Below are positions 1-64,000 of a DNA stretch of 64,000 nucleotides, one piece after another. Below the pieces are notes generated by a model. The model ran no database searches, was not told the DNA's origin, and worked only from the letters and a program-made list of their open reading frames with translations. The position numbers and the translations under genes are program-made. This DNA is from Oscillospiraceae bacterium (lineage in GTDB: Bacteria; Bacillota; Clostridia; Oscillospirales; Acutalibacteraceae), in assembly GCA_012520505.1 (NCBI GenBank), contig JAAYOC010000021.1, positions 143,218-207,217 on the forward strand, written 5' to 3'. Within the stretch, counting starts at the first letter, position 1. The number at the start of each line of letters is the position of its first letter.

Positions 1-354
1 ATCAAAGTAGTGACGAATACTGGCAGCCGTACGGTTTTTGTTATCTGTTAATGCTTCAACCATAACAGCAACACCGGAAGGACCATATCCTTCATAAATG
101 ATTTCTTCATAGTTTGCTGTCGAACCTTCGCCGGCAGCTTTTTTTATTGCACGTTCTATATTGTCGTTTGGAATGTTTGAAGCTTTAGCTTTTGCAATAG
201 CATTTTTAAGTTTTGAGTTGGTGGAGGGATCAGGACCACTTTCTTTTACTGCAACTGCAATTTCACGGGTAATTTTTGTGAAAACTTTTGCCATCGCCGC
301 ATCGTTAGCGCCTTTCTTTCTTTTAATGTTATTCCATTTTGAATGTCCTGCCAC
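1..354 (-). CDS. yebC: YebC/PmpR family transcriptional regulator, C-terminus cut by window edge
   Basis: Minus-strand translation (V/M)[31 protein letters not shown]... is the YebC N-terminal signature; GTG start preceded by aaaggaggtg. Confidence 0.93.
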
Positions 355-384
355 AGGGGCACCTCCTTTGTTTTTATTTTATAT

Positions 385-771
385 TTATTGCTTTTTATTC
401 GTGTTTGTCCAGATTTTTAAAAATAATTCTCTGAGCCTATCTTTTTCGCCACTTAAATATAAAAAGCCAAACAAAGCTTCAATACCTGTAGCTGTATGGT
501 AATCTGCACTACTCATATTTTTTGGAGTGTTCGTGGTATGGGCATTTCTTCCTCGCTTGAAAATAGCGAGCTCGGCATCAGTCAAATCCGGCTCAATAAT
601 TTTAAACGCCTTTGCCTGTGCGGCAGCGCTTACAAATTTTATTTTTTCTGTGTGAAATTCCGCTGATGGGCGGTTTGCTTCATTAACAAGCATTTCACGA
701 ACGAGTAGTTCAAATACGCTGTCGCCAAGAAATGCCAAAGTCAAGGGACTTAAATCTTTTGGATTATTCAT
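385..771 (-). CDS. mrnC: Mini-ribonuclease 3 (RNase III-like, 23S maturation)
   Basis: 128 aa; LAFLGDSVFELLVREML and KRGRNAHTTNTPKNMSSADYHTATGIEALFGFLYLSG match the Mini-III pattern. Confidence 0.9.
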   Translation of the reverse strand: MNNPKDLSPLTLAFLGDSVFELLVREMLVNEANRPSAEFHTEKIKFVSAAAQAKAFKIIEPDLTDAELAIFKRGRNAHTTNTPKNMSSADYHTATGIEALFGFLYLSGEKDRLRELFLKIWTNTNKKQ

Positions 772-831
772 TTAAACTCCTCATAATCATTTTTAAGATA
801 GCTTTTAATATTGCTCTAATCATCGTATTTT

Positions 832-2106
832 TTATGGAATATACTCAAATTCTATGTCGTAGATACTAACTGTGTCGCCTTCTTGAATCCCTTTATCTAT
901 AAGTTCTTGTTCAATGCCGGAGGATACGAGGACTCTTTGTAGATATTGGAGTGATTCATAATCATCAAAGTCGATTTTAGAAAGAATCGGAACAAGCCAT
1001 TCTGCTTCAATAATATATGTATCTTCATCTGCAACAGTAATTTTGTAGCCCGAATCTTTTTTCTTTTCAAGTATTTCTATTGGAATTTCTTCCGCTTTGA
1101 AACGTTTGATAGGAGGGAGGGTTTTAAGTTTTGCTACAATAGCATCAATGAGTTCTTTCGTACCTTCATGAATTGGTGCACAGATACTGAAATACTCATA
1201 TCCCTGTTCTTCTATAAATTTTTTGAATTCTTTTATTTGTTTATCAGTTGCCATATCAATTTTATTTCCGGCAACAATTTGAGGAAGTTTTGCCATTTCA
1301 GGATTAAATTTTAACAGTTCTTCGTTTATAGTTTTAAAGTCTTCTTTAGGGTCGCGTCCTTCATGACCGGAAACGTCTACAATATGGACAAGCATACGAC
1401 AACGCTCAACATGACGAAGAAATTCGTGTCCTAGTCCTATTCCGTCTGAAGCACCTTCAATAAGGCCGGGAATATCTGCCATAACAAATGAATTGCCGTC
1501 GTCTATATTTACAACACCAAGTACAGGAGTAATGGTTGTGAAAGGATAATTTGCAATGATAGGCTTTGCTTCAGAAACTACAGAAATAAGTGTTGATTTA
1601 CCAACGTTTGGAAAGCCGAGAAGACCTACATCAGCAAGGAGTTTAAGCTCAAGCTGAACCTGCCATTCTTCGCCTGGCATACCGTCTTTCGCAAAGCGAG
1701 GAGCTTGTCGTGTCGGTGTTGCAAAATGTGCATTGCCCCAACCACCTTTACCGCCCTTAGCGGCAATAAATTCGGTTTTGTCAGACATATCAGCAAGTAC
1801 AACACCGCTTTCAAGCTCTCGTATAATTGTGCCGCATGGCACATCAATATAAAGGTTCTCACCTTTTTTACCGTTACAGTTCGAACCTTTTCCATCGGCA
1901 CCGTTTGGTGCCGTATATTTTCTTTTATAGCGGAAATCGGCTAGAGTGGAGAGGTTAGTGTTAACGCGAAAAATAATATCACCGCCGCGTCCACCGTCAC
2001 CGCCGTTAGGACCGCCGGCTGGAACATATTTTTCTCTGCGAAAAGAAACCGCTCCGTTACCGCCTTTTCCTGCTTTAATTGTAATTTTTGCAATATCTAC
2101 AAACAT
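832..2106 (-). CDS. obgE: GTPase Obg/CgtA
   Basis: MFVDIAKITIKAGKGGNGAVSFRREKYVPAGGPNGGDGGRGG Obg fold, GFPNVGKST G1 motif, OCT-type C-terminus; start placed at MFVDIA rather than the longer ORF start. Confidence 0.96.
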   Translation of the reverse strand: MFVDIAKITIKAGKGGNGAVSFRREKYVPAGGPNGGDGGRGGDIIFRVNTNLSTLADFRYKRKYTAPNGADGKGSNCNGKKGENLYIDVPCGTIIRELESGVVLADMSDKTEFIAAKGGKGGWGNAHFATPTRQAPRFAKDGMPGEEWQVQLELKLLADVGLLGFPNVGKSTLISVVSEAKPIIANYPFTTITPVLGVVNIDDGNSFVMADIPGLIEGASDGIGLGHEFLRHVERCRMLVHIVDVSGHEGRDPKEDFKTINEELLKFNPEMAKLPQIVAGNKIDMATDKQIKEFKKFIEEQGYEYFSICAPIHEGTKELIDAIVAKLKTLPPIKRFKAEEIPIEILEKKKDSGYKITVADEDTYIIEAEWLVPILSKIDFDDYESLQYLQRVLVSSGIEQELIDKGIQEGDTVSIYDIEFEYIP

Positions 2107-2210
2107 ACAAATTCTCTTTTCTGTAATCTGTATAAAAGCACACACAACTATATCGCTTAAATATGTCTCTCAAATTATGTTACCCAGTATGGCACCTTGA
2201 TTATGTTACC

Positions 2211-2262
2211 CAATACGTTGTTTAACTTATGTCATTCAATACGTTGCTTAACTTATGTCTCT
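2211..2262. repeat. 2 x 26-bp direct tandem repeat (caatacgttgYttaacttatgtcNYt) with degenerate flanking copies of ttatgttaccca
   Basis: Units 2211-2236 and 2237-2262 read directly. Confidence 0.75.
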
Positions 2263-2447
2263 TAAATTGTATATAGTCGCTTGAATTACATATATATTAA
2301 TTAAAAAATGTTCACCTGTCAATTTAATTGAAGACGATATTTTGGTGCTTTTATCGCTACCTGTTGCCGTTCTTGCTAATTTAATAAATGTTGATAATAA
2401 GGCGCGATTATAGTAAAATTATAATGTTAAAGAGGAGGATTTTGTCT

Positions 2448-3146
2448 ATGAAAAAATATGCAGTTTTATTACTTTGCATTTCATTCATGCTGACCGGTTT
2501 ATTTATGTTCACTGCTTGTCAAAAAATTGAACCAAATGAACCGACAGTTAGCAAAACTGACTCAGAAGAAAGTAAAATTTCAAAGCCAGGAAAAACAGCA
2601 AAGATAACCTTCCAAATTGAAGATAACGAGGATAATAACAAGGTGCAAATTCCTTTATTTGTATCAGATGAACCAAGTGAAGCAATTAATTCTTTAAACA
2701 AGAGACTTGAAAAGATAGTTGAAAGTTATAACGCAGCTAAAGAAAACAAACTTAGATGGTCGGAAATAATTTCACATTGCTATGAATCAGAACAATATCT
2801 GCAGGCAATAGTAGAATATCAAGAATTACCCAGTATTGAACTTGATTATAATGTTGCCTCATTTAACTATGATAAACATAATGATAAGGCACTTACAAAC
2901 ATTGATGCTTTCGAAATAGCTAAGATTACAGAATCAGAACTTAGGCTCCTCATTAAAAAACATGTAAAGGAAATGGAAAACTTTACTGTTGAAGGATTTT
3001 ATATAGATACAAATGGTGAAGTACAGTTTTTTGTAAAAATAAACATAGCAGAAGGACCGGATGCCTATTCTCGTATGTGTACAGTGGTTCCGGCAAGAAA
3101 TAGCCTTTACCAAACAAGCGAAACAGGTATTCAAATTTTTGAATAA
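2448..3146 (+). CDS. Putative lipoprotein of unknown function
   Basis: MKKYAVLLLCISFMLTGLFMFTACQK lipoprotein-like signal (lipobox-like FTAC); no recognised domain. Confidence 0.7.
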   Translation: MKKYAVLLLCISFMLTGLFMFTACQKIEPNEPTVSKTDSEESKISKPGKTAKITFQIEDNEDNNKVQIPLFVSDEPSEAINSLNKRLEKIVESYNAAKENKLRWSEIISHCYESEQYLQAIVEYQELPSIELDYNVASFNYDKHNDKALTNIDAFEIAKITESELRLLIKKHVKEMENFTVEGFYIDTNGEVQFFVKINIAEGPDAYSRMCTVVPARNSLYQTSETGIQIFE

Positions 3147-3159
3147 GGGGGCAAGCGAT

Positions 3160-4143
3160 ATGGAAGAAAATAAAAATACAGAAATGGATAAAGTTATGGA
3201 AGAAAATAAAAATATTGAAAAAACAGGCAAAGAAATAGCAGATAAAAAAGAAATAGATACGGATGAAATTGTCAGAACACTTTTTAACACTCCTTTTAAA
3301 GAAGAGGAAGAGAAAAAAAAGAAAAAGCCTGTTAAAAAACCGGTAAATATTTTTTCAAGACCTATAAATGTAATGCAGGACGAAGAGGGTAGACGTTGGC
3401 GAATAAAGAATGCTGTAATAGAAGGCCTTTTATTTGGTGCATTTATAACGGCAATTACAGTAATCTATTCACTTTCCGGGCTTGATTTTAGTTTAGATCC
3501 TGATGCTCCAACATCCGAAGTTCCTTCACTTTTCTTTTATTTCTGTGAATTCATATTTTTCTCTGCACTAATTGGTGCCGGAGATTATTTCATGACGGAA
3601 AAAAGAGTTAATGAATATAATCAATCTGTTGCAGGAATTTCAGTTGACCTTTTTGGTGAAATTGAAACTGCTTTAAAAGAACAGGAAAAAGATGGAATTA
3701 CAGCTGAAGATGCAGCGGCTCAAAATAAGAGCAGTGGTGAAGAAGCGCCACTTATTGTAGTTGAACCTGTAGGTGATGCAACCATCACAGATAAAGCATT
3801 TGTTGCCAAAATAAAGGATGTAGAATGCGGAAAAATCGAAACCTGTAAAGGCATAATACTTGACAGCAATGGTTTTGAACACATAGTTTTGGCTGTAAAA
3901 ACATTTGTTGCTGAACATGAAACTTATGCAAGTGGCGTAGCTTCAGGCCTTGTTGATGCAGTAAAAGAAGCTGCAACAGTAGACGGCATACCAGCAGTTG
4001 TTATTCCAAAATCAATTTTTGGTGAAAAAGATTTTGTCATTTCAGATGGCGAAAAATATGGGATTAAATATATGGAGGAACTAAAAGTTTCAGAAAGCTA
4101 CCCGGGTGCTCTTCTTGAAATTTCAGGCGAGTTTAAATGGTAA
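3160..4143 (+). CDS. Hypothetical membrane protein
   Basis: Charged low-complexity N-terminus, two hydrophobic helices, soluble C-terminal domain; start with RBS-like aagggggcaagcgatATG. Confidence 0.65.
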   Translation: MEENKNTEMDKVMEENKNIEKTGKEIADKKEIDTDEIVRTLFNTPFKEEEEKKKKKPVKKPVNIFSRPINVMQDEEGRRWRIKNAVIEGLLFGAFITAITVIYSLSGLDFSLDPDAPTSEVPSLFFYFCEFIFFSALIGAGDYFMTEKRVNEYNQSVAGISVDLFGEIETALKEQEKDGITAEDAAAQNKSSGEEAPLIVVEPVGDATITDKAFVAKIKDVECGKIETCKGIILDSNGFEHIVLAVKTFVAEHETYASGVASGLVDAVKEAATVDGIPAVVIPKSIFGEKDFVISDGEKYGIKYMEELKVSESYPGALLEISGEFKW

Positions 4144-5303
4144 GTTTACTCACTAAAATTTTTATAAAGAATGCTGAAGACGTTAATAATCCAAATGTGA
4201 GAACAGCCTATGGCACTCTTTGTAGTGTAGTTGGTATTTTCCTGAATATTTTGATGTTTGCGGGGAAATACATCGCAGGTGTTTTATCAAAATCGGTTTC
4301 AATTACGGCTGATGCGTTTAATAACCTGTCTGATGCAGGCTCTTCAATCATTACACTTTTAGGATTTAGACTTGCAAATAAAAAGCCTGACCCTGATCAT
4401 CCTTTTGGTCATGGTAGGCTTGAATATTTGTCAGGTCTTGTTGTGTCTTTGCTTATTTTAGTTATGGGATTTGAGCTCCTTAAAAGTTCTGTAATAAAGA
4501 TTTTTAATCCAAAACCGATTGAGGCATCTGTTCTTGTTGGTGTAATTGTGGTTACTTCGATTCTTATCAAAATTTATATGGCTTTTTACAATATACGGGT
4601 TGGTAAAAAAATTGGTTCAGAGACAATGAAGGCAGTTGCAGCGGACAGTATTTCAGATACGCTTTCAACAACAGTTGTTTTAGTTTCGTTGATTGTGTCT
4701 CATTTCACAACTTTCAATATTGACGCATATGCAGGTACATTTGTTGCGGTACTTATTTTGAAGACAGGATTTAATTCTGCAAAAGATACAATTTCTCCGC
4801 TTCTTGGTACTAAGCCGGACCCGGAATTTGTAAAGCAAATTAAAGAAATTGTGAAAGAATCGGAGCATATCGTTGGTGTTCATGATTTGATTGTTCATGA
4901 TTATGGACCGGGTCGAGTATTTATTTCACTTCATGCAGAAGTCCCGAGTGATGTAGATATTTTTGTTCTTCATGAGGAAATAGATAGTGCAGAACTTAGA
5001 CTTAAAGAACGTCTTGGTTGTGAGGCTATAATCCATCTGGACCCTATTTCTGTTAATGACGAAGAAGTTAATAAGTATCGTGAAATAGTCGATGAAATAA
5101 TCAAAAATTACGACGAAAAGCTTTCATTTCACGATTTTAGAGTGGTTCCGGGTGAAGCACAAACGAACCTGATTCTTGATGTAGTTGTTCCTACAAATTA
5201 CAAACTTTCATTTGAAGCAGTAAATAAGGATTTAAAAAAGCTGATTCAGAATAAATGTGAAGGCTGTGTAGCAATAATTACAGTCGAACAATCGTATATC
5301 TGA
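4137..5303 (+). CDS. Cation diffusion facilitator family transporter
   Basis: SVSITADAFNNLSDAGSSIITLLGFRLANKKPDPDHPFGHGRLEYLSGL CDF signature; overlaps upstream stop. Confidence 0.93.
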   Translation: MVSLLTKIFIKNAEDVNNPNVRTAYGTLCSVVGIFLNILMFAGKYIAGVLSKSVSITADAFNNLSDAGSSIITLLGFRLANKKPDPDHPFGHGRLEYLSGLVVSLLILVMGFELLKSSVIKIFNPKPIEASVLVGVIVVTSILIKIYMAFYNIRVGKKIGSETMKAVAADSISDTLSTTVVLVSLIVSHFTTFNIDAYAGTFVAVLILKTGFNSAKDTISPLLGTKPDPEFVKQIKEIVKESEHIVGVHDLIVHDYGPGRVFISLHAEVPSDVDIFVLHEEIDSAELRLKERLGCEAIIHLDPISVNDEEVNKYREIVDEIIKNYDEKLSFHDFRVVPGEAQTNLILDVVVPTNYKLSFEAVNKDLKKLIQNKCEGCVAIITVEQSYI

Positions 5304-5321
5304 TGTTTAGGAGGTATAAAA

Positions 5322-6341
5322 ATGTCAGAAACTCCTACCTTAAAAATATTAATGCCCGAAAGGTATACTTTGACCAAGGGCGATGTAGATCTTTCCGCGA
5401 TTGATGAATTAGGTGAGGTTATAGTTTTAGACCATCCATCCAGAGAGGAATTAAAAGAAGCATTAGTAGATGCTGATATGATACTTGTAAATAAAACGGT
5501 ATTAGATGAGGAAGTTTTAAGGGATGCAAAAAAACTAAAATATATCGGTGAGTGTGCAACAGGGTTTAATAATATAGACATTGAATATTGTAAATTACGT
5601 GGAATTACTGTTACAAATGTTCCAACTTATTCAAGTAATGCAGTTGCACAACAAGTGTTTTCGTATATACTTGCACATTATTCAAAGGTCTGCGAATACA
5701 ATGATTTTGTAAATAATGATGGCTGGATTAATGCTGATACCTTTGCACCATTTGTATTTGATACAGACGAGGTTTTTGGTAAAACTATTGGTCTTGTAGG
5801 ATACGGAAAGATAGGTAAAGCAGTAGCAAAGATTGCAGATGCTTTCGGTATGAATGTACTTGCATATACAAGGTCTTATCAAAAAGCTTTAGATAGCAGT
5901 GCGAATAAAACGACACTTGAAGGGTTTATTGATCGAGCTGAAAGATATGTAACGTTTGTAACTTTTGATAGACTTTTGAAACATTCGGATATAGTTTCAA
6001 TTCATTGTCCGCTCAACGAGGAGTCTGAACGACTCTTCAACAGGGAGACAATCGCTAAAATGAGAAATGGTGCTTTCCTTATCAATACAGCACGTGGTCC
6101 AATTGTAGATGAAGATGCACTTGTAGATGCCCTGGAAAGTGGTAAATTGAGTGGAGCGGGACTGGATGTTTTAGATGATGAACCAATGCTTGATACTTGT
6201 AGATTAAAAAATATAAAAAATCTTATAGTGACACCCCATGTAGCTTGGGCTCCTTATGAGACCAGAAAGAGACTTGTCGCTGAAGTAGCAAAAAATATAA
6301 AGGCTTTTGAAGAAGGAAAGCCTAGAAACGTAGTGGTATGA
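5322..6341 (+). CDS. D-isomer-specific 2-hydroxyacid dehydrogenase
   Basis: GKTIGLVGYGKIGKAVAKIADAFGM Rossmann motif; LINTARGPIVDEDALVDALESGKLSGAGLDVLDDEP; VTPHVAWA catalytic region. Confidence 0.92.
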   Translation: MSETPTLKILMPERYTLTKGDVDLSAIDELGEVIVLDHPSREELKEALVDADMILVNKTVLDEEVLRDAKKLKYIGECATGFNNIDIEYCKLRGITVTNVPTYSSNAVAQQVFSYILAHYSKVCEYNDFVNNDGWINADTFAPFVFDTDEVFGKTIGLVGYGKIGKAVAKIADAFGMNVLAYTRSYQKALDSSANKTTLEGFIDRAERYVTFVTFDRLLKHSDIVSIHCPLNEESERLFNRETIAKMRNGAFLINTARGPIVDEDALVDALESGKLSGAGLDVLDDEPMLDTCRLKNIKNLIVTPHVAWAPYETRKRLVAEVAKNIKAFEEGKPRNVVV

Positions 6342-6344
6342 AAA

Positions 6345-7718
6345 ATGGATTATAACGTGGTAATTATCGGTGCAGGACCCGGTGGTATTTATGCTGCCTA
6401 TGAGTTTGTAAAGAAGGCACCAAATCTTAAAGTAGCAATCTTTGAAGCAGGACATCAGCTTCAAGATAGAAAATGCCCAATTGATGGCAAAAAGGTTTTA
6501 AGTTGTATAAACTGTAAAGATTGTGCAATCATGAAAGGCTTTGGCGGTGCCGGTGCATTTTCAGATGGGAAATATAATATAACGAATGATTTCGGTGGAA
6601 CACTGTATGAGTACATCGGAAAAAGAAAAGCTATTGAACTTATGGAGTATGTTGATGAAATCAATATAGCGAATGGCGGAGCGGGTACAAAAATGTATAC
6701 AACCGCCGGTAGTGAGTTTAAAAAGCTTTGTATGCAAAACAAATTGACACTTTTAGATGCTAATGTTCGTCATCTGGGTACAGACATAAACTATAGAGTG
6801 CTTGAAAATCTTTATGCTAAACTTGAACATAATGTAGATTTCTTCTTCAATACAGCAGTTGATAAGCTTGAAATTATAGATGGCGGTTTCAAAATTATTG
6901 CTGAAAATGGTAAGAGTGTAACTTGTGAATATTGTATTGCTTCTGTTGGAAGAAGCGGAAGCAAATGGATGGAAAAGGTTTGTGAAGAACTTAATATTCC
7001 AACTCGTTCAAATCGTGTAGATCTCGGTGTAAGAGTTGAACTTCCGGCACCACTTTTTGAACACCTTACAGAAGAACTTTACGAAAGTAAAATTGTTTAT
7101 CAAACAGAGAAGTTTGAAGACCGTGTTCGTACTTTCTGTATGAATCCACATGGAATCGTAGTTCATGAAAATACGAATGGTATAGTAACTGTAAATGGTC
7201 ATAGCTATGAAGACCCGGCTCGTCATACAGAAAATACAAACTTTGCTCTTTTAGTATCGAAGCATTTTTCAGAACCTTTTAAAGACAGTAATGGGTACGG
7301 TGAAAGCATTGCCAGACTTTCCAATATGCTTGGCGGCGGTGTCATCGTGCAGCGTTTCGGTGACCTTGAACGTGGTCGTAGAAGTAATGAAAAACGCATA
7401 CAGGAAGGTACAGTTAGACCAACCCTCAACGCTACACCCGGTGACCTTTCTCTCGTGATTCCTAAACGAATTCTCGATGGAATCATCGAGATGATTTACG
7501 CACTCGATAAAATTGCACCGGGTACGGCAAACGATGACACCCTACTTTATGGTGTAGAAGTTAAATTTTATAACATGGAAGCTTGTCTTGATGAAAATCT
7601 TGAAACTTGCCATAAAGGGCTTTACATTATAGGTGACGGTTCCGGTGTTACTCATTCACTTTCTCATTCATCAGCTTCAGGTGTATATGTAGCAAATAAG
7701 ATTATCGAGAAACAGTAA
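6345..7718 (+). CDS. NAD(P)/FAD-dependent oxidoreductase
   Basis: VVIIGAGPGGIYAAYEF FAD-binding GxGxxG and C-terminal GLYIIGDGSG; 3 nt after the dehydrogenase. Confidence 0.85.
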   Translation: MDYNVVIIGAGPGGIYAAYEFVKKAPNLKVAIFEAGHQLQDRKCPIDGKKVLSCINCKDCAIMKGFGGAGAFSDGKYNITNDFGGTLYEYIGKRKAIELMEYVDEINIANGGAGTKMYTTAGSEFKKLCMQNKLTLLDANVRHLGTDINYRVLENLYAKLEHNVDFFFNTAVDKLEIIDGGFKIIAENGKSVTCEYCIASVGRSGSKWMEKVCEELNIPTRSNRVDLGVRVELPAPLFEHLTEELYESKIVYQTEKFEDRVRTFCMNPHGIVVHENTNGIVTVNGHSYEDPARHTENTNFALLVSKHFSEPFKDSNGYGESIARLSNMLGGGVIVQRFGDLERGRRSNEKRIQEGTVRPTLNATPGDLSLVIPKRILDGIIEMIYALDKIAPGTANDDTLLYGVEVKFYNMEACLDENLETCHKGLYIIGDGSGVTHSLSHSSASGVYVANKIIEKQ

Positions 7719-7776
7719 ATTAAAAAAAGCAGATGCTTTAAAAAAAGAAAAAGCTGGCTTGAAAAAGTAAAAAATT

Positions 7777-7806
7777 AAAAAAGCACCTCTTGTGAGGTGC
7801 TTTTTG
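7777..7806 (+). terminator. Rho-independent terminator
   Basis: aaaaagcacctcttgtgaggtgcttttt hairpin with flanking A/T runs. Confidence 0.85.
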
Positions 7807-7846
7807 ACTGTAGCCTGTTTGGTTTAAATTTTTAAAGGTTTTTAGA

Positions 7847-8272
7847 TTAAACAATCCAATTTTTATCTGCTAAGAAATAGCAGACCCAGAGAGCTATAAC
7901 GAATACACTCTCAGCCGGAATTGCAAGTTTTGTGTAGGAATCTTTCCAACCTTTATCAACAAAAGTAAAGATTGTACGAACAACAAGTACTGTTGTTGCA
8001 AAGAAAAGACCTCCACAAAGTGAGTAAATTGGATTCTTAAGCGCTATTGCTAAGAATAATAAGAATGCACCAAGTGCAAAAGAAATACCACCGTAGTAAA
8101 CACGTATTTCTGTTATACCTGCTCCACCAATTGGCTTTATTGCAAATTGTTCAGCAACTTTAACCGGGAAAAACAGAAAAGTTACAGCCATACCAAGAAA
8201 ATAAATGCAAAGACCAACAGTGGCTAATCCGGCAGGAATGTCTTGTGATAAAATAGCAATTAAATTATCCAT
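7847..8272 (-). CDS. Small integral membrane protein (DUF4345-like)
   Basis: Four hydrophobic segments with EIRVYYGGISFALGAFL; start MDNLIAIL with upstream aaaggag. Confidence 0.65.
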   Translation of the reverse strand: MDNLIAILSQDIPAGLATVGLCIYFLGMAVTFLFFPVKVAEQFAIKPIGGAGITEIRVYYGGISFALGAFLLFLAIALKNPIYSLCGGLFFATTVLVVRTIFTFVDKGWKDSYTKLAIPAESVFVIALWVCYFLADKNWIV

Positions 8273-8399
8273 TTTGTATCTCCTTTCAACAAGATATGTT
8301 AATTTTACTATAAAAGTTCTACAATTGTAAATAAAAACGGTTGAAAATGAATTCAATTTAGGGTAAATTATTTATTAGTGCAACAAAGGAGATTGTCTT

Positions 8400-8981
8400 A
8401 TGGGAAAAATTTATAATCAAGATTTACTTGCAGCTGCCGCTGCAGCATATACCTCATATGTAAGTGCTAATCCAACCGGATTAGTAACTAAAGAAGAGTT
8501 CTTTGAAAAGTTTGAATCAAATTACTTGAAGTTTGAAGAAATTGCAGAAACAAAGTTTGAAGAAGATATGAGGAATAAGATTAAAGAAGAAAATAAGAAA
8601 AAGGAACTTAAAGAATCTGGTGAGGATGCTCAATATTCTGCAACTGAAGATAAGCTGGAGTCTTTTTTCCAAATGCTTGAAAAGAAGATAAAACTTGTTC
8701 CTATTGCTGGCGATAAACTTGCTTATATTCCCGCTTATGCCTCACTTATTATGCATTTTGTAAGGAAAGAATATACTGAGATTCCAATTGGTTCTATGAT
8801 AGCGATTATAGCAGCACTTATATATTTCATTTCTCCATTTGACTTAATTCCGGATTCAATTCCGGGGATTGGTCTTATCGATGATGCATTGGTAACGGGT
8901 TTTTGTTGGAAACTTGTAGAATCGGACATGGCTGAATATAACAAATGGCGTAAAGAAACTTTTAATGGTGAGAAAAAATAA
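8400..8981 (+). CDS. YkvA/DUF1232 domain protein
   Basis: IPIGSMIAIIAALIYFISPFDLIPDSIPGIGLIDDALV is the DUF1232 core. Confidence 0.85.
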   Translation: MGKIYNQDLLAAAAAAYTSYVSANPTGLVTKEEFFEKFESNYLKFEEIAETKFEEDMRNKIKEENKKKELKESGEDAQYSATEDKLESFFQMLEKKIKLVPIAGDKLAYIPAYASLIMHFVRKEYTEIPIGSMIAIIAALIYFISPFDLIPDSIPGIGLIDDALVTGFCWKLVESDMAEYNKWRKETFNGEKK

Positions 8982-8997
8982 AAGCTAAGGTTCGGAG

Positions 8998-9933
8998 ATG
9001 AGGATGAAAGGTATGAAACAACCTTTAATACTTGAAATAAAAGGTAATTCTCTTGACGATGGACCCGGTATTCGTTCGGTTGTATTTTTTAAAGGGTGTC
9101 CGTTATCATGTGTTTGGTGTCATAATCCTGAAAGTAAAAAAACAGTAACGGAAATTTCGTTTTCTGCACGGGATTGTATAGGATGCGAAACTTGTCTGAA
9201 GGTTTGTAAAAAGCAGGCTCTTAGTAAAAGTAATCCTCATTATATTGATCGTGATAAATGTGATTTATGTTTTGAGTGTGTTGAAGTTTGTCCCGCAAAG
9301 GCTCTGACAAGAGTTGGGAAAGAAATGACTGTTGATGAAATTATAAATCGTGTTGCAAGCGACAAACCTTTTTATAATGTATCGGGTGGCGGAGTAACGT
9401 TATCCGGAGGGGAAGCAACATTGTTTCCGGAATTTGTAGGTGAGTTGCTTAAAAGGTTAAAAGAAAATGAAATAAATACACTTGTTGAAACATGTGGACA
9501 ATTTAACTTTGAAGATTTTAAAAAACATATTTTACCTTTTACTGATATGATTTATTACGATTTAAAACTTTTCGATTCAAGACTACATAAAAAATATTGT
9601 GGTACAACGAATGAAAATATTCTTGAGAATTTTGAAAAACTCTTTAGATTATCACAAAAGGGAGATTTTATTTTACTCCCAAGAACACCGCTAATTCCAA
9701 ATATAACTGATACAGATGAAAATCTTATATCAATAGCAGATTTCCTTAAAAACCTTGGTGTTAAAAGGTCTGAGTTGCTTTCATACAATCCAACGTGGTT
9801 TGAAAAAAATCAAAAGCTTGGAATTTTGGTAGATGAAGAGATAAGTGAAACTGAAAAGTGGCAAGCTCAAGAAAAAATTGCACATTGTGAAAAAATTTAT
9901 ACTGATAGGGGAATAAAGGTAAGACAGGAATAA
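8998..9933 (+). CDS. Glycyl-radical enzyme activating protein (radical SAM) with two ferredoxin-type 4Fe-4S motifs
   Basis: DDGPGIRSVVFFKGCPLSCVWCHNPES (CxxxCxxC), inserted CIGCETCLKVCKKQA and CDLCFECVEVCPAKA, GGVTLSGGEATL. Confidence 0.93.
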   Translation: MRMKGMKQPLILEIKGNSLDDGPGIRSVVFFKGCPLSCVWCHNPESKKTVTEISFSARDCIGCETCLKVCKKQALSKSNPHYIDRDKCDLCFECVEVCPAKALTRVGKEMTVDEIINRVASDKPFYNVSGGGVTLSGGEATLFPEFVGELLKRLKENEINTLVETCGQFNFEDFKKHILPFTDMIYYDLKLFDSRLHKKYCGTTNENILENFEKLFRLSQKGDFILLPRTPLIPNITDTDENLISIADFLKNLGVKRSELLSYNPTWFEKNQKLGILVDEEISETEKWQAQEKIAHCEKIYTDRGIKVRQE

Positions 9934-10025
9934 AAGATACTAAATCGCAAAAAGAAACAAGTGTTAAATGAGAGAGAAGTGAAGCACCGCAAGTAAGTAA
10001 AAAACAAAAGACAGGTAAAACAAAA

Positions 10026-11765
10026 TTGGAGAAAGGGCAATTGAAAAAGTCCATTGAAAGGGTGGTTTTTGTGGATAAGAAAGAATTGATTAACAACAAG
10101 TACGTTGCGGGTGTTGGTATTAGAGCCGCATTGGGGATGATGGCATTTTGTTTTAACAGATTTGAACAATACAAAAAGTATTTGCGTTCAAAAGATGGTT
10201 GGATTAATTTTTCTGCCGGTCTTATGACTGAAAATAATTCAGTTGCAGCAACCATTACATTTAAAGATGGAAAAGCAAGTGTCAGATCCGGAGCTGAAAA
10301 CACAGAAGTACTGTTGATTTTTGAAAATGAAGAAGTATTACTTTCATTAGCGACGGTGCCGCCTAATGAAGTAAACAACCTCATACTTAAAAACAAGTTA
10401 GTTGTCAAAGGTAACTTTGTGTATCTCTCATTTTTCAATTTATTGATGTCTGTTCTACTTAAGGATAAGCAGATAAAGCAACTTAAAGAGCAGAAAGAAA
10501 AAATGTCTTTACCTTCATTAGGAGATAAAACAAAAAGTATTAACTTTAGAAAAAAGGAATATTTGAAGGCAACTGAAAGAGATAAGTTCGTAAAATATTT
10601 AACCGATCAAAACCTTTCAGATTATTCTTTAGAAGATTTCCCACGACTTGTGAAGTTTTTAAATATTCATTACACTGAAAAACCTACCGTTTGTATAGAA
10701 AGACCGTCTATTTTAACTGATTGGTTCAGAGAAAATGGATTTGAATATAAAAAAGACGGAACTCCTTGGGTAGCAGAATTAAGACAGGCACATGCGTATA
10801 AGCATCTTATGGAAAACAGAAAACCGATTATAAGAAAAGATGACCTAATTGCAGGTACTTCTACAACAAAGGAAATCGGTGTAATTATGTATCCTGATGC
10901 CTGTGGTCCTCTTATTTGGGGTGAAATCTTGACTTTCCATGAGAGACATTTAAATCCATATGACATTGATCCGAATGATGTATGGAAACTTACAAATGAA
11001 ATTTTTCCATTCTATTTCAAGAGAAATGTTCGTGAGTGGGTAAGAAGTGCCTACGATAGACCTATTTGTCAGCAACTTGATGAAAGATATGCTGTTAACT
11101 TCCTTTGGAAATCAGTTGCGATTTCACATACGATTTTAGATTATCCAAAGCTTCTGCGCTTAGGACTTCAGGGAATAATTAAAGAAATTAAGTCTGAACT
11201 GAAGCTTGATAAAGAAGCAAATCAGCAAAAGAAAGACACTCTTAATGCTATGATTTTGTGCTGTGAAGGAATAATAGCCTATGCACATAATCTTTCAAAA
11301 CAGGCAGCTAAAGAAGCTGAAAAAGAAACTGATCCTAAACGTAAAGCAGAACTTTTGAAGCTTGCTGAAATATGTAAAAAGGTTCCTGAAAATCCATGTA
11401 CAACTTTGGATGAAGCCTTAAATGCTATTTGGATTCATTGGGTGGCTGTTCATATGGAAAGCACGAACGCAGGATTTTCACTTGGTAGAATGGATCAGTG
11501 GCTTCAGCCTTATTTTGAAGCAGACATGAAAAAGATGCTAACCGATGAGGATAAAGAAGAGTATATTAAGCATGCAATCGAAATGGTAGGTTGTTTTTAT
11601 ATGCGATGCACTGATCATCTTCCAATGGTACCGGACATAGGAAATTATCTGTTTGGTGGAAGCTCTTCAGACCAAGCAATTACTTTAGGTGGTGTTACTC
11701 CTGAGGGTGAAGATGCAGTTAATGATATGACATATATATATTCCTCAAGGTTACTGAAATCTTAG
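10026..11765 (+). CDS. Glycyl radical enzyme, N-terminal part (SCP2-like extension plus GRE barrel start); interrupted by frameshift
   Basis: N-terminal ~150 aa resemble SCP2 pattern; then GRE-like KRKAELLKLAEICKKVPENPCTTLDEALNAIWIHWVAVHMESTNAGFSLGRMDQWLQPYF; frame lost at (AT)5 tract 11732-11741. Start codon uncertain (TTG 10026, TTG 10041 or GTG 10071). Confidence 0.85.
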   Translation: MEKGQLKKSIERVVFVDKKELINNKYVAGVGIRAALGMMAFCFNRFEQYKKYLRSKDGWINFSAGLMTENNSVAATITFKDGKASVRSGAENTEVLLIFENEEVLLSLATVPPNEVNNLILKNKLVVKGNFVYLSFFNLLMSVLLKDKQIKQLKEQKEKMSLPSLGDKTKSINFRKKEYLKATERDKFVKYLTDQNLSDYSLEDFPRLVKFLNIHYTEKPTVCIERPSILTDWFRENGFEYKKDGTPWVAELRQAHAYKHLMENRKPIIRKDDLIAGTSTTKEIGVIMYPDACGPLIWGEILTFHERHLNPYDIDPNDVWKLTNEIFPFYFKRNVREWVRSAYDRPICQQLDERYAVNFLWKSVAISHTILDYPKLLRLGLQGIIKEIKSELKLDKEANQQKKDTLNAMILCCEGIIAYAHNLSKQAAKEAEKETDPKRKAELLKLAEICKKVPENPCTTLDEALNAIWIHWVAVHMESTNAGFSLGRMDQWLQPYFEADMKKMLTDEDKEEYIKHAIEMVGCFYMRCTDHLPMVPDIGNYLFGGSSSDQAITLGGVTPEGEDAVNDMTYIYSSRLLKS

Positions 11766-13033
11766 CAATTAGAGACCCTAATGTAAATGCTCGTTATTAT
11801 GCCGGTAAAAATAGTGAAGCATACTTAAAGAGACTTTGTGAAGTTAACGTTAATACAACAGGTACACCTTCAATTCACAACGATGAAGTTGTTATGGATT
11901 CACTCAAAGATTTTAATTATCCACCGGAACATCTACGTGATTGGGCAGCTACCGGTTGTGTAGAACCTACTCTTTCCGGAAAGCATATGGGACATACAAA
12001 CTGTATGATGTTTAATATGGTTGCAGCTTTAGAGATGGCTCTTTATGACGGCTATCATCCACTAATGCGATGGCAGCTTGGACCAAGGACAGGTCACCCA
12101 TCGACTTTCAAAACTTTTGATGAGTTCTTTGAAGCTTTTTGTGCTCAACTGAAATGTTTAGCAGACTATTCTTGTGATTATAATAATAAACTTGGTGAGG
12201 CACATAGCATCCTTAGACCGACACCTATGATGTCCACACTTATGGATAACTGTATTGAAAAAGGTTTAGATGTAACAAAGGGCGGTGCTTTATATAACAC
12301 ATCAGGCATTGCTGCAATCGGACTTGCCGATATCACAGACTCATTGCTGGTAATAAAGAAATTGGTGTTTGAAGATAAAACTTATACTCTTGAGGAAATA
12401 TGCAATGCAACAAGAGCCAACTTTGAAGGACATGAAGTTTTAAGAAGTAAAATGCTTACCTCAGTAAAACTATTTGGCTCCGACAGCCAGGAAGCAGTAG
12501 ATATAGCTGATAGAATTGCTAAATACTTACATGATATCTTGTTAGCAAAGAAAAATTTCCGTGGCGGTCCATACACCGTAGGCTTTTGGTCAATGTCTAA
12601 CCATGTGGCTTTCGGTACTCTAACAGGAGCACTTCCTTCAGGACGTCTTTCAGGCAAACCATTTACTCCGGGACTTACCCCTGAAGCACATGCTTCTCAC
12701 AGTTTGCTTGATAACATAAAGGATGTTGCGAAACTTAACTACGATAATATTAATAACAATATTGCATTTAATGTTAAAGTGGTTCCATCGGCCAAGGATA
12801 GCCATGAACAGACTGTAAATAATCTGTATTCATATGCAAAAGCCTATTGCGATTTAGGCGGTATGCAGATGCAGTTCAATGTCGTGTCCAGTGAGACGAT
12901 GCGTGCTGCAATGAAGAATCCGGATGAATATAGGGATCTTTTGGTTCGTATTTCCGGTTATAACGCTTACTTTGTAACACTTAACTACGATCTACAAATG
13001 GAGCTTGTTGAACGAGCAGAATATGGGTTGTAA
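11742..13033 (+). CDS. Glycyl radical enzyme, C-terminal part (catalytic Cys and glycyl radical site), in the -1 frame
   Basis: Translation from the frameshift reads FLKVTEILAIRDPNVNARYYAGKNSEAYLKRLCEVNVNTTGTPSIHNDEVVMDSL...; GCVEP (Cys codon 11957) and RISGYNAYF (Gly codon 12956). Confidence 0.88.
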
Positions 13034-13070
13034 GTGAGGATTCACTAGTAAAATATGATATAGCATAGCA

Positions 13071-13113
13071 ATAGGGAACTTTTTGATGTAAAAACATTCA
13101 GAAAGTTCCCTAT
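13071..13113. terminator. Inverted repeat, probable terminator after GRE gene
   Basis: Perfect 12-bp stem atagggaacttt (13071-13082) / aaagttccctat (13102-13113). Confidence 0.6.
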
Positions 13114-13145
13114 AAGCAAAATACATTCCCTATAAGCAAAATACA
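13106..13145. repeat. 2 x 20-bp tandem repeat ttccctataagcaaaataca
   Basis: Identical units 13106-13125 and 13126-13145. Confidence 0.9.
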
Positions 13146-13751
13146 TTATAGTTCTTCAACCTTAAACATTGTATATCCTTCATAGTAGTAACTGTGGTCG
13201 ATACCTTTCATATAGATTTCACGACTGTCTATTTTATCGGTTAGTGCGTCTTTTAAGATGTGCTTAATTTCAATGTCTTTGATTGGACTTCGTTCCATTG
13301 CTAGAAGGTAGTCTTCTTTGTCTACCTTGCTCCAGTCAATCACTCTCCCAATTTCGGTTTTAAGAATATGGTCGAGCCAGATACGAGTGCTGCGACCGTT
13401 ACCTTCTCTAAATGGGTGGGCAACATTCATTTCGACATATTTTTCTATTATCTCATCGAAGGTAGATTGGGGCATTTTATCTATGTTTTCAAGGGCAGCT
13501 TCAAGGTAGGTGAGTGGAGCAAAACGAAAGTTTCCTTTTGCAATGTTTACCTTGCGAAGCTTACCGGCAAAGTCATAGATGTCTTCAAATAAATATTTAT
13601 GAATTACTTGAAGGGTAGAAAATGTGCCGGCCGGGAGAGCATTTAAGATGTTTTTTTCAAAGAGTTCAGCGGCTTTTTTCTTGCTTATGCGTTCCTCTTC
13701 ACGAGCAAGATCGGCAGAGCTTGTTAATCCTAATTTATTTTTAAGTGCCAT
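13146..13751 (-). CDS. Fic family protein (putative AMPylase)
   Basis: HPFREGNGRSTRIW matches HxFx(D/E)GNGRxxR; C-terminal SYYYEG fits the (S/T)xxxE(G/N) inhibitory motif of class III Fic proteins. Confidence 0.93.
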   Translation of the reverse strand: MALKNKLGLTSSADLAREEERISKKKAAELFEKNILNALPAGTFSTLQVIHKYLFEDIYDFAGKLRKVNIAKGNFRFAPLTYLEAALENIDKMPQSTFDEIIEKYVEMNVAHPFREGNGRSTRIWLDHILKTEIGRVIDWSKVDKEDYLLAMERSPIKDIEIKHILKDALTDKIDSREIYMKGIDHSYYYEGYTMFKVEEL

Positions 13752-13780
13752 ATTGCACCTCCTGAGCTTTTGGTGATAAT

Positions 13781-14023
13781 CTACTTTTCATTGTTTGTGT
13801 GCGGATTTTGTTCGTTAGATGATGCTGTTTTTAGCTTTCCAGGAACTGCTTCCATTCCAAACATAGAAAGTGCTTGGTTTACTTTATCTAGGCGCACAGT
13901 TTTTTTGCCTTGCTCGAGTTCACGAACAAAGCGAAGACCTAGACCGCTGCACATAGCAAAGTCTTCTTGTGTAAGACCTAGTTCTTTTCTTTTTTGCTTG
14001 ACAAATTTTCCTATATTATTCAT
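13781..14023 (-). CDS. HTH (XRE/HipB-type) transcriptional regulator, upstream partner of fic
   Basis: MNNIGKFVKQKRKELGLTQEDFAMCSGLGLRFVRELEQGKKTVRLDKVNQAL helix-turn-helix; ATG at 14023 (longer GTG start 14038 also possible). Confidence 0.85.
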   Translation of the reverse strand: MNNIGKFVKQKRKELGLTQEDFAMCSGLGLRFVRELEQGKKTVRLDKVNQALSMFGMEAVPGKLKTASSNEQNPHTNNEK

Positions 14024-14034
14024 AGGTGTATTGT

Positions 14035-14133
14035 ACACCCTATCGGGTATAAATTCAATGCTAAATGTATGTTTTGTACCCTATCAGGTATAAAATATGT
14101 AATTGATGATACTATTATACCCGTTAGGGTATA
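14035..14133. promoter_or_regulatory. Three copies of palindromic operator ACCCTAWCRGGTAT upstream of the HTH-fic operon
   Basis: caccctatcgggtata (~14036-14051), taccctatcaggtata (14077-14092) and atacccgttagggtat (14117-14132, reverse complement ataccctaacgggtat). Confidence 0.8.
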
Positions 14134-14143
14134 TAATATCATA

Positions 14144-14178
14144 AAAACCTCCTTGAAAATTGCTCTCAAGGAGGTTTT
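14144..14178 (-). terminator. Terminator downstream of the anti-sigma gene
   Basis: aaaacctccttga / tcaaggaggtttt 13-bp inverted repeat flanked by A and T runs. Confidence 0.8.
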
Positions 14179-14214
14179 ACTAGTTAGTATTAGCTGCTAG
14201 TTTGGTTATTCATT

Positions 14215-15000
14215 CTAAGAGTGACTTGAATGTTTACCGTGATGCTGCTTGGCAGTTGGTTCTTCTAAAGCGCCGCAGCAATTTTCGTCAGATGTTGGGT
14301 CACAATTATTCTTAAGAGCACTAATTTGGTCACGGATTTGGCGCATAGAAAGATTTTTAATTTCATCTGGCTTAATTTCCGGGTCTAGAGCTTTGAGTTC
14401 AAGGTAAGCTCTGTATTTTCCAAAAGAAAGTCCTGCATCATGAGCAGCTTTTGTTTGTTCTCTATTGCTTGCATGACATTCAATGTTAGTAGACTCTCCA
14501 TATTTACGAGAACGGATTTTATTTTGCATCTCTTCGCTTTTTTGTTTTGTGTCACCAATTACTGTTATTGAGACAAGATTGTCATCTGTTGATACGTATG
14601 GTTTCATTGCCTCACTGTTGAGTAGAGTCTCAATCGCATTAGAATAGTTTAGGTTTTTTAATCGTACAGATTTTACGAGAAGTTCGCCCTCTTTATTATA
14701 GGTATCTACCGTCACAACTCTGTCGAAGCGATTTATACCAAGTTCAATAGAAGGGTTTACGTCTACACTGATAGCAGATACTGGAATTGTGTAAAAACGC
14801 CAACCACCGATACCTAAGAGTGTCAATATAAAACATGCTGCAAATGCAACCACCGTTCTTTTGAATCGTTGCGCACTTGTTTTATTTGCTTTAACTGCGT
14901 ATTCAGCCAAGAATTCTTTTGTATTGTTTTTGAGCTCGTCTTCCGCATGAACGGAATTGAACGCATTTCTAATTCTGTTATCCAATATCTTCACCCCCAA
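14215..15000 (-). CDS. RsgI-like transmembrane anti-sigma factor
   Basis: Single TM FKRTVVAFAACFILTLLGIGGWRFY; SAISVDVNPSIELGINRFDRVV RsgI-type extracytoplasmic motif; overlaps upstream sigma gene. Confidence 0.82.
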   Translation of the reverse strand: MGVKILDNRIRNAFNSVHAEDELKNNTKEFLAEYAVKANKTSAQRFKRTVVAFAACFILTLLGIGGWRFYTIPVSAISVDVNPSIELGINRFDRVVTVDTYNKEGELLVKSVRLKNLNYSNAIETLLNSEAMKPYVSTDDNLVSITVIGDTKQKSEEMQNKIRSRKYGESTNIECHASNREQTKAAHDAGLSFGKYRAYLELKALDPEIKPDEIKNLSMRQIRDQISALKNNCDPTSDENCCGALEEPTAKQHHGKHSSHS

Positions 15001-15460
15001 GTTTTTCTCGTAACATTTCCCTCGCGCGATTTAGTAATGTATAGATAGTATTTACGTTTTTATTTAGCATTTTCCCGATTTCTACACAGGAGTAGCCTTC
15101 ATAATAGTGTAGGTACACAACTTCTTTGTATTTAGCCGGTAGTTTCAGCACGGCCTCTAAGACTTCACGATTATCTTCGCTCATTTCGGTACTTATTGGA
15201 ATAATTTCATCTAAGGGTACCGTGTTTTTACGAAAGAAGTCTTTTAGCAAATCTTTACATGCGTTTATAGTGACTCGTATAAACCATGCCTTTTCATGCT
15301 CGTCGTTTTCGAACACAGCGGAGCTAAGGAGATATTTCATAAATACTGTCTGAAATATATCCTCTGTATCAGCATAGTTTTTTAGATATACCATACAAAT
15401 TCGTCGTACGGTATCCGCATACAGATAAACTGCGCGATTTACTTCTGCTTCGCTCCGCAT
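14978..15460 (-). CDS. ECF-type RNA polymerase sigma factor
   Basis: Region 2 YADTEDIFQTVFMKYL...EKAWFIRVTINACKDLLK; region 4 LPAKYKEVVYLHYYEGYSCVEIGKMLNKNVNTIYTLLNRAREML. Confidence 0.93.
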   Translation of the reverse strand: MRSEAEVNRAVYLYADTVRRICMVYLKNYADTEDIFQTVFMKYLLSSAVFENDEHEKAWFIRVTINACKDLLKDFFRKNTVPLDEIIPISTEMSEDNREVLEAVLKLPAKYKEVVYLHYYEGYSCVEIGKMLNKNVNTIYTLLNRAREMLREKLGGEDIG

Positions 15461-15471
15461 ATTTACTCCTT

Positions 15472-15990
15472 TTACTTGTTGTCGCAGATTCCATCACCGT
15501 TTTTGTCAACAAAGTTTCTACCTGTGTTTGTAGCACGATGGCGATTTCTGTTGCCTTCGCTATTATTTTGGCAATGGTTGTTACTTTCGCCGTTTTGTGC
15601 ACATTTGCCGTTTACTTTGTTGTCGCAGATTCCATCGTCATCTTTGTCAACAAAGTTTGCACCTTTGTTTGCAAAACCAGCTCGGTTTTGCTTGCCGGTG
15701 CCATCGAGTTTTCTTATACCACCGTTTGGGCAAGTCACAGGAGCTTTATCCTTCGTATCTTTTTCAGCTGTTTGAGGAGCAGCAACTTTGTCTTTTGCTT
15801 CCTCTGCAGGAGTAACTTTTTCAGCTGCCTTTTCGTCTAGCACTTCGCCTGCAATTTCTTCAGCTACAACTGTGTTTTCTGTTTTAGATGTGTCAATAGC
15901 ATCATCTTTTGTGTTTAATGCAAATGCGCTAGACACACCAATTGACAATACTATTATTGTTGCAATTATACCATAAATTAATTTTTTCAT
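15472..15990 (-). CDS. Secreted protein with duplicated NFVDKDxDGICDN (EF-hand/dockerin-like Ca-binding loop) motifs
   Basis: Signal peptide MKKLIYGIIATIIVLSIGVSSAFA; GANFVDKDDDGICDNK and GRNFVDKNGDGICDNK. Confidence 0.8.
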   Translation of the reverse strand: MKKLIYGIIATIIVLSIGVSSAFALNTKDDAIDTSKTENTVVAEEIAGEVLDEKAAEKVTPAEEAKDKVAAPQTAEKDTKDKAPVTCPNGGIRKLDGTGKQNRAGFANKGANFVDKDDDGICDNKVNGKCAQNGESNNHCQNNSEGNRNRHRATNTGRNFVDKNGDGICDNK

Positions 15991-16320
15991 ATATGTTACC
16001 TCCGTAAAATTGTAAGTCGTCAGTGACTTCACTATTAATACGATTGAGGATATTAAATCCTTTCAAACTCTTTCAAAACCTTTTCAAAACTTTATAAATT
16101 CCTTCAAAACTTTTTCAAAAAAACTTTTAAAAAGGAGAAATTTAAAACTGCTTTTTCTTTTCTGTTAGTTTTTTTATTTAAATTGATTTAATTCATATTG
16201 ATTTTGACATGTTTTAGGTTTATAATGATAGCAGTCGGTTGTTTGACCGAGTGAAAATCATATTAAAAAATAGATAAAAGATTACATAGAACGGGGAAAT
16301 AATATAGGGGGAAATAAAAA

Positions 16321-19300
16321 ATGGAAACAACACGTACAAATGTAGTTGTTGAAAAAACAACTCCGGCAAATCATTTGTCTGACAAGTTTAGGGTTGTAAA
16401 AATCCAACGTACTTGTGTACATGACGGACCTGGAATTCGTACCACCGTATTTTTTAGCGGGTGCGGACTTAGATGTCTTTGGTGTCAAAACCCGGAATCA
16501 TTGTTGATAAATGATAATCCAAATGCCGAGGATTACTCTGTGGATGACATAATGCAGGTAGTTAATCGTGATAAAGATTATTATGATGCAACGAACGGTG
16601 GAGTTACTTTAAGTGGAGGAGAGCCTCTCTTACAAAATTCAAATTTACTTGTTGAACTTCTTTCAAGGTTAAGAAAAGAAAAAATAAATACAGCTGTTGA
16701 AACAACACTTAATGTACCGTGGGAAGCAGTGGAAAAGGTTATTCCATATGTTGATGTTTTCTTTGTTGATATAAAGACAGCAGGCGATGAAGAACAACAT
16801 AGAAAGCTTACCGGTAATGATGGAAAGCTTATTAAAGAAAATATTGAAAAGCTTGTAGAGACTGAAGCAAAGATTAACTTTAGAATGGTTATGGTTCCTG
16901 GACTTAATGATACTGAGGATCAGATAGAGAAAGTGTCAAATCTTTTGAAATCTGTAGGTTATGACAGGATAGAACTTCTAAAATACAATAACATGTATGA
17001 AGAAAAGGCAGTGAAATTTAATCTTGATATTCCAAAACTTAACATTACTGAAGAACAGGCAGAAACTGCTATTAAACATGGACTTGAGACATTTAAGAAA
17101 AATGGAATAAATGCAGTTTATGTTAAGTTAAATATAATTGGAAGAACTGCAACATATACACAGAGAGTTCTTGATATACAGCAAGATATAAGAGATGCCG
17201 GAAGAGCACTGTGCATGGAAGTTAGTAAGCTTAAAACAAGATATTACAGAAAGAACGGTTTTGATAAGCCAACACCTATTCACAGGTCGGAAAGACTTAA
17301 ATATGTTTTGGAAAACAAATCTGTAATAGTTTGGCCAAAAGAGCTCCTTGTCGGAAACTTTACGGCAAAGAGATGCGCAGGTCAGGTTTGGGAAGAACAA
17401 TATGGTGTTCTTGATGTAAGCTTTTTGTATAAAATAAACCATCAAACACCGGTATCTTTTAAATGTCCTTTAAAGGATAGACTTTACTTTTATACACGCA
17501 TAATGCCTTTCTGGATTCCACATAGCCTTTTGCTTAAGGTTAATACAAAAATTTCAGATTTTATTGCTATGCTTGGGCGTTCTTCTGAAATGATAGCAGG
17601 CTTCCAAAACAATATGGCAGCAATAGCTCATTTTATCCCAAATTATGACAGAATACTTGAACTTGGAACAACCGGTCTTATAGAAGAGTTAAAGCAAACT
17701 GCAAAAGAACATCCGGAAAATAATCAGGATTTCTATAAAGGCGCAATAATGGGATTAGAAGCTCTTGCAAATTGGGCTGATAGGTATGCAGCTGAGTTAA
17801 AACGCCTTGCAGGAATTGAAAAGGATGAAAAGCGTAGGGCGGAGCTTGAAAAAATGGCTGAAATTTGCCAGAGAGTTCCTAGATATCCTGCACGCACATT
17901 CCATGAAGCTCTTCAAAGCATTATTTTCCTTCAAATAGCAATTTGCCAAGAAGCATATGAAAATGCGGTTTCATTTGGACGCATGGATCAGATACTTTAT
18001 CCATACTATAAAGCAGACTTAGATGCAGGAAGAATAACATATGATGAAGCAAAAGAGCTCTTATGCTTATTTGTACTTAAGATGGATGAGTGTATATTGG
18101 TAAACGATGGAGATTCGTTGCTCAATATCGCAAAACTTTTTGAAACGTTATCAACTGACCAGGCATTGACTTTTGGTGGTTGTGACAAGGACGGAAATGA
18201 TGCAACAAACGATATAACATACATGTTTATTGATGCTTGTGAGCTTCAGCCGCTTGCAATTAACATGTGTGCACGGATTAATAAAAACAGTCCAGATAAG
18301 TATCTTGAAAGATTGGCAGAAATATATATCAATGGTTGTCCAATGCCGGAAATGTTTAGTGACGATATATATTTAGATGCTATTCCAAGGAAGCATGATA
18401 CAACTATTGAGAATGCAAGAAATTATGCTATCGTAGGTTGTGTTGAACCACTTGCATCAGACGACCATTTTGGAAATACTGATAGTGCGAATGTTAATGT
18501 TGTGCTTCCAATGCTTCAGGCAATAAAGGGTCAAAAGCATGATCTTTGGCATTATTCGAACAAGCAATATCTTGAAAATGTAGTAACAAGGTTTATTGAA
18601 TATGCTATTGCTCCTAAGAAAAAATGCCCATTCCTTTCTGCTATCACAAGAGCTAATGATAGAGCAATAGAAAAACGTAAAGTAAAGAGAGGAATGTATA
18701 AATACAATCCACCAACAAGTATGGAAGAAATTCTTGAAGCATATCAGGAAAGACTTAATGAACTTACAATATCAATACTTCTTGATCAACAAAAGATATT
18801 AGCTGCACTTGAAAAAAACTTTACAACACCAATGGCTTCCTCTTTGTTTAGAAATTGTGTTGCAACAGGTAAAGATGCATATGAAGGAGGCACTTTCTAT
18901 AGAAGCCATGGAATTCAGGCAGTAGGAATAACAGATGTAGCCGATTCACTTTATGCAATTGACGAACTTGTATTTAAGCAGAAGAAATATACATTGCTTG
19001 AAATAATAGAAGCGATTGACAGTAACTTTGAGGGTTCAAAAAATCAAAAAATAAGGGAAGATATTCTTGCAATTCCAAAATTTGGAGATGACTCTTGTCC
19101 TGAACCGGCAAAATGGGTTACAAAGGCAATGGAGATGTTCTGCAATGCTCTTGATGCCGTTCCAAATACTGATAAATACGGTGTTTATACGGCAGGTTAT
19201 TATGCGCTGAATGTAAATGATAGATATGGTCTTAAAACACAGGCACTTCCATCCGGCAGGTTAAAGGGAGTTCCACTTGCAAATAGTACTACTCCACATT

Positions 19301-19647
19301 ATGGAATGGAAGAATCAGATTTATTATCCTCGCTTAATGCTATGGCACAGGTTAACTTTAGAGATTTTGCTCCTAATGGAACGACAGCAACATTACATAT
19401 TGACTCTGCACTTTTCCCGGGAGAAGAAGGAATAAAAAATCTTGCGGCATTATTTAAAACATTCCTGACAAAAGGTGGAATGCAGTTCCAGCCTAATGTA
19501 ATAAGTAGGGAAATATTGATTGATGCCTATAACAATCCGGAAAAGTATAAGTATTTAATGGTTCGTGTTGCTGGTTATTGTTCATATTTCAATGAGCTTT
19601 CAGATGACTTGAAGAAAGTAATAATAAACAGAACTTGCTATGCATAA
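16321..19647 (+). CDS. Fusion protein: radical SAM glycyl-radical activase (N-term) + glycyl radical enzyme (C-term)
   Basis: N-term [39 protein letters not shown]; C-term catalytic AIVGCVEP (Cys codon 18439) and glycyl motif [10 protein letters not shown] (Gly codon 19573); one uninterrupted 1108-aa ORF. Confidence 0.93.
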   Translation: [1108 protein letters not shown]

Positions 19648-19653
19648 AAATGA

Positions 19654-19686
19654 AGAGAGATATCCAAAAGGGATATCTCTCTTTTT
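19654..19686 (+). terminator. Rho-independent terminator
   Basis: agagagatatcc aaaag ggatatctctct tttt. Confidence 0.9.
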
Positions 19687-19720
19687 AATTGTAGCATTTA
19701 TGGATTTTTACGTTGAAAAT

Positions 19721-19815
19721 TACAAGCAAAAATACAAGCAAAATATTTAAGCAAAATACAAGCAAAAATACAAGCAAAATATTTAAGTAAAATATAAGCA
19801 AAAATATTGAGCAAG
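19721..19815. repeat. 36-bp tandem repeat, about 2.6 copies
   Basis: tacaagcaaaaatacaagcaaaatatttaagYaaaa at 19721-19756 and 19757-19792, partial third copy from 19793. Confidence 0.9.
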
Positions 19816-19923
19816 TATTAAGTAACAGAGAATAACAAGATTGTATAAAGGGTTCATCTTGTTTACATAGAAAATGTGTGGTAGACTTGCACTGTAATCA
19901 TAGTTTTTTGAGGAGGTTTGTCA

Positions 19924-20466
19924 ATGAAGAAAATAAACACATTTTTTAAAGAAAAGTTTAAGGCTGTACATATTGTAATTCTTGCAGTAATCACTGTTTT
20001 AATTCTTGCAGTAATGAATCTTTATCTTATTCCAACAATACAGGAGACGGCGAAAATTTACGGGTACAAAATGCTTGACCTTTATACATTTGGGTATTCT
20101 ATGGAAGAAGTTCAAGGACTCATTGAAAATCTCTCTGATAGGCAGCTTTACTTATACAAGTTTGTTCAGCTTCCTCTTGATATGGTTTTTCCAATTTTTT
20201 ATACACTTTTATTTGTTGCAATTCTTTCAAAATTTGGAAATGAAAATGGAAAGCTTCTCATTTTACCATTTGCACTGTTTATTTTTGATTATTGTGAGAA
20301 TGTATTGAGCTTTATTATTTTAAGTACAGGTGCAAACCTAAATGCAGTCGTGTGTGTGTTGGCTTCATTTGCGACTATATTTAAGAGTATTTTTCTTAAT
20401 GCAACAATTCTTATCTCTCTAATTCTTTTTATTGTAAAAATTTTTAAGAAGAGAAAATCGAAATAA
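19924..20466 (+). CDS. Hypothetical integral membrane protein
   Basis: RBS gaggaggtttgtcaATG; four hydrophobic segments, basic C-terminus. Confidence 0.7.
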   Translation: MKKINTFFKEKFKAVHIVILAVITVLILAVMNLYLIPTIQETAKIYGYKMLDLYTFGYSMEEVQGLIENLSDRQLYLYKFVQLPLDMVFPIFYTLLFVAILSKFGNENGKLLILPFALFIFDYCENVLSFIILSTGANLNAVVCVLASFATIFKSIFLNATILISLILFIVKIFKKRKSK

Positions 20467-20794
20467 TTATGCAATCAATATTCCTTGATTGGTATTTCGT
20501 ATCTGTAAGATATCTTTACACTTTAGCTGTTAATACTTTGTAAAAGTGTATCTGTTATAATGTATATATGCATACTTTAATTTTTAGAAAAATGGGGTGT
20601 TTTTATGTATCCATGTTGCGTTATTATTGCCTTGATTTTTCTTAAGCTTTGGGGGGCCGAAGATAAAGCAAAAATATTTATAAATTATATTAAAAAATCA
20701 ATCAAGTACAGGGGAAAAGAAAAAGTAAGTTTAAAAGAGGAATTTAAGAAAAATTCGGCTTTTAAAGATAAGTATGATAAGGGGAGGTATACAG

Positions 20795-22702
20795 ATGGAA
20801 GAACGCAAATTATCAATTTATGAAACGGATTTTGTTGATGGACCTGTTACTAAAAAACATAAAAAAATAGCATGGACTATTTATTTTATCTTTGCAGTCA
20901 TAGGTATGTTGCCAACTATTTTCAACCTAAGTTGGGGACTTCAGGTTGCTGGGTTAGGAATTGTTCTGCCCGGTGGCGGATTTTTAGCAATAGGTGGTGG
21001 CTTAGGAGTTCTTTATTTTGTTATAACTATCATTTTGATGGTGGTTATCGGGTTAGGTCTTTGGTGGGGAACAGGAAATCAATTGGCTCCCTTTTTTGTC
21101 TGGATTCTTGCAGACATACTAGCATGTACAGTTTTTTTACGTGATCCTATATGGGGTAATATTGGTATATATGCCGTCGTAATAATTGTATTTTTATATT
21201 TTTTGACAGGTCGAATAAGGAATAAAAGAGAATTAAAGAAGCAACTCCAAGAACAGAAAGAACGTTTAGAATTTTTCAAGACTGAAATACCGGCTGAAGA
21301 GGCGCTTGCAGAGCCTGAGGTAGAAGACGGCAAATTTGAATTGAATGAAAAACAATTAGCTCAGCAAAGATATTTGTTTGACACGGCATTTGCACCGTAT
21401 GGTGAATTTAAAGGTTTTACAAAAGTAAAATGGCCACAGTTTCCTACAACATCTATTCGTTATCAAATTAATCAGATGCTGAATACTATGCAACAAATAC
21501 AATGTCAGTACACTCCAAGCTTTCACGGATATGCTACGGAAGCACAAAGAAGGTTAATTAATCTTTTTCTGCATCCACGTGTCTGGAGCTATTGGAGATG
21601 GGAAAATTTATGGGGCGGAAATTTTATAATAGACGCAAATCCTATTGGGAAAGATAATGTAATGTTAACCGGTTTCTTTTTAATCAATGTGACTATGTAT
21701 ATGAAAAATACGGGAGATATGATTTATTCCGAACCGGGAAGTTTAGTTTTCAAAGATAAGAGACACCAATTTGATCATAGTGTACATACAATAGCTGATG
21801 CAATTGTTAAAAATTGGAACACCAATGACTACGTAGTTTATCCGTGCGAGCCAAATTGGAATTATTCATTATGCAATTGGAAAGCAATTCAGAGTATGGT
21901 TAATTATGACTCTCTGTTTAATTCTGATAAATGGTCAAAACACAAGCAAAAAGTAATGAACGGCTTTATTAATGAAATGACTCTGCCAAATGGCAGTTCG
22001 TATTTGTTTAAATCTACAAGAACAGGCTATGGTGTTAATCTTCCTGTATCTACGGCTGAAGGTTTTCAAATTTGTATGTATAACACGGTTGATCCATTAT
22101 TGGCAAGACAGACTTATGCCTTTTATAGAAGGGACACTTATAAGCGCAGTGAGGATGGAGAATTGATACTTAAAGCTATACCTTTTGACCATGGGGATTT
22201 ATCCATGACTTATGGAGATACGGTTGCTTTATCTATGTTCCCAGCTAAAGAAATGGGTGATACTGAAGCCGCTAATGCGTCATTGAAAGTATTAGAGGAA
22301 AAAGTTACACAAAGCATTGAAAACGGCGCAATACGTCATAATTGTTCAACTGAAGTAAATGCTTTGCTTTTGCAGGCATCAATTAATACAAGAAATGGCT
22401 GGAGAAGAGCAGTTATTGACGGTCCGGCAAAAAGCACTTTGACAGGTCCTTTATTGAGTGAGGTTTCCTACCCGGATGTTTTGGTTGCTAAAGCATTTAG
22501 CCATGGGGAAGATCTTGAATTGGTATTGTATCCTGGAGTTTCTGACGGTAAACAGAATCTTAAAATTAGCAGATTGGTTCCTGGACAGAAATATTTGATA
22601 AAAGAACAGAATATTTCATTTTTTGCAAACGAGAATGGTGTTGCTGAAATTGAAGTTTTAATTTCGGGACGTACTGAAATTACAATGATACCGGAGAAAT
22701 AG
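20795..22702 (+). CDS. Membrane-anchored linalool dehydratase/isomerase (Ldi)-like protein
   Basis: N-terminal hydrophobic helices followed by [41 protein letters not shown] and [22 protein letters not shown], which parallel the Ldi segments around its CEP-x7-C catalytic cysteines; RBS ggggaggt. Confidence 0.78.
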
Positions 22703-22704
22703 AT

Positions 22705-24834
22705 ATGAAAACTGTTAGCTATTTTATTGAAGGGATGTCTTGTGCTGCATGTAGCATTAGACTGGAGTCGGTATTAAGCGAAGCGGATGGTGTTAAATCC
22801 GTAAATATTTCATTGACAGAAAATAATGCAATAATAATATTTGATGAAACGGTTACTTCTGAAACTGAATTAAAAAATATAATTTCAAATATTGGGTATA
22901 AAGCAATTGATAATACGTATGATTCTGATTCGGCAGATAGAAAGCAAAAAATAAAAACCTTATTTTCTAAAGCATTTTTATCTTTTATTTTGACACTTCC
23001 TTTAACAACGGATGTTTCGGTATATCTTAAAATAATTCTTGCTTCAGTAGTTCAGTTTTATATTGGAAAAGTATTTTATTCGGATGCACTTAAAGGACTG
23101 CGTAGTAAAGCGATTAATATGTCATTTATGGTTGCACTAAGTACAACTTGTGCTTATTTGTACAGTTTATATTGGGCTTTGAAGGGAGATTTATCTCATA
23201 TATACTTTGATTCATCCGCAATTGTGATAACAATGGTATTGACCGGGCGTTTGATAGAAGCAAAAGTTAACGAAGGGTCACAATCTGTATTGGAGGCACT
23301 TTTAAAGCGTGCCCCTAAAACCGCATGTCGGATTGATGAAAATGGTGAAAATATCGTTGCAGTAGAAGATATTATTCTTAGAGATATCTTGATTGTAAAA
23401 TCAGGAGAAAAAATCCCGCTTGACGGGATAATAGTAAGTGGCGACGCTTGTGTTGATGAATCAATGTTGTCGGGAGAAAGTCTTCCGGTTGAAAAGGAAG
23501 TTGGAGATAAAGTATTTTCCGGTACAATCAATACCCAAGGGGTTTTTCATATGGAAGTTACTTCTACCACCGACGATACGATTTTATCTGAAATTATTTC
23601 AGCGGTAAGTCTTTCTTTGTCAGATAAAGGTGAAATTCAAAGAATTACTGACAGAATAGTTGGATATTTTTGTCCGGCAGTTATTCTTATTGCGGTAATA
23701 ACTGCGATTATATGGTATGTTTGGATTGACCCTAAAAATCCTTATTTGGCACTAAATAATTTTATGAGCGTAATAGTAGTTGCCTGTCCATGTGCTTTAG
23801 GTATAGCAGCTCCGATTTCTATATCTGCCGGAATCGGACTTGCAGCAAAGCGAGGAATAATCATTAAAGGTGGGCAACATATTGAAAAATTGTCGCAAAT
23901 TACATCAGTTGCGTTTGATAAAACAGGTACTCTTACAAACGGAAAGTTTGAAATTACTGATATATTAGTAATGAATGATTCTTCACCTGAAGAATTGATT
24001 TTGAATGCGGCGATTGCAGAAAAACATTCATGTCACCCTTTGGCGGAAGCGGTAATTCGCTATTTTGGAGAAGATCCGGACAAAATTCCTGAACCGGATA
24101 GTGTCACAACAGTCACAGGTAAAGGTATTATTGCAAAAATAAAATCCAATGAAATTGTCATTGGAAATCCTAATTTTGCCAGGGAACATGGTGCAGATAA
24201 AGAAGATCTCGAAAAAATTTTATCACACTTATCTAATGAAATTAAAACGTCACTGATTATCCTGAAAAACAATATTATTCAAGGTGCAATATTTTGCCAA
24301 GATAGCATTCGTAAAGAATCGTATTCGGCGATAGAACTTCTTGAAAGTATGGGCATTGAATTCTACATGCTTACCGGAGATAATGAAATTGTTGCCGAGG
24401 CAATAAGTAAAGAACTCGGGATAAAAGAATATTATGCAGGTGTTTTACCACAAGGTAAAGCTGAAATTGTTAAGAAAAAAAGTCATGACGGACATCTTTC
24501 AGCTATGGTCGGCGATGGTATTAATGATGCAATTCCTCTTTCTGAAGCGGATATCGGATTTGGAATTGGTGGACATACTGATATTGCGTGCGAAGCAGCA
24601 GACATTATCATAATGGATGGCGATGTGTCAAAAGTTCCTGCTTGCATTTCCATTGGAAAGGCAACTACTAAAAATGTTTATCAAAATCTTTTCTTTTCTT
24701 GCATTTATAATGTTGTTGCGATTGGTATTGCTGCATGTGGTTTACTTAATCCGGCTGTTGCGGCGATTTCAATGTCTCTTAGTTCAATATCCGTTGTTTC
24801 AAATGCAAAACGAATGGAGAGGTTTAAATTATGA
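22705..24834 (+). CDS. Copper-type heavy-metal P1B ATPase
   Basis: [11 protein letters not shown] motif, [12 protein letters not shown] (CPC), [24 protein letters not shown]. Confidence 0.95.
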
Positions 24835-25610
24835 AAGATAAAAAATTTAGTGCTTTTGAAGTTGCTACAACGATTCTAGCTTTGGCAATAATTATTTTTT
24901 ATATTTGTCAATATGTAATCGGCTTTAACATAATTGGTTATATCTCACAATGGCTAAGCGGTAGGGGGATTATTCGTCCGGTACTTGATGAAAAAGTCAG
25001 CTATGGAATTATTTTTATGTATGGCATGCTAACGTCGATACATTGTATTGGAATGTGTGGAGGGTTTGTAATTGCTGTAACTTCTTGTGAAACAAAAAAA
25101 TCACGTATACTTGAAAATGTAAAATATCAGATATCAAGAGTTGTTTCATATAGTATCGTTGGTTTGGTCCTTGGAAGTTTTGGAAGTTTAATTTCATTGT
25201 CAACACGGGTACGTGCATATGTTCCAATAATTAGTGGACTGTTTATGTTAATTATTGGTTTATCAATTTTATTTGGAGGTTCTGCATTTCCCATTCCTAA
25301 ATTTTACTCTGAAAAGCTCGTTAAAATGAAGTCTGCTAATTCAATTGTAATGGGATTGCTTACCGGACTGCTTCCTTGTGCATCAATGCAATCTGTTCAG
25401 CTTTATGCACTTGCTACCGGTAATGCCTTAAGCGGAATGATGACGATGATGGTATTTGCGTTGGGTACAATTCCACTTCTTTTTCTATTTGGCGCACTTA
25501 ACGTAATTTTCGAAAAGAAAGGTTGGAAGTGGGTTTTACCATTCTCTGCTATTATTGTTATCGTTCTTGCAGTAAACATGATATTACGTGGGGTAAAAAT
25601 GTTGGCATAA
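24831..25610 (+). CDS. Sulfite exporter TauE/SafE family-type membrane protein
   Basis: [21 protein letters not shown]...[47 protein letters not shown]. Confidence 0.85.
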
Positions 25611-25615
25611 TATGG

Positions 25616-25966
25616 TTAAATTTGTGGCTCATCATTGTTGTATGCTTCACGCATTTTATCATACTGAACATAGAGTTTTTGAACTTCATTTTCAAGCGTA
25701 TAGTAATGCATGATGTAAGGTATGAGAAGTATAGCTATAGCTATACATAAGAGTCCTGTGGTTTTTGATGGACTTATCAGCATTATTATAACTGAAATAA
25801 TTTCAAGAATTGCAAAAAGTGCTGTAACAATAAGATGAATAAGTCTTTCATGTTGAAAAAAAGAAATTTGAATTAGATGTTCTTCTATTAGTGTTTCCCA
25901 GTTACAATTTCCTTTTGATAGTAGAACATCAATTTTTTTTCGGTAAGTTAATAAACGCTTTTTCAT
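25616..25966 (-). CDS. Hypothetical membrane protein
   Basis: 116 aa, two hydrophobic helices; convergent with upstream operon. Confidence 0.55.
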   Translation of the reverse strand: MKKRLLTYRKKIDVLLSKGNCNWETLIEEHLIQISFFQHERLIHLIVTALFAILEIISVIIMLISPSKTTGLLCIAIAILLIPYIMHYYTLENEVQKLYVQYDKMREAYNNDEPQI

Positions 25967-26115
25967 AGTTTTACCACCATCCTATTTCTAAAATTGAAAT
26001 AACGACCATATTATAGCTGGCTCATTTCAATTTATCAACTAAACTTGAAACAAGCTGTCTGCCGCACTCGTTTTATTTTTAGATAGAGATGTTTGAAATA
26101 TGAAAACAAGAAAAT

Positions 26116-26155
26116 CCCGCCTTGGAAATGACTCTGGGGCGGGCTTCGTCTTTTA
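26116..26155 (+). terminator. Possible terminator hairpin
   Basis: cccgcc...ggcggg stem followed by cttcgtctttt. Confidence 0.45.
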
Positions 26156-26205
26156 GTTCAATTTCAGTTGTATCAAATGCTAAGCGAATGGATAGATTTA
26201 AAATA
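26152..26205 (+). pseudogene. Remnant of a P1B-ATPase C-terminus
   Basis: Translates [18 protein letters not shown], nearly identical to the C-terminus [19 protein letters not shown] of the ATPase ending at 24834. Confidence 0.8.
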
Positions 26206-26323
26206 AAAAAATCAATGGTAGACCTAGTATTTACGTGAGTTTTGTGTTACCATATACTATGCAATTAAACATAATTGTATCTGATTATGTCTAATTCACA
26301 CAAATACAAAAGGAGGTACAGCG

Positions 26324-27811
26324 ATGAGTAACAAGTTATTAGAAAAGTACGGGCTTTACATTGATGGAAAATGGCAAGATGCATCCAATGGTGCAACATT
26401 TGAAGCTAAAAGCCCAATTGATGGTACACATCTAGCGCTCTGTGCAGAAGCTACTGAGCAGGATGTGAATGAGGCGGTATGTGCCGCATGGAAAGCTTTT
26501 GAGAGTTGGAAAAAAACAACTCCCGCTGAAAGATCCGACATTTTGTATAAAATAGCCGATGTCATTGAAGAGAACAAAGAATGGCTGGCTGAAGTCGAAA
26601 CAAGAGATAACGGAAAACCGATTCGTGAAACTCTTGCTATTGACATTCCTTATAGTGTCGAACACTTTAGATATTTTGCCGGTTGCATTCTGGCTGAAGA
26701 AGGACAGGCTTCTGTCTTAAATGAAACTTTCCTTTCTTTGATTTTGAGGGAACCAATTGGTGTTGTTGGACAAATTGTACCTTGGAACTTCCCGTTTTTG
26801 ATGGCTGCTTGGAAACTTGCACCAGTAATAGCTGCTGGTGATTGTACTGTTTTCAAACCTTCAAGCGCAACTTCACTTTCGGTGCTTGAATTTGCAAGAT
26901 TGACGGATGGTATTTTGCCGAAGGGTGTTTTCAACGTTATAACCGGATCAGGTTCAAAAGCTGGACAATATATTCTTGAGCACAAAGGTTTCAGAAAACT
27001 TGCCTTTACCGGTTCAACAGAGGTTGGTAGAACTGTAGGGTTGGCTGCAGCAGATAGAATCATTCCTTCTACTCTTGAACTCGGAGGAAAGAGTGCCAAC
27101 ATATTCTTTGATGACTGTGATTTTGATCAAGCAATTGATGGTGCTCAACTGGGAATTTTATTTAATCAAGGGCAGGTTTGTTGTGCAGGTAGCAGAATAT
27201 TTGTTCAGGATACCTTCTATGATAAGTTCGTTGCTGCTTTGACAAAAGCATTTAACGGTATTAAGGTAGGAGATCCGCTTAATCCGGAAACACAAATGGG
27301 TTCACAAATAAATCGAGCACAGCTAAAGAAAATTTTAGATTACATTGATATAGGTAAAGCAGAGGGAGCAACTGTTGCTTGCGGTGGCGTTAAGGTTGAT
27401 GACGGAGAACTTGAAAAAGGAAGCTTTATGAGACCAACCTTGCTGACAAATGTTACAAATAAGATGCGAGTTGCTCAAGAAGAGATATTTGGACCTGTTG
27501 CTTGTGTAATTAAGTTCCATGATGAACAGGAAGTCGTTAAAATGGCAAATGATTCTGTCTATGGACTCGGAGGTGCAGTCTGGACCAAAGATATTGCAAG
27601 AGCGATTCGTGTAGCACGCAACATTGAAACGGGACGTATGTGGATTAATACATACAACCAAATTCCTGCACACAGTCCATTCGGAGGATATAAAGAATCC
27701 GGAATTGGTAGGGAAACGCATAAGATGATTCTTGAGCATTACACGCAAAAGAAGAATATTATGATTAATTTGAACTACGATCCAAGCGGATTTTATCCAA
27801 AGAAGTATTAA
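26324..27811 (+). CDS. NAD(P)-dependent aldehyde dehydrogenase
   Basis: PWNFPFLMAAWKLAPVIAAGD, FTGSTEVGR, LELGGKSANIFFDD, FNQGQVCCAGSRIFV catalytic Cys; RBS aaaggaggt. Confidence 0.95.
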   Translation: MSNKLLEKYGLYIDGKWQDASNGATFEAKSPIDGTHLALCAEATEQDVNEAVCAAWKAFESWKKTTPAERSDILYKIADVIEENKEWLAEVETRDNGKPIRETLAIDIPYSVEHFRYFAGCILAEEGQASVLNETFLSLILREPIGVVGQIVPWNFPFLMAAWKLAPVIAAGDCTVFKPSSATSLSVLEFARLTDGILPKGVFNVITGSGSKAGQYILEHKGFRKLAFTGSTEVGRTVGLAAADRIIPSTLELGGKSANIFFDDCDFDQAIDGAQLGILFNQGQVCCAGSRIFVQDTFYDKFVAALTKAFNGIKVGDPLNPETQMGSQINRAQLKKILDYIDIGKAEGATVACGGVKVDDGELEKGSFMRPTLLTNVTNKMRVAQEEIFGPVACVIKFHDEQEVVKMANDSVYGLGGAVWTKDIARAIRVARNIETGRMWINTYNQIPAHSPFGGYKESGIGRETHKMILEHYTQKKNIMINLNYDPSGFYPKKY

Positions 27812-27817
27812 GCTGAA

Positions 27818-28024
27818 ATGAAGCGGGAAAGAAAATGTTATAGCTTCAAATGTGAGCGATATCCAAAGTGTGCTATGGCTGCCGGAAGCTGTTGCGATGT
27901 AGGTAAGGATGCTTACGGGGAAGAAAATATAATTAAGGACAGTGAATGCCTTAACAAAAAAAATTACCCGTTATACGTTCCCAAAAATAATTCGCACGCT
28001 TTTGATTTGGAAAAAATTACGTAA
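27818..28024 (+). CDS. Small cysteine-rich protein
   Basis: CYSFKCERYPKCAMAAGSCCDVG...SEC; 68 aa immediately downstream of the aldehyde dehydrogenase. Confidence 0.6.
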   Translation: MKRERKCYSFKCERYPKCAMAAGSCCDVGKDAYGEENIIKDSECLNKKNYPLYVPKNNSHAFDLEKIT

Positions 28025-28048
28025 AAATTTTAAATTCAAACCTAAAAT

Positions 28049-28100
28049 TCAGGGATGCTTTCTCGTAGTCTGAACAAAGAGAAAGCATCCCTGATGTTTT
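28049..28100 (+). terminator. Rho-independent terminator
   Basis: Perfect 16-bp stem tcagggatgctttctc / gagaaagcatccctga, then tgttttta. Confidence 0.88.
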
Positions 28101-28172
28101 TATGAGTTGACGCTAACTATGACTTGCTTTGTCTTAATTTTTTGCCGGTTGATAAGTTAGCAAAATTTTTTT

Positions 28173-28261
28173 TGGCGGAGACGGTGGGATTCGAACCCAC
28201 GTGCCCGTGAGGGCCAACGCATTTCGAGTGCGCCCCGTTATGACCTCTTCGATACGTCTCC
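28173..28261 (-). tRNA. tRNA-Ser(CGA), CCA encoded
   Basis: Minus strand GGAGACG...CGTCTCC acceptor, anticodon stem GCGCA/TGCGT with loop CTCGAAA, long variable arm GCCC-TCAC-GGGC, T arm GTGGG TTCGAAT CCCAC, G+CCA 3' end. Confidence 0.93.
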
Positions 28262-28441
28262 AAATACAAGGGAATTATAACAAAATATGTATATGCTAGC
28301 AACAATTTTTAGATGTTTTATATGAACATTCACTGATTTGTACTTTATAGGTTTGTTTTTAAACATTAATGTGGTAAAATGTAACAGTTATTTTCTGGAA
28401 TTACATACAGAATACATATACGTACACAAGGAGGGAAAAAT

Positions 28442-28939
28442 ATGGATTGTTGTAACAATAAGGTTTCAGATTTGACTTTGATTAAAGAAACATTAGACCA
28501 CTACAAGTCAATTCCAGGTAGCCTTATAGCAATTCTACAAAAAGCACAGGATATTTACGGGTATCTTCCTATTGATGTAATTTATCACATCGCAGAAGAA
28601 ACGGGTGTTGCTCCTGCAAATGTTATGGGTGTTGCGACCTTTTACACCCAGTTTAGATTAAAGCCTGTTGGTAAATATCTCATTATGCTTTGTCAGGGAA
28701 CAGCATGTCACGTAAACGGTTCAGGTCTTATTGAACAGGCAATTACAGATGAGCTTGGTATTGAAGATGGTGAAACAACGGAAGACGGCTTGTTTACACT
28801 TAAAAACGTTGCTTGTCTTGGTTGTTGCAGTCTTTCACCTGTAATGATGATTAACGGTGAGACTTACGGAAGTCTTACTCCTGACTCGACAAAAACAGTT
28901 TTAAGACAATTAGCAGAAAAGGCAGGTGAGGCATCATGA
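28442..28939 (+). CDS. NuoE-like 2Fe-2S subunit (StnC-like candidate)
   Basis: GYLPIDVIYHIAEETGVAPANVMGVATFYTQF...CQGTACHVNG...CLGCCSLSPVMMING. Confidence 0.93.
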   Translation: MDCCNNKVSDLTLIKETLDHYKSIPGSLIAILQKAQDIYGYLPIDVIYHIAEETGVAPANVMGVATFYTQFRLKPVGKYLIMLCQGTACHVNGSGLIEQAITDELGIEDGETTEDGLFTLKNVACLGCCSLSPVMMINGETYGSLTPDSTKTVLRQLAEKAGEAS

Positions 28940-30693
28940 AGATAGTAATCGGTGAAGGTAGCTGTGGTCTTGCAGCTGGTGCCGGTAAGGTTCATAGCAG
29001 ACTTGATGTTCTTTTTTCTGAATCTAACCCTGCAAATGCTGAAGTTACGATTACAGGTTGTAATGGTATGTGTTTTCTTGAACCAATTGTTGATATTTAT
29101 GATGATGGTGGTGAGCTTCACAGGTTTGTACACATTAAAGAAAAAGATGCTGAAGTAATTCATGATGCAGTTTGTAGCAATGATCTTTCAAAGCTTGATT
29201 CTCTTCGTATTTCTGACGAAGATGCATCTTTCTTAAGTCAGCAGACTCGTATAGCACTTCGTAACTGCGGTAACATTAATCCTATGAGTATTGATGAATA
29301 CATCGCAACAGGCGGATATGTTGCTCTTGAAAAGATTCTTAAGGGTATGAGCCAAGATGATGTAATTGATGAAATCGACAAGTCAGGTCTTAAGGGTCGT
29401 GGTGGTGCCGGTTTCTCAACAGCTTTTAAATGGAGGGCAGCAAAAGCTGCTGATGATGCAGAAAAATATCTCATTTGTAACGCTGACGAAGGCGACCCGG
29501 GTGCATTTATGGACCGTGCAATTATTGAAGGTGATCCACACGCACTTGTAGAAGGTATGCTTATCGGTGCTTATGCAATTGGTGCATCCGAGGCAATTAT
29601 TTATGTACGTGCTGAGTATCCTCTTGCAATTAAACGTCTTGAAAATGCCATAAAAGAGGCTACGGAGCGCGAATATCTTGGTAAAAATATTTTTGGCTCA
29701 AACTTCTCATGTTCTATGAGGATAAAGGCTGGTGCTGGTGCATTCGTATGTGGTGAAGAAACAGCTCTTATCGAGTCACTTGAAGGTAAGCGAGGTATGC
29801 CACGTCTTAAACCTCCGTTTCCGGCACAGTCCGGTTTTTGGTTTAAACCTTCTAACATAAATAACGTTGAAACATATGCAAACGTACCATGGATTATTGC
29901 AAATGGTGGAAATGCTTTTGCAGCAATGGGTACCGACGATTCAAAGGGTACGAAAGTATTTGCATTAACAGGTAAGATTAAACGTGGTGGACTTGTTGAG
30001 ATACCAATGGGTAAAACACTTCGTGAAGTAATTTACGACATTGGTGGCGGCATCCGTGGCGACAAGGAATTTAAGGCTGTTCAGCTTGGTGGACCTTCCG
30101 GTGGATGTGTACCTGCATCGCTTCTTGATACAAAGATTGATTATAAGACACTTGGCCAAACAGGCGCTATCATGGGTTCTGGCGGAATGGTTGTTATGGA
30201 TAAAACAACTTGTATGGTAGGTATGGCTAGGTTTTTCCTTGACTTTACGGCTAAAGAGAGTTGTGGTAAGTGCGTACATTGTCGAATAGGTACAAAGCGC
30301 ATGCTTGAAGTTCTTGATAGAATTGTTAAAGGTGAAGGAAAAGATGGAGACATCGAAATGCTTGAGGACCTTTGCATTGCAGTTAAAGACGGTGCTCTTT
30401 GTGGACTTGGACAAACAGCTCCGAACCCTGTTCTTACAACAATTCGCTATTTCCGTGAAGAAATGGAAGCTCATATTGCTGAAAAGCGTTGTCCGGCAGG
30501 CGAATGTGTAGACCTTATCACATACTCAATCGATAAAGATAAATGTATCGGTTGTAGTCTCTGTGCTAGAAAGTGTCCAACTGAGGCAATCACCGGTGAA
30601 ATTAAATCACCATTCGAAATAGACGTAGATAAATGTACTAAGTGCGGTAACTGTAGAACAGTTTGTAAGTACGAAGCAATTTTAGTTAAGTAA
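28936..30693 (+). CDS. NuoF-like FMN/NADH-binding subunit with C-terminal 2x4Fe-4S (StnB-like candidate)
   Basis: GLKGRGGAGFSTAFKW, CNADEGDPGAFMDR, GAGAFVCGEETALIESLEG, ESCGKCVHCRIGT, CIGCSLCARKCP...CTKCGNCRTVC. Confidence 0.95.
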   Translation: MKIVIGEGSCGLAAGAGKVHSRLDVLFSESNPANAEVTITGCNGMCFLEPIVDIYDDGGELHRFVHIKEKDAEVIHDAVCSNDLSKLDSLRISDEDASFLSQQTRIALRNCGNINPMSIDEYIATGGYVALEKILKGMSQDDVIDEIDKSGLKGRGGAGFSTAFKWRAAKAADDAEKYLICNADEGDPGAFMDRAIIEGDPHALVEGMLIGAYAIGASEAIIYVRAEYPLAIKRLENAIKEATEREYLGKNIFGSNFSCSMRIKAGAGAFVCGEETALIESLEGKRGMPRLKPPFPAQSGFWFKPSNINNVETYANVPWIIANGGNAFAAMGTDDSKGTKVFALTGKIKRGGLVEIPMGKTLREVIYDIGGGIRGDKEFKAVQLGGPSGGCVPASLLDTKIDYKTLGQTGAIMGSGGMVVMDKTTCMVGMARFFLDFTAKESCGKCVHCRIGTKRMLEVLDRIVKGEGKDGDIEMLEDLCIAVKDGALCGLGQTAPNPVLTTIRYFREEMEAHIAEKRCPAGECVDLITYSIDKDKCIGCSLCARKCPTEAITGEIKSPFEIDVDKCTKCGNCRTVCKYEAILVK

Positions 30694-30705
30694 GGAGGGA
30701 TAACT

Positions 30706-32733
30706 ATGGCTATTAAATATACAATTGACGGTATAGAAGTAATTGCTGAGCAAGGCGAAACAATACTTTCATCAGCAACAAGAGCAGGCGTAGAAATCCC
30801 TACTCTTTGCTTCTCAGATAAAACAGCAATTTACGGCGCTTGTGGAGTATGTGTAGTTGAGGCTGAAGGCGTGCCAAAGCTTCTTCGTGCATGTTCTGCA
30901 ATTCCACAGGATGGTTATGTTGTTCGTACAGATACTGAGCGCGTTCTTCGTGCCAGAAAAACTGCATTTGAACTTCTCCTTTCTGATCATACTGGCGACT
31001 GCCGTGGACCTTGTAAGCTTAAGTGCCCGGCAGGTACAGACTGTCAGAAGTATGTAAATGAAATTAAAGATGGAAAATATTATGATGCAGTTGCAACCAT
31101 ATATGATGTGTTCCCACTTCCGGCTTCAATTGGTCGTGTATGTCCACATCCTTGTGAAGATGCTTGTCGTCGTGAATTGGTAGAGGAGCCAATCTCAATC
31201 GCATTTCTTAAGGCTTTTGCAGCAGATAAGGTGCTTGCATCAGACAACAAGTATAAGATCACTACAGGTGCCGATTCAGGTAAGCGCGTAGCTATCATTG
31301 GTGGTGGTCCTGCAGGTCTTACAGCGGCTGTAAAACTTCGTGAATACGGTCATGCTGTAACAATCTTTGATCAGCAACCAAAGATGGGTGGTATGCTTCG
31401 TTATGGTATTCCACAATACAGACTTCCAAAAGAAATTCTGGATGCTGAGATTGCTATCATTGAAGAGGCCGGCGTTGTTATGAAGAACAACGTTAAACTC
31501 GGAAAAGATATTCAGTTTAATGAAATTGTGAAAACATATGATGCAGTTCTTGTTGCTATTGGGGCTTGGACTTCAGTTCCAATGTCAGTACCTGGCGAAG
31601 ATCTTGATGGAGTTCTTGGTGGTATTTATTTCCTTGAGAAACTCGGTCATGGTGAAAGACCGGTGGTAGGCGAGAAGGTAGCAGTTTGCGGTGGTGGTAA
31701 CACAGCAATGGATGCTTGCCGTACGGCAGTTCGTCTTGGTGCAAAAGAGGTTTACGTAGTTTATCGTAGAACTCGTAATGAAATGCCGGCAGCAGACATA
31801 GAAATCGAAGAGGCTGAGGAAGAGGGAGTAATCTTCAAATTCCTTACAAATCCAATCGAAATCTATGGTGAAAACGGAAAAGTTACAGGTATGAAACTTC
31901 AAAAGATGGAACTTGGTGAACCGGACGAGTCCGGACGCCGTAGCCCTGTTGCAATTCCTGGTGCTACAGAAGACATTAAAGTTGATAATGTTTTCATGGC
32001 TATTGGTCAGGTTGCAAACTGTGAAGGTGTTGAGGGTGTTGAACTCACAAGAAAGGGAACAATTCTTTGTGATGAAATGACTTTCCGTACAAATATTCCT
32101 AACGTATTTGCAGCCGGTGACGTTACAAACTGGGGTGCTGGAATAGCAATTGAAGCAATTGAAGAAGCAATTAAAGCTGCATTTTGCATTAACAACTTCC
32201 TTGAAGGTGATGAGGTTCGTTATAAGGCTACTTATTTTGTAGAAAGAGAAGTAACTCCGGAAGAGTTTGAAGACCGCGAAAAGCAGCATAGAGAGAAAAT
32301 GCCAGGTCCTACACCGGAAGAAAGAATAAAGAGTTTTATGCCGGTGTATGATGGCTTTACGGAAGAACAGGCTAGGGCAGAGGCTTCCAGATGTCTTGAG
32401 TGTGGTTGCCACGATTACTATGATTGTAAGCTTATTAAATATGCTAACTGGTTTGACGTAGAACCTGCACGTTTTGGTGGTTCTAAGCGTGAGAGACCAC
32501 TTCTTGAAATTGCAGATGTAATTGAGCACAATGCAGATAAGTGTGTTCTTTGCGGACTTTGCTATAGAACTTGTGAACAGGTTGAAGGAAAGACCTTTAT
32601 CGGTCTTTACAATAGAGGATTTGAAACTGTAATCAATCCAATGTTCCCAAGAATAGAAGCGGCAGCTTACTGTGCAACTTGTGGTAAATGTGTAGACGTT
32701 TGTCCAACAGGTGCAATGAGGAAAAAGTTTTAA
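30706..32733 (+). CDS. GltD-type FAD oxidoreductase with N-terminal 2Fe-2S and C-terminal ferredoxin domain (StnA-like candidate)
   Basis: CGVCVVEAEG 2Fe-2S; CRGPCKLKCPAGTDCQKYV; RVAIIGGGPAGLTAAVKL; VAVCGGGNTAMDACRTAVRLGA; CVLCGLCYRTCE/CATCGKCVDVCPTGAM; no H-cluster motif seen. Confidence 0.92.
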   Translation: MAIKYTIDGIEVIAEQGETILSSATRAGVEIPTLCFSDKTAIYGACGVCVVEAEGVPKLLRACSAIPQDGYVVRTDTERVLRARKTAFELLLSDHTGDCRGPCKLKCPAGTDCQKYVNEIKDGKYYDAVATIYDVFPLPASIGRVCPHPCEDACRRELVEEPISIAFLKAFAADKVLASDNKYKITTGADSGKRVAIIGGGPAGLTAAVKLREYGHAVTIFDQQPKMGGMLRYGIPQYRLPKEILDAEIAIIEEAGVVMKNNVKLGKDIQFNEIVKTYDAVLVAIGAWTSVPMSVPGEDLDGVLGGIYFLEKLGHGERPVVGEKVAVCGGGNTAMDACRTAVRLGAKEVYVVYRRTRNEMPAADIEIEEAEEEGVIFKFLTNPIEIYGENGKVTGMKLQKMELGEPDESGRRSPVAIPGATEDIKVDNVFMAIGQVANCEGVEGVELTRKGTILCDEMTFRTNIPNVFAAGDVTNWGAGIAIEAIEEAIKAAFCINNFLEGDEVRYKATYFVEREVTPEEFEDREKQHREKMPGPTPEERIKSFMPVYDGFTEEQARAEASRCLECGCHDYYDCKLIKYANWFDVEPARFGGSKRERPLLEIADVIEHNADKCVLCGLCYRTCEQVEGKTFIGLYNRGFETVINPMFPRIEAAAYCATCGKCVDVCPTGAMRKKF

Positions 32734-32821
32734 TTAGATAAGAAAAAATTCTAATTAAATAAGAAAAAATGCTTAGCATAGATAAATCTTAATTAGAAGT
32801 AATTAAAAGAAACTATTAAAT

Positions 32822-32860
32822 AAAAAGAGCGGTTCAATATTGAATCGCTCTTTTTAATTT
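32822..32860. terminator. Bidirectional terminator between convergent genes
   Basis: aaaaagagcggttcaatattgaatcgctcttttt. Confidence 0.88.
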
Positions 32861-32875
32861 TTCTATTAAATTTTC

Positions 32876-33307
32876 TTATTTTAAGAATTTATCTATTAGT
32901 CCATAGAGTTTTTCAAAGGCTTCTTCATCGGACTTTTTTGCTGCATTGTCGATTGAATATTTAAAGTGTCCTTTTATTATTACTCTAGCGGTACTATTAA
33001 CTGATGAGGCGATAGCTGCAAGTTGTACCAGTATATCGTTTGCATTTCTATTATCAGTCACCATGCGTTTAACTGATTCAAGATGTCCAACTATTCGAGA
33101 AAGTCTGTTTAAGATAACTTTTTGTTCGTCTTTAGAATGGCTTACCGGATGATAACTTGAAGAGGTTGTCTTAACAGGAGATATAACAGTTTTGTCTGCA
33201 TCAACTTCGGTTACTATAAATTCTCCACTGTCTTGTAAGTCTTTTGCAATTTTTGAAATAATTTCTTCTGCAGTGCCATCGCTACAGTCAAGATGAAGAG
33301 TTTTCAT
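32876..33307 (-). CDS. CsoR/RcnR (DUF156) family regulator with N-terminal LarC-like extension
   Basis: VILNRLSRIVGHLESVKRMVTDNRNANDILVQLAAIASSVNSTARVIIKGHF; N-term MKTLHLDCSDGTAEEI. Confidence 0.8.
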   Translation of the reverse strand: MKTLHLDCSDGTAEEIISKIAKDLQDSGEFIVTEVDADKTVISPVKTTSSSYHPVSHSKDEQKVILNRLSRIVGHLESVKRMVTDNRNANDILVQLAAIASSVNSTARVIIKGHFKYSIDNAAKKSDEEAFEKLYGLIDKFLK

Positions 33308-33456
33308 TTAATTTAGTCGTCCTTTTTGATTAGTTGTCTTTTAATCAAGCTTTCGGCAAATTTTTAATAACATTCCTGCACGTCATGAAATCTTTTAATC
33401 CTTGGCATAAACTTTATATTTTAAAAATTTTTTGCAACTTGACTTAAAAATCAATG

Positions 33457-36400
33457 TTATTCAGACACAGAATTGTCGCTATACACTTCTTTTAGTGTGG
33501 ATGATGTATCAATAGTTCCTATGCCGAAATCATCTGCATTAATATTTCTAATGAAGATGGTAATTTTTTGTTCGCGAGTTCCATAAACAATTGTTACTTC
33601 AGCAAAATTCCTTTCCCCACGATTTGATTTGAAATATTTTATTAGATAAGCAGAATGGTTTTGGAAATATTCAGTAAGCTCGTCAAGATAGGTTAGACGT
33701 CTAAATGCTGATTGATCTTCTTCAGCAATAATAGCATTTTTAATTTCGACAGAGAGTTTTGAGTAATCTAGTTTTTCGGCATCCCAAATATAGTTTTCAA
33801 AACTCTTACCGCCAATAATTTGAACTTCTTCTGTGTTACAGTCAACAGAATAGCAGTAGTCAAACATTGCAAGTGCATAGCTTAACCTATATGCATATTC
33901 GTTTAGGTTCTTTTCAGTTTCCCTAAATTCGTTAACTGATGATTTGAACAGGTAAACTGTTTCGTCTTGACCATAACCAAAAGGCTTAGCAATTACCAAT
34001 ATTTCTTTCCACACATAGTCCTCAGATCCAGGGAATGCTCTTTCCTGGAAAGCTACTTGGAATTGAGTCATTTCCTTGTCATTGTAGAAATTTATGAGTC
34101 CTTCTAGGCTAAGAGTTTGTCTTACTGTTTCTCTGTCAGTTTCTTTGATGAATGATTGAATCATATTCTCAACATAGAGAGAATATTTACCTTCAAAACT
34201 CTTAGGGTAAGGGTTTTTATTTGTAAAGTCAGCACAATCAAAGAGATCCTTTTTTAACATTATACGAAATACAGCCTCAAATACATTTGAAAAAGCAACA
34301 TCAGTAACGTAGTGTTGAAGCTGGAGATTAACCTCTTTAATTTTTTCTTCGGTTATATCTTCAACTGTGAGGAGTATTTTTTCAGTTGAGTCTCCTTGTA
34401 CAGAGAAAGTTGCAACATAATAAGAATAAGTTGAAACTTTCCTTGAAGGTTTAGCTTGAACTTCCACTATAATGCTTTCTTTATTTTTTGCCTCCATAAA
34501 ATATCGCCTTAGATGTTCAATACTACAAACAGTTGCTAGAACTTCCCTATAATCAGGATGAAGAAGATTTTCGACGATAAATGAAAGGAGCACATCAAAC
34601 TCTTTAACATCTTTAACAGCTTCAAGAATTACTGAATGTGTTTCAAGAAATTCAACTGTTGCATTAGTTAAATCAAGCTCGAATACAGCACCATTAAAGT
34701 GCGAGTATGCAGCTGAAAAACGTTTCTGCATAGTTTCAAGTATTTCTTCTGTCTCTTTGTAGTCATCAATGATATTAAAGTAAGCAAAAAAGATTTGGCT
34801 GTCTGTACGCCCACCACGGGCTTTGATTATATGAAGTTTCATCCAAGAATAAGAACCATCTTTTCTCATATGTCTATATTCAAAACCGAGGTCTGAATTT
34901 GTTTTGAAATGGTTTGAAAGGAAAAGTGGATTTAGGTTTGTTTGTACCATTTCAAGGTCTTTCGGATGAACATATTTTGGAGCAAGTTCTTGAGTGAAGG
35001 CTGAATAGAAACCACGCTCAGGGATAGCATCAAACCTAACATTTTTATCGCCTGGATAGTAAATATGGTAAATGTTGCCACCAGTATTAATTTCAACAAT
35101 TGCAGCATATGCTTTTCTAAGAGTGTGCTCTATGCTGCTTGAAAGTGGCATGTCAAGAGGAACTACTTCGAATTTATCAAAGTCGTGGTCGTAACCAGAG
35201 TCTGTATCAAGATTTTCATTATCAAGCTTCTCTTCAAATTCAGTGAGAGGAAGAGGTTTTGAATAAATATAACCTTGAATTAAAGTACAGCCTACGAGTT
35301 TGAGGTATTCAGCTACATCAAGTGTTTCAACACCTTCAGCTACAGTTTTAATACCAAGGGAGCGGGCCATAGCAATAACACTTCGAATGATTGAGCGATC
35401 ACGTTCTGCATTTTCGCTCTCCCTGAAGAAAAGTTTATCGAGTTTTAAAGTGTTAACAGGTAGTTCTTTAAGGATATTAAGCGAAGAATAACCGGAACCA
35501 AAGTCGTCCATTGAACAAGTAAAACCGTGTTTTTGTAAATCAACAATGGTTTCTTTAAAGAGTTTCTCATTTTCGAAGAATATGCTCTCTGTAAATTCAA
35601 GTTCAATTAAACCATCAGGTATCTCATATTTATCTTTTATTGCGATGTATGATTCTCTAAAATTAAGCATCGTAATTTCAACAGGAGAAATATTTAGTGA
35701 AATTGGAACAACAGGAAGTCCATCGTTAAGCCTCATTCTAATGAAACGAGATACAACTTCCATAACGTAGAGATCTATGTTATGAACAAAGCGATTTTGT
35801 TCAAAGATAGGGATAAACTTAATAGGTGGTACGACACCCTTTTCAGGATCAATCCAGCGGATAAGTGCTTCACCACCGGCAAGCTTACCGTTGATAGTTC
35901 TGTATTTTGGTTGAATGTAGACTCTAAATTCACCATTTTTAAGTGCGTCATACATTTTAGCTTCAATATCTTTTTTCTCGATCTGCGCATTATGAACGGA
36001 GATGTCATATATGGCAATACCTGTATCGAGATATTTAATTGAATGGAGAGCTACAAGAGCTCTGTCATAAAGAGCATTAATAGACATTTCATCAATGTCA
36101 CCCGGGAGAATTTTATATACTCCCATTTGTGTTTCAAGACGAATATGTGCTTCAGCAAGTGGTTTAATTGTACTGATACGATCTGTCAATTGATAAATGA
36201 AATGATTTGTATCAGTGTTACCTAAATCTCTTTTAGTGAGGATTACAAATTTATCACCCGAAATACGTGCGAAAAGCTCATCCTCAAGAAGGAGATTGTT
36301 TATCTCTTTAGTAATTTCAACAAGTATAAAATCTCCGGTATCATATCCGAAAGTATCATTGATATAGCGGAAGCCTACCATATCTACACAACAGATATAG

Positions 36401-37479
36401 TATTCACCACTTCTATCTTTTACTAATTTTTCATGAGCTTCTTCTTTAAATTTTGAGAAATTAGCGAAGCCGGTTAAAGGGTCAAGGAAAGCTACAGTTT
36501 TAACTCTAATGTTTGATGCACCAATAGTCTTATAATATCTGTAAGATAGAATAACAACAGACAGCAGGAACATCAGCGATGTTAAAACTAAGAAAGTAAG
36601 AAGCATACCTGTTTGACTAAACAATGAGTTTACCGGAAGAATTCTAGCAATATATAAACCGGAAAGGTCTTCAACAGATGCATATGCTACACAGTAATTT
36701 TTACCGTCGATAGATATTGTTGCAATTTCAGAATCAACAAGTGCATTTTTATTTTCAAGAAATACAAGTTGACTATCGTACTTGTGTTCTTCTATAAGCT
36801 TGAAAAAGTTATCTGTTTCAAAAGTACCGGAATGGTAGTCTTTAGTGCTAAAGAGAATAGAACCTTTTTTGTCAACGATAATGTTTAAACTATTGTCTTT
36901 GTAAAGCTCGGTCGGGAAGAGGTCGTTGAAAACTTTACCATAGTTGTACATTCCAACAATATAACCATGAGTTTTTCCGTCGATTTCAACTATTCTTGTG
37001 TAATGAACAAAATCTTTGCTGATTCCTTCAAAAATATTTGTAACAAAGAAGTCTGTTTCACCAATTGCTTTTTTAAAGGACTCAATATTTGAAATTTTAC
37101 CAGTCTCGCCAGTAGAGGAGATATAATCGCCATCTGTTGTAAAAAACGTCAATGAATAGCAGTTGTTTGGAATAACTTCGTTAAAAAAATTAGTTAAATT
37201 TTTTCGTGTCATTTCTTTTTTATCTTTTTCAAAAGTTTGCATAAATTCAGAATGGACAAAATCCATTTGAGAATTATCGGATATTATCACCTTTGAAAAG
37301 CTGGTAGCGGAACTGATAGCTGATTTTAAAACTGCATCAGCCGCATTTAGAAATAGTCTGTTATAGGTAAATGTAATCATTAAAACATATGCAATGACGA
37401 AAAGTATAGCAACAAAAACTGAAGTTAAACTAGTTTTTGTGATGCTTCTTTCTTTCTCTTTCGGCATAGATGTGTGCAC
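33457..37479 (-). CDS. Large membrane GGDEF (degenerate)/EAL protein with N-terminal extracytoplasmic sensor and C-terminal PAS-like regions
   Basis: RISGDKF in place of GGDEF; GGEALIRW, DDFGSGYSSLNILKELPVNTLKLDK, TVAEGVET EAL motifs; two TM segments. Confidence 0.93.
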   Translation of the reverse strand: MHTSMPKEKERSITKTSLTSVFVAILFVIAYVLMITFTYNRLFLNAADAVLKSAISSATSFSKVIISDNSQMDFVHSEFMQTFEKDKKEMTRKNLTNFFNEVIPNNCYSLTFFTTDGDYISSTGETGKISNIESFKKAIGETDFFVTNIFEGISKDFVHYTRIVEIDGKTHGYIVGMYNYGKVFNDLFPTELYKDNSLNIIVDKKGSILFSTKDYHSGTFETDNFFKLIEEHKYDSQLVFLENKNALVDSEIATISIDGKNYCVAYASVEDLSGLYIARILPVNSLFSQTGMLLTFLVLTSLMFLLSVVILSYRYYKTIGASNIRVKTVAFLDPLTGFANFSKFKEEAHEKLVKDRSGEYYICCVDMVGFRYINDTFGYDTGDFILVEITKEINNLLLEDELFARISGDKFVILTKRDLGNTDTNHFIYQLTDRISTIKPLAEAHIRLETQMGVYKILPGDIDEMSINALYDRALVALHSIKYLDTGIAIYDISVHNAQIEKKDIEAKMYDALKNGEFRVYIQPKYRTINGKLAGGEALIRWIDPEKGVVPPIKFIPIFEQNRFVHNIDLYVMEVVSRFIRMRLNDGLPVVPISLNISPVEITMLNFRESYIAIKDKYEIPDGLIELEFTESIFFENEKLFKETIVDLQKHGFTCSMDDFGSGYSSLNILKELPVNTLKLDKLFFRESENAERDRSIIRSVIAMARSLGIKTVAEGVETLDVAEYLKLVGCTLIQGYIYSKPLPLTEFEEKLDNENLDTDSGYDHDFDKFEVVPLDMPLSSSIEHTLRKAYAAIVEINTGGNIYHIYYPGDKNVRFDAIPERGFYSAFTQELAPKYVHPKDLEMVQTNLNPLFLSNHFKTNSDLGFEYRHMRKDGSYSWMKLHIIKARGGRTDSQIFFAYFNIIDDYKETEEILETMQKRFSAAYSHFNGAVFELDLTNATVEFLETHSVILEAVKDVKEFDVLLSFIVENLLHPDYREVLATVCSIEHLRRYFMEAKNKESIIVEVQAKPSRKVSTYSYYVATFSVQGDSTEKILLTVEDITEEKIKEVNLQLQHYVTDVAFSNVFEAVFRIMLKKDLFDCADFTNKNPYPKSFEGKYSLYVENMIQSFIKETDRETVRQTLSLEGLINFYNDKEMTQFQVAFQERAFPGSEDYVWKEILVIAKPFGYGQDETVYLFKSSVNEFRETEKNLNEYAYRLSYALAMFDYCYSVDCNTEEVQIIGGKSFENYIWDAEKLDYSKLSVEIKNAIIAEEDQSAFRRLTYLDELTEYFQNHSAYLIKYFKSNRGERNFAEVTIVYGTREQKITIFIRNINADDFGIGTIDTSSTLKEVYSDNSVSE

Positions 37480-37770
37480 CTCCAGGGCAGAAAATTAGAT
37501 GTAAAATTTGATACAAATTAATACAAAGTTAAATGTAAAAATTAGATACGTTTCATTATAACATTTATTATAACAATTTATAACTCAAAAGTACACACTA
37601 AATTATAACAAATTGCTTAATAAATAGTAGAAAATTAGAGGGTTTTAGTTTATTTTGAATAATAAAATTGACAATGAGGTTTCAGGGTGATAATATAACC
37701 TTGTGCTATTTTTATAAAAATTACAGCAATTTTTATCCAAATTAATTAAATTCACAATGGAGGGTTAATT

Positions 37771-40239
37771 TTGGGCAAAAAAGGTAATAAATTATTGGAA
37801 AATTCTCAAGAAGTAAAAAAATTAAGGATAAATATAAGCATCTTTCTGTCTTTGGTTTTTATTGTGGCAACGGTAGTTGCTGTCGGTCTTGCATACTATA
37901 ACTCTAGGTATGCAGAACAATATGCATTTTTGATTGCTAACTATGTCGTACTTGCAGTTTCGTATCTTATTATAGCAATAATTGCAATTGTTTTTGCTAT
38001 GAATAAGTATGAACTTAACATGAAAAAGTATGGCGATATTGATAAGCTTACGAGTGGTATTAATTACGAGAAGTTTTTAAAAGAAGCACAAACTTTGATA
38101 GAAGAAAATCCGGATACTGCGTTTGCAGTTTTTTATGGAGACATTCAAAATTTTAAATATGTAAATGACAATTTCGGTTATGATGTTGGTGACAAGCTTC
38201 TTATGTTCATTTCTAAAAAGTTGAAAGAAACTTTAGACAGAGAAAATCAACTTTTTGCTCGCATTTCTGCCGACAACTATGCAATCATTATTCCTTATAG
38301 GGATAAAAATGAATTTATCGAACCAATCTATTCAGTTATTGATGATATCAGTTGGTTTGAAGAATTTAAACAAGCTCACTATAAGCCGGAAGTTTATGTA
38401 GGCATTTATTGTTCGGAAGAGGGCGATAGTGCCTTAACTATAAGTGAGATGATTGACCGAGCTAATATGGCTCAGAAATCCATAAAAGGAAGCTCTGAAT
38501 ATCATATTGCTTTTTACACTGAGGAAATACGCGAACGTGTAATTGCTCAAAAAGAATTAGAGCGTCGGATGGATACAGCTCTTGCAAACGGTGAATTTAA
38601 AGCCTATTATCAGCCGAAATATGAGGTTGAAAATGGTGAAATTGTAGGCGCAGAGGCTCTTGTTCGTTGGGATAGTCCGGAAAATGGATTTATGGCACCT
38701 AGTAAGTTTATTCCATTATTTGAACAAAATGGCTTTATTATTGAACTCGATCAGTATATCTTTGAAAGCGTATGTAAAGATATGAGAGAATGGCTTGATA
38801 CAGGTGTTAATGTTGTTCCGGTTTCAGTTAATGTTTCTCGTCTTCAATTTTATAAGATTGATTTTGTAAAACGATATACAAGAATTAAAGAAAAATACAA
38901 TATTCCAAATGGACTTCTTGAGCTTGAATTCACAGAGAGTATAGTATTTGAAAATCTCGATATTCTTCGAAAAATAATACTTAGTCTAAAGAAAAATGGT
39001 TTTTCCTGTTCAATTGACGACTTTGGTTCTGGTTATTCTTCGCTTAATATTTTGAAGAATCTTCCTATGGATACAATAAAACTTGATAAACTTTTCTTTG
39101 ACGACAGTGAAAATGTTAATAGAGACAGAGCGCTTATTTCAAGTGTTATTACTATGGCCCGAGCACTTGATATGGAAACTGTAGCTGAAGGTATTGAAAA
39201 TTGGGCACAAGTATTTTTCCTTAAGGAAATAGGATGCGATATTATTCAAGGATATGTTTATTCAGAACCTATTCCTCATGCTAGATTTTCGAATCTTCTT
39301 CAAGGTAACAGAAGAAAAGAAATTCCTCAGCATCTTGCCGGTAGTAAAAATATTGTTATCGATGATCCTCCGGAAATGGCTGTTATAAAATATGAGGCGC
39401 TTCTTGGTTTACTTGGAGGATTGATTCTTGAAGTAGATTTTAATTCCGGCAAATTTATACTTCTTAACAATTCAATGAATGATAATTATTTCGAGGGAAG
39501 TGTTGAACAGGCTGGTGAAAATTACGAAACTTCTTTTCTTGAAAGTATTGAAAAATTTGTCCATCCGGAAGACTTTAAGATAGTTAAAAATCGCTGTTCA
39601 TCTATTGCAGTTATGTCAGCATTCTATCAAGGTGAAGTAAGAATTATTACTGAACTTCGTCTAATGTCTAAATATTCAAAATCTTATGAATGGGCAAAAT
39701 TTACCATAGCGAGAATCAATTCCGATCCGGATGCAAATGATTTTAGGGCATTTGTTTATCTTGAACAGCATAGAGGCGCTTTATTGGAAAATATAGGGCA
39801 AATAGTAATTTCTGACGCAGTAAAGGATGTGTTTTCAAACATATGCTCACTTATTTACGAATTTGAAAATGAACATGGTACATTTAAGAGAATTTTTTGT
39901 AACACAGAACTTATGGGCGATCAACCCGAAGTTGGAGATATTCAGTGGCTTCGTGAGTGCTATTTTCCTAAAGTACTTTTTGCAGAGGATTTACAAGAAT
40001 TTTTAGAATTTACTGATTTAAAAAATATAGAAAAGGCAGTTAAAGCCGGTAAAACACAACTAATTACTAGTACGAGAGCAATTACCGAAGAAAAACAATT
40101 GGATATGCAGGTGAAAATAGTAGTTGTACCTTCGAAAGATGGAGTAGGTGAATATGATTTTATTATGTTCTGTTATGCTGAAGAAATAGAAGATGCTCCA
40201 AAGGTTAAGACAGAGCAGAAAAATAAAGTGAAAATGTAA
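37771..40239 (+). CDS. Membrane GGDEF (degenerate)/EAL protein
   Basis: RISADNY in place of GGDEF; GAEALVRW, DDFGSGYSSLNILKNLPMDTIKLDK, TVAEGIEN; TTG start with RBS ggagg. Confidence 0.93.
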   Translation: MGKKGNKLLENSQEVKKLRINISIFLSLVFIVATVVAVGLAYYNSRYAEQYAFLIANYVVLAVSYLIIAIIAIVFAMNKYELNMKKYGDIDKLTSGINYEKFLKEAQTLIEENPDTAFAVFYGDIQNFKYVNDNFGYDVGDKLLMFISKKLKETLDRENQLFARISADNYAIIIPYRDKNEFIEPIYSVIDDISWFEEFKQAHYKPEVYVGIYCSEEGDSALTISEMIDRANMAQKSIKGSSEYHIAFYTEEIRERVIAQKELERRMDTALANGEFKAYYQPKYEVENGEIVGAEALVRWDSPENGFMAPSKFIPLFEQNGFIIELDQYIFESVCKDMREWLDTGVNVVPVSVNVSRLQFYKIDFVKRYTRIKEKYNIPNGLLELEFTESIVFENLDILRKIILSLKKNGFSCSIDDFGSGYSSLNILKNLPMDTIKLDKLFFDDSENVNRDRALISSVITMARALDMETVAEGIENWAQVFFLKEIGCDIIQGYVYSEPIPHARFSNLLQGNRRKEIPQHLAGSKNIVIDDPPEMAVIKYEALLGLLGGLILEVDFNSGKFILLNNSMNDNYFEGSVEQAGENYETSFLESIEKFVHPEDFKIVKNRCSSIAVMSAFYQGEVRIITELRLMSKYSKSYEWAKFTIARINSDPDANDFRAFVYLEQHRGALLENIGQIVISDAVKDVFSNICSLIYEFENEHGTFKRIFCNTELMGDQPEVGDIQWLRECYFPKVLFAEDLQEFLEFTDLKNIEKAVKAGKTQLITSTRAITEEKQLDMQVKIVVVPSKDGVGEYDFIMFCYAEEIEDAPKVKTEQKNKVKM

Positions 40240-40265
40240 ACAGGCGAAAGAATAGATAGAAGAAA

Positions 40266-40301
40266 GAAACCCGTTAAAGGAAATTTCCTTTAACGGGTTT
40301 C
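40266..40301. terminator. Bidirectional terminator between convergent genes (36-nt perfect palindrome)
   Basis: gaaacccgttaaaggaaatttcctttaacgggtttc. Confidence 0.85.
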
Positions 40302-40311
40302 TTATTTTCAA

Positions 40312-40383
40312 GTAATTTTGTTTGCAGTTTCATTTAGAATTCTGCCTGTAATTTTGTTTGCAGTTTTATTTAGAATTTTGCTT
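40312..40383. repeat. 2 x 36-bp tandem repeat
   Basis: gtaattttgtttgcagttYYatttagaattYtgcYt at 40312-40347 and 40348-40383. Confidence 0.9.
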
Positions 40384-40401
40384 GTGATTTTTATTGTTCT
40401 T

Positions 40402-42426
40402 TTATGAAAGCAATCCGCCATAAGTAGCAATAAGTGTAGCAAACACGGTTGAAATAACAGTCATAAGTTTAATAAGAATATTGATTGAAGGACCGGATGT
40501 ATCTTTGAATGGATCACCTACTGTATCGCCTACAACGGCAGCATGGTGTGCTTCAGAACCTTTTCCGCCAAAGGCTCCGCCTTCAATATATTTTTTAGCA
40601 TTATCCCAAGCACCACCAGAGTTTGACATAAAGATAGCCATGAGGACACCGGTAACAAGTGAACCGGCAAGCATGCCACCGAGAGCTTCGGCGCCAAGCA
40701 CAAAACCTACAGCAAGTGGAGAAAGCACTGAAATAATACCAGGAATTATCATTTCCTTTAAGGCAGCTGTTGTTGAAATAGCAACACATGTTTTGTAGTC
40801 AGGTTTAGCCTTGCCTTCAAGAATTCCGGGAATTTCTTTGAATTGGCGACGCACTTCTTCAATCATTTGATTTGCAGCTTTACCAACAGAATTCATTGTA
40901 AATGCTGAGAAAAGGAAAGGAAGCATACCGCCTATGAAGAGACCAATTACTACCATTGGATTTGTTACATCAATGAAAATTGGTTTGCCGGTTATCATGG
41001 AAATAGATTCTGTATATGTTGTGAAAAGAGCAAGTGCAGTGAGAGCTGCTGAACCTATAGCAAAACCTTTACCAATTGCAGCTGTTGTGTTGCCAACAGA
41101 GTCAAGCTTATCTGTGATTTCACGAACCTCTTCGTCAAGACCGGCCATTTCAGCAATACCGCCGGCATTGTCTGCAATTGGACCATAAGCATCAACTGCA
41201 ACTGTAATACCTGTTGTTGAAAGCATTCCTACTGCTGCGAGTGCAATACCATAAATGCCTGCAAATTTAAAAGCAACAAAAATACCTATAGCAATGAAGA
41301 GAATAGGAATTGCTGTTGACATCATACCTACTGAAAGACCGGAGATAATCGTTGTTGCAGCACCTGTTTGTGATTGCTCTGCAATTCTCTTAACTGATTT
41401 ATATTCATCGGATGTATAAATTTCTGTTACCGCACCAATTGCAAGACCAACTACAAGACCTGCAACTATAGCGATGAATGCACCAATACCCTCAAAACAA
41501 AATGTGCAAAGCACGTAAGCACCAATTATTACGAGAATTGATGATACCCATTGAGCAGCTTTAAGAGCTGTGTGAGGATTTGAACCATCTTTACTGCGAA
41601 CAAAGAAGGTTGAAATGATTGACGCAATAATACCGATTCCTGAAAGGAAAAGAGGGTAGAAAATACCGGCTTTTGGAATAACTTCAGTAACTACTGAATT
41701 TTCTGTAAGAAGGGCACCAAGAGTAACTGCAGAAACTACTGAACCTACATATGATTCATAAAGGTCAGCACCCATGCCTGCAACGTCACCAACGTTGTCA
41801 CCAACATTGTCAGCAATAACTGCCGGGTTTCTTGGATCGTCTTCTGGAATATTATTCTCTACTTTACCAACAAGGTCAGCACCGACATCAGCAGCTTTTG
41901 TATAAATACCGCCACCAACACGTGCGAAGAGAGCGATTGAGGAAGCACCAAGGCTGAAGCCAAAGAGAACATCTGTATTCTCTGTGATTGTGTAGATTGT
42001 ACCTACACCGAGAAGTCCAAGTCCTACAACTGACATACCCATTACAGCGCCACCGGAGAAAGCAATTGAAAGGGCTTTGTTCATTCCACTTTCTTTTGCT
42101 GCGTTAGCTGTTCTAACGTTTGCTTTTGTTGCTACCTGCATACCGAAAAATCCTGAAAGAACTGAGAAAAGAGCACCTGCTACGAAGCATATTGCCATTG
42201 TCCAGTTGATAGCAAGACCAATGATAAGAAGGAGAGCAAGAACGAAGAATACAAGAATTTTGTATTCGGATGTAAGAAATGCAAGAGCACCTATTTGAAT
42301 ATTGCTGGCAATTTCTTTCATCTCGTCTGTTCCCGCAGGAGCTCTTTTAACTTTTACTGCTAGATAAAAAGCAAATAAAAGTGCGACAAAGCCCGTAACA
42401 GGAACGAGAATTAGGAATTTTTCCAT
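40402..42426 (-). CDS. hppA: Membrane-bound ion-translocating pyrophosphatase
   Basis: [93 protein letters not shown]. Confidence 0.96.
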
Positions 42427-42744
42427 TTTAAATCCTCCTAAATTTGTTCCCCAAAAAAATGTGTTTCCGTATTAGGACTTGCTTATTGTAACAGACAAAA
42501 GTTGCAATTTCAACTATTAAATCTGTCAAAGTGCTAACATTTTTTTAACGGTCTTTGTTAAAATTGCACAAAAATGAACAGATTTTGAACAAACCACCAT
42601 ATATTGTGGGTTGTTCGCTTTTTATCCACAATCGTACAGAAAATACTTGTTGCAATTTTATTTTTTTCAGTTTATATTATATGTATAAGGTGGAGTAGTT
42701 TCCCACAAAATATAATCAAAATGGTGGAAAGTGGAGTAAAGAAT

Positions 42745-43164
42745 ATGGATTTTCTTGGTCTATACAAACATAGCTTAGATGCAAAAAATCGAATATTCAT
42801 TCCTTCTAAGTACAGAGAGTACCTAGGAGGCACTTTCGTTATTTGTCCGGGTGCAGATAAAAGCCTTTATGTTTATTCAATAGAAGAGTGGGAAAAAGTA
42901 GCAGCACAAGTTAAGGCACTTGGCAGTACTCCGGAACTAAGGCGTTACAAGCGAAGCTTTTTTGAACGTGCTGATATGGTTGAGTTGGATAAACAAGGGC
43001 GTTTTACGATAAAAGCAGAACTTAAAGAATATGCACACCTTGATAAGGATATTGTAATTGCAGGTTCGGGTAACAAGTTTGAAATTTGGGATGCAGAATC
43101 TTATGAGGAAGAAACACGTAGGACACTTTCTGCTGACGATCTTGATATTGAGGTTATATTCTAA
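42745..43164 (+). CDS. mraZ: Division/cell wall cluster transcriptional regulator MraZ
   Basis: MDFLGLYKHSLDAKNRIFIPSKYREYLGG; ERADMVELDKQGRFTIKAELKEYAHLDKDIVIAGSGNKFEIWD. Confidence 0.95.
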   Translation: MDFLGLYKHSLDAKNRIFIPSKYREYLGGTFVICPGADKSLYVYSIEEWEKVAAQVKALGSTPELRRYKRSFFERADMVELDKQGRFTIKAELKEYAHLDKDIVIAGSGNKFEIWDAESYEEETRRTLSADDLDIEVIF

Positions 43165-44090
43165 TGTCATTTTCACATATTCCGGTTTTATATGACGAGG
43201 TTTTGGATTCTCTAAAAATAAAACAAAATGGTGTTTATGTAGATGCGACCGCCGGAGGCGGCGGGCATTCGGCAGGAATTTTAGAAAAACTTGGAGAAGA
43301 TGGCAGGTTAATCTGTTTCGACAGAGACCCGGATGCAATCGCGACATTAACTAAGCGGTTTAAAGATGAAAGAAAAGTAACAATAGTCCACGACAACTAT
43401 TGCAATATAAAATCGGTATTAAAAAAACTTAATGTTGGCGAAGTTGATGGAATTTTAGCCGACCTAGGCGTAAGTTCACATCAACTCGACACAGTGGAAA
43501 GAGGGTTCTCTTTCCACTATGATGCACCGCTTGACATGCGAATGAGTCAAGCGGGGCCAACTGCGGCGGATTTATGCAATAAGCTTAGTGAACGGGAACT
43601 TGCAAGAATCATCCGCGATTATGGTGAAGAAAAATATGCGACAAGTATTGCAAGGAATATTGTAAGGGCGAGAGAAAACGAGCCGATAAAAACAACTTTG
43701 CAACTCGCGGATATAATTGCAAGTTCAATGCCGGCGAAAGCTCGCCGAAGTGGGCATCCGGCCCGCCACACTTTTCAGGCACTTCGAATAGAAGTAAATG
43801 GTGAGCTTGAAAATTTGAAAGCTGCTGTGAACGACATGTTTGATTCTCTAAAGATAAATGGAGTTTTATCGATAATAACCTTCCATTCTTTAGAGGACAG
43901 AATCGTAAAACAAAGTTTTGCAGATTTTTGTATGGGCTGTATATGTCCGCCTGAATTTCCAATTTGTGTATGTGGCAATATTCCAAGAGGAAAATTAATT
44001 TTCAAGTTTAAAGATGCAAGTGAAGAAGAAATTGAAAAAAATCCACGGTCAAGAAGTGCAAAGCTTCGTTCAATTGAACGGATAAATTAG
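43164..44090 (+). CDS. rsmH: 16S rRNA (cytosine1402-N4)-methyltransferase
   Basis: HIPVLYDEVLDSL, VDATAGGGGHSAGIL, GILADLGVSSHQLD, GFSFHYDAPLDMRM. Confidence 0.97.
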   Translation: MSFSHIPVLYDEVLDSLKIKQNGVYVDATAGGGGHSAGILEKLGEDGRLICFDRDPDAIATLTKRFKDERKVTIVHDNYCNIKSVLKKLNVGEVDGILADLGVSSHQLDTVERGFSFHYDAPLDMRMSQAGPTAADLCNKLSERELARIIRDYGEEKYATSIARNIVRARENEPIKTTLQLADIIASSMPAKARRSGHPARHTFQALRIEVNGELENLKAAVNDMFDSLKINGVLSIITFHSLEDRIVKQSFADFCMGCICPPEFPICVCGNIPRGKLIFKFKDASEEEIEKNPRSRSAKLRSIERIN

Positions 44091-44369
44091 GTTGAACAGA
44101 AATAGAAAGTTGTTGAAGAGTAAAAGTCAAAAATAAAAAATTGTGAAAAACAAATGGAAAGTATAAATGAAACATAAAAAAGCACGAAAACAAACGAATA
44201 AATATAGATGAAACGCAAAAAAACGTAATTAATAGATTGAAAAGCACAAAAAAATACACAAAAGAATACACGAAAGAATAAAAATAAAAAACAGAAAATA
44301 ATCATACAAAGTTACTTAAGTTTAACACTTAGGTAGATATTTGTTTCCAAAGAACGTCAAGTAAAAGGA

Positions 44370-44505
44370 ATGTAAAATAGCAAAGCAGTAAAACAGCAAA
44401 GTAATAAAGTAATAAAGTGATAAAGTAACAAAACAACAAAAGCAAAATAGCAAAACAACGAGATAACGCAAGGCAAAACAATAAAGTAATAAAGTCGGAA
44501 AATAA
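44370..44505. repeat. Low-complexity repeat tract (aaagtaata / aaaacaacaaaa type units)
   Basis: gcaaagtaataaagtaataaagtgataaagtaacaaaacaacaaaagcaaaatagcaaaac... between rsmH and ftsL. Confidence 0.75.
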
Positions 44506-44526
44506 CAAACGAAAGGTGGTGGAGAC

Positions 44527-45027
44527 GTGGCAACTTATCAAAGAACAGAAGCATATGATTATAATAGAGTTATGAATGCAGCGCCAAAGCGAGCGCCACA
44601 AAGACAAGCACGCCCGGCTCCAAGACCTAGAGTTATTGAAAAGTCGCGGGCACAACTTCGGGCTGAAGCAATGCGTTCCAGAAAAGCTACAATAAAGGCT
44701 TTAGTAATCTGTGCAATATTTTTTATGTTCATCAGTTTCCAAATTTATAGTCAGGTTAAGGTTGACGAACTGGACAGAGAACTAAATGCTGTAAATACAG
44801 AAATAAGTATACTTGACAGTGAGAATACAAGACTTAACATGCAACTCGATGCAATGATTTCACTTGAAAAGGTTGACCAGTATGCACAAGAACAACTTGG
44901 AATGGTAAAAGTTGAGAATTATCAAGTTACTTATGTAGACCTCTCAGGTGATGATTCTGTTGTTGTCAGTGGCGGAAAAACTTATAGAAATTTATGGCAG
45001 ACCTTAAAGGCACAGTTCAGTAAATAG
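44527..45027 (+). CDS. ftsL: FtsL/DivIC-like septum formation protein
   Basis: Basic N-term, single TM ATIKALVICAIFFMFISFQIYSQV, coiled coil DELDRELNAVNTEISILDSENTRLNMQLD; position between rsmH and PBP. Confidence 0.8.
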   Translation: MATYQRTEAYDYNRVMNAAPKRAPQRQARPAPRPRVIEKSRAQLRAEAMRSRKATIKALVICAIFFMFISFQIYSQVKVDELDRELNAVNTEISILDSENTRLNMQLDAMISLEKVDQYAQEQLGMVKVENYQVTYVDLSGDDSVVVSGGKTYRNLWQTLKAQFSK

Positions 45028-45040
45028 TAGTAAACTAAAT

Positions 45041-45070
45041 TGAGAGTTAGGAAAGCTTTCCTAACTCTCA
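45041..45070. repeat. 30-nt perfect palindrome between ftsL and PBP gene
   Basis: tgagagttaggaaag/ctttcctaactctca, no following T-run. Confidence 0.85.
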
Positions 45071-45104
45071 TAGTCGTAATAATGGGAAGCATGGAGGTGC
45101 CATT

Positions 45105-47324
45105 TTGGTGGCAAAAAAGGCAAAACAAAAATTTAAGAATAGAGCATTAATCGCCTTAGCATTAACCTGTATTTTAGGTTTTGGTGTGGGCGGTTTTGGT
45201 GTTTTTAATGCCGCTGTAATACATGGCGAAGAGTACAAGTACAAAGCTAAATCGCAACAGCTGTCAGATATTACTGTTATGGCACGTCGTGGTTCGATTT
45301 ATGATTCCAACATGAATGTTCTTGCAAAATCTGCAGATGCTTGGACTGTTTTTATTGATCCTTCTGAAATTAAAAATGAAGAAACAAGGGAAATTGTTGC
45401 AAAAGGTCTATCGGAAATTCTTGAAGTTGATTACGATTCAGTTTATGAAAAATGTGGTCGCGAAAAATATAGCTATATTCGAATAAAAAGAAAAGTGGAA
45501 TATGATAAGAAAACTGAATTAGAAGCATTCATAAAAGCTAACAAGGGCTTGCATAGAATTATCGGTTTTGAAGATGACGTAATTCGGTATTATCCATATG
45601 GTAATTTTGCTTCTACTGTTCTCGGATTTACAGCCGATGATGATGTAGGACGTTCAGGTCTTGAAGTTCATTACAATGATGTTTTGACCGGTACATATGG
45701 TCGTTATATCACTGCTAAAAATGCAAGACAGTTTTTGATGTCTTCAGATTATGATTCATATTATGCAGCAACTCAGGGTGCGAGTCTTGGTCTTACAATG
45801 GACCAAGTAATTCAGTATTACCTTGATTCTGCTCTTGAACAGGCAGTAGTTGACCATGGTGCTACATATGGTTACGGTATTGTTATGGAAACGAAGACGG
45901 GTGCAATTCTTGCAATGAGTACAAAACCGGATTTTGATGCAAACAATCCGTATAAAATAAACAATGAAAAGGTTTTAGAAGAAATTGATGCAATTGAAGA
46001 TGAAGATGAAAAGAATGCAGCAATCGCAGCTGCAAGATATGGTCAATGGAGAAATAGAACAATAACGGATAGTTACGAACCGGGCTCGGTTTTTAAATGT
46101 ATAACAGCAGCCGCTGCTCTTGAAGAAAATGTAGTTACAACCGACGAAATGTTTTATTGTAGTGGCAGTTATCAGGTAAAAGACAGAATGTATCATTGCT
46201 TTAGAAGAGAAGGTCATGGACGTGAAGATTTTGTTACAGCGATGAAAAATTCCTGTAACCCGATTTTCATTGAAATTGCTCAAAGACTTGGCCCAAAAAC
46301 TTTTTATAAATATTTTGATGCTTTTGGATTAACCGAACCTACAGGAATTGACCTTCCGGGCGAGAGCATTCCAAAAGCAAACGTCACATATTACACTGCG
46401 AACAGATTTACTGCTGTATCTCTAGCTTCCTGTTCGTTCGGACAGTCGTTTCAGCTGAGTCCGATTCAGGTGATAAACGCGATTAATGCAATTGCAAATA
46501 ATGGAAAACTTATGCAACCGTATATTGTTAATGCGATTTATGATGAGACAGGAAACAAGATTTTACAAACAAAACCTACGATTAAAAGACAGGTGATTTC
46601 AGAACATACAGCTGACCAGGTCACCTATTTGATGGAACAAGTAGTAAAATCCGGAACAGCAAGAAATGGTTATGTTGCAGGATACAGAGTTGCCGGTAAA
46701 ACGGGTACATCTGAAAAACTTCCGGATAAGACATATAATATTTCATCTTTCTGTGGTTTTGCTCCGGCGGATGATCCGCAAATTACTGTTCTTATAGTAG
46801 TTGACGAACCGAAATCCGGTGCATACACCGGTGGCGCTGTTGCAGCTCCTGTTGCAGCTGAGGTAATTCAACAGACAATGCAATATTTAAATGTTGAACC
46901 GCAGTACACAGAAGAAGAACTTGCAAAACTTGATATGAAAGCGCCACAACTTGTTGGTAGCACAGTTGCTCAAGCAACTAAGGATGCAAAGGCAATAGGG
47001 TATAATGTTAAAGTGATTGGAGAAGGTGAAACAGTTTTAAACCAAACACCGGTTGCAAAGCAAGTGATACCAAAAAATGGAATAATTGTTCTTTACACGG
47101 ACAGCAAATCTGAAACAAAAAAAGTAAAGGTACCAAATCTTTGTGGATTATCTATTTCTGATGCGAGTCGAGTTGCTCGTGATGCCGGTATAAACATTAA
47201 AGTTTCTGGATGCACAAGAGGGACTGTAGTATCATATAGGCAGAGTATTGCGACAGATACGGAAGTTGCAATGGGTTCAATTATAACGGTATCATTTAAA
47301 ACAGAAGTCAACGTACAGGATTAA
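45105..47324 (+). CDS. Penicillin-binding transpeptidase with PASTA domains (FtsI/SpoVD-type)
   Basis: GSIYDSNMNVLAKS, SYEPGSVFKCITAAAALEE, KNSCNPIFIEIA, GKTGTSEKL (KTG); C-terminal PASTA-type repeats. Confidence 0.94.
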   Translation: MVAKKAKQKFKNRALIALALTCILGFGVGGFGVFNAAVIHGEEYKYKAKSQQLSDITVMARRGSIYDSNMNVLAKSADAWTVFIDPSEIKNEETREIVAKGLSEILEVDYDSVYEKCGREKYSYIRIKRKVEYDKKTELEAFIKANKGLHRIIGFEDDVIRYYPYGNFASTVLGFTADDDVGRSGLEVHYNDVLTGTYGRYITAKNARQFLMSSDYDSYYAATQGASLGLTMDQVIQYYLDSALEQAVVDHGATYGYGIVMETKTGAILAMSTKPDFDANNPYKINNEKVLEEIDAIEDEDEKNAAIAAARYGQWRNRTITDSYEPGSVFKCITAAAALEENVVTTDEMFYCSGSYQVKDRMYHCFRREGHGREDFVTAMKNSCNPIFIEIAQRLGPKTFYKYFDAFGLTEPTGIDLPGESIPKANVTYYTANRFTAVSLASCSFGQSFQLSPIQVINAINAIANNGKLMQPYIVNAIYDETGNKILQTKPTIKRQVISEHTADQVTYLMEQVVKSGTARNGYVAGYRVAGKTGTSEKLPDKTYNISSFCGFAPADDPQITVLIVVDEPKSGAYTGGAVAAPVAAEVIQQTMQYLNVEPQYTEEELAKLDMKAPQLVGSTVAQATKDAKAIGYNVKVIGEGETVLNQTPVAKQVIPKNGIIVLYTDSKSETKKVKVPNLCGLSISDASRVARDAGINIKVSGCTRGTVVSYRQSIATDTEVAMGSIITVSFKTEVNVQD

Positions 47325-47473
47325 AGCTTAAAGTTAAGGTTAGGGTTAAGGTTTAATGATTAGATGTTAAAGTTAAACCTAAAGTTAAGGCTAAGGCTTA
47401 AAGTCTAAAGATTAAAAACGAAAGACTGGTAGATTAAAAATCAAAATCTAAAGAGAAAGTGAAACTATTGAAA

Positions 47474-47521
47474 GAGACTAGAAAAGGAGACTGGAAAAGG
47501 AGACTGGAAAAGGAGACTGGA
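47474..47521 (+). repeat. 13-bp tandem repeat (gagactRgaaaag, 3 full + partial copy) overlapping the murF ribosome binding site
   Basis: Units 47474-47486, 47487-47499, 47500-47512, then gagactgga directly before ATG 47522. Confidence 0.9.
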
Positions 47522-49006
47522 ATGAGGAAGTTTACCACTGAAGAAATTGCAAAGGCTACAAATGGTAAAACAACCGGCCATGCAGATATAACTTCTATCG
47601 TTATTGATGACCGAGAGGTTATCGAGAACAGTCTTTTTATTGCTATAAAAGGTGAACGCCTCGATGGTCATTCCTTTGTAAAATCAGCTGTGAAAGCTGG
47701 CGCAGTTGCTGTAATGGTTCACAAAGATATTGAAGATTGTAAAGTTCCTGTGATTCGTGTTGAAGATACAACAAAAGCATTTTTAGATATCGCTTGTTAC
47801 TATAGAAATAGTTTTGACATTCCTCTTGTAGCACTTACAGGAAGTGTTGGCAAAACAACTACAAAAGAGATGATTTGGTGTGTGCTGAATGCAAAGTATA
47901 ACACACATAAAACAAAAGGAAATCTCAACAATGAAATAGGACTTCCAAAGGTTTTATTATCTATGGAAGAAACTCATACTGCAGCTGTCATTGAGATGGG
48001 AATGAATCATAAGGGGGAAATCTCAACACTTTCAAAAACGGCTTTACCTAATATGGCGGTTATTACAAATATAGGTGTTTCGCATATAGAAAACCTTGGA
48101 AGCAGGGAAGAAATTCTTTCTGCAAAACTTGAAATTTTAGATGGTTTAAAGACCGGTTCAACAGTATTTTTGAATGCTGATGATGATATGCTTAACATGG
48201 TGATTTCGGGTAAAGTTGAAAAGATTGAATGTAATAATGGTCAGACTAAAAATCAAAAACTAGATGGTTTACAGTTTGATAACGGCTTACAGTTTAACAA
48301 TGGCTTACAGTTTGACAAGTCGAAACTTAATAATTTCAAAATTAAAACTTTTGGAATAAAAAATGAGGCAGATGTTACTGCCACCGATATTGAATACCTT
48401 GATGAAAGTACAAAATTTATCGTAAATGTAAATGCAAAAGAAAAATTTGAAGTTGAAATTCCAACTACAGGAGAACATAATGTTTTAAATGCTTTAGCTG
48501 CAATTTCAGTAGGTCTCAGACTTGACATTGACACAAAGGATATTACGAAAGCACTTCTAAATTATTCTCCGGCAGAGATGCGCGAAAGTATAGAAAAAAT
48601 AGGCGATATTACCTTAATCAAAGATTGTTATAATGCGAGTCCCGATTCAGTTAAAGCCCTTTCAAACACATTGAAAATTAAGGGCAGGGATGGACAAAGG
48701 AAAATTGCAGTAATTGCAGATATGTTAGAACTCGGAGAGTATTCTGAAAAGGCTCATCGAGACGCAGGTGTCTATATTGCACAGGCAAAAGTGGATATTC
48801 TTTTCACATATGGGAAACTTTCAAAGTTCACAGCAGATTCCGCCAGAAAAAATGGGGTAGAGCAAGTTTTTGAATTTAACGATAAAGAAAAACTTGCGGA
48901 TGAACTTCTTAAAGTATTACACCCCGGCGATGTAGTTGCTTTCAAGGGAAGTCGTGGAATGAAACTGGAAGATGTAATAGATGTAGTAATTCGGGGGATT
49001 GAATAA
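47522..49006 (+). CDS. murF: UDP-N-acetylmuramoyl-tripeptide--D-alanyl-D-alanine ligase
   Basis: MRKFTTEEIAKATNG, VALTGSVGKTTTKEMIW, TKGNLNNEIGLP, KDCYNASPDSVKALSNTL, VIADMLELGEYSEKAHRD. Confidence 0.94.
   Translation: MRKFTTEEIAKATNGKTTGHADITSIVIDDREVIENSLFIAIKGERLDGHSFVKSAVKAGAVAVMVHKDIEDCKVPVIRVEDTTKAFLDIACYYRNSFDIPLVALTGSVGKTTTKEMIWCVLNAKYNTHKTKGNLNNEIGLPKVLLSMEETHTAAVIEMGMNHKGEISTLSKTALPNMAVITNIGVSHIENLGSREEILSAKLEILDGLKTGSTVFLNADDDMLNMVISGKVEKIECNNGQTKNQKLDGLQFDNGLQFNNGLQFDKSKLNNFKIKTFGIKNEADVTATDIEYLDESTKFIVNVNAKEKFEVEIPTTGEHNVLNALAAISVGLRLDIDTKDITKALLNYSPAEMRESIEKIGDITLIKDCYNASPDSVKALSNTLKIKGRDGQRKIAVIADMLELGEYSEKAHRDAGVYIAQAKVDILFTYGKLSKFTADSARKNGVEQVFEFNDKEKLADELLKVLHPGDVVAFKGSRGMKLEDVIDVVIRGIE
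48266..48319 (+). repeat. In-frame 18-bp x 3 repeat inside murF (GLQFDN/GLQFNN/GLQFDK)
   Basis: ggtttacagtttgataac, ggcttacagtttaacaat, ggcttacagtttgacaag. Confidence 0.92.
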
Positions 49007-50076
49007 TGAATGTATTTTTAGCAATGCTACTGGCACTCTTAATTAGTTTTGTTTTATCAGCAGTGCTTGGAATTAGAATAGTACCTTGGCTACATAAGTT
49101 AAAGTTTGGGCAGACCATTTTAGATATTGGTCCAAATTGGCATAAGGCAAAACAGGGAACCCCTACAATGGGTGGCTTCATGTTTATTATCTCAACAATA
49201 GTTACATTCATTCTTTTAGTTGTTGTAGATTACTTTATGGGCGGTGACCTTATTGCAGGTGCACTTCCTTCAGCTGTTGCCGGTGCAACAAAAGTAAAGA
49301 TTTATTCAGCACTTATGCTTGGTATTGGTTTTGGTTTTATTGGATTTTGTGATGATTATATTAAAGTCGTTAAAAAGCAAAACGAAGGTCTTACTATAAT
49401 GCAAAAAACTATGGCTCAACTGGCTTTATCAATAGCTTATGTTGCTACAATGTGCCTTTCAGGCGAACAATATATGTATCTTCCATTTGTAGATAATGCC
49501 GTTACCTATGGGCATCCAATTGTTTTTGCTATTGTTGCAATTGTCGTTATTTATTCAACTGTAAATGCAGTTAACTTTACAGATGGCATTGATGGCCTTT
49601 GCGCCTCGGTAACAGCTACCGCTGCCTTCTCCTTTGCAATTATTGCAGCACTTATGAAGGTGACCGGTGCATGTCTTCTTTCATGCGTGCTTGCAGGTGC
49701 TTGCGCAGGATACCTTATTTGGAATTGGCATCCGGCTAAATGTTTTATGGGAGACACCGGTTCTATGTTCCTCGGCGGAATTATTGCAGGTTTAGCATTT
49801 GCAATAGAATCGCCACTACTATTGTTACTTGTAGGCATAATTTATGTTATTGAAGGTCTTTCAGATGTGATTCAAATTGTTTATTTTAAGATTACCAGAA
49901 GAATTGCACGTCGTAAAGATCCGAAAGCTACAGGAAAAAGACTGTTCAAAATGGCTCCTATTCACCATCATTTTGAAAAAGTTGGTTGGTCGGAAGAGAA
50001 AATAGTAATTGTTTTCTCAATTATAAATTTAATTGGAGGACTACTTGCTTGTCTCCTTGTGTATAAGGGAATTTAA
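49006..50076 (+). CDS. mraY: Phospho-N-acetylmuramoyl-pentapeptide transferase
   Basis: KQGTPTMGGFMFI, FIGFCDDYIKV, NAVNFTDGIDGLCASVTATAAFSF, MGDTGSMFLGG, PIHHHFEKVGWSE. Confidence 0.97.
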   Translation: MNVFLAMLLALLISFVLSAVLGIRIVPWLHKLKFGQTILDIGPNWHKAKQGTPTMGGFMFIISTIVTFILLVVVDYFMGGDLIAGALPSAVAGATKVKIYSALMLGIGFGFIGFCDDYIKVVKKQNEGLTIMQKTMAQLALSIAYVATMCLSGEQYMYLPFVDNAVTYGHPIVFAIVAIVVIYSTVNAVNFTDGIDGLCASVTATAAFSFAIIAALMKVTGACLLSCVLAGACAGYLIWNWHPAKCFMGDTGSMFLGGIIAGLAFAIESPLLLLLVGIIYVIEGLSDVIQIVYFKITRRIARRKDPKATGKRLFKMAPIHHHFEKVGWSEEKIVIVFSIINLIGGLLACLLVYKGI

Positions 50077-50093
50077 GGATTAGGAAACCAAAG

Positions 50094-51311
50094 ATGGCTG
50101 AGAAAAGAAGGAAAAATTCATTTTTATTTGCAGAGGGCGGATTTGATATTCCGTTCCTTCTGATAGTTTTAGCTCTACTAACAATAGGGCTTATAATGGT
50201 TTTCTCATCCAGTTACACATATTGCTATTACAACAAGGGAGACAGTCTTCATTACTTAAAAAGACAACTTGCTTTTGCTGTCGTCGGAGTTATAGTAATG
50301 TTACTTGCTTCAAGACTGAATTATAAGATTTTCAAGGTGTTTGCAAAGCCGGTTTTATCAGTTTCGTTTATTTTATTGGTAGTTGTACTTTTAGTTGAAC
50401 CACCGGCAGGGTATGAAAATTTCCACAGATGGTTATCGGTTGGACCTATTAATTTGCAACCTTCGGAAGTTGCAAAATTTGCTATCATACTTTTCTTTGC
50501 GCATCATATGAGCGAACATTATAGAGCTATTAATTCAGACCAGCTTTCAAATGCATCTTTCGCTCAGGGATTTAACCAAAATCCAGGTGGCATAAAAATA
50601 TATGAGAGACATGTTTGTTTAGCACTTTATATTGCAATTTTAGGTGCAACCTGTTTTCTCGTTTATTTGGAAAATCACGTTTCAGGAACACTTCTCATTG
50701 CGGCTCTTGGCGTTATGATGTTGTGGCTTGCAGGCTACGATTATAAGGCCTTTGTTATTTTTGGCATAATTGGAATAGTTCTTGTTTTACTTGTTGTTAC
50801 CAAGCCGGATATTTTACCTGAACATGCTCAACCTCGTATTTCCGCTTGGCTTAATAAAGATTTTGATCCAAGGGGAGCTCGTTGGCAAACTAATAATGCC
50901 CTTTATGCAATTGGTTCCGGTGGAATTTTTGGTGTAGGACTCGGTAATTCGCAGCAAAAACAACTTTATGTTTCAGAACCTCAAAATGACTTTATTTTTT
51001 CAATTTTATGTGAAGAACTTGGTCTTATAGGTGCTTTTGCTATCATTGGACTATTTATAGCTCTCGTGTATAGAGGTTTCTTAATTGGGATTAGGTCAAG
51101 AGATAAATTTGCAGCATTACTTGCTATGGGACTTTCTTTCCAAGTTGGTCTCCAGGCGGCACTCAATATATGTGTTGTTACAGATATTCTTCCAAACACC
51201 GGTATAAGTCTTCCGTTTTTTAGTTATGGCGGTACAGCACTGCTGATGCTTTTGGGTGAGATGGGAATTGTTCTTGCCATCTCAAGGAATGCTAAAATTA
51301 AAAAAGTTTAA
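50094..51311 (+). CDS. ftsW: SEDS glycosyltransferase FtsW
   Basis: IMVFSSSYTYCYYNKGDSLHYLKRQL; LQPSEVAKFAIILFFAHHMS; GLGNSQQKQLYVSEPQNDFIFSILCEELGLIGA; GISLPFFSYGGTALLMLLGEMGIVLAIS. Confidence 0.95.
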   Translation: MAEKRRKNSFLFAEGGFDIPFLLIVLALLTIGLIMVFSSSYTYCYYNKGDSLHYLKRQLAFAVVGVIVMLLASRLNYKIFKVFAKPVLSVSFILLVVVLLVEPPAGYENFHRWLSVGPINLQPSEVAKFAIILFFAHHMSEHYRAINSDQLSNASFAQGFNQNPGGIKIYERHVCLALYIAILGATCFLVYLENHVSGTLLIAALGVMMLWLAGYDYKAFVIFGIIGIVLVLLVVTKPDILPEHAQPRISAWLNKDFDPRGARWQTNNALYAIGSGGIFGVGLGNSQQKQLYVSEPQNDFIFSILCEELGLIGAFAIIGLFIALVYRGFLIGIRSRDKFAALLAMGLSFQVGLQAALNICVVTDILPNTGISLPFFSYGGTALLMLLGEMGIVLAISRNAKIKKV

Positions 51312-51368
51312 AATAAAAAAGCTTAAATCGCACAAAAAGCTAAATCGTAAAAACAAAGGAAATTAATT

Positions 51369-52484
51369 ATGAAAATTTTGTTTGCAACCGGTGGAACAGG
51401 CGGCCATGTTAATCCGGCTTTGGCTGTTGCTAATCGCATAAGAACTCAAATGGATGCTGACATTCTTTTTGTCGGCACACCAAATCATATTGAGGCTCGT
51501 CTTGTACCAAATGCAGGCTTTGATTTTAAAACAATAGAAATATCCGGTTTTAACAGAACCTTTTCATCAAAGGCTATAAAACATAACCTTGGAACAATAA
51601 AAAGAATGTTTAAATCTTCAAGAGATTCAAGGAAAATCATTGAAGAATTTGGTCCGGATGTAGTGGTAGGTTTTGGTGGGTATGTAAGTGGACCGGTACT
51701 TCGAACTGCACATAAAGTGGGTATTCCTATTGCAATCCATGAGCAAAATGCTTTTCCGGGTGTGACAAATAAAGCTCTTGCAAAAGTTGCAGATCTTGTA
51801 ATGCTTACATCTGAAGATGCAATAAATCGTATAAAATGTAAAAATGAACCGGTTCTTACCGGACTTCCGGTAAGAGATGAACTTATAAATGCGAACAGGG
51901 TAGATGCACGAAAAAAACTTGACATACCGGATGGTATACCTCTTGTTTTATCTATGGGTGGAAGTCTAGGTGCGAAAAAAATTAATGAAGCAATATGTGG
52001 GCTTATAGTCAATAAAAAAGATGATCGTGATTGCATGTTCATTCATGCTACAGGTAAAAATGGACTTTGGGTTTTAGATAGACTTCGTGAACTTGGAGTT
52101 GATCTAGACAACAGAGATGATATTCGTATTCGCGAATATATAGATGATATGGAAGTCTGTATGCCGGCAGCAGATATTGTTATTTGTCGTTGTGGAGCAT
52201 CTTCACTTTATGAAATACGAGCTCTTGGTAAAGCATCAATTCTAATTCCATCGCCTAATGTGGCTGAGAATCACCAATATTTCAATGGTCTCGAACTTCA
52301 AAATAATGGTGCCGCTATTTTATTTGAAGAAAAAGATTTAACGGCTGATTTGCTTACAGAAAAGGTTAATGAGTTAATCCAAAACCCTCAAATGATTGAG
52401 AAGCTTGAAAAGAATGCTAAAGCAATGACAATTCCAAATGCAACTGACCTTATTGTTGAGCATATTTTAAAACTTGTGAAATAA
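51369..52484 (+). CDS. murG: UDP-N-acetylglucosamine--N-acetylmuramyl-(pentapeptide) pyrophosphoryl-undecaprenol GlcNAc transferase
   Basis: ATGGTGGHVNPALAVAN, VGFGGYVSGPVLRTAHKVGIPIAIHEQNAFPGVTNK, MGGSLGAKKINEA, CRCGASSLYEI. Confidence 0.97.
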   Translation: MKILFATGGTGGHVNPALAVANRIRTQMDADILFVGTPNHIEARLVPNAGFDFKTIEISGFNRTFSSKAIKHNLGTIKRMFKSSRDSRKIIEEFGPDVVVGFGGYVSGPVLRTAHKVGIPIAIHEQNAFPGVTNKALAKVADLVMLTSEDAINRIKCKNEPVLTGLPVRDELINANRVDARKKLDIPDGIPLVLSMGGSLGAKKINEAICGLIVNKKDDRDCMFIHATGKNGLWVLDRLRELGVDLDNRDDIRIREYIDDMEVCMPAADIVICRCGASSLYEIRALGKASILIPSPNVAENHQYFNGLELQNNGAAILFEEKDLTADLLTEKVNELIQNPQMIEKLEKNAKAMTIPNATDLIVEHILKLVK

Positions 52485-52515
52485 AAAATTTGACACAAAA
52501 TAAGAGGAAATATAA

Positions 52516-53454
52516 ATGCAAAGACAAGCAGAAATGCAACATCAAAAATCTCGTGAAGAACTTAGACGAGAACATAGAACTAAAAGACAAAAACAACAAC
52601 GAAGAAGACGTCGAATATTTTATTCAGTATGTATATTCATTTTCTTAGTTGTTGGTGTTGTTTTGTCTCTTACTGTGTTTTTTAATATCACGAAAATAAA
52701 AGTGTCAACAAAAAGCATTTATCCTAATGAGGATATAATTGCTGCTTCGGGAGTTGAAATTGGTGATAATTTATTTTTACTAAAACGCTCAAAGGTGAAG
52801 CAAAATATAACAGAAAAATTGCCGTTTATAGGTTCAGTATCCCTTAAAAACAAATTACCGGATGAGCTAATAATTAGTGTCGAAGAAACCGGAATTGTTG
52901 CTGCAGTTGAATCAGAAGGGATATTTGTTTTTCTTGATGAAACCGGAAAGGTTTTGTGTAAAGCTTCTGGTTTTGAAGATATATATAAAGCTTGTGAAAA
53001 GACAGAAATTGAAATGCAAAGAAAGTATGTTCTTGCAGTTGAGAAGATAATTGTTCTCAAAGGTCTTGAGGTGTCAGAAAGTTCTCCGGGAAGAACTCTT
53101 CAAGTAAAGGATCAAGATGCTTTTGACCTTTATGTTAAGATTATGAAAGAGTTTAAGAAAAATAAAATAAAAGGAATTACCGAAATAGACCTTACAGATG
53201 TTTTTAATGTGAATTTAGTCTACCAGGATAGAATTAAAATTCAGGTAGGTTCAATAACAAATCTTGCAAAAAAGATGTCTCTTGCAGCTAAAGTTATTGA
53301 AACTCAAGATGATATTAGTCCATATCAGGAAGGCACAATTAATTTGACAGTTGATAAAAAGGCTTACTTCACTCCAAAACAGGAAGACCCTACATCGCCT
53401 CCGTCAGAAGAGGACATAGAAGGTGTGACTGAAAGCAATGTTAAACCTGAATAA
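52516..53454 (+). CDS. ftsQ: Cell division protein FtsQ/DivIB (POTRA)
   Basis: Basic N-term, single TM, FNITKIKVSTKSIYPNEDIIAASGVEIGDNLFLLKRSKVKQNITEKLPFIGSVSLKNKLPDELIISVEE. Confidence 0.9.
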   Translation: MQRQAEMQHQKSREELRREHRTKRQKQQRRRRRIFYSVCIFIFLVVGVVLSLTVFFNITKIKVSTKSIYPNEDIIAASGVEIGDNLFLLKRSKVKQNITEKLPFIGSVSLKNKLPDELIISVEETGIVAAVESEGIFVFLDETGKVLCKASGFEDIYKACEKTEIEMQRKYVLAVEKIIVLKGLEVSESSPGRTLQVKDQDAFDLYVKIMKEFKKNKIKGITEIDLTDVFNVNLVYQDRIKIQVGSITNLAKKMSLAAKVIETQDDISPYQEGTINLTVDKKAYFTPKQEDPTSPPSEEDIEGVTESNVKPE

Positions 53455-53638
53455 AAAATGATGAATAACGATAAAAAAACAATGACAAATTTATAACAAA
53501 TAAACGACAGGCAAAATTGACAGTAAAAAGGTATCTATATTAATACTTAATAACTATCATTGAATTTTGTTCGCTATCATGCTAATATAAATTAGTGTTT
53601 AATGAAATTTGGAATATTCTGTTTAGGGGGATACCAAT

Positions 53639-54802
53639 ATGGGATTTGAAATGGCGGCTGATTTTGAGAGCATCGTCCAGATAAAAGTAATTGGTGTAGG
53701 TGGCGGCGGAGGAAATGCTGTTAACCGAATGATTAGATCTGATATTAAAGACGTTGAGTTTATTGCTATAAACACAGATAAGCATGTTCTAATGCATTCA
53801 CAAGCTACACATAAAATACAGATAGGTGAAAAAACTACCAAAGGTCAAGGTGCCGGCGCTCGTCCGGATATTGGACAGAAGGCAGCAGAAGAAAGTAGAG
53901 ATATAATTACTGATGCCCTTAAAGGCACCGACATGGTATTCATAACTGCCGGTATGGGCGGTGGCACAGGTACCGGTGCTGCTCCTATTATTGCAGCAAT
54001 CGCAAAAGAATTAGGAGTCCTAACCATCGGTATTGTTACAAAGCCATTTAGTTTTGAAGGCAAACACCGTATGGAACAGGCTGAAGAAGGAATTAAGGAA
54101 CTTTCTAAAAACGTAGACAGCCTTATTGTTATTCCTAACGAAAGACTTAAGCTTTTATCAGATGGTAATATAACACTTGCAAATGCTTTCGACGCGGCTG
54201 ATGATATTTTAAGACAAGGTGTAAAGAGCGTCTCAGAACTTATTAAGAGTGCGGAATTTATTAATCTTGACTTCGCTGACGTTTCAGCAATCATGAGAGA
54301 TGCTGGTCATGCTCATATGGGTATTGGTTCTGCAACAGGTAAGGATAAGCCGGAAATTGCTGCTAATACTGCAATTTCAAGTCCACTTCTCGAAACAACA
54401 ATCGATGGAGCTCATGGTGTAATTATTAACTTTACAACTTCTACAGATATTACTCTTGAAGAAGTAGATCAGGCTGCAAAGATTATTTCTGATGCTGCTC
54501 ATCCGGATGCAAATGTAATTTTCGGTGTTGCTTTTGATGACACTCTTAATGATGAAATGATAATCACTGTTATTGCTACCGGGTTTGCCGGTGCTGATGG
54601 TTTTAATCTTAAAAAGAAGGCATCTGAAACTGAAGAAGGTGAAGATGAGACTTTAGTTGATATTATTAGTAACTCAGCTGATACTGAAGATTTCATGGGC
54701 TTTGAAAGTGAAGAAGATGACCAGGTACTTGCCGGTGCTTCATTCGGAATGGATGATAATTATTTTGACGCGATTGATGATATTTTCTCATCAAGAAACT
54801 AA
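53639..54802 (+). CDS. ftsZ: Cell division protein FtsZ
   Basis: [40 protein letters not shown] tubulin signature. Confidence 0.98.
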
Positions 54803-54876
54803 TATAAATTTGTATTGCGTTTTCTAATGTGCTGTGTTAGAATGCTCTAGTAATTAATCGACGCGAGGTGAAAAAA

Positions 54877-55086
54877 GTGAAAGATGGAATACATCCAAGT
54901 TATGCACCTGTTACTGTTAGGTGTGCATGTGGAAATGTAATAGAGACTGCTTCTACGAAGGAGACTTTTCGTGTAGATATTTGCTCAAACTGTCACCCAT
55001 TCTTTACTGGTAAACAGAAGCTTGTAGACACAGGCGGACGTGTCGACAGATTTAACAAACGTTTTGAAAAGGCACAGCAGAAGTAA
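54877..55086 (+). CDS. rpmE: 50S ribosomal protein L31 (zinc-ligand form)
   Basis: [59 protein letters not shown]. Confidence 0.96.
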
Positions 55087-55095
55087 TAAGAAACT

Positions 55096-55126
55096 AAAAG
55101 CGGTACAATTTTTGTACCGCTTTTTT
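55096..55126 (+). terminator. Rho-independent terminator
   Basis: aaaagcggtacaatttttgtaccgctttttt. Confidence 0.9.
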
Positions 55127-55141
55127 AATGGTAGGTGAAGT

Positions 55142-55798
55142 ATGGATTATTTGACAATAGAAAATGAAGCAATTGCTCAGTTTGAAGTTAAAAACTCAAA
55201 GTTTATAGGTTACATTAAACCTGTAACTACTAATGAAGAAGCGACTGCTTTCATAAATGAAATAAAACAAAAACACTGGGATGCCAGACATAATGTTTAT
55301 GCCTATTCATTAAAAGAGGATCAAATAAAAAGATATTCAGATGATGGTGAACCTTCCGGAACTGCCGGTTTACCTGTACTTGATATATTAAATAAAGAAG
55401 AAGTATGTGATTGTGTCGTAGTAGTAACTCGTTATTTTGGCGGTACTCTACTTGGAACAGGTGGTCTTGTTCGTGCTTATTCAAAAGCTGCTTCACTTGC
55501 ACTTAAAAAAGCCGGCATCATAAAAATGTCGCTTCACTTAATTTGTGAAACGACACTCGACTACAATCTTTATGGTAAATTTCAACCTCTTGTAATAGAA
55601 CAGGGTGGACAGATTACAGATACTGGTTTTGCAGAAGATGTAAAATTAACTTTCCAAATTCCTAAAGCTAGTATAAACACCTTCAATAAAGCATTTCAAG
55701 ACTTAAGTTGTGGAAACGGGAATTATACAATTATTGAAGAACAATACAGGAAAACAACAATGAAAAATGAAGAAACAGCTAAAAAAGAAGAGCTGTAA
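55142..55798 (+). CDS. YigZ/IMPACT (UPF0029) family protein
   Basis: KNSKFIGYIKPV, HWDARHNVYAYSL, RYSDDGEPSGTAGLPVLDIL, VVVTRYFGGTLLGTGGLVRAYSKAA. Confidence 0.94.
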   Translation: MDYLTIENEAIAQFEVKNSKFIGYIKPVTTNEEATAFINEIKQKHWDARHNVYAYSLKEDQIKRYSDDGEPSGTAGLPVLDILNKEEVCDCVVVVTRYFGGTLLGTGGLVRAYSKAASLALKKAGIIKMSLHLICETTLDYNLYGKFQPLVIEQGGQITDTGFAEDVKLTFQIPKASINTFNKAFQDLSCGNGNYTIIEEQYRKTTMKNEETAKKEEL

Positions 55799-55831
55799 AG
55801 CAAATATACTTTACAGCTCGCTTATGAATAT

Positions 55832-55859
55832 AAAAAGACCTCCAAATGAGGTCTTTTTT
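55832..55859. terminator. Rho-independent terminator (convergent genes)
   Basis: aaaaagacctccaaatgaggtctttttt. Confidence 0.88.
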
Positions 55860-55867
55860 GTTTTAAT

Positions 55868-56164
55868 TTAATTGTTTTTTAGTGCGCGTTCAAGCCAGAT
55901 AGACCCGAGATCCATTGCTGGATAAAGTCCGTTCTTTTCTCCGGTATTGATAATGCGTTCTACTGGATTAATAGTCGGGTCTGTTGCAATTAGCTGAACT
56001 GAAACTTTATCAGCTATTTCCATTTTACCTTCTTTTTTTGTACTTTTTATATTTAGCATTACAACAAACGGGTCGTACATATTTCCGTAGTAGAGTGTAT
56101 TACCATTGCGAACTAAAGGCAAACCTTTGTAAGTAAGGAATTTTTTTCCTTTAGCTTTAGCCAC
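55868..56164 (-). CDS. Conserved hypothetical protein
   Basis: 98 aa, 2 nt downstream of ireB-like gene. Confidence 0.65.
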   Translation of the reverse strand: MAKAKGKKFLTYKGLPLVRNGNTLYYGNMYDPFVVMLNIKSTKKEGKMEIADKVSVQLIATDPTINPVERIINTGEKNGLYPAMDLGSIWLERALKNN

Positions 56165-56166
56165 AA

Positions 56167-56418
56167 TTACTCTCCTTTCAAGAACTCACTAACAAGGGTT
56201 TGTAGGAGTTCGTCTCTATCAATTCGTCTGATAAGACTACGAGCATTGTTGTGGGTGGTTATATATGTAGGATCTTCAGAGAGAAGATAACCAACTATTT
56301 GACTGATAGGATTATAACCTTTTTCTTGTAACGCACCATAAACTTCACCGAGAATTTCTTTCATCTCAGCATCCGGGCTTTCATTTACTGGTGTAAATTG
56401 TATGGTCTTATCTGTCAC
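56167..56418 (-). CDS. IreB family regulatory phosphoprotein (UPF0297)
   Basis: KTIQFTPVNESPDAEMKEILGEVYGALQEKGYNPISQIVGYLLSEDPTYITTHNNARSLIRRIDRDELL; GTG start after ggaggtgg. Confidence 0.93.
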   Translation of the reverse strand: MTDKTIQFTPVNESPDAEMKEILGEVYGALQEKGYNPISQIVGYLLSEDPTYITTHNNARSLIRRIDRDELLQTLVSEFLKGE

Positions 56419-56486
56419 AGGTGTCCACCTCCACAAATTTATCAAAGAACATTATAACCTATTTTATGTAATAAAACAACGGTGAA

Positions 56487-58868
56487 TTACGAGCGGAGAA
56501 CTGCTCCGATTCCTTCTGCTGCCTCGATTGCAGCATTAATTGCTAAGTTACATTCTTCATCTGTAAGAGTCCTTTTTGCAGAACGGAATTTGAGATTGAA
56601 TGCAACGCTCTTTTTGCCTTCACCAACTTGTGTACCCTCGTACACATCGAAAAGTTCAATACTTTCAAGATTTTCACCGGAAGCATTAACGATTGTTTTT
56701 TGAAGTGTAAGTACAGGAAGGGTTTTTTCTACAACAAATGCAAGGTCATAAGTTGTTGCCGGAAATTTAGGAAGTGCTTTGTATACGCGCTCAAGGTTTG
56801 CAATGTTGAATAGATATTCAACATCTATACAAGCCATATAAGCACGAGTTTCTATTTCATAGTTTGTAAGCACTTGTGGATGAACTTCACCGAGGATTGC
56901 AACTTCCTTTTCATTTATTAGTATCTTACCGCATCTTCCGGGATGAAAAACAGGACATTTTGTAACTGCAGTGATATCGTAATCTGAAATACCACATCTA
57001 TAAAGTATTTCTTCAATGATACCTTTTAGGACATAGTAATCTGTATCTTTTCCATACATACCGATTACAAGCTCTTGGTTCTCATCAGGCAATTCTTCAA
57101 GCCCGTTCGATTTATAGACTGTTGCAAGTTCAAATAATAAAGCAGATTCATTTCGGTTATTGTAATTTCTTGCCAGAACAGACAACATAGAAGGCATTGA
57201 AGATGTTCGCATAACACTCGTATCTTCACCAAGTGGATTTAAAATAACGACAAAGTCACGGAGAGTGGAATCAGAAGGTAAACAAATCTTATCGTAATCT
57301 TTTGGACTTACGAATGAGAATGATTGCACTTCGGATAGCCCTGAACTGATTGCTAGTTTTTCAAGTAGGGCATTAAAACTTTGTCTTTTTGTGAGCGATG
57401 CATTAGCGATACCTGAAAGAGCATGACTTGGAATATTGTTATATCCATAAAATCTCGCAATTTCTTCAGAAAGGTCTGCTTGATGTGTAACATCATTTCT
57501 AAAAGTAGGAATAGTAACGATTCCATTTTCTACAGAAAAGCCTATTCTACGTAGAATTTTGGCTTGCTTATCAGCTGAAATATTAATTCCAATGAACTTA
57601 TTTGTCCATTCCGGGTCGAATGGTAAGGTATTTGCCTTTACAGGTGATACATATCTGTCAACCACACCGGAAACTACATCGCCGGCATCAAGTAGTTGGA
57701 CAAGTTCGAGAGCTCGAGTAAGTACCCTATTACAGTCGTCCGGATTGAGTTGTTTTTCAAAACGTGAAGAGGACTCGGTACGCATACCTAGTGCTTTTGC
57801 AGCACGTCTGACGGAAGGACCGTTAAAGCATGCAGATTCAAAAACAATAGTCTTAGTGTCGTCCATAATACCTGAATATTCGCCACCCATAACACCGGCA
57901 ACAGCGACCGGTTTTTTTGCATCAGCAATTACCATAATGTCAGAAGTGAGTTCTCTTTCTTCGCCATCAAGAGTTGTGATTGTTTCACCTGCAACAGCAT
58001 TTCTAACAATTACATGGTTTCCTTCAAGGAAACGAAGATCAAAAGCATGCATTGGTTGACCATATTCAAGCATTACATAGTTTGTTATATCTACGATGTT
58101 GTTGATAGGTCTAACACCTGAAGCACGAAGGCGTTCACGCATCCAGCGAGGGGATGGAGCAATTCGTGCGTTTTTTACTACACCACCGACATAACGGTAA
58201 CAGGTTTCTGGAACTTCAATATCGACTTTGAGATAATCAGCAACATTTTCAATACCGTTCTTTACGACTGGAGTTTCAACTTCAAATGGAAGGTCGTAAG
58301 TTGCTGCAACTTCACGTGCAAGACCAACAACTGATAGGCAATCAGGTCTGTTTGAAGTAATTTCAAATTCAACGATTGTGTCATTTAAACCAATGGCATC
58401 TCTAATATCAAGGCCCAGAGTTTTATCACAGTCGTCACCTAATATGAATATTCCATCTTCGACAGCATATGGGAAATCGTGAAGAGTAAGACCCAGTTCA
58501 GCAATAGAACAAAGCATACCTTCAGATTTAACTCCACGAAGTTCACCTGCTTTTATTCTTTTGCCGCCGGAAATGACAGAATTATCTTTTGCCACCGGAA
58601 TAATATCACCAACAGTAAGATTTTGAGCGCCGGTAACAATTTGTAACGGAGTGCTTTCACCGATATCAACTGAACAAACCCACAAGTTATCTGCATCTGG
58701 ATGTTTTTCAATTGAATCTATTTTACCTACAACAATATTCTCAAATTCAGAACCCTCAACTTCATATCCTTCAACTTTTGAACCGGAAAGTGTGAGTGCT
58801 TCTGCAAAATTTTTATCTGTATCTTTAACAGCAACAAAATCTGCTAACCATCTTTTAGATAAATACAT
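56487..58868 (-). CDS. pheT: Phenylalanine--tRNA ligase beta subunit
   Basis: IEKHPDADNLWVCSVDIG, KAGELRGVKSEGMLCSIAELGL, ITSNRPDCLSVVGLAREVAA, GMRTESSSRFEK. Confidence 0.97.
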   Translation of the reverse strand: MYLSKRWLADFVAVKDTDKNFAEALTLSGSKVEGYEVEGSEFENIVVGKIDSIEKHPDADNLWVCSVDIGESTPLQIVTGAQNLTVGDIIPVAKDNSVISGGKRIKAGELRGVKSEGMLCSIAELGLTLHDFPYAVEDGIFILGDDCDKTLGLDIRDAIGLNDTIVEFEITSNRPDCLSVVGLAREVAATYDLPFEVETPVVKNGIENVADYLKVDIEVPETCYRYVGGVVKNARIAPSPRWMRERLRASGVRPINNIVDITNYVMLEYGQPMHAFDLRFLEGNHVIVRNAVAGETITTLDGEERELTSDIMVIADAKKPVAVAGVMGGEYSGIMDDTKTIVFESACFNGPSVRRAAKALGMRTESSSRFEKQLNPDDCNRVLTRALELVQLLDAGDVVSGVVDRYVSPVKANTLPFDPEWTNKFIGINISADKQAKILRRIGFSVENGIVTIPTFRNDVTHQADLSEEIARFYGYNNIPSHALSGIANASLTKRQSFNALLEKLAISSGLSEVQSFSFVSPKDYDKICLPSDSTLRDFVVILNPLGEDTSVMRTSSMPSMLSVLARNYNNRNESALLFELATVYKSNGLEELPDENQELVIGMYGKDTDYYVLKGIIEEILYRCGISDYDITAVTKCPVFHPGRCGKILINEKEVAILGEVHPQVLTNYEIETRAYMACIDVEYLFNIANLERVYKALPKFPATTYDLAFVVEKTLPVLTLQKTIVNASGENLESIELFDVYEGTQVGEGKKSVAFNLKFRSAKRTLTDEECNLAINAAIEAAEGIGAVLRS

Positions 58869-58882
58869 AAATCACACCTCCG

Positions 58883-59902
58883 TTAAAATTGTTCAAGAAA
58901 ACGGATGTCGTTTTCATAAAGTAAACGCATATCGTCGAGTCCAAATCTAAACATAACGATTCTTTCAAGTCCAATTCCAAATGCAAAGCCGGAATACTTT
59001 ACAGGGTCAATTCCACCGTTTTGTAGAACTTGTGGATGAACCATTCCACCACCTAAAATTTCAATCCAACCTTCATTTTTACACATTGGACAACCTTTGC
59101 CGCCACACTTGAAACAAGAGATATCAACCTCACATGAAGGTTCAGTAAACGGGAAATGGTGAGGTCTAAAGCGAGTTTTTGTTTCAGGACCATAAAGTCT
59201 TTTAGCAAAGGCTTCGAGAGTACCTTTAAGCTCAGCCATTGTAATACCTTCATCCACCACAAGTCCTTCAATTTGATGAAATAGTGGGGAATGTGTTGCG
59301 TCAACAGCATCAGACCTAAAAACACGACCTGGAGCTATGATTCTAAGAGGTGGTTTTGTAGTCTCCATAACCCTTATTTGACATGGAGAAGTCTGAGTTC
59401 TAAGAAGCATTTTGTCGGTAATATAAAATGTGTCTTGAGTATCACGAGCAGGATGATCAGCGGGTATATTTAAAGCTTCAAAGTTGTAGTAATCCCACTC
59501 AACTTCGGGACCTTGTGCAATTGAGAAACCCATACCCATAAAGATATCTTTAACTTCATCGAGCACGATTGATAAAGGGTGTCTGTGACCGAGCACCTTA
59601 CGCTTTCCCGGCATAGATACATCAATGCTTTCAGTTGCAAGACGAGCATTGAGTCCTTCCATTTTTAGTGAAGCGGTTTTTGCTTCTATTTCGTCTGTAA
59701 TATACTGACGTACATCATTGGCAGCTTGACCAATAATAGGGCGTTCTTCTGCTGAAAGTCCACCCATCTGCTTTAAAACAGCAGTGAGTTCTCCTTTTTT
59801 ACCAAGGTATTTAATCCTTACTGCATCAAGCTCAGAAAGTGATGTAACTGTAGCAAGTTCAGCAGTAGCATTTGAACGCATTGCATTAAGTTGTTCTTTC
59901 AT
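58883..59902 (-). CDS. pheS: Phenylalanine--tRNA ligase alpha subunit
   Basis: [81 protein letters not shown]. Confidence 0.97.
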
Positions 59903-59931
59903 CTTAAGACCTTCCTTTAATATCTGGGCGT

Positions 59932-60150
59932 AAAAAAACTTCGCCCCAACACAGGGACGAAGTATACTCCGCGGTACCACCCAAATTCCTACATAAATGT
60001 AGGCACTTTAAGCCCCGTTCGTGGGAATACGTAAATGCTCAGGAGTGAACCGCTACCTCCGGCTCATAGTTGGCTTACAGCCCATGACCAACTTTCTCTG
60101 CCTAAACCGTTGTGAAATAGCTCTTTCCGTCACAGCACTTAATTTGATTT
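59932..60150 (-). ncRNA. T-box leader of pheST
   Basis: Minus strand contains aatttgggtggtaccgcgg (T-box) at 59969-59987, terminator acttcgtccctgtgttggggcgaagttttttt, stem I start gtgacggaaagagc, and candidate specifier TTC (Phe; + strand gaa 60047-60049). Confidence 0.92.
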
Positions 60151-60436
60151 CTAGACATAAACAATATAACATTAACGTTTATCTAAAGCAAGCACAAAAA
60201 AGTAGAGCAATTTAAATATTATGAATCACAGTTTACTTAGTGCAACATAACCAAAAAAACAATAAAATACTGAAAACGTTCATGGAATATTGCAATTGCT
60301 TTAAAGCTCCTAAATTATTAGAGTATTAACAAATATTGAACGGCGCACAATTATAATGTTTTTTATTTACGCGCGAAGTAAATATTAGTTAACGTAAGGG
60401 GTCAAAATATAAATAAATTGTGAAGGGGTTAGAAAC

Positions 60437-61885
60437 ATGAAAAGACGAATCATCTCATTCATACTATGCTTGGCAATGCTTTTGTCATTGGTACCAATAA
60501 GCATAGTGGCAACCGCAGAAGAAACACCTGTCGAAGGTACAACCTATGAAGGCATGGTGTCGGCTAACGGTCTTGAACTCGCTAAGCGAGTAACCGATAA
60601 CAAAGACGGTACTTACAAAGTACAACTTGAGGCGTATGCCACTGGTGAAGTTGTAACAACAACTACAATTGTAGAGAGAGCTATTCCAACAGATATCGTT
60701 CTTGTACTTGACGTTTCAGGATCAATGAATTATAGGTTTGGCGATAACCTTGGAAGGTATAAGGATATCAAATCAAGCCTTGATACTACTCTTGGTCAAA
60801 TCGAAGGGTATTATGGTTTCGATTTTAAAACTTCTGGTGGTAAAATGTATACTCCACTTAGGTACAACGCTCAGACTTCAAAATGGCAATATGGTAAATG
60901 GTCATACTGGTACGATGATTGGCTTTGGTACGATATTAGCGACAATGAGGCTAAACAAGTCGGTATTTCACGCATAGGTGCTTTAAAAGCAGCTGTCAAT
61001 AGTTTTATTGATTCGGTTAAAGCAAAAGCGGAAGAAGACGAGGAAAACGAGGTTGACCATAGAATTGCAATTGTTACGTTTGCAGATAATGCATCTGGAA
61101 GAGCTCCTTTAACCAACGTAGCTTCAAATGTAGATTACTTAAAGGGGATAGTAAATGGTTTAACAGCTAGCGGAGCAACAGCAGCTGACTATGGAATGCA
61201 ACGTGCAAATACAATTATCAGTGGAATTCCTGCAGACAGAGAAAGTAATAAAGCTGTAATTATGTTTACAGACGGAAGTCCAAATCATAGTAGTGGATTT
61301 AGTGAAACAGTTGCGAATAATACTATTGTTGCCAGTAAAAGCATCAAAAGTAAAAGTGCAAGTGTATACACAATAGGAATTTTTGATGGAGCAAATCCGA
61401 GTACACCTATTGATAGTGCAAGTGATACAAATAAGTATATGCATTTTGTTTCTTCAAACTACCCTAATGCTACAAGTATGACAAACTATGGTGCTCGTGT
61501 AGATGAAAATTTAAATTTCTATCTTGCAGCAGATAATGCGAGTGCTCTTTCAGATGTTTTCCAGACAATTTCTGAAACCATTGATAACCATTCGGTAACA
61601 ACAAGTGTAGAATTAGGTTCAGAGACAGTCGTTCATGACATTGTTGCTGATAATTTTGCTCTTCCGGAAGGTGCAGATGAAAATTCAATTGCTGTTTATA
61701 CGGTTGCTAAAGTAGCAGGCGAAGGTAATTGGGCAGAGCCTGTTGCATTTGTAGCAACAAAAACGGTTGTTGGAAAGTCTGTAAAGGTAAGTGGTTTTAA
61801 CTTTAAAGATAATTGCGTTACAGAAGAGCCAAAACCGGAGACAACGGACGACTATGGTAAAAACTTGTTATTGAGTTTACAGTAA
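60437..61885 (+). CDS. Secreted von Willebrand factor A domain surface protein, N-terminal part (frameshifted)
   Basis: Signal peptide MKRRIISFILCLAMLLSLVPISIVATA; MIDAS DIVLVLDVSGSMN; frame ends soon after A5 tract 61859-61863. Confidence 0.9.
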   Translation: MKRRIISFILCLAMLLSLVPISIVATAEETPVEGTTYEGMVSANGLELAKRVTDNKDGTYKVQLEAYATGEVVTTTTIVERAIPTDIVLVLDVSGSMNYRFGDNLGRYKDIKSSLDTTLGQIEGYYGFDFKTSGGKMYTPLRYNAQTSKWQYGKWSYWYDDWLWYDISDNEAKQVGISRIGALKAAVNSFIDSVKAKAEEDEENEVDHRIAIVTFADNASGRAPLTNVASNVDYLKGIVNGLTASGATAADYGMQRANTIISGIPADRESNKAVIMFTDGSPNHSSGFSETVANNTIVASKSIKSKSASVYTIGIFDGANPSTPIDSASDTNKYMHFVSSNYPNATSMTNYGARVDENLNFYLAADNASALSDVFQTISETIDNHSVTTSVELGSETVVHDIVADNFALPEGADENSIAVYTVAKVAGEGNWAEPVAFVATKTVVGKSVKVSGFNFKDNCVTEEPKPETTDDYGKNLLLSLQ

Positions 61886-64000
61886 CCCCTGATTACTCAA
61901 ATACATATGGTGGAAATAACATTGAGACAAATAGCAGGAATTCAGGAATTTATAAAGACAATCAACTTGTTGCTAATTTCCCGATGCCACATGCAGATAT
62001 TCCGGTAAGATATAATTTTGATGCTCAAGATTCTGCAATCTATGTGACACAGGAAGCAAATCTTAAAGATTTGATTGTTAACACAGTTAATGGTCCTGAT
62101 GGAAGTCTTAATGCTTACGTGGATATTTTATACACAATTAAAGACAGCAATGACAACGTAGTAGGAACATACTTAATTGAAGCAGGCGAAACTTTTGCAG
62201 AAGGTACATTCACAGGAGCAAATGTTGCTCTTACAGAGGATACAACTTATAAAGTTAGTTGTGCAGTTACTCCAATAGATGCGTCTGTAATAGGTGCTCC
62301 GGCTGTTGCTACGGCGGGTAAATATGATGGAGCTACAGTAAAGAATGCTACAGTTTACGTTTGGGCACCGGCAATTACTGAAGAAGATGATACAGTTGAT
62401 GCCGGAACAAAGGTTAATCTTAAGGACTATGTAGAAGCAGTATGGACTTCTACTTCTGGTGCTCCTACACCGGCAGGCGTAGCTCCGGCACTTACATTTG
62501 ATGTAGCTAAATCAGATAACATAGTAATTGCAGGTTTCGCTGATTATGAAATGCTTGAAGATACAGATTTCTTTGTTATCAATGTTAAAGCAGGCGACGT
62601 TGCTGTTGATTCAGCAAATGTTACATTTAGCAATAACGGAACTGCAACAAATAAATATACAATTAATGTCATCTATTATTCGGTGGCATTTGATGAAAAT
62701 ATTGAAGGCAAAACTGTAAATGGAATGCCTGAAGATTATGTAAATGTAATTCCAAATAGTACAGTTGCGGAACCAACACCTGATCCAACAGTTGAAGGTT
62801 ATACATTTGGTGGATGGTATACAGATAAAGATTGTGAAAACGCATACGACTTTTCAACAGCAGTAACAGCAGATATTACTCTTTATGCCAAGTGGACGGC
62901 TAATGCATATGAAATTAGATTTAACAAAAATACAGATGGCGCTACCGGTATAATGGATAATCTTCAGATGAAGTTTGATGAAGCAAAAAATCTTACAGCG
63001 AATGCTTTTGCAAGAGCTGGATACACTTTCGCTGGCTGGGCTAAGTCTGCTGCAGGCGTAGTAGAATATGCTAATGGAGCATTAGTTGAAAATCTTACAT
63101 CTGTTGCTAATGATATAGTTGATCTTTTTGCTCAGTGGACGGTTAGAACAGATACTGCTTACAAAGTAGAGTTCTACAAACAAGCAAATGGAGCATACTC
63201 TGCAACGGCAGATAGTTTTGTTACACGTACAGGTACAACAGATACAACAGCTTCAGTTACAGATGCAGATAAAACTGCACCGGCAGGTTATGCATTTGAT
63301 TCAGCAGCAGGAAATGTTCTTTCAGGAACAATTGCAGGTGACGGTTCACTTGTACTTAAGGTTTATTTCAAAGAACAGTTCACAGTTAAGTACCAGCCGG
63401 GTGACAAAGGAAACTTTGCAGAACAATCAACAGGTTCACTTGACTACAATGCAGCAACACCTGCATTTGCAGGCGACACAACTGATTGTGCAGCTGGTTA
63501 CCATTTCACAGGTTGGTCACCAACAGTTGCAGATAAAGTAACAGCAAATGCTACATATGTTGCTCAGTGGGCTCCAAATACAGATACGAAATATACAGTA
63601 GAGTACTACTATGCAGAAAATGGCGTATATCCATCGACAGCAAATAGTTCTGATGTTCGTCAAGGTACAACACTCGCTACAGTTTCAGTAACTGATGAAG
63701 ATAAAGTTCCGACAGAAACCGGTTATGCATTCCATAACGGTTATTCAGGAAATGTTCTTGCCGGAACAATTGCAGGTGACGGTTCACTTGTACTTAAGGT
63801 TTACTTCAAAGAACAGTTCACAGTTAAGTATCAGCCTGGCGACAAAGGAAACTTTGCAGAACAATCAACAGGTTCACTTGACTACAATGCAACAACACCT
63901 GCATTTGCAGGCGACACAACTGATTGTGCAGCTGGTTACCACTTCACAGGTTGGTCACCAACAGTTGCAGATAAAGTAACAGCAAATGCTACATATGTTG
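61864..64000 (+). CDS. Continuation of the vWA surface protein in another frame: Listeria-Bacteroides (Flg_new/InlB B)-type repeats; runs off window
   Basis: Translates IEFTVTPDYSNTYGGNNIETNSRNSGIYKDNQLVANFPMP...YTFGGWYTDKDCENAYDFSTAVTADITLYAKW...YTFAGWAKS...; open to the window end. Confidence 0.85.
63310..64000 (+). repeat. Long coding direct repeat, period 438 bp (146 aa)
   Basis: 63310-63562 and 63748-64000 nearly identical (ggaaatgttctt...acatatgttg); second copy reaches the window edge. Confidence 0.92.

Follow-up and report, generated by a model that had tools for sequence, protein, structure and literature searches.

The question raised by this locus is which reaction, and on what kind of substrate, is catalysed by the membrane-fused protein encoded at positions 20795-22702 of the forward strand of the window (the whole stretch of 64,000 nucleotides of Oscillospiraceae DNA analysed here). 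The gene lies within a single open frame of 642 codons (20774-22702, +). Because a conserved small ORF (20605-20823, +) overlaps there, the ATG at 20795, which yields a protein of 635 residues, is the likelier start than 20774, and residues are numbered from it (counting from 20774 adds seven). A search of the genome carrying the window returned one copy of the gene. The protein matches PF18566, the Pfam family of linalool dehydratase/isomerase (Ldi), with 222.8 bits (E=1e-65; curated cut-off of 26.1 bits), and comparison with PDB sequences retrieved Castellaniella Ldi only, with an E-value of 4e-5 for the single sequence and 4e-11 for a profile of five sequences. At the level of sequence, this match does not arise by chance, and the assignment to an Ldi-like enzyme family, made in a preliminary description from the letters of the DNA, is confirmed.

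The active site of Ldi comprises D38, Y44, H128, C170 and C179 (PMC12455561). In the alignment, C170 and C179 correspond to window-protein residues C351 and C360, the first and last of the motif [10 protein letters not shown] (21845-21874, +; residues 351-360), while D38 and Y44 fall outside the PDB Ldi alignments, which start at residue 61 or later. C351 and C360, together with E352, P353, N361 and Y223, are identical in all eight membrane-type proteins compared, which derive from Clostridia, Alphaproteobacteria and Actinomycetota. The two-cysteine Ldi motif recognised previously thus stands, and the stretches [23 protein letters not shown] and [10 protein letters not shown] lie where they had been placed. 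The further statement that spacing and flanks match Ldi holds for the cysteine pair and fails in part for the flanks, since the ungapped alignment sets F294 (codon at 21674-21676, +) against Ldi H128. Among the eight membrane-type proteins this position is occupied by Phe in seven and by Tyr in one. The window protein therefore belongs to the same catalytic domain family as the Ldi of Castellaniella defragrans (PDB codes 5HLR, 5G1U and 5I3T) and has its two active-site cysteines, but differs from that soluble, periplasmic enzyme, which carries a signal peptide, in having a fused membrane part and Phe in place of His128. A soluble clostridial relative (locus L003), which is much nearer to Ldi than the membrane type is (E=7e-50), keeps both GH and CEPDQYFPQC. 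At that locus (L003:235-2643), which belongs to another genome within the phylum, two tandem soluble Ldi-like genes stand beside an amidohydrolase gene.

The N-terminal membrane part (20855-21214, +; approximately residues 21-140) displays four strong hydropathy peaks, at about residues 25-43, 69-87, 97-115 and 119-137, and a weaker, glycine-rich hydrophobic stretch at 48-69 that holds an invariant PGGGF, consistent with the fusion to membrane helices described earlier. Judged by hydropathy, this part would consist of four helices, possibly with a re-entrant segment in addition. As the number of helices is even, the C-terminal domain is predicted to lie inside, and clusters of Lys and Arg at residues 20-24, before the first helix, and 140-149, after the last, are consistent with both ends of the membrane part being inside. 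Hydropathy and charge thus support, as likely, the cytosolic side previously proposed for the catalytic domain. The same architecture has been described for linalool isomerase (Lis) of the soil bacterium Thauera linaloolentis 47Lol, a protein of 644 residues with four predicted helices in its first 139 residues and a large C-terminal Ldi-like domain predicted to be cytosolic; its activity was measured in the inner membrane, it isomerised geraniol and both enantiomers of linalool, it required a reductant, and it showed no activity when produced in E. coli (PMC4791888). Compared by description only, the window protein resembles Thauera Lis in length, in its four N-terminal helices within ~140 residues and in an Ldi-like domain placed on the cytosolic side, the side being a prediction in both proteins; the host, a gut Clostridia member rather than a denitrifying betaproteobacterium, and the gene neighbours are different. 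Since Thauera Lis already has this architecture, a membrane-fused form facing the cytosol is not new (PMC4791888), contrary to the novelty implied by the preliminary description.

We consider it probable, at somewhat better than even confidence, that the window protein is a Lis-type allylic-alcohol isomerase acting at the cytoplasmic face of the membrane. The enzyme would be held in the membrane at this face, where a hydrophobic alcohol would partition, the C351/C360 pair would perform acid-base work as in Ldi, and the hydroxyl would be shifted between tertiary and primary allylic positions. Support for isomerisation is drawn from the PF18566 and PDB matches, the conserved cysteine motif and the architecture shared with an assayed Lis; the replacement of Ldi His128 by Phe and an identity of 26-29% to other membrane-type proteins are counted against it. 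The preliminary description had favoured a hydro-lyase, and an Ldi-type dehydratase or hydratase, converting an allylic alcohol to a diene or the reverse, would indeed share with Ldi both the family and the cysteine pair. However, because Lis and Ldi are not alike in dehydratase activity (PMC4791888) and Ldi His128 is Phe here, with Phe or Tyr in all the membrane-type proteins compared, such a role is less likely than isomerisation, and we regard it as unlikely. From sequence comparison, the loss of the His may accompany the loss of dehydratase activity, and a swap of Phe or Tyr for His offers a simple test of the distinction between isomerase and dehydratase.

Models built by AlphaFold2 from five sequences were of low confidence for both the whole protein (pLDDT of 51.5) and residues 181-635 (pLDDT of 58.3). 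Foldseek nonetheless ranked Ldi chains on top for both weak models (best E-values of 4e-5 and 6e-6), with TM-scores (TMq) of 0.26-0.35 and rmsd of 9-12, values from low-confidence models for which the barrel and the pocket are beyond reach. This ranking agrees with the sequence result and, as far as such models go, is added to the support for an isomerase. GH127 and other (alpha/alpha) barrel enzymes appear below the Ldi chains, and both the fold class and the C-terminal beta domain resemble those of glycoside hydrolases, which would suit a family member with another chemistry, acting for example on a sugar-containing substrate. The GH127-type matches, however, score far below those to Ldi and were obtained with a model of low confidence, and the Ldi cysteine motif is kept in all the proteins; we hold such a chemistry to be improbable.

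Further membrane-type relatives are encoded on plasmids of Novosphingobium, Aureimonas and Rhodococcus, where they are annotated as hypothetical proteins or not at all. They share with the window protein the membrane part, a PGGGF-like stretch, the motif CEP(N/R)xx(Y/F)xxCN and Phe or Tyr at the His128 position, but are only 26-29% identical to it and have other gene neighbours; at this level of identity the substrate may differ. Genes for ADH, ALDH and P450 lie near the Rhodococcus relative, while on the Aureimonas plasmid (L037:5018-8167) the Lis-like gene partly coincides with a gene for polyprenyl diphosphate synthase (uppS) and itself lies ahead of a gene of the diacylglycerol kinase family. 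These isoprenoid and alcohol genes, together with an FAD protein in the Lis neighbourhood of genome G166 that matches models of the geranylgeranyl-reductase superfamily below the cut-off (E=5e-15), lend additional support to the isomerase. From the family and from the gene neighbours in other bacteria, the most likely class of substrate is probably a hydrophobic plant isoprenoid alcohol; phytol was considered, as a guess and one candidate among others, and was not adopted. The Aureimonas arrangement would also suit an isoprenoid-modifying enzyme that acts on the polyprenols or another lipid of the cell itself and not on a nutrient. The clostridial copies, however, lack such genes alongside, and PF18566 matches were found in only two of 200 genomes of the family (that of the window and G166), a rare and patchy occurrence unlike that of a housekeeping lipid function, which leaves a role in the cell's own lipids with little probability.

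A restricted distribution was also apparent in the other searches. At genus level, PF18566 was matched in two of 11 genomes (that of the window and G599), and a draw of 398 genomes of the phylum yielded one other genome with a match, of the soluble type. Scanning genome contigs with two peptide patterns, which gives a lower bound, recovered at least four loci, all in MAGs from buffalo, goat or rumen samples; two of them, L016 and L017, lie, as judged by length, on the same contigs as the G599 and G166 genes, respectively, and are not extra finds. In these searches, close relatives of the Lis-like protein occurred only in five genomes of ruminant-gut Clostridia, which, with the glycyl radical enzymes of the genome, fits the earlier suggestion that the host is an anaerobe. 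So far a single bacterium has yielded an assayed Lis. The clostridial copies, which sit next to a conserved gene set, would offer a second lineage for substrate finding and would connect allylic-alcohol isomerisation with strictly anaerobic bacteria of the ruminant gut, a habitat in which what becomes of phytol and other isoprenoids from the diet has been explained only in part (PMC8495353).

Among the details that are new here are the Phe or Tyr at the His128 position in all eight membrane-type proteins compared and the conserved set of small ORF and ATPase genes in ruminant-gut Clostridia. The unannotated small ORF, which encodes 72 residues with a MYPCC start and one hydrophobic segment, and for which a Pfam search matched no family, precedes and overlaps the Lis-like gene in all five loci, and in L016 it is in the same frame as that gene. 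Differences between the L017 and L014 copies number 11, 1 and 25 at codon positions 1, 2 and 3, respectively, a pattern as for a coding sequence, although the last part of the ORF overlaps the Lis frame and the test is therefore not fully independent. Directly after the Lis-like gene, again in five of five loci, lies a gene for a heavy-metal P-type ATPase with an HMA domain (22705-24834, +). It is followed by a gene for a DsbD_2-type membrane protein (24831-25610, +; PF13386, E=5e-42) in the window and, in the same order, in G166, while the contigs end there in the other loci. One may speculate that the ATPase and the DsbD_2 protein serve the Lis-like enzyme, for example by guarding its cysteine pair.

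In G166 and G599, the Lis-like gene shares one cluster with genes for a glycyl radical enzyme, its activase and a protein of 280 residues, for which the label 'PNPOx-like' was set aside as weak. The genome of the window has the orthologous glycyl radical enzyme (70% identity to that of G166) and activase on contig C1, away from the Lis-like gene. Within the family draw, orthologues with at least 61% identity were present in six genomes, including both Lis carriers; the naive chance of this is 7e-4, a figure based on two genomes that were not drawn independently. As four of these six genomes contain the enzyme but no Lis, the enzyme can do without Lis. The clusters around it in G043 and G160 contain two FAD proteins and a flavodoxin-reductase-like protein bearing a 2Fe-2S domain, and that of G160 an esterase as well. 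It is a tentative and rather doubtful proposal that, in ruminant-gut Clostridia, a plant isoprenoid alcohol is processed by an undescribed anaerobic pathway made up of the Lis-like enzyme, the glycyl radical enzyme and its activase, and flavin reductases of isoprenoid type; literature searches that combined glycyl radical enzymes with either linalool dehydratase or geranylgeranyl reductase turned up no paper. A fumarate-adding glycyl radical enzyme takes part in anaerobic limonene breakdown (PMC12583861). Among PDB sequences, however, the clustered enzyme matched hydroxyproline dehydratase, choline lyase and diol/glycerol dehydratase above benzylsuccinate synthase; with eliminases ranking higher and Cys-x-Glu read by eye, we make no claim that it is of the fumarate-adding type.

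Two further glycyl radical enzymes are encoded in the window. A single frame of 1108 residues (16321-19647, +) encodes a fusion of a radical-SAM activase with a glycyl radical enzyme, and G144 contains a frame of 1108 residues with a similar match; with only 27% identity to the Lis-clustered enzyme of G166, the fusion is not its orthologue and was rejected as a Lis partner. The second enzyme (10026-13033, +), preceded by an activase (8998-9933), has a frame broken near 11740: frame 0 meets a stop at 11765 and homology goes on in frame 2, while the G166 homologue is unbroken, so that either real decay or an assembly error may be responsible. A sterol-carrier domain proposed for this enzyme was discarded, the Pfam SCP2 match (E=0.059) being below the cut-off and missing from the homologue. 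Just past its Lis cluster, G166 encodes another glycyl radical enzyme together with an activase, as well as an aldehyde:ferredoxin oxidoreductase (L020:8126-12051 and L020:2696-4702).
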